Below, piece after piece: positions 1-38,954 of a stretch of DNA of 38,954 nt. A program made the position numbers and the translations under genes. Source of the stretch: Tannerella sp. GTDB lineage: Bacteria > Bacteroidota > Bacteroidia > Bacteroidales > Tannerellaceae. The notes beneath the pieces are model-generated. The model had not been told where the DNA came from, searched no databases, and saw nothing but the letters and a program-made list of their open reading frames with translations. The DNA is taken from the NCBI RefSeq assembly GCF_030528505.1, contig NZ_JAUMYS010000026.1, positions 1 through 38,954 on the forward strand, read 5' to 3'. How positions within the stretch are numbered: the first letter of the stretch is position 1; each line of letters starts with the position of its first letter.

Positions 1-92
1 ATGCTTATCGGATTATTTTTGATGCCTATCGGATTTCCACTCGAAAAGGTATCATCTCTTTGAATGCTTACAGAAAAAAGTCCTGAACGTGT

Positions 93-123
93 GTTGCGTA
101 TTCGAAGAAAAGTTGTACCTTTG
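93..123 (+). promoter_or_regulatory. promoter of the rplM operon
   Basis: A GTTG element at 93-96 is followed after 19 bases by TACCTTTG at 116-123. This is a full match to the Bacteroidetes -33/-7 consensus (TTTG, then TAnnTTTG). Transcription would begin near 130 and give a leader of about 120 bases before L13. Confidence 0.7.
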
Positions 124-250
124 CCACCCGATTATTATCTAAAGTGTTCAAACAGTTCGTTCTTAACACCTTGCTAAGTTCTTCTGTGTCCGAAGGGTAG
201 GAGGGGGAGTGAAGGCGTGTTTTTTAGTATTAATTTATAAAGAAATAACA
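124..250 (+). promoter_or_regulatory. 5' leader of rplM-rpsI, possible L13 autoregulatory element
   Basis: About 120 untranslated bases lie between the promoter and the GTG start of rplM. They contain a short inverted repeat, CTTA at 162-165 against TAAG at 175-178, and a purine-rich run around 196-215. From memory, ribosomal-protein leaders upstream of L13 have been described in Bacteroidia. I could not run a covariance model, so assigning this stretch to that class is inference. No gene is visible in 1-250 apart from an in-frame GTG at 209, which I reject as the start. Confidence 0.4.
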
Positions 251-706
251 GTGGATACGTTAAGTTTTAAGACCATTTCTGCAAACAAAGCAACTGTAAA
301 CAAGGAGTGGGTGGTTGTTGATGCAACCGGCCAATCGTTGGGGCGTATGTGTTCGAAAGTCGCCAAATTATTGCGGGGAAAGTACAAACCGAATTTTACC
401 CCGCATGTTGACTGCGGCGATAATGTAATCATTATCAATGCAGACAAAGTCGTTCTGACGGGAAATAAGTGGAACGACCGAATTTATTTTAAGCATACCG
501 GATATCCGGGTGGCCAGCGTGAAATTACTCCCGCCCAATTAATGGCGAAAGGAGAAGACCGCTTGTTCCGCAAGGTCGTAAAAGGCATGCTGCCGAAGAA
601 CCGTCTGGGAGACAAATTGCTCAATAATCTGTATGTCTATGCAGGTTCGGAGCATAAACACGAAGCCCAGCAACCGAAGTCGATAGATATAAACTCACTT
701 AACTAA
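251..706 (+). CDS. rplM: 50S ribosomal protein L13
   Basis: This is ribosomal protein L13 (uL13), an early-assembly protein of the large subunit that binds 23S rRNA. The 151-residue product begins at a GTG at 251 and reads (M)DTLSFKTISANKAT, the usual Bacteroidales N-terminus. An in-frame GTG at 209 would add 14 residues absent from the family, so I set the start at 251. Diagnostic stretches are WVVVDATGQSLGRMCSKVA, HVDCGDNVIIINADK and HTGYPGGQ, followed by the C-terminal YAGSEHKHEAQQP. rpsI follows after 5 bases, the standard L13-S9 operon order. Identification is secure. The GTG start after a long leader fits translationally controlled expression. Confidence 0.97.
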   Translation: MDTLSFKTISANKATVNKEWVVVDATGQSLGRMCSKVAKLLRGKYKPNFTPHVDCGDNVIIINADKVVLTGNKWNDRIYFKHTGYPGGQREITPAQLMAKGEDRLFRKVVKGMLPKNRLGDKLLNNLYVYAGSEHKHEAQQPKSIDINSLN

Positions 707-711
707 ATTTC

Positions 712-1098
712 ATGGAAGTAGTAAATGCAATAGGAAGACGTAAGGCGGCCATTGCCCGTGTATACGTTAGCGAAGGAAATGGAAAAATTACGGTGAACCG
801 CCGGGAATTGTCCGATTATTTTCCCTCCCCGATCCTGCAATTCGTAGTGAAGCAACCGCTCAGCCTTCTGAATGTGGACGGCCAATACGATATCAAGGTG
901 AATTTGGTCGGCGGCGGATTTAAGGGGCAGTCGGAAGCGGCTCGTCTGGCGATCACACGTGCCTTGATTAAGATCAATCCCGAGTCGAAGCCGGCGCTTA
1001 AGGCCGAAGGATTCGTAACACGTGACCCGCGTGCGGTAGAACGTAAGAAACCGGGACGTCCGAAAGCACGTAAACGGTTCCAGTTCAGTAAACGTTAA
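712..1098 (+). CDS. rpsI: 30S ribosomal protein S9
   Basis: This is ribosomal protein S9 (uS9), whose basic C-terminal tail reaches the P-site tRNA in the 30S subunit. At 128 residues it has the normal length. It starts MEVVNAIGRRKAAIARVYV and ends in the hallmark basic tail: PRAVERKKPGRPKARK followed by RFQFSKR, with the invariant final arginine. The ATG lies 5 bases after the rplM stop, so the two genes are certainly cotranscribed. Nothing is unusual about it. Confidence 0.98.
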   Translation: MEVVNAIGRRKAAIARVYVSEGNGKITVNRRELSDYFPSPILQFVVKQPLSLLNVDGQYDIKVNLVGGGFKGQSEAARLAITRALIKINPESKPALKAEGFVTRDPRAVERKKPGRPKARKRFQFSKR

Positions 1099-1144
1099 TG
1101 TTATTTGTGAGTTGCTTGCAAGTAGAAAAGGCGTTTAGTATCTA

Positions 1145-1197
1145 AATTGTCCGGATTTTTTCTGCATGGAGAAATGTCGGAAGACTACCGGACAGTT
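1145..1197 (+). promoter_or_regulatory. hairpin leader upstream of rpsB
   Basis: AATTGTCCGG at 1145-1154 pairs with CCGGACAGTT at 1188-1197 (9 Watson-Crick pairs and one G-U) around a loop of 33 bases. The loop itself can form a small GCAT/ATGT stem. There is no T-run directly after the stem, so it does not look like a terminator. Its position, 40 bases before rpsB inside the ribosomal operon, suggests an S2-responsive or processing element; that is inference. Confidence 0.5.
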
Positions 1198-1237
1198 GAG
1201 TTAAACAGAATGTAAACGATTAAACAACAAAAAAGAA

Positions 1238-2089
1238 ATGTCAAGATTAAATTTTGATCAGTTATTAGAAGCAGGCGTTCATTTCGGACACTTGAAAAGA
1301 AAATGGAATCCTGCAATGGCTCCTTATATTTTCATGGAGCGCAATGGTATTCATATCATTGATTTGTATAAAACCGCTGCGAAAGTAGACGAGGCTGCAG
1401 AAGCACTGAAGAACATCGCCTGTTCCGGACGGAAGATTCTGTTCGTAGCTACGAAAAAACAAGCCAAGCAGATTGTGGCCGACAAAGCTACATCGGTAGG
1501 TATGCCCTACGTAATTGAACGTTGGCCGGGCGGTATGTTGACGAACTTCCCGACGATCCGTAAAGCCATCAAAAAAATGTCGACGATCGACAAGATGAGC
1601 AAGGATGGCACTTTTGATAATTTATCGAAACGTGAGAAATTGCAGATTACCCGTCAGCGCGCTAAGCTGGAAAAGATGCTCGGCTCGATTGCCGACCTGA
1701 ACCGTCTGCCCGCGGCTTTGTTCGTGGTAGACGTGATGAAGGAGCACATTGCCGTGCGCGAAGCTAACCGACTCGGTATTCCGGTATTTGCCATGGTCGA
1801 TACGAACTCCGACCCGACGAATGTAGATTTCGTTATTCCGGCCAACGACGATGCGACGAAGTCGGTCGACTTGATCTTGGGCGTAGTTTGCGAAGCCATC
1901 CACGAAGGACTTCAGGAAGGCAAAGCCGCCAGAGATAAAGAAGACGCGGAAAAGGCCGCCAGCGAAGACGGTGAAGAGACGCCGAGACGCGAACGCCGGG
2001 CAAAAACAGGAGCCAGACGTACGAGAAAAGAAGAAGACGAGGCTCCGAAAGCTTCTGTAGCTTCACATGAAGAAGGAGAAGAAGACTAG
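1238..2089 (+). CDS. rpsB: 30S ribosomal protein S2
   Basis: This is ribosomal protein S2 (uS2), which joins the 30S subunit late and helps dock S1 and the mRNA. The 283-residue product opens with [17 protein letters not shown] and carries the family motifs [17 protein letters not shown] and [15 protein letters not shown]. Beyond about residue 230 there is a highly charged Lys/Arg/Glu tail of some 50 residues ending in EEGEED. It makes the protein longer than Escherichia coli S2 (about 240); such tails occur in Bacteroidetes. tsf follows 24 bases downstream, the conserved rpsB-tsf order. Confidence 0.97.
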
Positions 2090-2113
2090 AATTTAATCAT
2101 AAAGAAGTATATT

Positions 2114-2938
2114 ATGGCAGTAACAATGGCAGATATCACCCACTTGCGCAAGATGAGCGGAGCGGGTATGATGGATTGCAAGAAGGCTTTGGAAGAAGCA
2201 AACAACGATTTCGACAAAGCCATGGAAATTATTCGCAAAAAAGGACAGGCCGTAGCGGCTAAACGTTCTGATCGCGAAGCCTCCGAAGGTTGTGTATTGG
2301 CAACTGAGAAAGGCGATTTCGCGGCAGTCGTAGCGCTGAAATGTGAAACGGACTTTGTGGCTAAAAATGCAGAATTTGTAGCCTTGACACAGGATATTCT
2401 CAATGCGGCAATGAGCAACAAACCGGCAACGAAGGAAGAATTGCTGAAGGTGGCTCTGAGCGATGGACGTTCGATCGAGAACCATATCACAGACCGTGTC
2501 GGTGTGACGGGCGAGAAGATGGAACTTGGAGAATACGAATTTGTGAAAGGCGCTTCTACCGTATCGTATATTCACCCGGGAAATAAGTTGGCTGCTATCG
2601 TGGCGTTCAATCAGGAGCTCGACCATCAGGTGGCTCGCGAGATCGCCATGCAGGTAGCTGCCATGAATCCGGTATCCGTAACACCGGCCGATGTACCGCA
2701 ACACGTACTGGATACGGAGAAACAGATTGCCCGCGACAAGGCCCGCGAAGCAGGAAAACCGGAAAATCTGCTGGATCGTATTGCCGAAGGCGCGTTGCAG
2801 AAGTTCTACAAAGAGAACACGCTGTTGCAACAGGAATACGTGAAGGATGCGAAACTTACGGTTGAACAGTATCTGCAAAAACAAAACAAAGACTTGACGG
2901 TAAATGCATTCAAGCGTGTGACGCTGAATGTGGATTAA
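2114..2938 (+). CDS. tsf: elongation factor Ts
   Basis: EF-Ts is the nucleotide exchange factor that releases GDP from EF-Tu in the cytoplasm. The 274-residue product has the N-terminal UBA-like helix region (ADITHLRKMSGAGMMDCKKA) and the EF-Tu-contacting TDFVAKN motif near residue 80. The dimerisation core follows, ending near KDLTVNAFKR. Length and motifs are normal for the family. It is the last gene of the ribosomal block, and a hairpin with a T-run follows within 25 bases. Confidence 0.97.
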   Translation: MAVTMADITHLRKMSGAGMMDCKKALEEANNDFDKAMEIIRKKGQAVAAKRSDREASEGCVLATEKGDFAAVVALKCETDFVAKNAEFVALTQDILNAAMSNKPATKEELLKVALSDGRSIENHITDRVGVTGEKMELGEYEFVKGASTVSYIHPGNKLAAIVAFNQELDHQVAREIAMQVAAMNPVSVTPADVPQHVLDTEKQIARDKAREAGKPENLLDRIAEGALQKFYKENTLLQQEYVKDAKLTVEQYLQKQNKDLTVNAFKRVTLNVD

Positions 2939-2961
2939 CCATCCGGTTGTGTTAAAAATAG

Positions 2962-2994
2962 AAGGTCGTTCGGGGAAGCTCGAACGACTTTTTT
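2962..2994 (+). terminator. Rho-independent terminator of the rplM-rpsI-rpsB-tsf block
   Basis: AAGGTCGTTCG at 2962-2972 pairs with CGAACGACTT at 2981-2990, with an 8-base loop and one bulged G, and runs into six T residues. It lies just after the tsf stop. Confidence 0.85.
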
Positions 2995-3029
2995 ATTTGC
3001 ACGGCACCCACCATCATAAATGTTTTGCG

Positions 3030-3037
3030 TATCTTTG
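3030..3037 (+). promoter_or_regulatory. -7 element before the ABC operon
   Basis: TATCTTTG is an exact TAnnTTTG match, about 33 bases before the ATG of the ABC ATPase. No good TTTG lies at the usual -33 distance, so strength is uncertain. Confidence 0.45.
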
Positions 3038-3069
3038 GAGGCTCATTAACTCGGTGCACTTGGTTTTGA

Positions 3070-3945
3070 ATGGAAACAATTATTCACTGCGAAAATATCA
3101 CTCACTACTACGGAAAAAAGTTGATCTACGAGAATCTGAACTTTGAAGTCAAACAAGGGAAGATTCTGGGGCTTCTGGGCAAGAACGGGACCGGCAAAAC
3201 GACCATCATCAACATCTTGAACGGATACCTCAAACCTCGTTCGGGCGTCTGCCGTATTTTCGGAGAAACAATGGAAAAGCTCTCTCCTTCGACGAAAGCG
3301 CGTATCGGACTGTTGCTCGAAGGACATATCCAGCATACATACTTTAATATCGAGCAGATCGAACGGTTTTACTGCCGTTTTTTCCCAAACTGGAAGAGGG
3401 AGGCCTATTATGAGCTTCTCCGGAAATTACAGGTCACGCCGACCCAGAAAATCAGCACCATGTCGTGCGGACAGCGTTCGCAGGTGGCGCTCGGCCTGTT
3501 GTTTGCCCAAGACCCCGACCTGCTTATTCTGGACGACTTCTCGATGGGGTTAGACCCCGGTTACCGTCGTCTCTTCGTTGAATATTTGAAGGAATACGCT
3601 ACGGCCGGAAATAAAACGATTTTCCTGACGTCTCACATCATTCAGGATATGGAAATGCTGATTGATGACTGTATGATTATGGACTACGGACGTATCCTGT
3701 TGCATGAACCGACCCGATATATCATGGAGCGTTTCCGCCGTTTCCGCTTCGTCTGCGATGGGGAGGAGATACCGGCCGACGAGAAGCTGTGGCATACCGA
3801 AAAGACAGGTAACCGGTGGGAGACGTACTCTTTTGCTTCGAAGGAGGAGGTGGAACGGATACTGTCGCCTTGTGGGGTGAGGGAAGTGAAAGAGGAGAAG
3901 CTCTCGCTCGAAGATGCGTTTATCGGTTTAACCGGAAAATATTAA
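3070..3945 (+). CDS. ABC transporter ATP-binding protein with atypical signature
   Basis: This is the cytoplasmic ATPase subunit of an ABC transporter, 291 residues. The Walker A motif GKNGTGKT is at 37-44, the Walker B LLILDD at 151-156 and the switch histidine H189 in TSHI. Two sites depart from consensus: the signature is MSCGQR (131-136) instead of LSGGQ, and the residue after the Walker B Asp is Asp156 instead of the catalytic Glu. The C-terminal 80 residues form a regulatory tail typical of ABC-2-type export ATPases. The permease starts 6 bases after its stop. The four genes behind it (permease, membrane-anchored protein, lipoprotein, PepSY protein) point to an envelope process, possibly cofactor or metal handling, but the substrate cannot be read from the sequence. 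Confidence 0.85.
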   Translation: METIIHCENITHYYGKKLIYENLNFEVKQGKILGLLGKNGTGKTTIINILNGYLKPRSGVCRIFGETMEKLSPSTKARIGLLLEGHIQHTYFNIEQIERFYCRFFPNWKREAYYELLRKLQVTPTQKISTMSCGQRSQVALGLLFAQDPDLLILDDFSMGLDPGYRRLFVEYLKEYATAGNKTIFLTSHIIQDMEMLIDDCMIMDYGRILLHEPTRYIMERFRRFRFVCDGEEIPADEKLWHTEKTGNRWETYSFASKEEVERILSPCGVREVKEEKLSLEDAFIGLTGKY

Positions 3946-3951
3946 TCGATT

Positions 3952-4626
3952 ATGTTCAGTGCAATCTTTTATAAAGAATGGATCAAGACGCGGCGGACGG
4001 TTTTGCTTGTGTTTCTGCTGCTTGTGGCCTTGCTGGGGTATGCGTTAGTACAGATGGGGCAGACGCTTCGTGTCAGCGGAGCGGTACAGGCCTGGTCGGC
4101 TGTCTTGTTAAAAGACATGTCACTCGTGCCGGCGGTCACGAAATGGTTCCCGCTTTTGGCAGGTTTACTGCTCGGGGTGGCACAGTTTATCCCGGAGATG
4201 ACGGACAAGCGGCTGAAACTTACGCTTCATCTGCCGTTACGCGAGTGGAGGATTATCTTCGCAACGTTGCTGTATGGCATCGCCGTACTGTCGGTCGCTT
4301 TCCTGCTGATGTATGCCGGGCTGTATGCCGGACTGTCTCGTCATTATGCGGCCGAGATGTTGCATGCGGTGACTTGGCAGCTTCTGCCTTATTTCGAAGG
4401 AGGGCTTGCCTGTTATCTTTTTACGGCATGGGTTTGTCTCGAACCGGTATGGCGTCGTCGCGTGGCGAATGCGCTTGTGGCCTCGGCGGGCTTGTACCTC
4501 TATTTTATGGACGCTCCATCGGGAGCTTACATCACTTTTTTGCCCTGCTTGACGCTTATACTCGTCGCAGGACTTAGTTTTCCGTTCTATTCCGCCGCAC
4601 GGTTCAAAGACGGATCGCCCGGATAA
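3952..4626 (+). CDS. ABC-2-type membrane permease subunit (putative)
   Basis: This is a 224-residue inner-membrane protein with about six hydrophobic segments. One follows a short basic N-terminus (KEWIKTRRTVLLVFLLLVAL); others lie near residues 65-80, 98-125, 140-160, 175-190 and 195-215. The KEWIKTRR start and tight coupling to the ATPase are typical of ABC-2-type half permeases. I see no catalytic motif. With the ATPase it would form the transport core, and the following membrane protein may supply further parts. The family call rests on topology and context. Confidence 0.7.
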   Translation: MFSAIFYKEWIKTRRTVLLVFLLLVALLGYALVQMGQTLRVSGAVQAWSAVLLKDMSLVPAVTKWFPLLAGLLLGVAQFIPEMTDKRLKLTLHLPLREWRIIFATLLYGIAVLSVAFLLMYAGLYAGLSRHYAAEMLHAVTWQLLPYFEGGLACYLFTAWVCLEPVWRRRVANALVASAGLYLYFMDAPSGAYITFLPCLTLILVAGLSFPFYSAARFKDGSPG

Positions 4627-4649
4627 TCTTTCGAAAAAAACGATTTTAT

Positions 4650-5870
4650 ATGATACGCAAGCCATATATTTACTATACGATTCTGCTCTTCTTCACTTTT
4701 ACGGGGATGTGGGTTATTCCTTCGTTCGTCAGGATGGCAACGGATTCGCCCGACGGATATCCGTTCGTCTATTATAGTGCGGTGATGAAGGATTGGGGCA
4801 TCATCGATTACAGGAACAAGGAAATGCCACTCCGTGATCTTCGCGGGAATACATATACGATGGCACAGTCCGACTCACTGTTGCCTTTCCTGAACTATCG
4901 CCAGCTTATGGCCGACGGGCGCCTGCCGGACAGCATCTGCGGAACGGCTGTGACTCCTCCTTTGTTACGCTCAACAACGGTTGTTTTCCGGTATGCTCCG
5001 AGAGAGCGAAGGTCACCGGACAAAGGATTGTATATCCTCTTCGAGTCAATGCCCAAACGAGTCGGGCTCGAAATGCCGGACGATGTGTTTCGTCTGAAAG
5101 ACAGGGTCGAGTTTATCGACGTGCAGACGAATACCGTCAATCGCGAAAAGAGCGATTTGTTTGCGCGGGCGCTCGAAAAAGCCGGCTATACATTTCCCGC
5201 ACGTTGGGCTATCGGCAATCCGAATCCGCGCAAACCGTATGACGAAGGCTATTTCACCCTCGATGCCCAAGGGCGCCTTTATCATCTCAAGATGGTCAAT
5301 AATCGTCCGTTCGTCAAGGATACACGCATCGATAAAGACGTGGATATGGCTTGGTTTTCGATGTATGAGGCGTCGAATAAACGGTTCTACGGCTTTCTGT
5401 TCGACCGGCAGGGTTGCCTGTATATCTTAGAGAGTCGCGAAGGACAATACGTGCCGGTGAAATTGGATATCGACCCGATCGACATCGATCGCGACGAGGT
5501 AACGGTCATGGGTAACCTCCTCTACTGGACGGTGATTATCACTATGCCACAAGGACGCCGGTATTACGGACTGGAGACCGCGACCTTGAAGAGAGTGTCC
5601 GAACATGCCATTGCAAGAGAACCGAACCGCTGGGACAAGGTGTCGGGATGGCTCTTCCCCTGCTATCTGACTTTCCGCGAATCGGACAGTTCTTTTCTTT
5701 ATCCCCGGATACATGGTACCGGATACCGTGCATGGGCGATCAATCTCCTGCTGGCACTGCTTGTCGTAGTTGCTTCCCGACGGAACGATAAGCTCTTTGC
5801 TGCACTTTTTGTTGCGCTTACCGGTATTGCCGGCATGGTCGCATGGTTATTGATGCCGAAAAAAGGATGA
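4650..5870 (+). CDS. membrane-anchored hypothetical protein of the ABC operon
   Basis: I do not recognise this 406-residue protein securely; from memory it resembles Bacteroidales proteins filed under DUF4857. It has one N-terminal membrane segment (about 6-24). A soluble region of some 320 residues follows, probably periplasmic and rich in short beta-like stretches such as GFLFDRQGCLYILESREGQ. Two hydrophobic segments close it (about 358-375 and 380-400), before a short MPKKG tail. The central part recalls a beta-propeller-like or sensor domain, but no motif settles this. It lies 23 bases after the permease and 28 before the lipoprotein, so it is very probably a component of the same envelope machine. 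Confidence 0.6.
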   Translation: MIRKPYIYYTILLFFTFTGMWVIPSFVRMATDSPDGYPFVYYSAVMKDWGIIDYRNKEMPLRDLRGNTYTMAQSDSLLPFLNYRQLMADGRLPDSICGTAVTPPLLRSTTVVFRYAPRERRSPDKGLYILFESMPKRVGLEMPDDVFRLKDRVEFIDVQTNTVNREKSDLFARALEKAGYTFPARWAIGNPNPRKPYDEGYFTLDAQGRLYHLKMVNNRPFVKDTRIDKDVDMAWFSMYEASNKRFYGFLFDRQGCLYILESREGQYVPVKLDIDPIDIDRDEVTVMGNLLYWTVIITMPQGRRYYGLETATLKRVSEHAIAREPNRWDKVSGWLFPCYLTFRESDSSFLYPRIHGTGYRAWAINLLLALLVVVASRRNDKLFAALFVALTGIAGMVAWLLMPKKG

Positions 5871-5898
5871 ATGATAAACAGAATAAATAGATGAAGCG

Positions 5899-6444
5899 AT
5901 GAAAAAGATTTTATTTTTAGCTGCCGCTTTGCTCATGATGGCAGCATGTAACAACAAGCGGGCTGAACAACAGAGCGCAAGTCAAGAGGAAAACGTAGAA
6001 GCGAATGCTTCCGAAGTGCCGGTTTATAAGCTTGACAGTTTATTGAAAGTGGCCGACCGTTTGGTTGATCAGACCGTAACGGTGCGAGGTTTTGTGACGC
6101 ATACGTGCAAGCATTCCGGAAAGCGTTGTTTTATTGTAGGAGATGACCCGAACGCGTCGTTCCGTGTAGAGGCGGGCGGTGAAATCGGCGGATTCAACCG
6201 CGAACTGACCGGCTCGGAACTGGCCATAACGGGCATTGTCCGTGAACGTCGCCTGACGAAGGAATACATTGACCAATACGAAGAGGAAGTCAATGAGAAG
6301 AAACACAAGGAAGACGGATCGGCCGAAACGTGTCAGGCCGAACTGAACAACATCAACGAAATGCGCGAGTGGATGAGAGCGCATAACAAAGATTACTACT
6401 CTATTTACTACATGGACGGCGAACGCTACGAAGTCATTGAGTAA
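5899..6444 (+). CDS. lipoprotein with OB-fold-like domain
   Basis: This is a 181-residue exported lipoprotein. The signal peptide MKKILFLAAALLMMAAC ends in a lipobox (MAAC), so Cys17 would be lipidated. An acidic/glutamine linker follows. Residues about 45-125 look like a small beta barrel of the nucleic-acid-binding-like (OB) type found in periplasmic proteins: strands around QTVTVRGFVTHTC, KRCFIVGD, ASFRVEAGG and ELAITGIVRE. The C-terminal third is charged and helical. A cluster of Cys/His (HTCKHSGKRC, about 70-79) could bind a metal or cofactor. It lies 28 bases after the membrane-anchored protein and 2 bases before the PepSY-type gene. The function is unproven. Confidence 0.65.
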   Translation: MKKILFLAAALLMMAACNNKRAEQQSASQEENVEANASEVPVYKLDSLLKVADRLVDQTVTVRGFVTHTCKHSGKRCFIVGDDPNASFRVEAGGEIGGFNRELTGSELAITGIVRERRLTKEYIDQYEEEVNEKKHKEDGSAETCQAELNNINEMREWMRAHNKDYYSIYYMDGERYEVIE

Positions 6445-6446
6445 GC

Positions 6447-7016
6447 ATGGCAGAAGATCATCGTCTCACGAAAGGGGCATCCAAAAACAAACTGAGCCGT
6501 TGGCTACGGGTCATACACCGCGATCTGGGATTCCTGATGGTCGGTGTATGCCTCATCTACGGCATCTCCGGTTTCCTGCTCAATCACATGGACGGGAAAG
6601 ACCCGGCTTTCAGAACGCAGGAAGAGACGCTGCATCTCGACAAAGGTTTATCGCACGAAGAACTGTCGGTGATTTGGAGCGACAAAGGACTGCCGGAGTT
6701 GAAGAAGATCATGGCCATCGACGAGGTACATGCTCGCCTGATGCTGAACGGTGGCGTAGGGGTGTATAACTCGGAAACGGGCACGGTCGATTATGAGCTG
6801 CATAAAAAGAATACGTTTATTTATGCCATCAACAGATTGCATTACAATCGGATCCGAGGTTGGAATGTCATGGCCGATCTGTTTGCCTTTTCGCTGATTT
6901 TCTTTGCCGTGTCAGGGTTATTCATCGTTAAAGGGAAGAAAGGGATGGCCGGGACCGGTAAATGGTATCTGCTGGCTGGTATACTGATCCCGGTGCTGTA
7001 TGTGCTGTTCGGATAA
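6447..7016 (+). CDS. PepSY-associated transmembrane protein
   Basis: This is a 189-residue inner-membrane protein with three hydrophobic segments (about 31-49, 143-162 and 171-188). An extracytoplasmic loop of about 90 residues lies between the first two. The conserved start RWLRVIHRDLGFLMVGVCLIYGISGFLLN and the HYNRIRGWNVMADLFAFSLI region fit the PepSY-associated TM family, relatives of membrane-bound iron/flavin reductases. His residues before the first and second helices (HRDLG, LHYNR) are placed where haem or metal ligands occur in those relatives. Start 2 bases after the lipoprotein stop shows operon membership. The family argues for metal or redox handling by the whole cluster; this is inference. 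Confidence 0.7.
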   Translation: MAEDHRLTKGASKNKLSRWLRVIHRDLGFLMVGVCLIYGISGFLLNHMDGKDPAFRTQEETLHLDKGLSHEELSVIWSDKGLPELKKIMAIDEVHARLMLNGGVGVYNSETGTVDYELHKKNTFIYAINRLHYNRIRGWNVMADLFAFSLIFFAVSGLFIVKGKKGMAGTGKWYLLAGILIPVLYVLFG

Positions 7017-7048
7017 AAGCTCTGCGCCGGTGGTTGATATGTTGATTT

Positions 7049-7108
7049 GTTTGATTGTTGATTTGTTTTTTACTGATTGCTAAACAAAAAACATTTAAAC
7101 AACTAAAC
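7049..7108 (+). terminator. AT-rich hairpin, weak candidate terminator
   Basis: An imperfect inverted repeat pairs 7049-7071 with 7086-7108, about 18 matches including TGTTTTTT against AAAAAACA, around a 14-base loop. A smaller hairpin, CGGTCA/TGACCG at 7108-7125, follows. This 160-base gap separates the + envelope operon from the convergent PH-domain gene. The hairpin could end either, but it has no clean GC stem plus T-run. Confidence 0.35.
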
Positions 7109-7178
7109 GGTCAAACGACTGACCGCTGTAAAACGATCGTTAAAGACGTAAAGTAGTAGGGGGATGTGTATCCGGAAA

Positions 7179-7652
7179 TTAAATATCCCAATCTTGTATA
7201 CGCCAAATCCCTTTTTTTTCGGGCAAATCAACGCAAAGGTTCGGATTGATTCTTTTTAAGGCCTTTATAAAATCCTGTTCTCTTGCCGGAGAGATTAACA
7301 GGTACGGAAATTTCTTGTTTTTCGGGAAATGTATGCATAATCTCTTGAGGGATGCGGCAGGGGCAGAAAGCGGATTATAGGATCTTTCTACCGAAAGCAT
7401 ATCGGCAATATTTACACTCCAACCGCAAATAAAACCTATTTTAAAACTCAATGTATTTCCTGAAATGATATAACGTATTCCCGTAAAAAGAAATACGAGT
7501 AACAAGAATGGACAAGCAAGTACATACATCTCTGTGTACGCCTTGTTTCGAAGAATCGATATAGATGCCGATGTGAAAGCAGCGAATACGGTTGCGATCA
7601 ACAAGACACTTATTCGTGAACGAAACACTTGTTTTTCAGATTGATATTCCAT
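7179..7652 (-). CDS. PH-domain membrane protein (bPH_4/DUF1200-like)
   Basis: This is a 157-residue protein with two membrane segments (about 13-34 and 43-63). The rest is a cytoplasmic bacterial PH-like domain: SGNTLSFKIGFICGWSVNI, then MLSVERSYNPLSAPAASLKR, then PYLLISPAREQDFIKALKR and NPNL. That string of elements matches the bPH_4 (DUF1200) pattern, whose biochemical role is not established. It starts 27 bases after the stop of the SIR2-like gene, so the two are probably cotranscribed. Like its partner it looks more AT-rich than the flanks. It may be a membrane partner or accidental neighbour of the SIR2-like protein. Confidence 0.7.
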   Translation of the reverse strand: MEYQSEKQVFRSRISVLLIATVFAAFTSASISILRNKAYTEMYVLACPFLLLVFLFTGIRYIISGNTLSFKIGFICGWSVNIADMLSVERSYNPLSAPAASLKRLCIHFPKNKKFPYLLISPAREQDFIKALKRINPNLCVDLPEKKGIWRIQDWDI

Positions 7653-7679
7653 GATTTCCGATTTTTAGTTCATCGTTTG

Positions 7680-8597
7680 TTATGTCCATATATGCTCATA
7701 AATCTCAGCATAATCGTCTACATCGATTACTTCAAATCCAACTCTTTCGAGGAAAAACTTCTTGCCTTGGTCCGTCCCGTTATGACTTCGTTTATTGATA
7801 TACCATCCTTTATGTTTTCTATCCGGAAATTTCTTGAAATATTTGATTCTTTCTATCAGAATCCATCGTAAAAAAATTTCGTTTTCTTCAAGGCCTAAAC
7901 CGAAAACAAAAAGCGATTTATTGAAAACAATATGTAACCATGTTTTATAACCCCTCCATTGTACATTGTTTTTGCCTGTAAAGGACTCTTCTTCCTCTCT
8001 TTTATGCAATAAGTTTCTTGCTCTTTCCACACTTCCCATATAATGACTTAGCCCGAGTCGGATGCTTCTGTGATAGTTGATCATACCGTTTATGTACCAA
8101 ATCCCAAAACCATCGGTCGGTAGATTCAATGGTTTGGTTCCATGGTATGTAGACCATGGATAGAAATCCGTAAACCTTTCTTGCTCCGTTCTGTACTGCT
8201 GATATTCGAAGGTTCGTGCGAGCGTTTCCTCGAAATTGGTCGTCAGTACGGGGGCATCTAATTCTTTTATGCGACGGATGATTTGTGTATGGTGATTCAA
8301 CGGTTGCCACGTTCGCATAAGGTCTGCCACCTCTTTCTGAAGATTAATGTCTTGTGTGTTTTCGAGTTCTAAGACGTCATAAAATTCCGTCAATGAAATA
8401 CCCACAGGTCTTCTTGACAGCGTTTGAAACGAAACCTTATCCCACAATTGTATCAATAAGTCGTCCCATGAAAGAGCATTCGGGTTGTTTGGGTATCGGT
8501 TTACTCCATTTCCGACGATAAATGCGATGTCGTTTTGATTTCGCCGGATAATTTCTTTGATCTGGTCTGTTGTCATTTTGTCTTCCTCATTTTCCAT
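7680..8597 (-). CDS. SIR2-like NAD-binding protein, candidate defence effector
   Basis: This is a 305-residue soluble protein of the SIR2-like superfamily, which binds NAD and, in many phage-defence systems, hydrolyses it. Counting from the ATG at 8597, FIVGNGVNR (26-34) is the NAD-binding loop, TTNFE (119-123) the second SIR2 motif, and FVFGLGL (230-236) a later Rossmann strand. At the usual His-Gly position the sequence is YING, so Asn170 replaces the catalytic His of deacetylases, with H176 close by. Starts at TTG 8615, ATG 8597 and ATG 8576 are all possible. I prefer 8597 (AAGG upstream), while 8576 has GAGGA upstream. A PH-domain membrane protein follows. Defence is an inference from family. 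Confidence 0.75.
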   Translation of the reverse strand: MENEEDKMTTDQIKEIIRRNQNDIAFIVGNGVNRYPNNPNALSWDDLLIQLWDKVSFQTLSRRPVGISLTEFYDVLELENTQDINLQKEVADLMRTWQPLNHHTQIIRRIKELDAPVLTTNFEETLARTFEYQQYRTEQERFTDFYPWSTYHGTKPLNLPTDGFGIWYINGMINYHRSIRLGLSHYMGSVERARNLLHKREEEESFTGKNNVQWRGYKTWLHIVFNKSLFVFGLGLEENEIFLRWILIERIKYFKKFPDRKHKGWYINKRSHNGTDQGKKFFLERVGFEVIDVDDYAEIYEHIWT

Positions 8598-8659
8598 TTT
8601 ACACCTTACGCGCAATGTTTTTGTTTTCGGGAAGCGTAAGGCTGTTTTTGAAACATGTT

Positions 8660-8692
8660 CAAAATTACAAAATTATTTTTATCTGTCGGAAA
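8660..8692 (-). promoter_or_regulatory. candidate promoter of the SIR2-like/PH pair
   Basis: On the - strand two adjacent TAATTTTG boxes (8675-8668 and 8667-8660) match TAnnTTTG. TTTC at 8692-8689 lies 21 bases upstream of the second box and could serve as the -33 element. Confidence 0.35.
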
Positions 8693-8717
8693 GATGTAGA
8701 AAAAATACGGAAACGCA

Positions 8718-8786
8718 GAAGCCGACCGGACATACGGCGAAACAACAGGAATTTCCTTCGTCTCGCGCTGTATGCCGGTCGGCTTC
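8718..8786 (-). terminator. long hairpin after carB
   Basis: GAAGCCGACCGG-A-CATAC at 8718-8735 pairs with GTATG-CCGGTCGGCTTC at 8770-8786: 17 base pairs with one bulged A. An outer GAAACG/CGTTTC extension adds more pairs. The loop is 34 bases. It sits between the carB stop and the SIR2-like gene. On the - strand a T-rich tract follows about 13 bases beyond the stem. It probably ends carB transcription and separates the two units. Confidence 0.65.
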
Positions 8787-8815
8787 ACGTTTCAGTCGTG
8801 CTGACAAGCACAACT

Positions 8816-11800
8816 TTATTTATACTCCTGCCAGCTCTTGATGGAGATGTCTTTTTCGGAGAGGTTACACATGGCGCGGATAAATGCGCTTGCCAGACGC
8901 GCATTCGTAATCAGCGGAATGTTATGATCGATCGCTGCGCGACGTATTTTGTAGCCGTTGGTCAGCTCCCGTCTCGTGTGATTTTTCGGGATATTGATGA
9001 CCAAATCGAAGGCATGACGGCTGAACATTTCGATGATGTTCAGTTCTCCGCCGTCTTCGTCGGGCCAGCAGACCGGTGTAGCCCGGATGCCGTTGTCGTT
9101 CAGGAAGCGGGCGGTTCCTTGCGTGGCGTAGATGGTATATCCTTTCGTTTCGAGCAAGAGACAGGGTTCCAACAGATCGACTTTACTTTTGGCACCACCC
9201 GAAGAAACCATGATATTCTTTTGCGGAATCGTATTGCCGACAGCGATCATGGCCGAGAGCAGTGCCTCGTCGAAATCGTCGCCGATACATCCTACTTCGC
9301 CCGTCGAACTCATATCTACGCCCAGCACGGGATCGGCTTTCGAGAGTCGGCCGAACGAGAACTGCGATGCCTTAACTCCGATCCAGTCGATGTCGAACTC
9401 CGTCTTGTCGGGACGGTTGAAGGGCGCGTCGAGCATGATGCGGGTTGCCGTGTCGATAAAGTTTTGTTTCAGTACTTTCGATACGAACGGGAAGCTGCGC
9501 GAGGCGCGTAGATTACATTCGATTACTTTCACGTCGTTGTTCTTGGCCAGATACTGGATATTGAACGGTCCGCTGATGTTAAGCTCCTTGGCTATCTTAC
9601 GGCTGATTTTCTTGATGCGTCGTGCCGTCTCGAAGTAGATTTTCTGTGCAGGGAATACGAGTGTGGCATCGCCCGAATGGACGCCGGCAAACTCGATATG
9701 CTCCGAAATCGCGTACTCTACGATCTCGCCGTTCTGTGCCACGGCGTCGAATTCGATCTCTTTGGCATCCTGCAAAAATTCCGACACGACTACCGGATAC
9801 TCTTTCGATACCTGAGCGGCGATGTTCAGAAATTCGATCATCTGTTCTTTCGTGTGACAGACGTTCATAGCCGCACCACTCAGTACATACGAGGGACGGA
9901 TCAGGATGGGGAAGCCTACTTCGCGGATGAATGCGTCGATTTCGTCCATGCTGGTCAACTCCGCCCAGCGCGGCTGATCGATGCCGAGCGTGTCGAGCAT
10001 GGCCGAGAATTTGTGCCGGTTTTCGGCACGGTCGATCGATACGGGCGAAGTGCCGAGGATGGGTACCTGTTGCCGGTATAACTTCATAGCGAGGTTATTC
10101 GGGATCTGTCCGCCGACCGATACGATCACACCTCTGGGCTGCTCCAAATCGACCACGTCGAGTACGCGTTCGAGCGACAGCTCGTCGAAATACAGCCGGT
10201 CGCACATGTCGTAGTCCGTCGAAACCGTTTCGGGGTTATAATTGATCATGATCGATTTATAGCCGAGGTTGCGCGCCGTCTGCGCCGCGTTGACCGAGCA
10301 CCAGTCGAACTCGACGGACGAGCCGATGCGGTACGCGCCCGACCCGAGGATGATCACGCTCTTGTCATGCTTATAATAAGGAATATCGTGCTCCGTGCCG
10401 TCGTACGTCATATAGAGGTAGTTCGTCAGTTCGGGATGTTCCGAGGCAACGGTGTAGATGCGTTTCACGCTGGGCAGGATGCCGAGCTTCTTACGCCATG
10501 CCCGTACGCGGAGGTTGCCTTTTTCCATGTTGTCGTTCGGTTGTTCGACGAAGCGGGCAATCTGGAAATCGGAGAATCCGAGTCGTTTGGCTTCGCGCAG
10601 CACTTCGGCCGGCAGGTCTTCGATGCGGTCGTATTGCTTCAGAACACCGCTGTAATCTACGATATTTTTCAGTTTATGCAGGAACCACGGACTGATTTTC
10701 GTCAGTTCGTGAATGCGGTCGATCGTATATCCTTTTTCTAACGCCTGCGCTACGGCAAAGATACGCAGATCGGTCGGGTTCTCCAGCTCGTCGTCGAGAT
10801 TCTCGAACGTGAGGTTGTTGTTGCCTACGAATCCGTGCATCCCCTGTCCGATCATACGCAGACCTTTCTGCATAATCTCTTCGAACGATTTGCCGATCGA
10901 CATGATTTCGCCGACCGATTTCATGCTTGAGCCGATCTGACGGCTCACCCCCGCAAATTTCGTCAAGTCCCAGCGTGGAATTTTAGCGATGATATAGTCG
11001 ACTTCGGGGGCTTTATAGGCCGAATTCTGTGTGCCCATCTCGCCGATCTGGTCAAGCGAGTAGCCGAGTGCCAGCTTGGCTGCCACAAAGGCCAGCGGGT
11101 AACCGCTCGCTTTCGAGGCTAAGGCCGATGAGCGGCTCAGGCGTGCATTCACTTCGATAATTCGATAGTCGCCCGTCTCGGAGCTGTAGGCATATTGAAT
11201 GTTACACTCGCCCACAATGTTCAGGTGACGGACGGCCTTAACCGAGATCTCCTGCAACATCTTTACCTCGTCGTCGCGGAGCGAACAAGTCGGCGCTACC
11301 ACGATGCTCTCGCCGGTATGTACTCCTAACGGATCGACGTTCTCCATGCTTACGACGGTGAAGCAGTGGTCATTTTTGTCGCGGATCACCTCGAACTCGA
11401 TTTCTTTCCAGCCTTTCAGCGATTCTTCGACCAGAATCTGCGAAGCAAACGTAAAGGCGCTTTCGGCCAGGGTGCGCAGTTCGCTTTCCGTTTTGCAGAT
11501 GCCGCTTCCCTGACCGCCCAAGGCATACGCTGAACGGATCATCACCGGGTAGCCGATCTCTTCGGCTGCGCGGATTGCATCGGCCATCGTTTCCACGGCC
11601 TGACTGACGGGCGTCTTCAAGTCAACCTGATTCAGTTTCTTGACGAACAAGTCACGATCTTCCGTGTCCATGATTGCTTCGACCGATGTTCCCAACACTT
11701 TTACGCCGTATTTGCTGAGCGTACCGTCGTTATACAGTTGCGTACCGCAGTTCAGCGCCGTTTGTCCGCCGAAGGCCAGCAGAATCCCGTCGGGCTGTTC

Positions 11801-12037
11801 TTTCTTGATCACCTCTTCGACAAAAAAAGGCGTTACGGGAAGGAAATAAACCTTATCCGCAATGCCTTCCGACGTCTGAATCGTTGCGATATTTGGATTG
11901 ATCAACACCGATCGGATGCCGTCTTGGCGTAAGGCTTTCAGCGCCTGCGATCCGGAATAATCAAATTCGCCGGCTTGCCCGATTTTAAGGGCGCCGGAGC
12001 CTAACACGAGTACTTTGTTAATGTTATTCTTTGACAT
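8816..12037 (-). CDS. carB: carbamoyl-phosphate synthase large subunit
   Basis: CarB makes carbamoyl phosphate from bicarbonate, ammonia (delivered from glutamine by CarA) and two ATP, feeding arginine and pyrimidine synthesis. The 1073-residue product has the normal two-half plan. There is an N-terminal ATP-grasp half (VLGSGALKIGQAGEFDYSG at the start, ATP-grasp core about 130-320) and an oligomerisation middle. The second ATP-grasp half restarts near residue 556 (VIILGSGAYRIGSSVEFDW), and a C-terminal MGS-like allosteric domain runs from about 940 to the end. carA is not in this window. Upstream on the same strand the coiled-coil gene ends 39 bases before its ATG, so carB may share the helicase operon's transcript. 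I saw no convincing promoter in the 39-base gap. Confidence 0.96.
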   Translation of the reverse strand: MSKNNINKVLVLGSGALKIGQAGEFDYSGSQALKALRQDGIRSVLINPNIATIQTSEGIADKVYFLPVTPFFVEEVIKKEQPDGILLAFGGQTALNCGTQLYNDGTLSKYGVKVLGTSVEAIMDTEDRDLFVKKLNQVDLKTPVSQAVETMADAIRAAEEIGYPVMIRSAYALGGQGSGICKTESELRTLAESAFTFASQILVEESLKGWKEIEFEVIRDKNDHCFTVVSMENVDPLGVHTGESIVVAPTCSLRDDEVKMLQEISVKAVRHLNIVGECNIQYAYSSETGDYRIIEVNARLSRSSALASKASGYPLAFVAAKLALGYSLDQIGEMGTQNSAYKAPEVDYIIAKIPRWDLTKFAGVSRQIGSSMKSVGEIMSIGKSFEEIMQKGLRMIGQGMHGFVGNNNLTFENLDDELENPTDLRIFAVAQALEKGYTIDRIHELTKISPWFLHKLKNIVDYSGVLKQYDRIEDLPAEVLREAKRLGFSDFQIARFVEQPNDNMEKGNLRVRAWRKKLGILPSVKRIYTVASEHPELTNYLYMTYDGTEHDIPYYKHDKSVIILGSGAYRIGSSVEFDWCSVNAAQTARNLGYKSIMINYNPETVSTDYDMCDRLYFDELSLERVLDVVDLEQPRGVIVSVGGQIPNNLAMKLYRQQVPILGTSPVSIDRAENRHKFSAMLDTLGIDQPRWAELTSMDEIDAFIREVGFPILIRPSYVLSGAAMNVCHTKEQMIEFLNIAAQVSKEYPVVVSEFLQDAKEIEFDAVAQNGEIVEYAISEHIEFAGVHSGDATLVFPAQKIYFETARRIKKISRKIAKELNISGPFNIQYLAKNNDVKVIECNLRASRSFPFVSKVLKQNFIDTATRIMLDAPFNRPDKTEFDIDWIGVKASQFSFGRLSKADPVLGVDMSSTGEVGCIGDDFDEALLSAMIAVGNTIPQKNIMVSSGGAKSKVDLLEPCLLLETKGYTIYATQGTARFLNDNGIRATPVCWPDEDGGELNIIEMFSRHAFDLVINIPKNHTRRELTNGYKIRRAAIDHNIPLITNARLASAFIRAMCNLSEKDISIKSWQEYK

Positions 12038-12076
12038 AAATAGTTATTTTATTTGAGTTTCATTTTTGAATACACA

Positions 12077-12805
12077 TTATTTGAGAACGAACATCAGAAA
12101 GATGGCAATGAGCAGAAGCACCCAGGTAATGAGCTGGTTCCTTCTGACCTTGTCCATTTCGCTGCGGAGCTCTTCGCGCTGTATATCTTGCCGTTGCTCC
12201 AATTGATCGATTTGTTTCCCGATCGACAGCACCTGACTCGATAAATCGAGTTCGGACAGTTTATCGATGAGGGTCTGAATACGGTTGCAATACTCCGAGA
12301 TGGATTCGATCGTTTCCGAAATTTCGGTTTGTTGCACCTCAATGGCCTCGGTCGAGACGGTTGTCAACTCCTGGAGTGCACCGCTCGAAGCGGCAGTTAC
12401 CGCTTCGATGTTTTTTCGTGCCGAGTCGTTGACCTCGTCCAATGTTCGGACCGTTGCTTCCAACGCCTGCTGCAACGTTTTCTCCACCTCGGTTTTTAAC
12501 TGTGTCGTGGCTTGCTGTGACTGAGCAATTTCGGCCGCGAACAATTCTTTCCCTTCGCTGATCACGTTGGTCAGTCCCGCCTGCGACTCGTTAAGCCGAT
12601 CTTCAAACCGGGTGATGACCGTCTGCGTTTCTTCGCTAATTTTTTCGGCCAACTGCCGGACGTCTTCCGCCAAACGGGCTGTCGCATCGACTACTTCTTT
12701 ACTTTCTGCCGTCACTTGCGATACTTGCTCGCGGGCCGAGTTGAGGTGGGTCAAGCTGTCGCGGAGTTGCAGCAACGCTTTATGGATATTTTCTATTGCT
12801 TCCAT
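12077..12805 (-). CDS. tail-anchored coiled-coil protein
   Basis: I do not recognise this 242-residue protein. It is almost entirely helical and rich in Glu, Gln, Ala, Thr and Ser with clear heptads, for example around KEVVDATARLAEDVRQLAEK and ELFAAEIAQSQQATTQLK. It ends in one hydrophobic segment (about 224-241, LITWVLLLIAIFLMFVL), so it should be anchored in the inner membrane by its tail with the coiled coil in the cytoplasm. The pattern of short polar heptads recalls signalling domains of methyl-accepting proteins, but there is no glutamine/glutamate methylation hairpin I can assign. Its start overlaps the end of the large helicase-like gene by 13 bases, which implies translational coupling and a joint function. 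Confidence 0.75.
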   Translation of the reverse strand: MEAIENIHKALLQLRDSLTHLNSAREQVSQVTAESKEVVDATARLAEDVRQLAEKISEETQTVITRFEDRLNESQAGLTNVISEGKELFAAEIAQSQQATTQLKTEVEKTLQQALEATVRTLDEVNDSARKNIEAVTAASSGALQELTTVSTEAIEVQQTEISETIESISEYCNRIQTLIDKLSELDLSSQVLSIGKQIDQLEQRQDIQREELRSEMDKVRRNQLITWVLLLIAIFLMFVLK

Positions 12806-15800
12806 TCTTCCAGATATTTATGTTGTATCATCTTCGTTTGCGCCAGATGGAGGTTGAGGATGTCGGCAGCGCGCATAATATCGATACGTGTCCGCACTTC
12901 TTCCGTCCAGTCTCCGGTAGTGGCGAAATAGTCCGTCTCGCCTCGTATATAACAATTATACGCGTCAAACAGTTCTCGGAAATCAGCCATATCCGGCATC
13001 GAACGGTAAAATCCGATCATGCCGTTTTCATAACTTTCATGCAAATCGCATTCGAGCATCTCTTTTTCGTCCGTGCCGGTATAGAAGAGGCAAAAAGCGT
13101 TGAGCAGCGAAAGCGTTGAGTTGCTTCCTTCGAATGAGCGACGTAGCGTTCGTACGGCTTCATGCAGCTCTCTGGCTCGACTGTTGGGCGATCCGTTTCG
13201 CTCCGTCTCCTCGTCTTTAATCCGCTGCATATAACGGAATAAAATGTCTTTGTTCGACTCTCGGCCGTTCTCCGTATCTTTAGCCAGATGGTAGGCAAGG
13301 GAGTGGCTTTTGCCGGGGGATGTATCGTCAATCTCCGCTTGTGGTTGCGCAATACGCTGATAGACAAATTCCGTCATGTAAAGAAGACAACGGCATAATT
13401 CTTCACGAAGGGCGTCGTGGAAGGTTGTCTTGCGCGAAAGATTGCCTGCCTTGATCATCTCTTGCTCTGCGCGTTTCTTCGTGTAGTAGCGAAGAAAATA
13501 ATTACGTAACTGCCCGTAATACCCCCCGGTTGGTCTTTTTCGAAGGATGATGCGGTATCGTTGTTGTGCGTCGTCGCGGGTGATCTCGTCTATCAGTCCG
13601 AGGGTGCTCATGCGGTAGAGCGCTTTGGCGTAGAGTACAGACACGTTCTTTCCGGGTGTGTCATGCTTTGGGTTCTCGTGCTGTGGGGCGGGATACGGCA
13701 GGAAAAGGATACGCTCGTCCGGCAAATTCTCGAGTGTGAGCGGGAAATAACATCCTTTGGCCGGTACCGTATGTTGTCCTTCGAAACAAGTGATATCGGC
13801 ATAGCCAATCAGTTGCTCAATACATTCACGTTCGGCATCGAGGCCGCAGAAATGACGGAGGAAACGCTCTTTCCGAGAGGTCGATTCGGGTAGCCCTGCG
13901 CTCTTGCATAATACGATCCGATCCCGGTCTGTCAGCCATGTATCGTTGGGCAAAAGCGCCTGTTCGATATCGAACAGCATATCGAACGATGCCTGTTCGG
14001 TCAATCCCAAGAGTGTTATTTCTCCCTGTCGAGGCAGGGCGTAGCGATAGAGCATCTTCCCTGCCAGCAGTGAAGCGGGCAGAAAGTCGGGGCTCCATTC
14101 GGTGAGGCACTGCGCCTCGTCGAGGATGCCTGTAGCGAAGTATACGCCTGTCTGCTTCATATACCCGAAGCGTTGCAGAAGCGGGAGTCGGCCGAGCTGG
14201 TCGTAGGAGAGTACAATGATCAACGCTTCGGACGACTCTACCAGCCGTTCGCGCCGTTCGCGCTCAGTACGGTTGAGGCCGGTGTGGAGCACGGTCACAC
14301 AGTCGATGCCTGCATCGTGTAATTCGTTCCGGAGTGCTTGTGCGGCATCGGTGTCAGGCACGGCGACAAGCGTGATGCCGGGCTGCATCATCGCGGTTAG
14401 TTTGCGGATCACGGTTTTGCCACCATTCGTCGGTACAAGCCCAATGGTGTACCGGTTTTGAAGGATACGGCTCAGTACGGGTAACGTCCCCGGCATGAAA
14501 TCGTTTCTGCGCAAAAGCAGTTGCAAGAAGTAACGCAGGTGTTGTGAGGTTTCCGGTAAAGTTTCGTACTGCTCCTGTATGTTTTGGACGGTTAATGGGC
14601 GGTACGTAATGCGGCCGTTCGTATAGACACGGCGTGTGCTGCGTTCGTAGTGTGATGAGCGCACGTGGAAAAAACATTTATTCCGGCACTCCGTAAAGTC
14701 GGCAAACGAGATTTTTTCGATATCTGCCCGTCGCAGCATAGAGATGTCGATGATCAGATCGTACGTTTTTCGTCGCAGTTCCTCTGTTATTTCGGAGAAA
14801 GGTAAGGTGTCGCCATGCAGCGGCGAGTCGATAAATTCGGGCGTACTGACGACCGTCAGTTTCACATCGGGGAATCTCAGTCCCGTGTACTCCGTACTCA
14901 GCGCCGTGAGATGGTTGAAATGTTCTTTCAGATCGGCCAGAGCGAGTGCTGCACACGGCACATCGCGCTCAATGACGAGCACCGACCATGGTTCGCGTGC
15001 GATCTCGAGCCGGCGGGAGATGATAGCTTCGAGTACGATTTTCTGGATGCGTGCTACCGCTATCGGTGAGAGGACATATTGCAGTGTTCGTACCCAGTCG
15101 TCATCAAAACGTTTGTCAAAGACCTTGAAAACGGTTTCTACGTATTCGCTTCCGAGAAACCGGAAATGCGAATCGTTCATTTCTTCTTCCGGCACTTGGC
15201 GGCAATACCAATGAATGGCCGAGAGATCGTCGGCGCGTTGTTTGTCGGCACGCTTCTGCTCCATATCGGAATGATGGATCGACTCATGAATTTCGATGAC
15301 GCATCCGTCGTGTCGAAAATCTTTTGCGTCTTTGGTCGGGTAGGGGAACTCGCAAGCAAAATCGACTCGCTGCGTATGGGATGCTTTTTGTTTAGTCAGT
15401 GAATAGAGGTTGCGTTGCGGCTGCAAGAGCTGGCGTAGCGGTTGCGGAGCCATCCGGGTAATGAACGTCTTTTCGGCATCGCTCTCGAGCAGCTTGCTGT
15501 TATAATTCGACTCGTCCAGAGTCAGGCGAGGATCGATGATGTGCAACGCATCGAACACATCTTCGGTGTGTAATCCGCGTGTGTCGTAGCGGATCGTTCC
15601 GTCGAGGTCGACGCGGCGGTTGCCCAACTCCGCAAAAGCTTCTTCGAGAAACGGACTGGCCTGTGTCGGCCGTCCGCGGGTCACGATGTTATTTAGTATG
15701 GCAAACAGAGGATGTACATTTTCGCGTGCGCATCCGCCGAGGTCATAATGAGCCGATACTTCGAAGCGTGCGAGGCTTCGGTAGAGTGCCTCGGTTTTTT

Positions 15801-16638
15801 CCGAATCGGCCGTTTGAAGCGCTTGCTTCACCGCGTCCAGCCTGTAGGCGGCGTGGTATTGCACTGCCGGATAGTAATTGACATACTTGAGGTTGAAGTT
15901 GCTGTCCTCGAGCTTGAAGGCTTTGATCTTGAATCCGTGTGGTTGGCGGACATTCGGATACAGTTCCTCGTCGGCTAACGTTTCGGGCGAGTCGAAGTAA
16001 TGGTAGAATGCATCGATGCGTCGGTTGCTGTGAACGAGGTTACCGATACAGAAGAAATAATGTTTGCCGTGTATGCCGTATCCGACGAGTTCAGCAATGC
16101 GCTTGAGATCGAGTGTCGGCTGGTCAAGTACATCCGTAAAGAAATGAAACGTAATCGGTTGTCGAGTTTCAATTTCTTTCTTCCGGACTTCGCTTACCGG
16201 CTTACAAACACTACAAATCCGGTCAGGGTCGTCTATGTAGGGGCTAATGTGCCAGACGGCACGTTCGAGGGCTTCGGGCGAGGAATCGATGAGCGTGACT
16301 TTGCGCACGCGGTTTTCGATACCGTTCTTTTTAAGGAAGTCGAAGAAACAAACCGTATGGAGCCCTTGGCCGCATTGCCAGTCGATGATTTCGAATACAT
16401 CGTCCTGAAAGATTTTGCGAGGGATGGTTTCGAGTGTTTTATCGATTTTGGTTTTGCGTAAAGGGCCGTTATCGTAGAGGTCTGTGAGCATGTGTCGGTC
16501 GCGGTCGGGGAGAGAGGAAGAAGCGGAAATGGGGCCGGCTTTATCCGTAGCAGGGATAAAGTTTCGGGCGATCGCCCATATTTTCTCGAAAGACGGATTG
16601 CGCAGCCGGCGCAGACTTTCTCTATACGATATCATCAT
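12793..16638 (-). CDS. large multidomain protein with RecQ-like SF2 ATPase motifs
   Basis: This is a 1281-residue protein I cannot name. Residues about 78-130 look like a Rossmann methyltransferase-like unit (IIDWQCGQGLHTV, then LIDSSPEAL). Residues about 424-460 contain an acidic/His cluster (FACEFPYPT, DGCVIEIHES) that could be a degenerate PD-(D/E)XK nuclease. Residues 725-900 carry RecQ-like superfamily 2 motifs: Walker A GLVPTNGGKT (733-742), DEAQ (840-843) in ILDEAQCLTEWSPDF, and GLTEQAS (878-884) at the motif III site. I see no second RecA domain (no motif V/VI such as QxxGRxxR) in the last 380 residues, which are helical and charged. The coiled-coil gene overlaps its 3' end. The domain calls before 725 are tentative. 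A DNA-directed, possibly defensive, role is inference. Confidence 0.7.
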   Translation of the reverse strand: MMISYRESLRRLRNPSFEKIWAIARNFIPATDKAGPISASSSLPDRDRHMLTDLYDNGPLRKTKIDKTLETIPRKIFQDDVFEIIDWQCGQGLHTVCFFDFLKKNGIENRVRKVTLIDSSPEALERAVWHISPYIDDPDRICSVCKPVSEVRKKEIETRQPITFHFFTDVLDQPTLDLKRIAELVGYGIHGKHYFFCIGNLVHSNRRIDAFYHYFDSPETLADEELYPNVRQPHGFKIKAFKLEDSNFNLKYVNYYPAVQYHAAYRLDAVKQALQTADSEKTEALYRSLARFEVSAHYDLGGCARENVHPLFAILNNIVTRGRPTQASPFLEEAFAELGNRRVDLDGTIRYDTRGLHTEDVFDALHIIDPRLTLDESNYNSKLLESDAEKTFITRMAPQPLRQLLQPQRNLYSLTKQKASHTQRVDFACEFPYPTKDAKDFRHDGCVIEIHESIHHSDMEQKRADKQRADDLSAIHWYCRQVPEEEMNDSHFRFLGSEYVETVFKVFDKRFDDDWVRTLQYVLSPIAVARIQKIVLEAIISRRLEIAREPWSVLVIERDVPCAALALADLKEHFNHLTALSTEYTGLRFPDVKLTVVSTPEFIDSPLHGDTLPFSEITEELRRKTYDLIIDISMLRRADIEKISFADFTECRNKCFFHVRSSHYERSTRRVYTNGRITYRPLTVQNIQEQYETLPETSQHLRYFLQLLLRRNDFMPGTLPVLSRILQNRYTIGLVPTNGGKTVIRKLTAMMQPGITLVAVPDTDAAQALRNELHDAGIDCVTVLHTGLNRTERERRERLVESSEALIIVLSYDQLGRLPLLQRFGYMKQTGVYFATGILDEAQCLTEWSPDFLPASLLAGKMLYRYALPRQGEITLLGLTEQASFDMLFDIEQALLPNDTWLTDRDRIVLCKSAGLPESTSRKERFLRHFCGLDAERECIEQLIGYADITCFEGQHTVPAKGCYFPLTLENLPDERILFLPYPAPQHENPKHDTPGKNVSVLYAKALYRMSTLGLIDEITRDDAQQRYRIILRKRPTGGYYGQLRNYFLRYYTKKRAEQEMIKAGNLSRKTTFHDALREELCRCLLYMTEFVYQRIAQPQAEIDDTSPGKSHSLAYHLAKDTENGRESNKDILFRYMQRIKDEETERNGSPNSRARELHEAVRTLRRSFEGSNSTLSLLNAFCLFYTGTDEKEMLECDLHESYENGMIGFYRSMPDMADFRELFDAYNCYIRGETDYFATTGDWTEEVRTRIDIMRAADILNLHLAQTKMIQHKYLEEWKQ

Positions 16639-16750
16639 ATTGTAGTAATAGTCAGACGAAATTTCTACGATGTATAATCAAGGAGCGTCGGTCGTATCCA
16701 ACGGCCTTGCGAGGGACTCTTCGGCTTGTCGCCGTTCCCGGGCGGCTTCT

Positions 16751-16785
16751 CTGACCTGTCAGTCCCTTTTTGGCTGACAAAGCTA
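16751..16785 (-). promoter_or_regulatory. -7 element with overlapping inverted repeats upstream of the helicase operon
   Basis: On the - strand TAGCTTTG at 16785-16778 matches TAnnTTTG exactly. The predicted start region carries three alternating arms: CTGAC (16774-16778), GTCAG (16758-16762) and CTGAC (16751-16755). These can form two mutually exclusive hairpins. The arms could be an operator or a 5' leader structure. No clear -33 element was found. The 214-base gap 16639-16852 holds nothing else I recognise apart from a 7-bp hairpin at 16811-16838. Confidence 0.4.
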
Positions 16786-16852
16786 AACAAATATTTTTTC
16801 TTATCCGTCCCGTGTTGCCGAAATTATTTTTCAACACGAAGATTTATTGTGT

Positions 16853-19114
16853 TCAGAGAGGTTCACCTTCACTCAGACGAATGACTTTGCGGTGCTCACC
16901 CACGATCCATACGATATCTCCTTCTTCGAAGACGGTCGAGGGCGGCGGGTTTTTGATCGACGTTTTACCGCGCTCAATACCGATAACGAGGCATTGCGCT
17001 TTATCGCGAATACCCGATTCACGGATAGAGAGGCCGATGAGTTGCGAGCCTTCGGCAATGGTGAATTGTTCGATGTTCATCTCGTCGGCTTCTTCTTCGC
17101 GTCGTTTCCGGTCGGCTTGTTGATAACGTTCGGCGATGTAGTCGTGGAAATGCTGGATGTCATCATCCGACCCGACGACGATGAGTTTGTCGAGCGGATA
17201 GAGGCGTTCGTCTCCTCCGGGGATGTTGATACGTCGTTCGCCCCGTATGATCGTAACGATGTTCACGTTGCATTTTTGTCGGAAGTTCAGTTCCTTGAGT
17301 GTCTTTCCGATGCTGGGTGAGTGGGGGCGCACCTCAATGTCTGTCAGGTGCAGGTCTCGTTCCAGCAGGTGATTGGCGAATTCGCGCCGAATAGGGGCGC
17401 GCCGTTCGCTTTCGGCCTCGCGTGCCGAGAGGTTGCTGACGAAGTGGCGTTCCATGCGGATAGAATGTTTCTTGACGCGTTTGGAAAAGAGCATAATGGC
17501 GATGACGCTCAGCGAAGCGACGAGTACGATCCCCCATTTGGTGCTGAGCAAAGCCGAGGTGGGGATGGCCACGAGGCCCATGGATACGATGATGCGCAGT
17601 ACGATGAGCGAGACTAAGGGGCCACGGTTGTATTTGCTGTCGTTCCAGAGGTGTCGGAAGGCTTGCGAGCGGTTTTTCTTCATCATGATGGCACGCAGGA
17701 GTGGAGCCATCAAGGCTATAAGCAAGACGAGTGCGACAAGGTTTCCGTTCTGTCCGGGCAGGAGTTGCCGGATGAGTGGCGCCACGAATTGCAGCCAGAC
17801 AAAAATCAGAACGAGTGTTACGGCCAGATAAATTCCTACGATACGGCTCATGGAACGCAGGTATTTTTTCCATTCGCTCTGATGGCGGATGGTGTTGGAA
17901 CCGGATGTATATTGCTCCAAAAATTGTTTCCACGACGGCGGTAACGAGCGATCAATCCCTTTATATGCCGGTTCGGCCAGTCGGATCATGTATGGCGTGA
18001 AGAAAGTCGTTACTACCGAAACGGCCACGATCAGTGGGTAGAGATGCGGCTCCATGACTTTGAGTGCGATGCCTTGTGAGGCGATGATAAAGGCGAATTC
18101 GCCGATCTGCGTGAGCGAAAAACCACTCTGTATGGCCGTCTTGATGGGTTTGCCCGAAAGTACCACACCGAAGCTGCCGAATAACAGCTGTCCGCCCATG
18201 ACTACAACGGTCAGCGCTGCCACGTGCCACTTGTATTCCCACAGAATATTCAGGTCGATCAACATCCCGACCGACACGAAGAAAACGGCCGCAAACAAAT
18301 CTTTAACCGGTTTGACGAGGCTTTCGATGTGCTCGGCCTCGATTGTCTCGGCCAAAATCGCACCCATCATGAATGCGCCTAATGCCGACGAGAAGCCGAT
18401 CCAGTCGGCGACGTAGACTAATCCCAGACAAAGCCCGATGCTGATGATGAGCAACATCTCATCGTTGAGGAACTTTTTCAGCGCTTTGAGCATGGAAGGA
18501 ATGAAGTAGATTCCGAAAACGAAACATCCAACGAGGAAAAGCGCCAGCTTCGTCATGCTCAGCAAAAGTTCTTGTCCTTCAAACGTCTGACTTACTGCTA
18601 ACGTGGAGAGTAACACGAGCATCAGCACGGCAAAAATATCTTCGACGATCAGGATGCCGAACACTACACCCGCAAATTGTTTGTTGCGCAACCCCATCTC
18701 GTCGAAGGCTTTGAAAATAATTGTAGTCGAGGACATCGAGAGCATAGCTCCGAGGAAAATACAATTCATCCGGTCTAACCCGAAAGCTGTTCCCACGATG
18801 TATCCTGTTGTCATCATTCCGATAAGGACCGTCATCGCGCCTACGATAGCTGTCCCGCCTACTTTCATCAGTTTCTTGATACTGAAATCGAGGCCAAGGT
18901 TGAACAGCAGAAAGATGACTCCGATCTCCCCCCATGTGTTGATGTTGATCGTATCGGATACGGTAGGAAGGAACTGAATGGACGGCCCCGCCAATACACC
19001 CGCAAGGATATAGCCCAATACCACAGGTTGTTTGAGACGCTTGAACAAGAGGGTCATCAGACCGGCCGATATAATAATGACGACTAAGTCGGATATTAAT
19101 GTGGGTAAATGCAT
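16853..19114 (-). CDS. CPA2 cation:proton antiporter with two TrkA-C domains
   Basis: This is a 753-residue inner-membrane antiporter of the monovalent cation:proton antiporter-2 (KefB-like) family, exchanging K+ or Na+ for protons. The first 390 residues hold about 12 membrane segments with family stretches PVVLGYILAGVLAGP, FLLFNLGLDFS, SSTTIIFKAF and SLTQIGEFAFIIASQG. Further hydrophobic segments lie around 420-535. From about 590 two soluble TrkA-C-like ligand-binding domains follow: SIGKTLKELNFRQKCNVNIV with LIVVGSDDDI, and LIGLSIRESGIRD with EEGDIVWIVG. No TrkA-N (NAD) domain is seen. TATTTTTG at 19146-19139 on the - strand is a possible -7 element 24 bases upstream of the start. The exact ion cannot be told. 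Confidence 0.9.
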   Translation of the reverse strand: MHLPTLISDLVVIIISAGLMTLLFKRLKQPVVLGYILAGVLAGPSIQFLPTVSDTININTWGEIGVIFLLFNLGLDFSIKKLMKVGGTAIVGAMTVLIGMMTTGYIVGTAFGLDRMNCIFLGAMLSMSSTTIIFKAFDEMGLRNKQFAGVVFGILIVEDIFAVLMLVLLSTLAVSQTFEGQELLLSMTKLALFLVGCFVFGIYFIPSMLKALKKFLNDEMLLIISIGLCLGLVYVADWIGFSSALGAFMMGAILAETIEAEHIESLVKPVKDLFAAVFFVSVGMLIDLNILWEYKWHVAALTVVVMGGQLLFGSFGVVLSGKPIKTAIQSGFSLTQIGEFAFIIASQGIALKVMEPHLYPLIVAVSVVTTFFTPYMIRLAEPAYKGIDRSLPPSWKQFLEQYTSGSNTIRHQSEWKKYLRSMSRIVGIYLAVTLVLIFVWLQFVAPLIRQLLPGQNGNLVALVLLIALMAPLLRAIMMKKNRSQAFRHLWNDSKYNRGPLVSLIVLRIIVSMGLVAIPTSALLSTKWGIVLVASLSVIAIMLFSKRVKKHSIRMERHFVSNLSAREAESERRAPIRREFANHLLERDLHLTDIEVRPHSPSIGKTLKELNFRQKCNVNIVTIIRGERRINIPGGDERLYPLDKLIVVGSDDDIQHFHDYIAERYQQADRKRREEEADEMNIEQFTIAEGSQLIGLSIRESGIRDKAQCLVIGIERGKTSIKNPPPSTVFEEGDIVWIVGEHRKVIRLSEGEPL

Positions 19115-19281
19115 ATGTTTATATTATGTTCGGAAATGCAAAAATAAACGAAAAAACCGATTGGTTGATGTCTTGAATGGCGAAAAATGACACTTATCGG
19201 AGATATTTTTCGTTTCCCGTTCTGTAACCTGTAAAGAAAGGTGCGATGTGTTCGGCTATTGTTTTTGATAACCGAGAATGT

Positions 19282-19304
19282 TTAAAAAAAGCCAAATTTC
19301 TTGG
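19282..19304 (-). terminator. weak terminator after the histidine kinase gene
   Basis: On the - strand CCAAGAAATTTGG (19304-19292) makes a short 4-bp stem directly followed by CTTTTTTTAAA. The T-run is good and the stem weak. The remaining gap up to 19114 shows only the -7-like box of the antiporter. Confidence 0.35.
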
Positions 19305-19315
19305 AATGAGGTGTA

Positions 19316-20755
19316 TCATCGTTTGATCGAGAATACAAATTCGAGTCCGCCGCCACCGGGACGTTGTCGGGCGGAGATGGTGCCGCCGTGAAACAGCACT
19401 GCGTTTTTGACGACCGACAGTCCCAGCCCTGTGCCCCCGACCTTACGCGAGCGTCCTTTGTCAATTCGGTAGAAACGTTCGAAAATGCGTCCGAGGTGTT
19501 CCTGTTCGATACCTGCTCCACTGTCGCTATATGAAAAATAATAGAAGTCAGGCTCTTCGGTGTTGCAGTGCACGTGGATGTCGATATGTGTGCCGGCATA
19601 AGCGATCGTGTTGTCGACCAGGTTGCGAAAGATGGAATAGAGCAGCGAGTAGTTGCCGTCGCACACGAGCGACAAGGCTTGCGTGGCGTTGAGAACGTGA
19701 ATATGTTTTTCTTTTAAAGCCGGTGCGACGTCGGCGAATACGCCGGCGATGAGTGCCGAGAGATCGACCTTCTCGCGGGTGATGAGCGCCGAAGCCTCGT
19801 CGATGCGCGTGAGGTTAGCCATGTCGCGTAGCAATGCCGCAAGTCGCGTGCTTTGCTGGTAGCATTTTTCGAGAAAACTACGTTGTGTCGCCGGCGGCAA
19901 ATCGCTGTTGTTAATGATGGTTTCGAGGTATCCCTGAATACTGCTGACAGGCGTCTTCAGTTCATGTGCCACGTTCTGCGTCAGCTCACGTTTGATGCGC
20001 GCCTGCTCTTCCTGCTGTTCGATTACGTGCTGTTGTTCGGCGACAAGTGCTTTTTTTGTCTTTTGCAAACGGTTATAAATCCGTACAATGTTCCGTGCAA
20101 TGTCGCCGACTTCATCGTTAGGAAACCGGGCGGGGTATTCATCGATCTCATCCTGTTCGGCCCTGGTGGCGAAATCGTTCAGTCGGTTGATGTTCTGCCC
20201 CAAATGGCGCGTCATGTTGTAGAAAATCACGACGAAAACGAGCAGAATAGCAACGGTCACGAAGATATAAGCATAATCAATTCTCAGCTCTTTGGCCAGA
20301 TCGGAGTCGTAAGGAAGCGCTGAGCGTATGATATAGCGGTCGTACTTTTTGGCTGAATAGAAATAGATGTCGCCTGTCAGCTCCGAGCGCCGTCTGACGT
20401 CGTAGCCTTGGCCGTTGCTTATGGCTTGTTGCACTTCGTGGCGTGCCGCGTGGTTGCCTGCTTGTCCGATATTGGCAACGTTAGTGTCGAAGAGGATCGT
20501 TCCCGAGAAATCGATTACCGACACGCGCGGAGCATCGTCCGCATCGGTTGCGGGAATCGTTCTACCGTGCCGTAATTCATTGTCGATATAATCGTTGTAA
20601 TTCGTTAGGCGGCTGTTCAACAGCTCGATTTTATATTGTTTTTCGCGTGTGTACTGGAATCCGAGAAAACAGAGTCCGGTGAGTAGGAACACGGCAATTA
20701 CCGACCAGAAAATCCGGAGGTGAAACCGTGTGTACGTTTGGCTTGAGAGGCTCAT
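19316..20755 (-). CDS. sensor histidine kinase, PhoR-like
   Basis: This is a 479-residue membrane sensor kinase. Membrane segment 1 is at about 14-33, and a periplasmic sensor follows (about 35-158). Segment 2 (about 160-181) leads to a HAMP-like linker. The HisKA domain has the phospho-acceptor H264 in NVAHELKTPV. The ATPase domain follows with N box FRNLVDN (376-382), G1 DSGAGI (411-416), F box ERFYR (426-430) and G2 GGTGLGLSVVKN. Its ATG lies 12 bases after the stop of the response regulator, so the two are one operon. The order regulator-kinase and the divergent phosphate transporter suggest that it senses phosphate status; that role is inferred. Confidence 0.92.
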   Translation of the reverse strand: MSLSSQTYTRFHLRIFWSVIAVFLLTGLCFLGFQYTREKQYKIELLNSRLTNYNDYIDNELRHGRTIPATDADDAPRVSVIDFSGTILFDTNVANIGQAGNHAARHEVQQAISNGQGYDVRRRSELTGDIYFYSAKKYDRYIIRSALPYDSDLAKELRIDYAYIFVTVAILLVFVVIFYNMTRHLGQNINRLNDFATRAEQDEIDEYPARFPNDEVGDIARNIVRIYNRLQKTKKALVAEQQHVIEQQEEQARIKRELTQNVAHELKTPVSSIQGYLETIINNSDLPPATQRSFLEKCYQQSTRLAALLRDMANLTRIDEASALITREKVDLSALIAGVFADVAPALKEKHIHVLNATQALSLVCDGNYSLLYSIFRNLVDNTIAYAGTHIDIHVHCNTEEPDFYYFSYSDSGAGIEQEHLGRIFERFYRIDKGRSRKVGGTGLGLSVVKNAVLFHGGTISARQRPGGGGLEFVFSIKR

Positions 20756-20767
20756 GGGAGAAGATTT

Positions 20768-21463
20768 TTACCCTTCGAAACAATACCCGTATCCCAATCG
20801 GGTGACGATGTGTTTGTCGTACGGAGCGATTTTTTTTCGCATGCGGGCGATGTGTACGTCGACGGTACGGTCGGTCACAAGTACATCGTCTGGCCAGACC
20901 GTACGCAGCAGGCTGTCGCGTGAATAGACACGTCCCGGACTTTGCAGCAGGAGCCATAATATCTCGAATTCCGTTTTGGTGAGCGATACGTCCCGACCGC
21001 CCAGACTTGCCCTTTTCGAGGTCGTATCCAGCTTCAGGCTCTCGTATTGCCGGATGTTTTCGGCAGGCTGCTCGGAGACGGGTCGTGTGTTGCGACGCAA
21101 TACGGCTTCGATACGTGCCAGCACTTCGCGAATCGAGAAAGGTTTCGAGATGTAGTCGTCGGCGCCGAGTTGAAGGCCGTACACAGTATCATCCTCCGTA
21201 TCTTTCGCGGTACAGAAGATGATTGGAATGTGTGCCGTCTCTTTCTTTTTTTTCAGAATATCAGCCATCTGAAATCCTGAAATTTCACCCATCATCACAT
21301 CGAGGAGTATAAGATGGTAATCTGTGAGGTACATCGTCAACGCTTCCTCGGCCGAGAGTGCCGTATCGACTGCATAGCCTGCCTTTTCAAGGTTGAATTT
21401 CAGAATCTCGCACAGACTTTCTTCGTCATCGACGACTAAAACACGCGTCTTTCCCATATCCAT
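20768..21463 (-). CDS. OmpR/PhoB-family response regulator
   Basis: This is a 231-residue DNA-binding response regulator. The receiver domain (1-120) has the acidic pair D12/D13, phospho-acceptor D55 in LILLDVMMG, T85 and K107 in ISKPFS. The C-terminal winged helix (about 135-231) carries TKTEFEILWLLLQSPGRVYS and the recognition stretch DRTVDVHIARMRKKI, as in PhoB/OmpR. The kinase follows after 12 bases. Upstream, TACCTTTG (21488-21481 on the - strand) is a good -7 element. A TGTnAC direct repeat begins 9 bases further upstream, so the gene may autoregulate. I call it PhoB-like from context rather than from residues unique to PhoB. Confidence 0.93.
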   Translation of the reverse strand: MDMGKTRVLVVDDEESLCEILKFNLEKAGYAVDTALSAEEALTMYLTDYHLILLDVMMGEISGFQMADILKKKKETAHIPIIFCTAKDTEDDTVYGLQLGADDYISKPFSIREVLARIEAVLRRNTRPVSEQPAENIRQYESLKLDTTSKRASLGGRDVSLTKTEFEILWLLLQSPGRVYSRDSLLRTVWPDDVLVTDRTVDVHIARMRKKIAPYDKHIVTRLGYGYCFEG

Positions 21464-21480
21464 TCATTTGTTTTGAGTGG

Positions 21481-21514
21481 CAAAGGTAAGGAATCGATGT
21501 GACGTTTCTGTTAC
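21481..21514 (-). promoter_or_regulatory. promoter of the response regulator with a Pho-box-like repeat
   Basis: The -7 element TACCTTTG is at 21488-21481 on the - strand. After a 9-base spacer comes a direct repeat written on the + strand as TGTGAC (21498-21503) and TGTTAC (21509-21514), exactly 11 bp apart. There is no TTTG -33 element. This fits an activator-dependent promoter in which the repeat replaces it. Confidence 0.5.
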
Positions 21515-21570
21515 GATGTCGGAAAAGAGAAGAATTGTTTCACACACGGCTCTTCCGATTTCCGGCTTAT

Positions 21571-21627
21571 TGTAATCCAAATGTAACATGTCTTTCATTT
21601 TTCCGTAATATGCTTCCTGCAACTTTG
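21571..21627 (+). promoter_or_regulatory. promoter of the phosphate transporter with 11-bp-phased Pho-box-like repeats
   Basis: TGTAAT (21571) and TGTAAC (21582) repeat with an 11-bp period. Weaker units follow in phase at 21593 (TTTCAT) and 21604 (CGTAAT). The last ends 10 bases before CAACTTTG at 21620-21627, a one-mismatch -7 element. In Escherichia coli, Pho boxes are 11-bp direct repeats of TGTCA placed about 10 bp upstream of the -10. PhoB-type binding here is an inference. Confidence 0.5.
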
Positions 21628-21668
21628 CGGTGCGAAAACAAGACAATGACAATACATTATTTATAATT

Positions 21669-23915
21669 ATGGAAACAATTTATCTCGGACTGATTATTTT
21701 TTTATTTCTGCTTGCGTTCTTCGATCTGATCGTAGGAGTGAGCAACGACGCGGTGAATTTTCTGAATTCCGCCATCGGCTCCAAGGCCGCACCGTTTAAA
21801 GTGATTATTGCTATCGCGGCCATCGGGATATTCTGCGGGGCTACGATGAGTAACGGCATGATGGAAATTACGAGACAAGGTATTTTTCGTCCCGAGCAGT
21901 TTTTCTTTATCGACCTGCTCTGTGTTTTTCTGGCGGTGATGATTGTCGATGTGGTGTTGCTCGATGTTTTCAACTCACTGGGGATGCCAACATCGACTAC
22001 CGTCTCGATGGTTTTTGAATTGTTGGGAGCCACTTTTGCTCTGTCATTGGTGAAAATCTTAGCTGACGATACCGGCCTGCTGACCTTCGGCGATCTGTTA
22101 AATACCGAAAAGGCTTTCTCCGTCATTACGGGTATTTTCCTTTCCGTCGCGATTGCATTTTTCTTCGGGACGCTCGTGCAGTACCTCACACGCCTTGTTT
22201 TTACGTTCGACTACCGGAAAAAGCTAAAATATATCGTAGGCATTTTCGGAGGATTGGCTGCCACGTCGATCGTTTATTTCATGTTGATCAAAGGCTCAAA
22301 AGACGCGTCGTTCATGACGCCCGAAGTGAAGGCGTATATCAAAGCAAATACGGGGCAGATCGTTTTGGGATGCTTTCTCTTCTTCTCGCTGCTGATGCAG
22401 ATACTGCATTTTTTGTGCGTGAATGTGCTTAAAGTCGTCGTGCTGATGGGAACGTTTGCGCTCGCAATGGCTTTTGCCGGAAACGACTTGGTGAATTTTA
22501 TCGGAGTCCCGCTGGCAGGATTCTCAGCTTATTCCGACTATGCCGCCAATGGTTTGTCCGTCGGGGCTGACCAATATCTGATGGGCGCCCTCAGGGAGCC
22601 TGCCAAGACGCCTTTCTTATTCTTGTTTGCTGCCGGCGTGATCATGGTTTTTGCCCTTGTGAAGTCGAAAAAAGCGCAGAATGTGGTCAAGACGGAGCTT
22701 GGTCTTTCGCGACAGGATGAGGGAAATGAGATGTTCGGATCGTCTGCCTTGGCGCGCAGTCTGGTACGTAAGGCGATGACGGTATCTACCGCGTTGTCAC
22801 GCATTGTACCCGTAGGGCTGAGCCGATGGGTCGACGGACGCTTCAACCGCGAAGATGTCATGCTCGAGAAGGGTGCATCGTTCGATCTCGTACGCGCAGC
22901 GATAAATCTTGTATTGGCAGGACTGCTGATCGCCGTGGGGACGTCGTGGAAGCTGCCGCTTTCGACAACGTACGTCACGTTTATGGTGGCTATGGGTACA
23001 TCGCTCGCCGACCGTGCATGGGGGCGTGAAAGCGCCGTGTTCCGTATCACCGGCACGCTTTCGGTCATCGGCGGATGGTTCGTGACGGCCGGGGCAGCTT
23101 TTGTCCTCAGCTTCTGTGTCGCGCTGCTGCTACATTTCGGCGGGATCGTTGCGATGGTTGTCATGATCGGTTTCGCGGTGTTTCTGCTGATCCGCAGTAA
23201 TATTCTATACCGGAAAAAGCGGATTCGCGAGCATTCGGACGAAACGTTCGACGCCATGATGACCTCTAAAAATGCGACGGAGGTGTGGAAGTTGCTTCGC
23301 GGCCATCTTCAACAGACGTTCTCAGAGACGGTACGCTTTGCCGCAGGAATGTATACCGACTCGGTCGATGCTTTTATTCACGAAGACCTGAATACCTTGC
23401 GTAAAGTACGTTCGGAACTGAATCAAAAGAAAGATGAGCTGAAGAAAAACCGTCGTCGCGAGATGGTGACTCTACAGAGGGTAGATCGGAATATTGCGCT
23501 GGAAAAAAACACCTGGTTCCATCTGGCCAGTAACAGTGCCCAGCAGATGATTTACAGCCTGCGCCGAATGAATGAACCGTGCCGCGAACATGTTGACAAT
23601 CATTTTCATCCTTTGCCCGACAATTGCAGGGATGAATTTATGCCGGTGGCCGAGTTGCTGAAAATGTTGATGTTTCGCGTCCGCACGTCAATCGAAAACA
23701 ATGATTATGCCGATTATGAACAATTGTTTTTTACGAGCAATCACATAACCGAAGAGTTTTCACGGCTACGGCATAATCAGATCGGACGTATGCAGGAAAA
23801 TGAGTGCGGCCTGAATGTCTCGCTCGTTTACTTGAATATGTTACAGGAGTCGCAGGAGTTGGTCAGCGTCTTGCGTCATCTGTTGCGCGCTATGCGTAAG
23901 TTTCAGACGGACTGA
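21669..23915 (+). CDS. PiT-family inorganic phosphate transporter with C-terminal PhoU-like domain
   Basis: This is a 748-residue phosphate transporter of the PiT family. The two inverted PiT signature repeats are visible: IVGVSNDAVNFLNSAIG near residue 20 and FAGNDLVNFIGVPLAG near 280. They lie among 10 or more membrane segments up to about residue 520. The last 220 residues are a soluble helical domain that resembles PhoU/DUF47 proteins, usually encoded separately next to PiT. I chose the ATG at 21669; an upstream in-frame GTG at 21630 falls just past the -7 element and would add 13 polar residues before the first membrane helix. It is divergent from a PhoB/PhoR-like system and probably under its control. 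Confidence 0.9.
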   Translation: METIYLGLIIFLFLLAFFDLIVGVSNDAVNFLNSAIGSKAAPFKVIIAIAAIGIFCGATMSNGMMEITRQGIFRPEQFFFIDLLCVFLAVMIVDVVLLDVFNSLGMPTSTTVSMVFELLGATFALSLVKILADDTGLLTFGDLLNTEKAFSVITGIFLSVAIAFFFGTLVQYLTRLVFTFDYRKKLKYIVGIFGGLAATSIVYFMLIKGSKDASFMTPEVKAYIKANTGQIVLGCFLFFSLLMQILHFLCVNVLKVVVLMGTFALAMAFAGNDLVNFIGVPLAGFSAYSDYAANGLSVGADQYLMGALREPAKTPFLFLFAAGVIMVFALVKSKKAQNVVKTELGLSRQDEGNEMFGSSALARSLVRKAMTVSTALSRIVPVGLSRWVDGRFNREDVMLEKGASFDLVRAAINLVLAGLLIAVGTSWKLPLSTTYVTFMVAMGTSLADRAWGRESAVFRITGTLSVIGGWFVTAGAAFVLSFCVALLLHFGGIVAMVVMIGFAVFLLIRSNILYRKKRIREHSDETFDAMMTSKNATEVWKLLRGHLQQTFSETVRFAAGMYTDSVDAFIHEDLNTLRKVRSELNQKKDELKKNRRREMVTLQRVDRNIALEKNTWFHLASNSAQQMIYSLRRMNEPCREHVDNHFHPLPDNCRDEFMPVAELLKMLMFRVRTSIENNDYADYEQLFFTSNHITEEFSRLRHNQIGRMQENECGLNVSLVYLNMLQESQELVSVLRHLLRAMRKFQTD

Positions 23916-23931
23916 GTGGAAGAGGCATATT

Positions 23932-23990
23932 AAAAAGAGGAGATTCCTCAACGCCGATACATATCGGTTGAGAAATCCCCTTCTTGTTTA
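23932..23990. terminator. bidirectional hairpin between convergent genes
   Basis: CTCAAC-GC-CGAT pairs with ATCGG-TTGAG in the centre (about 23947-23971). Outer AAGAGGAGATT and AATCCCCTTCTT arms extend the stem, and A-rich/T-rich flanks lie on both sides. It sits between the transporter (+) and the Ser/Arg-rich gene (-) and could stop both. Confidence 0.7.
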
Positions 23991-24003
23991 GTTGAGAAAC
24001 GAT

Positions 24004-25110
24004 TTATCTTCTTCCGCCCGAACCGGAACGCTCCGACCGGTTCTCGGACGATCGACTTTCGGATGAACGACTACGACTACTTTCGTCGCTTCTACTGCTC
24101 ACCGATGATTCACTCCGGCTGCTCCGGTTACTGCTGCTGCGCATGGAATTCGACGAATCATCGCCGGAACGGCTTCTGCGGCTGTCTACGGATGAATCGC
24201 TGCCGCTGCTACGACTACTACTGGTGCGTGTAGACGTGGATATCTCATCACCCGAACGACTTCTGTGACTCTCGGACGATACATCCGACGAGCGACTACG
24301 GTCATTACCCGTCGATCGATCCCTGCGGCTCGAGCTGGTTGCCGAACTGTGTTCGCTCCGGCTGCGCGTATTCGTCGAAAAATCACTCTCGGAACGACGA
24401 CGTCCTTCCGACGATACACCCGACGAACGGCTGCGGTCGCTACCCGATGAAACTTCTCTCGAACTGCGCATACTCCGATTCGATTCCGAAGCCCTTCTTT
24501 CTCCATAATGTTCCGCATCCGCATTGCGATGACTCGAGATCCTGCTGCTTTCGCTGCGATTACTTTCGACGCCGCGTCTCTCACTCGATGATACACGCGA
24601 TTCGGTGCTTCGGTTGCTCCGTAACTCTACGTTTTCGTAATACGAACGATTTTCCATGTAACGAGGTTCTACCCATGCACAGGCATTGTACCGGGCGTAT
24701 TCGTAGCGGTAGTCATCCACATAAAAAATCGGAATTTGTGCATAGTTGTAACGGTAGCGTGCATACCGACGACGATGGTGGCGGTTGTATCGCCACGGAT
24801 CGATAACATCGTTCAACACCACTTTATACAGCGAATAGAAATCATATCTTGCATAGCGTGCCGGTAAATACGGACTTTCGATCCACCTCCTGCCCTGTCG
24901 ATAGTAGAACAATTCGTTTTCTACATCGAAATAGATGTTCAGTTCTGGAATGTAATAATATTCTACGTAATCGTAACCGACAGGACCCCAAGCGGGCTGA
25001 CGGTCTACGTTAATATGAATGATTGTTGTTACGTGTTGAGCCTCTGCGGTGTGTATATTCAACCATCCGATCATCCATCCCAAGCCTATCATAATCAATA
25101 ACTTTTTCAT
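24004..25110 (-). CDS. secreted protein with long Ser/Arg-rich low-complexity tail
   Basis: This is a 368-residue exported protein of unknown function. A signal peptide (1-25, MKKLLIMIGLGWMIGW... then AEAQ) precedes a Tyr/Arg-rich region (about 26-155, for example YDYVEYYYIPELNIYFDVEN and RHHRRRYARYRYNY). Residues about 160-368 are almost only Ser, Arg, Glu, Asp and Asn. Imperfect repeats of about 44 residues can be seen: DRSRSSGVSSEGRRRSESD near 225 recurs as DRSRSSDVSSESHRSRSGD near 269 and in shorter form near 304. There is no sorting signal that I recognise. The tail is a polyampholyte and probably disordered at the cell surface or in the periplasm. The reading frame is open throughout and the gene has its own promoter, so it is real. 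Confidence 0.75.
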   Translation of the reverse strand: MKKLLIMIGLGWMIGWLNIHTAEAQHVTTIIHINVDRQPAWGPVGYDYVEYYYIPELNIYFDVENELFYYRQGRRWIESPYLPARYARYDFYSLYKVVLNDVIDPWRYNRHHRRRYARYRYNYAQIPIFYVDDYRYEYARYNACAWVEPRYMENRSYYENVELRSNRSTESRVSSSERRGVESNRSESSRISSHRNADAEHYGERRASESNRSMRSSREVSSGSDRSRSSGVSSEGRRRSESDFSTNTRSRSEHSSATSSSRRDRSTGNDRSRSSDVSSESHRSRSGDEISTSTRTSSSRSSGSDSSVDSRRSRSGDDSSNSMRSSSNRSSRSESSVSSRSDESSRSRSSESRSSENRSERSGSGGRR

Positions 25111-25150
25111 GATGTTCTGTCTTTTAATAGTTCATATTCCTGTTCTTTGA

Positions 25151-25170
25151 AAGAAAACTGCGGTTTTCTT
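25151..25170 (-). promoter_or_regulatory. perfect hairpin in the 5' leader of the Ser/Arg-rich protein gene
   Basis: AAGAAAAC (25151-25158) and GTTTTCTT (25163-25170) form an 8-bp stem with a four-base loop. The hairpin lies between the predicted start of transcription (near 25180) and the ATG. It may stabilise the transcript or modulate translation. Confidence 0.4.
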
Positions 25171-25186
25171 GTTGTCTTAGACCCGA

Positions 25187-25194
25187 CAAAGATA
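25187..25194 (-). promoter_or_regulatory. -7 element of the Ser/Arg-rich protein gene
   Basis: TATCTTTG on the - strand matches TAnnTTTG exactly and would give a leader of about 70 bases. No -33 element is found at 19-21 bp. The stretch 25195-25457, up to the nnr promoter, holds no gene or RNA that I can recognise; it is AT-rich with T-runs. Confidence 0.5.
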
Positions 25195-25457
25195 AATTAG
25201 TTTACTCACAAAAATAGTTAAAAGTGTTTTCGACTTCGTACATCATATAAAAAATATGGGGTACATACTTTCGATCTTGTTTTTTATAGTCTGGATTTGA
25301 TGAGGAATTTGAGGCCTACCCCATTCTTGTATATACAGCTTCTTCTGTTTCCTTTTTTGTGTTTTCTACTTAGGGCTGAAAAGAACAGTGTGTCTCTTTT
25401 GATCTGTCGTTTCGGGGAATCATTGCTTCATCGTCCTTACAGAAGAAAAAAATACCG

Positions 25458-25465
25458 TATCTTTG
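25458..25465 (+). promoter_or_regulatory. -7 element of nnr
   Basis: TATCTTTG lies 24 bases before the ATG at 25490. The in-frame TTG at 25463 is part of this element, so it cannot be the start codon of the main transcript. Confidence 0.55.
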
Positions 25466-25489
25466 GATGCTCAAAAGTTTAAAACTGAT

Positions 25490-27010
25490 ATGATAAAAAT
25501 ATTTGAAACTTCGAAAATAAAGGAACTTGATCAATATACGGTCGATCACGAGCCGATCGCTTCCATCGACTTGGTGGAGCGTGCGGCTACGGCTTTCGTC
25601 AATGAGTTCGGGCGTCTCTACTCGAAACAGTCGCGCGTCATGATCTTTGCCGGACAGGGAAATAACGGAGCGGATGCTCTGGCTATCGCTCGTTTGCTGG
25701 CCGAAGACGATTACCGGGTCGAAGTCTATCTTTTCAATCCCGGACGCCATCTTTCGGCCGATTGCGAGGCCAATAAGCAGCGACTGCTTGCGGATGGGAA
25801 AGTGCCTTTGAATGAAGTAATCGAAGACTTTACACCTCCCACTCTTTCGGAACATGATGTGGTGATCGACGGGTTGTTCGGTTCGGGGTTGAATCGGCCG
25901 CTGAGCGGCGGGTATGCGGCTGTCGTCGGCTACATCAATCAATCCGATGCGACCGTCGTTTCGATCGATATCCCGTCGGGACTTTTTGGGGAAGACAACC
26001 GGGAGAATAATCCCGATAGCATCATTCAGGCTAACATGACACTGACGTTCGAATTTCCGAAGCTCGCTATGGTGCTACCGGAAAATAGAGCTTATGTCGG
26101 TCGATGGAAAGTGTTGCCCATCGGATTGCACCCGGATATCATCGAACGGACGAAAACGCCTTACATCCTGATTAACGATGAAGATATGGCGGGTATCCTC
26201 CGTAAGCGCAACGTGTTTGCTCATAAGGGCGACTTTGGGCATGCTTTGCTGATTGCCGGCAGCAAGGGTAAGATGGGAGCGGCCCTGCTGGCTGCCGGAG
26301 CTTGCATGCGCAGCGGATCGGGAAGATTGACGGTTCATCTCCCTCAACGGGGGGAAACGGTGCTTCAGACCGCTCTTCCCGAAGCGATGCTCAGCCTCGA
26401 TGCAAATACAGACCATGTCTCGGTATTGCCCGAAACGGATGCGTATGACGCCATCGCCGCCGGGCCGGGATTGGGTACGGAAAAACAGACGGTGCAGATG
26501 CTGGAACAACTGCTGAAGACTTCCCGAAAACCCTTGCTGCTCGATGCCGACGCGTTGAATATTCTGGCAGAAAATAAGGAACTGCTCGCTTTGCTTCCTC
26601 CGCATACCGTTTTGACGCCTCATCCGAAAGAGCTGGATAGGCTTTTGGGGGATAGCATCAACGGATACGACCGGTTGCATAAAGCCGCCGAAATGGCCGT
26701 GAAACATACGCAATGCATTGTTCTTAAAGGAGCCTATACGGCGGTTTGTACACCGCAGGGGAATATTTACATCAATACCACGGGTAATCCGGGGATGGCA
26801 ACGGCCGGCAGCGGAGATGTGTTGACGGGGGTGATTGTCGGTCTGATGGCTCAGGGATACGAGCCCGAAACGGCTGCCGTTCTCGGGGTCTTTCTGCATG
26901 GGATGGCTGGAGATTTGGCCGTAGCCCGATTATCGGACGAAAGTCTGATCGCTTCCGACATCATCCGGATGCTGGGAAAGGCGTTTCGTTTGCAACACGA
27001 AGAAGAGTAA
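25490..27010 (+). CDS. nnr: bifunctional NAD(P)H-hydrate epimerase / ADP-dependent dehydratase
   Basis: Nnr repairs damaged NAD(P)H: the N-terminal NnrE half epimerises R-NAD(P)HX to the S form and the C-terminal NnrD half dehydrates it with ADP. The 506-residue product has both. NnrE spans about 1-215 with FAGQGNNGADALAIARLL and VVIDGLFGSGLNRPL. NnrD spans about 225-500 with HKGDFGHALLIAGSKGKMGA, LLDADALNIL, LTPHPKELDRLLG and TGNPGMATAGSGDVLTG, the nucleotide-binding motif of the ribokinase-like fold. The ATG at 25490 is preferred because the upstream TTG lies in the promoter. The protein is cytoplasmic, and no operon partner is visible on either side. Confidence 0.95.
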   Translation: MIKIFETSKIKELDQYTVDHEPIASIDLVERAATAFVNEFGRLYSKQSRVMIFAGQGNNGADALAIARLLAEDDYRVEVYLFNPGRHLSADCEANKQRLLADGKVPLNEVIEDFTPPTLSEHDVVIDGLFGSGLNRPLSGGYAAVVGYINQSDATVVSIDIPSGLFGEDNRENNPDSIIQANMTLTFEFPKLAMVLPENRAYVGRWKVLPIGLHPDIIERTKTPYILINDEDMAGILRKRNVFAHKGDFGHALLIAGSKGKMGAALLAAGACMRSGSGRLTVHLPQRGETVLQTALPEAMLSLDANTDHVSVLPETDAYDAIAAGPGLGTEKQTVQMLEQLLKTSRKPLLLDADALNILAENKELLALLPPHTVLTPHPKELDRLLGDSINGYDRLHKAAEMAVKHTQCIVLKGAYTAVCTPQGNIYINTTGNPGMATAGSGDVLTGVIVGLMAQGYEPETAAVLGVFLHGMAGDLAVARLSDESLIASDIIRMLGKAFRLQHEEE

Positions 27011-27156
27011 CCGAAATACCGAAAAGGGCTTACATTCCTTGTTTAAAAAAAATGGCTGATTGCCTAAAAATATAAAAAAATAAAAGGTTTTTGGGATGAT
27101 AGTGTTAAAAAGCTTTGTTTTAGTGTGTCGTATCATTCTATTACCTCTTTTTATTG

Positions 27157-27164
27157 TATTTTTG
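27157..27164 (+). promoter_or_regulatory. -7 element of the small winged-helix gene
   Basis: TATTTTTG matches TAnnTTTG and lies 31 bases before the ATG at 27196. The gap 27011-27156 is AT-rich and shows no terminator for nnr that I trust. Confidence 0.5.
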
Positions 27165-27195
27165 CAGCCATTAAAAAGATATAGAAAAAACAGCT

Positions 27196-27396
27196 ATGGT
27201 TAAGTTAATTGGAACGAATGCCGGTCTTGTATGGAGAGCCTTGAGCAAGGCAGGCCGGATGAGTGTGAAAGAACTCAAAAAAGAAACAAAGTTGAGAACG
27301 GATAAAGAGTTGTTTGCAGCCATTGGTTGGTTGGCCAAGGAAGAAAAGCTTGAATCGGAAGAAAAAGATTCTGAAATTTATTTCTGGCTGTCGTAG
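27196..27396 (+). CDS. small winged helix-turn-helix protein (DUF2582-like)
   Basis: This is a 66-residue single-domain protein with a compact helix-turn-helix: LVWRALSKAGRMSVKELKKE, then LRTDKELFAAIGWLAKEEKL, and a beta-wing ending in IYFWLS. The pattern matches the small winged-helix proteins of Bacteroidetes known as DUF2582 (PF10771, from memory). Their function is unknown, and DNA binding is suggested only by the fold. The gene stands alone: it has its own -7 element and a very strong terminator directly after it, so it makes a short monocistronic mRNA, often a sign of high expression. Confidence 0.8.
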   Translation: MVKLIGTNAGLVWRALSKAGRMSVKELKKETKLRTDKELFAAIGWLAKEEKLESEEKDSEIYFWLS

Positions 27397-27410
27397 TTCC
27401 GTAACATGTA

Positions 27411-27453
27411 AGAAAAGGGGCTGCCTGATTGGTTGTCAGGCAGCCCCTTTTCT
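27411..27453. terminator. strong terminator after the winged-helix gene
   Basis: AGAAAAGGGGCTGCCTGA (27411-27428) and its exact complement (27436-27453) form an 18-bp perfect stem with a 7-base loop. The A4/T4 flanks let it work in both directions. Confidence 0.93.
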
Positions 27454-27481
27454 GTTTGTCGGTAAAAAAAACGACGGAAAG

Positions 27482-27512
27482 TTGTATCTTTAAATACTTC
27501 TTTTTACTTTTG
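27482..27512 (+). promoter_or_regulatory. promoter of the coiled-coil/zapA/rny cluster
   Basis: TTG (27482-27484) and TACTTTTG (27505-27512) are separated by 20 bases, as in Bacteroidetes promoters. The ATG of the first gene follows 20 bases after the -7 element. Confidence 0.65.
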
Positions 27513-27531
27513 TGTGCAATTTTGGTACGAG

Positions 27532-27807
27532 ATGGCCGGGAATGAAAAGGAATTGTGCGCTGTATTTGAGGTCAGGTTGCAGGATTTGCTCACCTTATGC
27601 GATGAGCAGGGTCAAAAAATCAAAGACTTGACTGAAGTCATACGGCAGATGAAAGAAGAATACCGGATATTGAATGCCAAATATACGGACATGCTGACGG
27701 CTACCAGTATTGCCTTTGCCGATGCAGGCGAGAGAAAAGAGGCGAAACGACGGTTGTCGGAATTAGTTCGTGAAGTAGATAAGTGCTTGGCACTACTAAA
27801 CGGATAA
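27532..27807 (+). CDS. small coiled-coil protein upstream of zapA
   Basis: This is a 91-residue cytoplasmic protein, mostly one coiled coil (about 10-52, VRLQDLLTLCDEQGQKIKDL onward) followed by a second helix (about 65-90). I chose the ATG at 27532 because the upstream GTG at 27514 is almost on top of the -7 element. The product has no catalytic motif. Its size, helix content and position 2 bases before zapA suggest a ZapB-like or other divisome partner; no sequence motif proves this. Confidence 0.6.
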   Translation: MAGNEKELCAVFEVRLQDLLTLCDEQGQKIKDLTEVIRQMKEEYRILNAKYTDMLTATSIAFADAGERKEAKRRLSELVREVDKCLALLNG

Positions 27808-27809
27808 CT

Positions 27810-28115
27810 GTGAAAGGAGACGAGTTTATCATACATCTGGAGATTGCAGGGAAACAATATCCGGTGAAGATCAGGCGAGGTGATGAACGGACGGAACAAT
27901 GGGCGCGCGAAGCAGCCAGACGGGTGCAGCAGATGTATCTGCAACAGAAAGCCTATTTCTCCAAATCATTGGACGACAAAGACCTCTTAGCGATGGTTGC
28001 CGTTCAGTTGGCGATGGATATGATTCCGTTGGAAGAAAAGAACGATACGCAACCTTTCGTGGAAAAGATACAACAGTGGACGGAGAGATTGGAACATTTT
28101 CTAAGAGAGAGATAA
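27810..28115 (+). CDS. zapA: cell division protein ZapA
   Basis: ZapA binds and bundles FtsZ filaments at mid-cell. The 101-residue product starts (M)KGDEFIIHLEIAGKQYPVK, the typical beta-strand entry of ZapA. RRGDE and a long helix around LLAMVAVQLAMD follow. The GTG at 27810 is the likely start; an in-frame TTG at 27783 would overlap the upstream gene and add 9 residues foreign to the family. It is coupled to the preceding coiled-coil gene by a 2-base gap. A terminator-like hairpin separates it from rny. Confidence 0.85.
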   Translation: MKGDEFIIHLEIAGKQYPVKIRRGDERTEQWAREAARRVQQMYLQQKAYFSKSLDDKDLLAMVAVQLAMDMIPLEEKNDTQPFVEKIQQWTERLEHFLRER

Positions 28116-28159
28116 CTTTTCACTTCTATGTTATTCGAAACGAGAATATAAAAGTCTAT

Positions 28160-28206
28160 GCACATGGGTTTGGCATGGAGAGCCATGCCAGAACTGTGCT
28201 TTTTTT
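28160..28206 (+). terminator. terminator or attenuator between zapA and rny
   Basis: An inner stem TGGCATGG/CCATGCCA (28171-28178 and 28183-28190, loop AGAG) is extended by GTT/AAC and by an outer GCACA/TGTGC (28160-28164 and 28195-28199). Seven T residues follow. It lies 45 bases after zapA and ends 24 bases before rny. Either rny has a promoter I do not see or it depends on readthrough. Confidence 0.85.
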
Positions 28207-28229
28207 ATAACAATTTAACAGTGGATAGA

Positions 28230-29759
28230 ATGAACTGGATATTGATGATGATTGCTTTTTTCGTGGGAGGGCTGCTGGCCTGGGTCGTAATGACATTCCT
28301 TGCGAAATCCCGCCGCACAGCGCTCCTCCAAGAGATGGAGAAGGAAGCGGAGGTCATGAAGAAAAATAAAATGCTGGAAGTAAAAGAAAAATTCCTGCAA
28401 TTGAAAACAGACTTGGAGAAACAGGTCACGGCGCGCAATGCCAAAATACAGTCGGGAGAGTCGAAACTGAAACAGCGCGAAATGGCGCTTACCCAGCGTC
28501 AGGAGGAGTTGCAGCGAAAGATGTCGGAAGTCGATATCGTCAAGGAAAACTTGAACAATCAGCTGCAAATCATTGAAAAGAGAAAGCAGGATATGGAGAA
28601 GTTGCACCAGCAGGAAATTGCCCATCTGGAAACGATCTCCGGCCTGTCGGCCGATGAGGCCAAAGAACGCCTGATCGAATCGCTCAAAGACGTGGCTAAA
28701 ACAGATGCGGCTTCGTATGTGAACGAAATCATGGAAGAAGCCAAGATGACGGCTAATATGGAGGCCAAGAAAATCGTTATCCGTACGATACAGCGCGTAG
28801 CAACCGAAACGGCGATTGAAAACTCGGTAACGGTCTTCCACATCGATTCGGACGAGATCAAAGGACGAATCATCGGACGCGAAGGCCGTAATATCCGTGC
28901 CCTCGAAGCGGCTACCGGCATCGAAATCATCGTAGACGATACACCGGAAGCGATCGTGCTTTCCGGCTTTGACCCGGTGCGCCGTGAAGTCGCTCGTCTG
29001 GCCTTGCATCAGTTGGTACAGGACGGACGTATTCATCCGGCTCGTATCGAAGAAGTGGTGAACAAGGTGCGCAAACAGGTGGAAGAGGAAGTGATAGAAA
29101 CCGGAAAGCGTACGGCGATCGACCTTGGTATCCACGGCTTGCATCCGGAATTGATACGGATGATTGGAAAGATGAAGTATCGTTCGTCGTACGGACAGAA
29201 TCTGTTGCAACATGCGCGCGAGACGGCGAACTTGTGTGCCGTTATGGCGGCCGAGCTGGGGCTGAACCCGAAGAAGGCGCGTCGTGCCGGATTGTTACAC
29301 GATATAGGCAAAGTGCCCGATGATGAGCCGGAATTGCCGCACGCTCTCTACGGTGCGAAGCTGTGTGAGAAGTTTAAGGAAAAGCCGGATATCTGCAATG
29401 CGGTAGGTGCTCATCACGATGAGATGGAGATGCAGACTTTGCTGGCGCCGATTGTGCAGGTGTGTGATGCCATTTCGGGAGCACGTCCGGGGGCGCGTCG
29501 TGAAATTGTGGAAGCGTATATCAAGCGCCTCAACGATCTGGAGCAGCTGGCCCTTTCGTATCCGGGAGTAGTGAAAACATACGCTATTCAGGCTGGTCGT
29601 GAGTTGCGGGTGATTGTCGGTGCTGATAAGATTACGGATAAAGATACCGAAAGCCTGTCGACCGAGATCGCCAAGAAGATTCAAGACGAGATGACGTATC
29701 CCGGTCAGGTGAAGATTACCGTGATTCGCGAAACGCGTGCCGTCAGCTACGCAAAATAA
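28230..29759 (+). CDS. rny: ribonuclease Y
   Basis: RNase Y is a membrane-anchored endoribonuclease that starts mRNA decay. The 509-residue product has an N-terminal membrane helix (about 2-22). A long coiled coil follows (about 30-185), then a KH RNA-binding domain (about 205-275, [17 protein letters not shown]). The HD phosphohydrolase domain follows with H-D in [12 protein letters not shown] and HHDEME. The ATG at 28230 puts the membrane helix at the very N-terminus; earlier in-frame starts lie inside the terminator hairpin. Length is normal for the family. The RNase Y annotation is firm. Confidence 0.96.
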
Positions 29760-29791
29760 ACATACGGGTTTTTTTTAAAAAGGTAATTGAT

Positions 29792-29834
29792 ACCTCCGAA
29801 GGGACGTTTTTACGGCCTTCGGAGGTGCTTTTTT
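29792..29834 (+). terminator. Rho-independent terminator of rny
   Basis: ACCTCCGAAGG (29792-29802) and CCTTCGGAGGT (29816-29826) make an 11-bp perfect stem with a 13-base loop, followed by GC and seven T residues. Confidence 0.93.
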
Positions 29835-29888
29835 TGAATTTGATTCCTTCTTGCAAAACACGATTAATTTATATATTCAACCAACAGG

Positions 29889-32791
<2,903 letters not shown>

Positions 32792-32795
32792 TTAT

Positions 32796-32840
32796 AAAAA
32801 ATTGCCCGCCTTGAAGCGATGCTCCGGCGGGCAATTTTTT
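32796..32840. terminator. bidirectional terminator between tRNA-Cys and the ABC-F promoter
   Basis: ATTGCCCGCC (32801-32810) and GGCGGGCAAT (32826-32835) form a 10-bp stem extended by A/T flanks. On the - strand a T-run follows, ending the tRNA transcript. Confidence 0.9.
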
Positions 32841-32871
32841 TTACTGTCATCATCACGATGTGACGTTGGTG

Positions 32872-32942
32872 AGGTTCCTGGCAGAATCGAACTGCCGTAA
32901 ACGGTTTTGCAGACCGGTGCCTAACCACTCGGCCAAGGAACC
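32872..32942 (-). tRNA. tRNA-Cys (anticodon GCA)
   Basis: On the - strand the 71-base gene folds as a cloverleaf. The acceptor arms GGTTCCT and AGGAACC pair fully, with U73 as discriminator, a known Cys identity base. The T arm is GGCAG-TTCGATT-CTGCC. The anticodon loop CTGCAAA has GCA. The outermost anticodon-stem pair is a C-U mismatch. CCA is not encoded. Confidence 0.93.
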
Positions 32943-32955
32943 AAATTTCACGGTG

Positions 32956-32985
32956 CAAAGATACGGCATTTTTCGGATATACAAA
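32956..32985 (-). promoter_or_regulatory. promoter of tRNA-Cys
   Basis: On the - strand TTTG (32985-32982, within a T5G run) is followed after 18 bases by TATCTTTG (32963-32956), 13 bases before the tRNA 5' end. Confidence 0.6.
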
Positions 32986-33002
32986 AATCTTTTGAAATTT
33001 CT

Positions 33003-33035
33003 TTTGTCCGATTGCCGGAAAAGTCCGTATCTTTG
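33003..33035 (+). promoter_or_regulatory. promoter of the rfbC operon
   Basis: TTTG (33003-33006) and TATCTTTG (33028-33035) are separated by 21 bases. It is divergent from the tRNA-Cys promoter, the two -33 regions being about 17 bases apart. Confidence 0.65.
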
Positions 33036-33057
33036 TTTCTCGAAAAAAATCGAGAAA
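33036..33057 (+). repeat. 8-bp perfect inverted repeat at the start of the rfbC transcript
   Basis: TTTCTCGA (33036-33043) and TCGAGAAA (33050-33057) flank six A residues, directly after the -7 element and 7 bases before the rfbC ATG. It could be an operator or a translation-affecting hairpin. Confidence 0.45.
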
Positions 33058-33064
33058 AGAAGAG

Positions 33065-33640
33065 ATGAATTTCATAGAAACGGATATTCCCGGCGTGTGG
33101 ATGATAGAACCTCAGGTATTTACCGACGCACGAGGATACTTCATGGAAGCCTACAAACAACAGGAATTCGAACAGTATATCGGCAAAGTAAATTTTATAC
33201 AGGAGAACGAATCTCGCTCGTCGCGGGGTGTGCTGCGCGGACTGCATTATCAGCTGGCGCCTTACGCGCAGGCCAAGCTGGTGCGCGTGATCGTGGGTAC
33301 GGTCGTCGATGTGGCGGTCGATCTTCGTCGCGGCTCTCCGACGTTCGGGCGACACGTAGCTGTGGAATTGTCGGCCGAGAATAAGCGTCAGTTATATATT
33401 CCACAGGGATTTGCACATGGCTTTTATGTAAAAAGCGAGACCGCCGTATTTACATATAAGGTAGATAATCCATATATGCCGAGCCATGAGCGAGGGGTAC
33501 GATACGATGATCCGCAGATCGGCATTGCGTGGGGCGCGGCAGAGAGCAGCGATCCGGTCGTTACCTCGGAGAAAGACCGCTTATTGCCTTTCCTGAAAGA
33601 GGCCGAAATAAATTTTGAAGAATTAAAACATAACGATTGA
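33065..33640 (+). CDS. rfbC: dTDP-4-dehydrorhamnose 3,5-epimerase
   Basis: RfbC (RmlC) epimerises dTDP-4-keto-6-deoxyglucose at C3 and C5 on the way to dTDP-L-rhamnose for surface glycans. The 191-residue cupin protein shows FTDARGYFMEAY near residue 19 and the catalytic His61 in VLRGLHYQ. VDVAVDLRRGSPTFG and YIPQGFAHGFYV follow, normal for the family. It is the first gene of the unit, and rfbB starts on its stop codon (TGATG). rfbA and rfbD are not in this window, so the pathway must be completed by genes elsewhere. Confidence 0.96.
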   Translation: MNFIETDIPGVWMIEPQVFTDARGYFMEAYKQQEFEQYIGKVNFIQENESRSSRGVLRGLHYQLAPYAQAKLVRVIVGTVVDVAVDLRRGSPTFGRHVAVELSAENKRQLYIPQGFAHGFYVKSETAVFTYKVDNPYMPSHERGVRYDDPQIGIAWGAAESSDPVVTSEKDRLLPFLKEAEINFEELKHND

Positions 33641-34788
33641 TGGAAACTTATTTAGTGACCGGAGGTGCCGGTTTTATCGGAGCAAACTTTGTGAAATATA
33701 TGCTCGCCACGTATCCCGAGGCGCAGATTATCGTCCTCGACAGGTTGACCTACGCGGGCAATTTGGGAACGATCAAGGACGATATCGACGGCCGTCGCTG
33801 CCATTTTGTGAAAGGGGATATCGGCGACCGCGCCTTAGTTGAAGGATTGTTCGAGAAATATCCGATACGCTACGTCGTCAATTTCGCGGCCGAGAGCCAT
33901 GTGGACCGAAGCATCGAAGATTCGCAACTGTTTCTCGTGACAAATATTCTCGGGACGCAGAACCTGCTCGATGCCGCGCGGAAAGCGTGGGTGACGGGCA
34001 AAGACGAGTCCGGCTATCCGGTGTGGATGCCCGGCGTACGCTTCCATCAGGTTTCGACCGACGAGGTTTACGGCAGCCTCGGTGAAACAGGGTATTTCAC
34101 CGAAGAAACGCCGCTTTCGCCACGCAGCCCGTACAGTGCCTCGAAAACAAGCGCCGATCATTTCGTCACGGCTTATCACGACACATATAAGATGCCTGTC
34201 AGCATCACACGCTGTTCGAACAATTACGGGCCGTATCATTTCCCCGAAAAACTGATTCCGCTCATCATCAAGAATATTCTGGAAGGAAAGAAACTGCCTG
34301 TCTACGGCGACGGATCGAACGTGCGCGACTGGCTTTACGTCACCGACCATTGCAAGGCGATTGATGCGGTGATACATCGTGGTCGCGCGGGGGAGGTGTA
34401 TAATGTCGGCGGACATAACGAGCGGAAAAACATCGACATTGTGCGGACGATTATTCGGACGGTTCATGAACTGATGACCGAGCATCCCGAATATCGTGAG
34501 GCGCTCAAGAAAAAAGAGATGGGCCCCGACGGACAATGGTCGGTCGACTGGATCAACGACGACTTGATTACGTTCGTCAAAGATCGTCTCGGACACGATC
34601 AGCGTTATGCGATCGATCCGTCGAAAATCACCCGCGAGTTGGGCTGGAGCCCCGAGACGAGTTTCGATGCCGGTATCGTGAAGACCGTGCGCTGGAATCT
34701 GGAGCATCAGGACTGGATCGAAGAAATCACCCAAGGCGATTATGTGAGGTATTACGAGCAGATGTATGCCGGACGGGAGCTGAAATAA
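33640..34788 (+). CDS. rfbB: dTDP-glucose 4,6-dehydratase
   Basis: RfbB (RmlB) is the NAD-dependent dehydratase that turns dTDP-glucose into dTDP-4-keto-6-deoxyglucose, the substrate of the preceding epimerase. The 382-residue short-chain dehydrogenase has the NAD motif GGAGFIG (8-14), the catalytic TDE (140-142) and YSASK (165-169). The 10-residue insertion [10 protein letters not shown] near 116 is seen in Bacteroidetes versions. The ATG at 33640 overlaps the rfbC stop, so translation is coupled. Confidence 0.96.
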
Positions 34789-34792
34789 CGTG

Positions 34793-35416
34793 ATGAATCA
34801 GCAATATCCTTCGGCTTTATTGGAAAATGCCGTCAATGAGTTGGCTACGCTGCCGGGAATCGGGCGGAAGACGGCTTTGCGGCTGGCTTTGTATATGCTG
34901 CGTCGGGAGCCGGACTATACGGAGCGTTTTTCGACGGCTCTGCTTGCTTTACGCCGTAACGTGAAGTACTGCAAGGTGTGTCATAATATCTGCGATTCGG
35001 AGTACTGCGCGATCTGCGCCGACCCGTTGCGCGACCGTTCGACGGTGTGCGTGGTGGAGAATGTCAAAGACGTGATGACAATTGAGAACACGTCGCAGTT
35101 TCACGGTCTTTATCATGTGTTGGGCGGAATCATCTCGCCGATCGACGGGATCGGGCCGGCCGATCTCGAAATCGACAGCTTGGTGGAGCGTGTGGCTTCG
35201 GGCGAAGTGAAAGAGGTCATGTTCGCCCTCAGTACAACGATGGAAGGCGATACGACGAACTTCTTTATCTACCGTAAACTGTCGGCTTATCCGGTGAAGG
35301 TGACGGTCATCGCCCGTGGTATTTCGGTGGGAGACGAGATTGAATACGCCGACGAGGTGACGTTGGGACGCTCGATCCTGAACCGGGTGGATTTTAACGA
35401 ATCGATCAAATTATAA
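34793..35416 (+). CDS. recR: recombination mediator protein RecR
   Basis: RecR works with RecF and RecO to load RecA at single-strand gaps. The 207-residue product has the helix-hairpin-helix ([20 protein letters not shown]) and a C4 zinc finger: C60, C63, C72 and C75 in [16 protein letters not shown]. The Toprim domain follows (about 83-170, [14 protein letters not shown]) with a Walker-like C-terminal region. It begins 4 bases after the rfbB stop; a GTG three bases earlier is the only alternative start. Its place among sugar genes is incidental. Confidence 0.96.
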
Positions 35417-35420
35417 CGTT

Positions 35421-36590
35421 ATGTACGAAACGAAGCTGTCTGTCGTCATCGTAAATTATAATGTAAAGTATTTGCTTGAGCAATGCCTGCGTTCGGTGCA
35501 GGCGGCGACGAACGGTTTCGATGCCGAGATATGGGTCGTAGACAATGCTTCGACCGACGGTTCCGTCGAATACCTGCGTCCCCGTTTCCCCGACGTGCGG
35601 TTTATCGAAAATACGGATAATCCCGGTTTTGCCCGTGCGAACAATCAGGCCTTGCGTGCTTGCCGGGGCGAATATGTGTTGCTGCTCAACCCCGATACGA
35701 TCGTAGGCGACAGCCTGCGCACGTTGTGTTATTTTATGGACGGATGTTCCGACGCCGGGGCGATCGGGGTGAAGATGATCGACGGTCGGGGGGCTTTTCT
35801 GCCTGAAAGCAAGCGGAGCTTTCCGTCGCCATGGGTGGCCTTCTGCAAGTTGTTCGGTCTTTCGAAACTCTTTCCGCGTTCCCGCCGGTATGCGGCTTAC
35901 AGTTTGCCGTATCTCAACCCCGACAAGCAGCATGAGGTCGAAGTGCTGTCGGGGGCGTTCATGCTGCTGCGTCACGAGGCGCTCGATCGGGTCGGATTGT
36001 TCGACGAGTCGTTTTTTATGTACGGTGAAGACATTGATCTGTCGTACCGGATCGTGCTCGGCGGTTACAAAAATTATTATATTCCCGAGCGTATCTTGCA
36101 TTACAAAGGGGAAAGCACGGCTTATGCCGACAAAAAATACCTGAATGCTTTTTACGATGCGATGCTTATTTTCTATCGGAAGCATTATCCGCGATCGGGG
36201 CGATGGATGTCGGGGCTGATTCGTGCTTCGGTCGGTTTGCGGAAAGGAGTCGCGCGCTTGTTCGGGTGGAAGAAGCCGAAAACGCCGAAGCCAAAACGTC
36301 GCAGTGTGTTGATTTTCTGTCGTGCGGAGGCGCTCAAGACGGCCAGAGACCGGGTCGCTGAGCGGCTGCCGGAGGCTGTCGTTTTCCGTCAGTGGGATTT
36401 GGATGAGCGCCGGGCGATGGATGCGCTCTCGCGTCGGGTGCGGATGAACGAATATACGGATATGGTCTTTGGCTATCCGGACATGACGTTCGACCAGATG
36501 TTGCTTTTTATGGACAGAAACACCGATAAATCGTGTGTGTATCATATATATTACCCCGACAGCGGACTGTTGATTTCGCCGGGCAGATAA
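35421..36590 (+). CDS. family 2 glycosyltransferase with extra C-terminal domain
   Basis: This is a 389-residue, probably membrane-associated GT-A glycosyltransferase, like rhamnosyl/WbbL-type enzymes of surface glycans. Seen are LSVVIVNYNVKYLLEQCL, VVDNASTDGS, NPGFARANNQAL and the metal-binding NPDT motif. The acceptor-side motif EDIDLSYR lies near residue 209. Residues about 285-300 are a basic linker (KKPKTPKPKRR). The last 90 residues (from SVLIFCRAEA) look like a separate alpha/beta domain that I cannot name. The start is 4 bases after recR. Substrate is unknown; rhamnose is plausible from rfbB/rfbC upstream but unproven. Confidence 0.88.
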   Translation: MYETKLSVVIVNYNVKYLLEQCLRSVQAATNGFDAEIWVVDNASTDGSVEYLRPRFPDVRFIENTDNPGFARANNQALRACRGEYVLLLNPDTIVGDSLRTLCYFMDGCSDAGAIGVKMIDGRGAFLPESKRSFPSPWVAFCKLFGLSKLFPRSRRYAAYSLPYLNPDKQHEVEVLSGAFMLLRHEALDRVGLFDESFFMYGEDIDLSYRIVLGGYKNYYIPERILHYKGESTAYADKKYLNAFYDAMLIFYRKHYPRSGRWMSGLIRASVGLRKGVARLFGWKKPKTPKPKRRSVLIFCRAEALKTARDRVAERLPEAVVFRQWDLDERRAMDALSRRVRMNEYTDMVFGYPDMTFDQMLLFMDRNTDKSCVYHIYYPDSGLLISPGR

Positions 36591-36607
36591 AAACGGAGGC
36601 GTGAGTG

Positions 36608-37138
36608 ATGAAATGGCTGGAAAATGACATGCTACGCCTGCGGGCGTTGGAACCGGAAGATCTTGATCTGCTTTACGCGTGGGAGAATGATACGTCTCTG
36701 TGGGAGTTCGGCAGCACGCTTGTACCGTATTCGCGCTACGTGTTGAAAGCCTATCTGGAGCATGCCGACGCCGACATATACGCACAGAAGCAGCTGCGGC
36801 TGATGATGGTACTGAAAGCTTCGGGCGAGACGGTCGGGACGGTCGACCTGTTCGATTTCGACCCTCGGCATCGCCGTGCCGGAGTAGGCATTCTGGTCGA
36901 TCCGGCGCATCAGCGGAAAGGCATCGGGAAGGAGGCCTTGTCGCTGCTGACGACTTATGCTTTCGGGTTGCTGAACATACACCAACTCTATGTCTTTATA
37001 CCCGTATCGAACGAGCCCAGCCGAAACTTGTTTCTGGACAGCGGATTCACTTCGTGCGGCATTTTAAAGGACTGGCTGCATACGAATCATGGCTTCGCCG
37101 ATGCGTATTTTATGACCCTGCTGAACAAAAAAGCCTGA
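36608..37138 (+). CDS. GNAT-family N-acetyltransferase
   Basis: This is a 176-residue acetyltransferase of the RimJ/RimL/SpeG type. The N-terminus LRLRALEPEDLDLLYAWEND is typical. The acetyl-CoA loop is at HQRKGIGKEAL (about 100-110), after the GVGILVDPAHQ strand. A C-terminal LFLDSGFTSCG turn follows. The substrate (a protein N-terminus, polyamine or other) cannot be told. The ATG at 36608 is preferred to a GTG three bases earlier. It follows the glycosyltransferase by 17 bases and is the last gene of the unit. Confidence 0.85.
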   Translation: MKWLENDMLRLRALEPEDLDLLYAWENDTSLWEFGSTLVPYSRYVLKAYLEHADADIYAQKQLRLMMVLKASGETVGTVDLFDFDPRHRRAGVGILVDPAHQRKGIGKEALSLLTTYAFGLLNIHQLYVFIPVSNEPSRNLFLDSGFTSCGILKDWLHTNHGFADAYFMTLLNKKA

Positions 37139-37171
37139 AGCGTGAAATCGTCCGGGGCAGGAGGTTTGCGA

Positions 37172-37210
37172 TTGTTCTTTGTACTCACTGCTGTCTGTTA
37201 CCCAAAAAGC
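37172..37210 (+). repeat. left copy of a possible imperfect direct repeat flanking the R-M pair
   Basis: This stretch resembles 38918-38954: TGTTC(C/T)TT, then TCACT, then TGTnACC, then AAAAAG. About two thirds of positions match when aligned by eye with small gaps. It lies just before the restriction-modification pair. Otherwise the gap 37139-37283 holds nothing I recognise. Confidence 0.25.
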
Positions 37211-37283
37211 CTGGCATTCATCGTAAAAAGAACTCGGTTGACAACTTCGTGAAAATTAAGACAGGAAATAGGTGGATATATAT

Positions 37284-37291
37284 TAAATTTG
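37284..37291 (+). promoter_or_regulatory. -7 element of the restriction-modification pair
   Basis: TAAATTTG matches TAnnTTTG and ends 21 bases before the ATG of the methyltransferase. No -33 element is clear, and a TTGACA at 37238 is too far away to pair with it. Confidence 0.45.
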
Positions 37292-37312
37292 CAGGATAGA
37301 AAATTGAACACA

Positions 37313-38287
37313 ATGAAAGCTGAAGAGCCTTTAATTAAATATATTAGACCTGATATTTCTCATAACATTATAAATGGCGACAGTCTGAATGTTCTTAAAG
37401 GAATGGAAGATGGAAAATTTGATTTAATCATAACTTCGCCTCCTTACAATGTTGGTAAATCGTATGAAGCAAAGACAAGTATTGAAAAATATTTAGAAAC
37501 ACAAGAAGAAATAATAAACGAACTTGTAAGAACTTTATCCGAACAAGGGAGCCTTTGTTGGCAAGTTGGTAACTATGTCGACAAAGGAGAAGTTTTCCCT
37601 TTAGATATTTATTATTATCAGATTTTCAAAAAACACGGACTGAAATTACGCAATAGAATTATCTGGCATTTTGGACACGGATTGCACGCGTCAAACAGAT
37701 TTAGCGGAAGATACGAAACTATTTTATGGTTCAGCAAAACAGATAATTATATTTTCAATCTTGACGATGTAAGGGTCCCGGCAAAATACCCCGGAAAACT
37801 TCATTTTAAAGGAGAGAAAAAAGGGTTGCCATCGGGAAATCCTCTTGGTAAAAACCCAAGCGATATATGGGAAATTGTCGCAAAAGATTGGGAAACGGCC
37901 ATGTGGAATATACCCAATGTTAAATCCAATCATCCGGAAAAGACACAACATCCCTGCCAATTCCCGATAGAACTGGTTGAAAGATGTATTCTTGCATTAA
38001 CAAATGAAGAAAGCTGGATACTTGATCCTTATGCCGGTGTTGGATCAACAGTAATTGCCTCGATTAAAAATAATCGGAATGCAATAGGAATTGAAAAAGA
38101 GAAAGAATATTGTGACATCGCCAAACAAAGAATTATTGACTTTAACGAAGGTAAATTAAAAATCAGGCCCATAAATAAACCGATTCATAAACCATCTGCC
38201 AATGATAAGGTATCTCAGGTTCCTGAAGAATGGTTACAACTTGAATTGGAAAACATTAATGTAAAATATTCCGGAAAAACTCATTAA
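37313..38287 (+). CDS. type II DNA methyltransferase (N4-cytosine/N6-adenine, beta class)
   Basis: This 324-residue methyltransferase modifies a DNA base to protect the host from the nuclease next door. Catalytic motif IV TSPPYN is at 41-46, motif X HPCQFPIEL at 213-221 and SAM-binding motif I DPYAGVGST at 238-246. Catalytic before SAM motif is the beta order. SPPY is typical of N4-cytosine enzymes and of some N6-adenine ones. The ATG at 37313 sits behind a -7 element; an in-frame TTG at 37289 lies in it. The nuclease gene starts 2 bases after its stop. The whole pair is visibly AT-richer and uses more A/T-ending codons than the genes to the left, a sign of transfer. Confidence 0.92.
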   Translation: MKAEEPLIKYIRPDISHNIINGDSLNVLKGMEDGKFDLIITSPPYNVGKSYEAKTSIEKYLETQEEIINELVRTLSEQGSLCWQVGNYVDKGEVFPLDIYYYQIFKKHGLKLRNRIIWHFGHGLHASNRFSGRYETILWFSKTDNYIFNLDDVRVPAKYPGKLHFKGEKKGLPSGNPLGKNPSDIWEIVAKDWETAMWNIPNVKSNHPEKTQHPCQFPIELVERCILALTNEESWILDPYAGVGSTVIASIKNNRNAIGIEKEKEYCDIAKQRIIDFNEGKLKIRPINKPIHKPSANDKVSQVPEEWLQLELENINVKYSGKTH

Positions 38288-38289
38288 AA

Positions 38290-38901
38290 ATGAAAATAGC
38301 CCAGAAATATTCGCATTTAAATGGAGAAGAATATCTTCTTGTTCATCATAAAAAACTTTACAAAGAAATCATAGACATTATCCGAAGCATCGATGCGTCA
38401 AACTTTATGACCAAAGAAAGCAAGGAAAAAACGATGAGAGGAAAAATGCTATATAGCCCGATCGAATTAAATAAAGCCTTTAATGAAAAATTCGAAGAAC
38501 TTGGCTGGAATGAAAGGCGTTATCGATATTACATAACAACAGACCCGAAAATTCTTCCCGAATTAATTATGTTGCCATACGAAAAACAAAAAGGTTTTTT
38601 AATTTCAAAAGGGATTAAAGAACCGATATCTTCATATAAGCAAACAGACTTTGTAAAAGATCAGATAGCGGTTGAAGTTCAGTTTGGCAAGTATGCTTTT
38701 GTAGCGTTTGACTTATTTGTAAAGCATTTGCTTTTTTATTCAGGCGGTGTGATAAACCTTGGAATTGAAGTTTTGCCAACAAAGAAAATGCAATCACACA
38801 TGAGTAGCGGCGTTGCATATTATGAAGGCGAAGTTTATAATATTTTAAGACACGGAAGAAATAACCCTCCGGTTCCACTTTTAATCTTAGGGATCGAATA
38901 A
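38290..38901 (+). CDS. BglII/BstYI-like type II restriction endonuclease
   Basis: This is a 203-residue nuclease, the cognate partner of the methyltransferase 2 bases upstream. Near the middle it reads TDFVKDQIAVEVQFGKY: Asp120, Glu129 and Gln131. BglII uses Asp84, Glu93 and Gln95 as its active site (family knowledge, from memory). The spacing D-x8-E-x-Q is identical here, with Gln where most PD-(D/E)XK enzymes have Lys. The region around VINLGIEVLPTKKMQSHMSS also fits BstYI/BglII relatives. The recognition site is likely GATC-centred (AGATCT or RGATCY); that is inference. Like its partner it is AT-rich. Confidence 0.85.
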   Translation: MKIAQKYSHLNGEEYLLVHHKKLYKEIIDIIRSIDASNFMTKESKEKTMRGKMLYSPIELNKAFNEKFEELGWNERRYRYYITTDPKILPELIMLPYEKQKGFLISKGIKEPISSYKQTDFVKDQIAVEVQFGKYAFVAFDLFVKHLLFYSGGVINLGIEVLPTKKMQSHMSSGVAYYEGEVYNILRHGRNNPPVPLLILGIE

Positions 38902-38917
38902 GGGAAAAAGCAACGAA

Positions 38918-38954
38918 ATGTTCCTTCAAAGGTCACTTGTGTCACCAAAAAGGT
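38918..38954 (+). repeat. right copy of the possible flanking repeat
   Basis: It resembles 37172-37210 as described there and ends with the window, so its true extent is unknown. The remaining bases after the nuclease stop (38902-38917) show nothing else. Confidence 0.25.

Follow-up and report, generated by a model that had tools for sequence, protein, structure and literature searches.

Two overlapping genes, here called A and B, lie directly before carB in the stretch of Tannerella sp. DNA analysed (the window, 38,954 nucleotides), and their features are collected in Table 1. Both open reading frames (1281 and 242 residues) and their 13-base overlap agree with the coordinates given in an earlier note on this DNA. 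The overlap was taken there as showing that A and B are made together; joint expression is likely, but the overlap is no proof of it. The overlap has the same offset in two other Tannerella loci, L034 and L035, and in a third, G080, the genes directly abut. No promoter- or terminator-like site was seen between B and carB in a consensus scan, the sigma-70 consensus used not having been made for Bacteroidota. No defence gene and no DprA-like gene was seen adjoining the pair.

Table 1. Features of the A-B locus (positions in the window)
Feature	Positions	Strand	Basis
Gene A, 1281 aa: methyltransferase-like, nuclease-like, RecQ RecA1 remnant, C-terminal helical domain	12793..16638	-	ORF, homologues
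Class I SAM-methyltransferase-like domain, A residues 60-245, motif DWQCGQG	15904..16461	-	AF2 and Foldseek, profile matches, Pfam
DUF559/PD-(D/E)XK-like region, A residues 421-510	15109..15378	-	Family profile and Pfam comparison
Altered nuclease motif EIHESIHH (IEIDGxxH in relatives), Asp to His at residue 451	15271..15294	-	Alignment
RecQ RecA1 lobe, degenerate, A residues 701-905	13924..14538	-	Profile matches, alignment
Motif I remnant LVPTNGGKT	14413..14439	-	Sequence
Motif II remnant DEAQ (DEAH/DEVH in 26 relatives)	14110..14121	-	Sequence, alignment
Region of missing RecA2 lobe (motifs V, VI), A residues 900-1003	13630..13941	-	Alignment
C-terminal helical domain, A residues 1003-1281, common to relatives	12796..13632	-	Homologues; AF2 confidence low
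A stop region/B start overlap, 13 nt	12793..12805	-	ORF coordinates
Gene B, 242 aa, coil-rich, one C-terminal membrane helix	12077..12805	-	ORF, composition, hydropathy
B membrane helix, residues ~222-241	12083..12142	-	Hydropathy
B-carB spacer, 39 nt	12038..12076	-	ORFs, consensus scan

The description of B as a coil-rich partner ending in one membrane helix is confirmed by composition and hydropathy. The protein is without proline and has a single hydrophobic stretch, whose best 19-mer begins at residue 223 and has a mean of 2.39, and the window A has an adjacent coil-rich gene with a C-terminal membrane helix. Identification of B as DpdI or ZorA was considered and rejected: the PADLOC matches to ZorA, LmuB, JetC and DruC are weak and, being spread over unrelated coiled coils, are regarded as low-complexity matches. 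The window B matches DpdI with E 0.026 only; when 20 B proteins were compared, 76 families were recorded, and DpdI falls outside the 25 matched most often.

The N-terminal methyltransferase-like fold proposed earlier for A is supported by structure prediction. For residues ~61-250 the predicted fold is that of class I SAM methyltransferases, with AF2 confidence averaging 57-82 over blocks of ten residues (54 over the whole model), and the model gave 241 PDB matches in Foldseek at E<=1e-3, methyltransferases making up most of the 50 of these that were listed. Weak profile matches to YecO and MJ0882 point in the same direction. Pfam methyltransferase models match up to five of 11 family members, the window copy with E 0.16 at best, and nine A proteins bear the domain. 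A Rossmann fold carrying a glycine-rich motif I (DWQCGQG) and an acidic end of strand 2 (LID) was found with moderate model confidence, and Tannerella A is predicted to bind SAM (model mean pLDDT 54). A GRAS-like domain was rejected: a GRAS structure occurs among the Foldseek matches, but none of the 16 Pfam families listed for this domain, which include methyltransferases, is GRAS.

The guess of a nuclease-like middle in A holds up as well, the family profile of this DUF559/PD-(D/E)XK-like region matching the endonuclease-like 3hrl (E 6e-4). In Tannerella the catalytic motif D...ExDGxxH is incomplete: the first Asp and the Glu are kept and the second Asp is changed in all four copies, to His in three and to Glu in G080. 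The catalytic residues are presumably those of Vsr/DUF559-type enzymes, and the DNA-cutting machinery of Tannerella A has probably been lost.

RecQ-like motifs I, II and III, previously noticed in A, are present in the window copy in altered form (PTNGGKT, DEAQ and LGLTEQAS); these motifs, and V and VI below, are named as is usual for RecQ helicases. The RecQ model recognises the RecA1 lobe (E 2.7e-11), and motif II, read as DEAQ, leaves the set of motifs I-III incomplete. In the window, L034, L035 and G080, motif II reads DEAQ, DEAQ, DEVQ and DSAE, and motif I reads GGKT, GSKT and GGKT and is lost in the last, so that G080 has neither. Since the window copy retains the Walker A lysine and, in motif II, the DE, ATP binding by it is possible. 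The second lobe is missing: of 26 A proteins from outside Tannerella all have motif VI and 25 have motif V, whereas the four Tannerella proteins have neither. Pfam Helicase_C matches all five intact homologues scanned but not these four, and the region concerned comprises 103 residues in the window A versus 168-243 in 26 relatives. Because the RecA2 lobe is missing in all four Tannerella copies found, the window A is implausible as a DNA-directed RecQ motor; the active helicase reading was rejected, and the working RecQ-like DNA-directed ATPase of the earlier note is wrong for this copy. When the four intact pairs were compared, no domain was better preserved than RecA1 (62-73%); between Tannerella and G013 this does not hold (37-42%). 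The AF2 model of A residues 690-1281 (mean pLDDT 48.3) was used for no claim of fold.

Among the homologues of A the two genes do travel together, as had been supposed. In 27 of the 29 homologues with readable downstream DNA, the gene after A encodes a protein whose C-terminal tail is hydrophobic; by a strict test such a partner was found for 26/29 homologues versus 1/90 control genes, although these cases are not independent of one another because the homologues are related. The single positive control is a coil adjoining a 1031-aa AAA/UvrD-like gene. The homologues counted come from Bacteroidota, Rhodothermota, E. coli and viral contigs. They cover the own genome and 16 strong matches (E <= 6.7e-14) of 30 matched genomes, 13 weaker ones being left out, together with 3/23 viral loci (L081-L083), 4/19 plasmid matches and 2/3 chromosomal E. 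coli copies; G130, which is the Rhodothermus plasmid again (A 100% identical), was counted once, and G042 was left out because two contigs each carry a part of its A, which is followed by B there too. A 602-aa RecQ-like ORF was seen at a further viral locus, L088.

Intact homologues combine a DUF559/PD-(D/E)XK-like nuclease with a RecQ helicase. Several relatives have type I RM, MZA, BREX, Azaca or DISARM genes beside them, and the expected proximity to defence genes agrees with the setting of several relatives, which is a defence island, a plasmid or a prophage-like contig; intact A-B pairs occur on plasmids and in the prophage-like viral contig L081. Two features that the earlier note named as speaking against its proposal, a missing partner and a place that is never near defence genes, are not found in the family, and a third, a chromosomal place before carB, is found in the four Tannerella species that have the pair. 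In the E. coli relative the N-terminal domain is HAD + PRTase and a ShosA/DprA-like gene is added, giving a three-gene version.

It had been stated that the pair could not be matched to any named system, yet it is not wholly unmatched. The PADLOC model of DpdF (PDLC02868, 1078 positions) covers 1,001 residues of the E. coli relative (residues 471-1471, model 19-1002, E 8.2e-113), which means that the nuclease-like region, the RecQ part and the C-terminal domain are common to DpdF. The window A is matched at residues 711-895 only (E 4.2e-12), and no annotated neighbour of the relatives examined in E. coli, Salinibacter, Rhodothermus and Haliscomenobacter bears the name dpdA, dpdB or dpdC. Like RqlHI and PsyrTA, the intact E. 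coli relative combines a RecQ core with a PRTase-like region and has a DprA-like gene beside it (PsyrT match E 6.7e-61, PsyrA match E 1.5e-28), whereas Tannerella A has no PRTase match and no DprA-like neighbour. In RqlH the helicase is N-terminal and the PRTase C-terminal, and in the accessible part of the source no nuclease-like region is named and the word "coiled" is absent (PMC4670107); the A-B family has both. Resemblance to ShosTA is likewise confined to E. coli, where the neighbour gene matches ShosA (E 6.8e-68) and A residues 254-358 match ShosT (E 1.5e-7), no ShosTA parts being found in the Tannerella pair by PADLOC model search. According to the accessible part of PMC9122126, a DprA-PRTase system protects against phage and shosTA is a related toxin-antitoxin system. 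BrxHII of BREX type 3, as far as the accessible part of PMC12839542 describes it, resembles A in being a helicase protein which retains a catalytically inactive PD-(D/E)XK domain, there proposed as a nucleotide sensor; BrxHII is a Swi2/Snf2 helicase, whereas A is of RecQ type, its helicase is dead too, and it has a coil partner. The A-B pair was not met in the literature searched, which was largely without subscription papers and does not establish absence in print, and within the same scope no papers were found on DUF1848.

In the genus Tannerella the pair is found in four species, chromosomal and before carB in each. Judged by full-length relatives which keep the pair in the three other genomes, it is more than a chance arrangement of reading frames. 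B and carB are 21-44 nt apart at 4/4 loci, and 26 of 30 carB loci read in the genus have no pair upstream, although in two of these (L143, L154) the sequence extends less than 250 nt upstream. In the tree, G013, G037 and G198 group with the Tannerella clade (100/99), G013 being nearest (93/74, fork unstarred); a DUF1848 gene lies upstream in G013, and the Tannerella copies are without this gene that adjoins their nearest relatives.

Selection was estimated for three species, in which A is gap-free over 1281 codons and dS is 0.53-0.72. For window-L034, window-L035 and L034-L035 respectively, dN/dS is 0.111, 0.137 and 0.123 for A and 0.084, 0.116 and 0.134 for B, and these values of 0.08-0.14 indicate strong purifying selection on both genes. 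They evolve faster than their neighbours, as carB and kefB are more strongly constrained (0.028-0.035). In the same order, the values are 0.061, 0.057 and 0.028 for the methyltransferase-like domain, 0.053, 0.088 and 0.062 for the nuclease-like region, 0.099, 0.141 and 0.153 for RecA1, and 0.165, 0.213 and 0.147 for the missing-lobe region; the C-terminal domain has 0.142-0.160, and the first 60 codons have zero synonymous change in one species pair and dN/dS of 0.74 and 0.52 in the others. By these estimates the most constrained parts of A are the methyltransferase-like domain and, which is harder to explain, the nuclease-like region; being about as constrained as the former, the latter may still do something, which counts against the reading of a dead enzyme favoured below.

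Conservation of the pair, the defence neighbourhoods of some relatives and the GKT that the window copy retains in motif I would agree with a fully active anti-phage system of two genes in which A is a RecQ-type DNA motor, but this is very unlikely given that motifs V and VI are absent with the RecA2 lobe from 4/4 copies, motifs I and II vary among them and the second nuclease Asp is changed in all. The same losses, together with that of DUF1848, could mark a decaying relic heading for disappearance. Such a fate is highly improbable, and a pseudogene was rejected, on account of the low dN/dS, the 1281 intact codons at the dS given above and the ORF of G080, still intact at 49% identity.

Two other roles might explain why the genes persist. 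Transcription carried into carB might be what the pair is mainly kept for, in accordance with the short B-carB spacing and with the lack of a promoter-like site by the sigma-70 scan; it is a distinctly unlikely account, since it explains the site and not the constraint on the proteins, and most carB loci read in the genus have no pair upstream. It is also unlikely that the dead A C-terminal domain and the coil partner, both retained in Tannerella, interfere by co-assembling with intact phage or plasmid A-B complexes and poisoning them. Intact pairs do occur on such elements, but the C-terminal domain is less constrained than the methyltransferase-like and nuclease-like parts, and the opponent is hypothetical, no intact A having been found in the own genome (91.6% complete).

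Comparison of the sequences establishes a conserved pair under purifying selection at one chromosomal site, with the RecA2 lobe missing and the ATPase and nuclease motifs altered. That both genes are preserved despite the lost machinery suggests a new job, and we see about an even chance that an uncharacterised defence-type module, in which a nuclease-RecQ helicase (DpdF-like) is joined by a tail-anchored coiled coil, has here a domesticated member with a dead helicase, "domesticated" resting on one lineage, the four species in which the pair was found. In intact members B would oligomerise through its coil, with its tail in the inner membrane, and dock A there; A would unwind and cut invading DNA, and its N-terminal domain, which is exchangeable between a methyltransferase-like and a HAD + PRTase form, would be the regulator or effector. 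As to the present function in Tannerella, where unwinding would be impossible and cutting unlikely, we infer that a membrane-tethered scaffold remains which would bind SAM, might also bind ATP and nucleic acid but leave both unprocessed, and would act as a sensor or SAM-dependent modifier. The methyltransferase-like domain would be its likeliest working part, the nuclease-like fold perhaps being kept for binding. Only tentatively can the domesticated pair be described in full as a resident, catalytically dead, membrane-tethered SAM-binding pseudo-helicase that came from a mobile nuclease-helicase defence module, is co-transcribed with carB and is kept for sensing or a new methylation instead of DNA cutting; the tail-anchored coil would then be the defining mark of the parent family, a defence system as yet without a name but widespread.

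The gene pair is widespread, has no name and in several other bacteria is located among virus-defence genes, and scattered annotations of "RecQ family helicase" and "hypothetical protein" are hereby brought together as a single recurring pair in which one partner is membrane-anchored. The intact three-gene version of E. coli is directly testable in laboratory strains. In Tannerella, a defence-type enzyme that is clearly conserved although its motor, and probably its nuclease, has been lost offers a natural test of the role of the remaining domains.

The two overlapping reading frames proposed in the earlier note were borne out, with 13 bases shared by gene A, encoding the multidomain RecQ-like protein, and gene B, encoding its coil-rich partner. 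The only hydrophobic stretch of B, a protein without any proline, lies at its extreme C-terminus, where the membrane helix had been placed. A kefB-like transporter gene is found upstream of A and carB 39 nt past B (both named from sequence reading) in this genome of 91.6% completeness. Because A, B and carB follow one another, with carB lying 21-44 nt from B in 4/4 Tannerella loci, the three may form one operon. Terminator-like sites number 8 vs 5.9 in the shuffled expectation, which is close to chance.

Features of the A-B locus in the window
Feature	Position	Strand	Description
gene A	12793-16638	minus	ORF, 1281 aa
gene B	12077-12805	minus	ORF, 242 aa
A, B and carB	8816-16638	minus	consecutive genes
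terminator-like stem	12385-12408	plus	within gene B; 9 pairs and T run on plus strand
stretch nearly identical to L034	16459-16950		codons 1-60 of A, a large part of the intergenic stretch, end of kefB

Whether A and B travel together, as the note had asked, was answered in favour of the pair among homologues. The count comprised 30 A proteins, four from Tannerella and 26 others, and 29 have readable downstream DNA (G369 lies at a contig edge). In 27/29 of these (23/25 with Tannerella removed), the gene next after A, at -50 to +102 nt, encodes a protein whose C-terminal tail is hydrophobic; in G392 and G492 the downstream protein lacks this tail. The strict test, where the tail is the only hydrophobic stretch, was passed by 26/29, the downstream protein of G316 having a second one, and by 1/90 controls, which were other long genes of the same loci having a downstream ORF. 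As the A homologues are not independent, these counts are regarded as strong evidence rather than a p-value. Identity of B proteins to the window B is low overall (11-46%, 20 proteins). A second pair adjoins the A-B genes of Rhodothermus, a 1031-aa protein with weak AAA/UvrD matches followed by a 184-aa tail-anchored coil (L049 12431-15526; L104 3501-7116), so coils of this kind may work with more than a single helicase.

The domain composition supposed for A was recovered in its methyltransferase-like, nuclease-like and RecQ RecA1 parts, while the C-terminal domain, common to the relatives, gave no confident fold. Residues ~61-250 show Rossmann-type alternation in the AF2 model (ten-residue means 57-82, whole model 54), and Foldseek returned 241 PDB matches at E <= 1e-3 for the N-terminal domain, most of the 50 listed being methyltransferases. 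Profile matches of this domain to PDB sequences were all weak (YecO, E 0.0086; MJ0882, 0.025; a tRNA methyltransferase, 0.35), the next being glycogen synthase at 0.36, and Pfam methyltransferase models matched at most 5/11 members of the family, with an E no better than 0.16 for the window copy. Residues ~421-510 are DUF559/PD-(D/E)XK-like (3hrl, E 6e-4; PvuRts1I, 0.008), with Pfam DUF559 above cut-off in L119 and below it in L109. RecA1 occupies residues ~701-905, and the family profile matches RecQ structures at 5e-49.

The N-terminal domain is exchangeable among relatives. The methyltransferase-like form is present in 9/30 A proteins (four of them Tannerella), plus G042; the E. coli N-terminus is HAD-like (an annotation label) and PRTase/ShosT-like, and the domain is missing in, e.g., Haliscomenobacter, Salinibacter, Rhodothermus and G111. 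Upstream of A there is a DUF1848-like gene in G013 and G037 (Pfam-confirmed) and in G045 and G042 (similarity read by eye), its place being taken in G198 by a 2OG-Fe(II) oxygenase. The methyltransferase-like domain also occurs in a separate protein with Sel1 repeats in the window's own genome (G000:C28) and with BspA-type LRR and Sel1-like repeats in G111 (loci L043 2219-3595; L045 5892-8162), both adjoining an ileS-like gene (read by eye). On the viral contig L156 (4858-8472) a DUF1848-like gene, read by eye, precedes an 836-aa protein that combines the same domain with a UvrD-like helicase (E 1e-31 to the NERD+UvrD model of PADLOC).

The Tannerella A copy is, on its sequence, broken as a helicase. 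The gap between RecA1 and the C-terminal domain is 78-103 residues in Tannerella vs 168-243 in 26 relatives, of which 26/26 have motif VI and 25/26 motif V (missing in G492); neither motif was found in 4/4 Tannerella copies. Pfam Helicase_C was present in 5/5 intact relatives scanned (L037, L105, L109, L119, L082) and gave no match in any of the four Tannerella proteins. Motif I reads PTNGGKT in the window, PANGSKT in L034, PANGGKT in L035 and PTDAHGA in G080, and motif II DEAQ, DEAQ, DEVQ and DSAE respectively. The nuclease motif IEIDGxxH of relatives has become IEIHExxxH in three Tannerella copies and IEIEDPTVQ in G080. RecA1 is the best-conserved domain in the four intact pairs compared (G198-G013 73%, G045-vL081 71%, vL081-G013 62%, G045-G013 62%); set against G013, window, L035 and G080 have 41, 42 and 37% identity in RecA1 and 49, 46 and 38% in the N-terminal domain.

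Substitution patterns nevertheless indicate that A and B are kept in Tannerella despite helicase loss. By the Nei-Gojobori method, dN/dS for window-L034, window-L035 and L034-L035 was 0.111, 0.137 and 0.123 for A and 0.084, 0.116 and 0.134 for B, neighbouring carB and kefB having 0.028-0.035 and 0.029-0.033; pairs with G080 are largely saturated. Within A, the values were 0.061, 0.057 and 0.028 for the methyltransferase-like domain, 0.053, 0.088 and 0.062 for the nuclease-like region, 0.099, 0.141 and 0.153 for RecA1, 0.165, 0.213 and 0.147 for the region of the missing lobe and 0.142, 0.160 and 0.153 for the C-terminal domain. The nuclease-like region is thus almost as constrained as the methyltransferase-like domain, with a lower value in one pair, which makes a simple reading harder. 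Codons 1-60 of A stand out, with zero synonymous change between window and L034 (pS 0 vs 0.43 overall), and dN/dS was 0.74 and 0.52 for the two remaining pairs; the near-identity of window and L034 here and in the adjoining stretch up to the kefB end, beside a diverged remainder of A, may reflect recombination or a constrained leader.

Full-length relatives of A were found in three other Tannerella genomes (86, 82 and 49% identity) and intact-type ones in five further genomes (G013, G045, G042, G037, G111) among 123 of the family searched; the 86% and 82% copies, L034 and L035, deposited as Tannerella forsythia strains, correspond by coordinates to loci G079 and G078 respectively. A family-specific profile of the nuclease-like region and linker (E <= 1e-8) matched 30/392 genomes of the phylum, 16 strongly besides the own genome. 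Three more full-length relatives are on viral contigs, that of L081 close to a terminase-like gene (read by eye), and plasmid relatives occur in Haliscomenobacter, Salinibacter, Rhodothermus and E. coli. In the latter, 7/5,426 genomes have a relative (3 chromosomal, 4 plasmid), and an IS element is listed for two of them, H22 and H27.

The expected proximity to defence genes was seen for several relatives, as individual examples. Both E. coli chromosomal copies that were opened have a type I RM operon to one side and the MZA system to the other, counted as one case since the arrangement is the same. In G198, Azaca matches (ZacA, ZacB and ZacC) lie on one flank and BrxC on the opposite one; type I RM is found in G419, together with a DrmD-like helicase, and in Salinibacter, and Haliscomenobacter has DrmE, DrmA and DrmB. 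The proximity did not extend to G416, G254, G446 and G165, where nearby genes are mostly ordinary (by eye), to the opened E. coli plasmid, with plasmid genes around A, or to Tannerella, where no defence genes were seen adjoining the pair.

In a maximum-likelihood tree of A residues 395-900, the four Tannerella copies group together (100/100) within a clade with G013, G037 and G198 (100/99), G013 being nearest (93/74, a fork not starred). The pair stands at carB in 4 of 30 loci read, carB having been matched in 31 genomes of the genus (flank <=1.5 kb; 2/26 negatives have <250 nt upstream). DUF1848 occurs in 8/41 genus genomes searched and in 0/4 of those bearing the pair. In the simplest history, a DUF1848-type module would have been captured at the site upstream of carB, the RecA2 lobe would have disappeared before G080 diverged, and DUF1848 would also have been lost.

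PADLOC already covers the nuclease-helicase part of the A family as DpdF, so not all of the parent system is new. The literature and library matches searched showed no tail-anchored partner named as a component, and no counterpart of the Tannerella form, with its helicase dead but under selection. B would serve as a tether with A docked on it, and A might bind SAM or DNA. In a report on BREX helicases (PMC12839542), dead REase domains are proposed as nucleotide sensors, and by this analogy a sensing role for the doubly damaged A of Tannerella would be a reasonable hypothesis.
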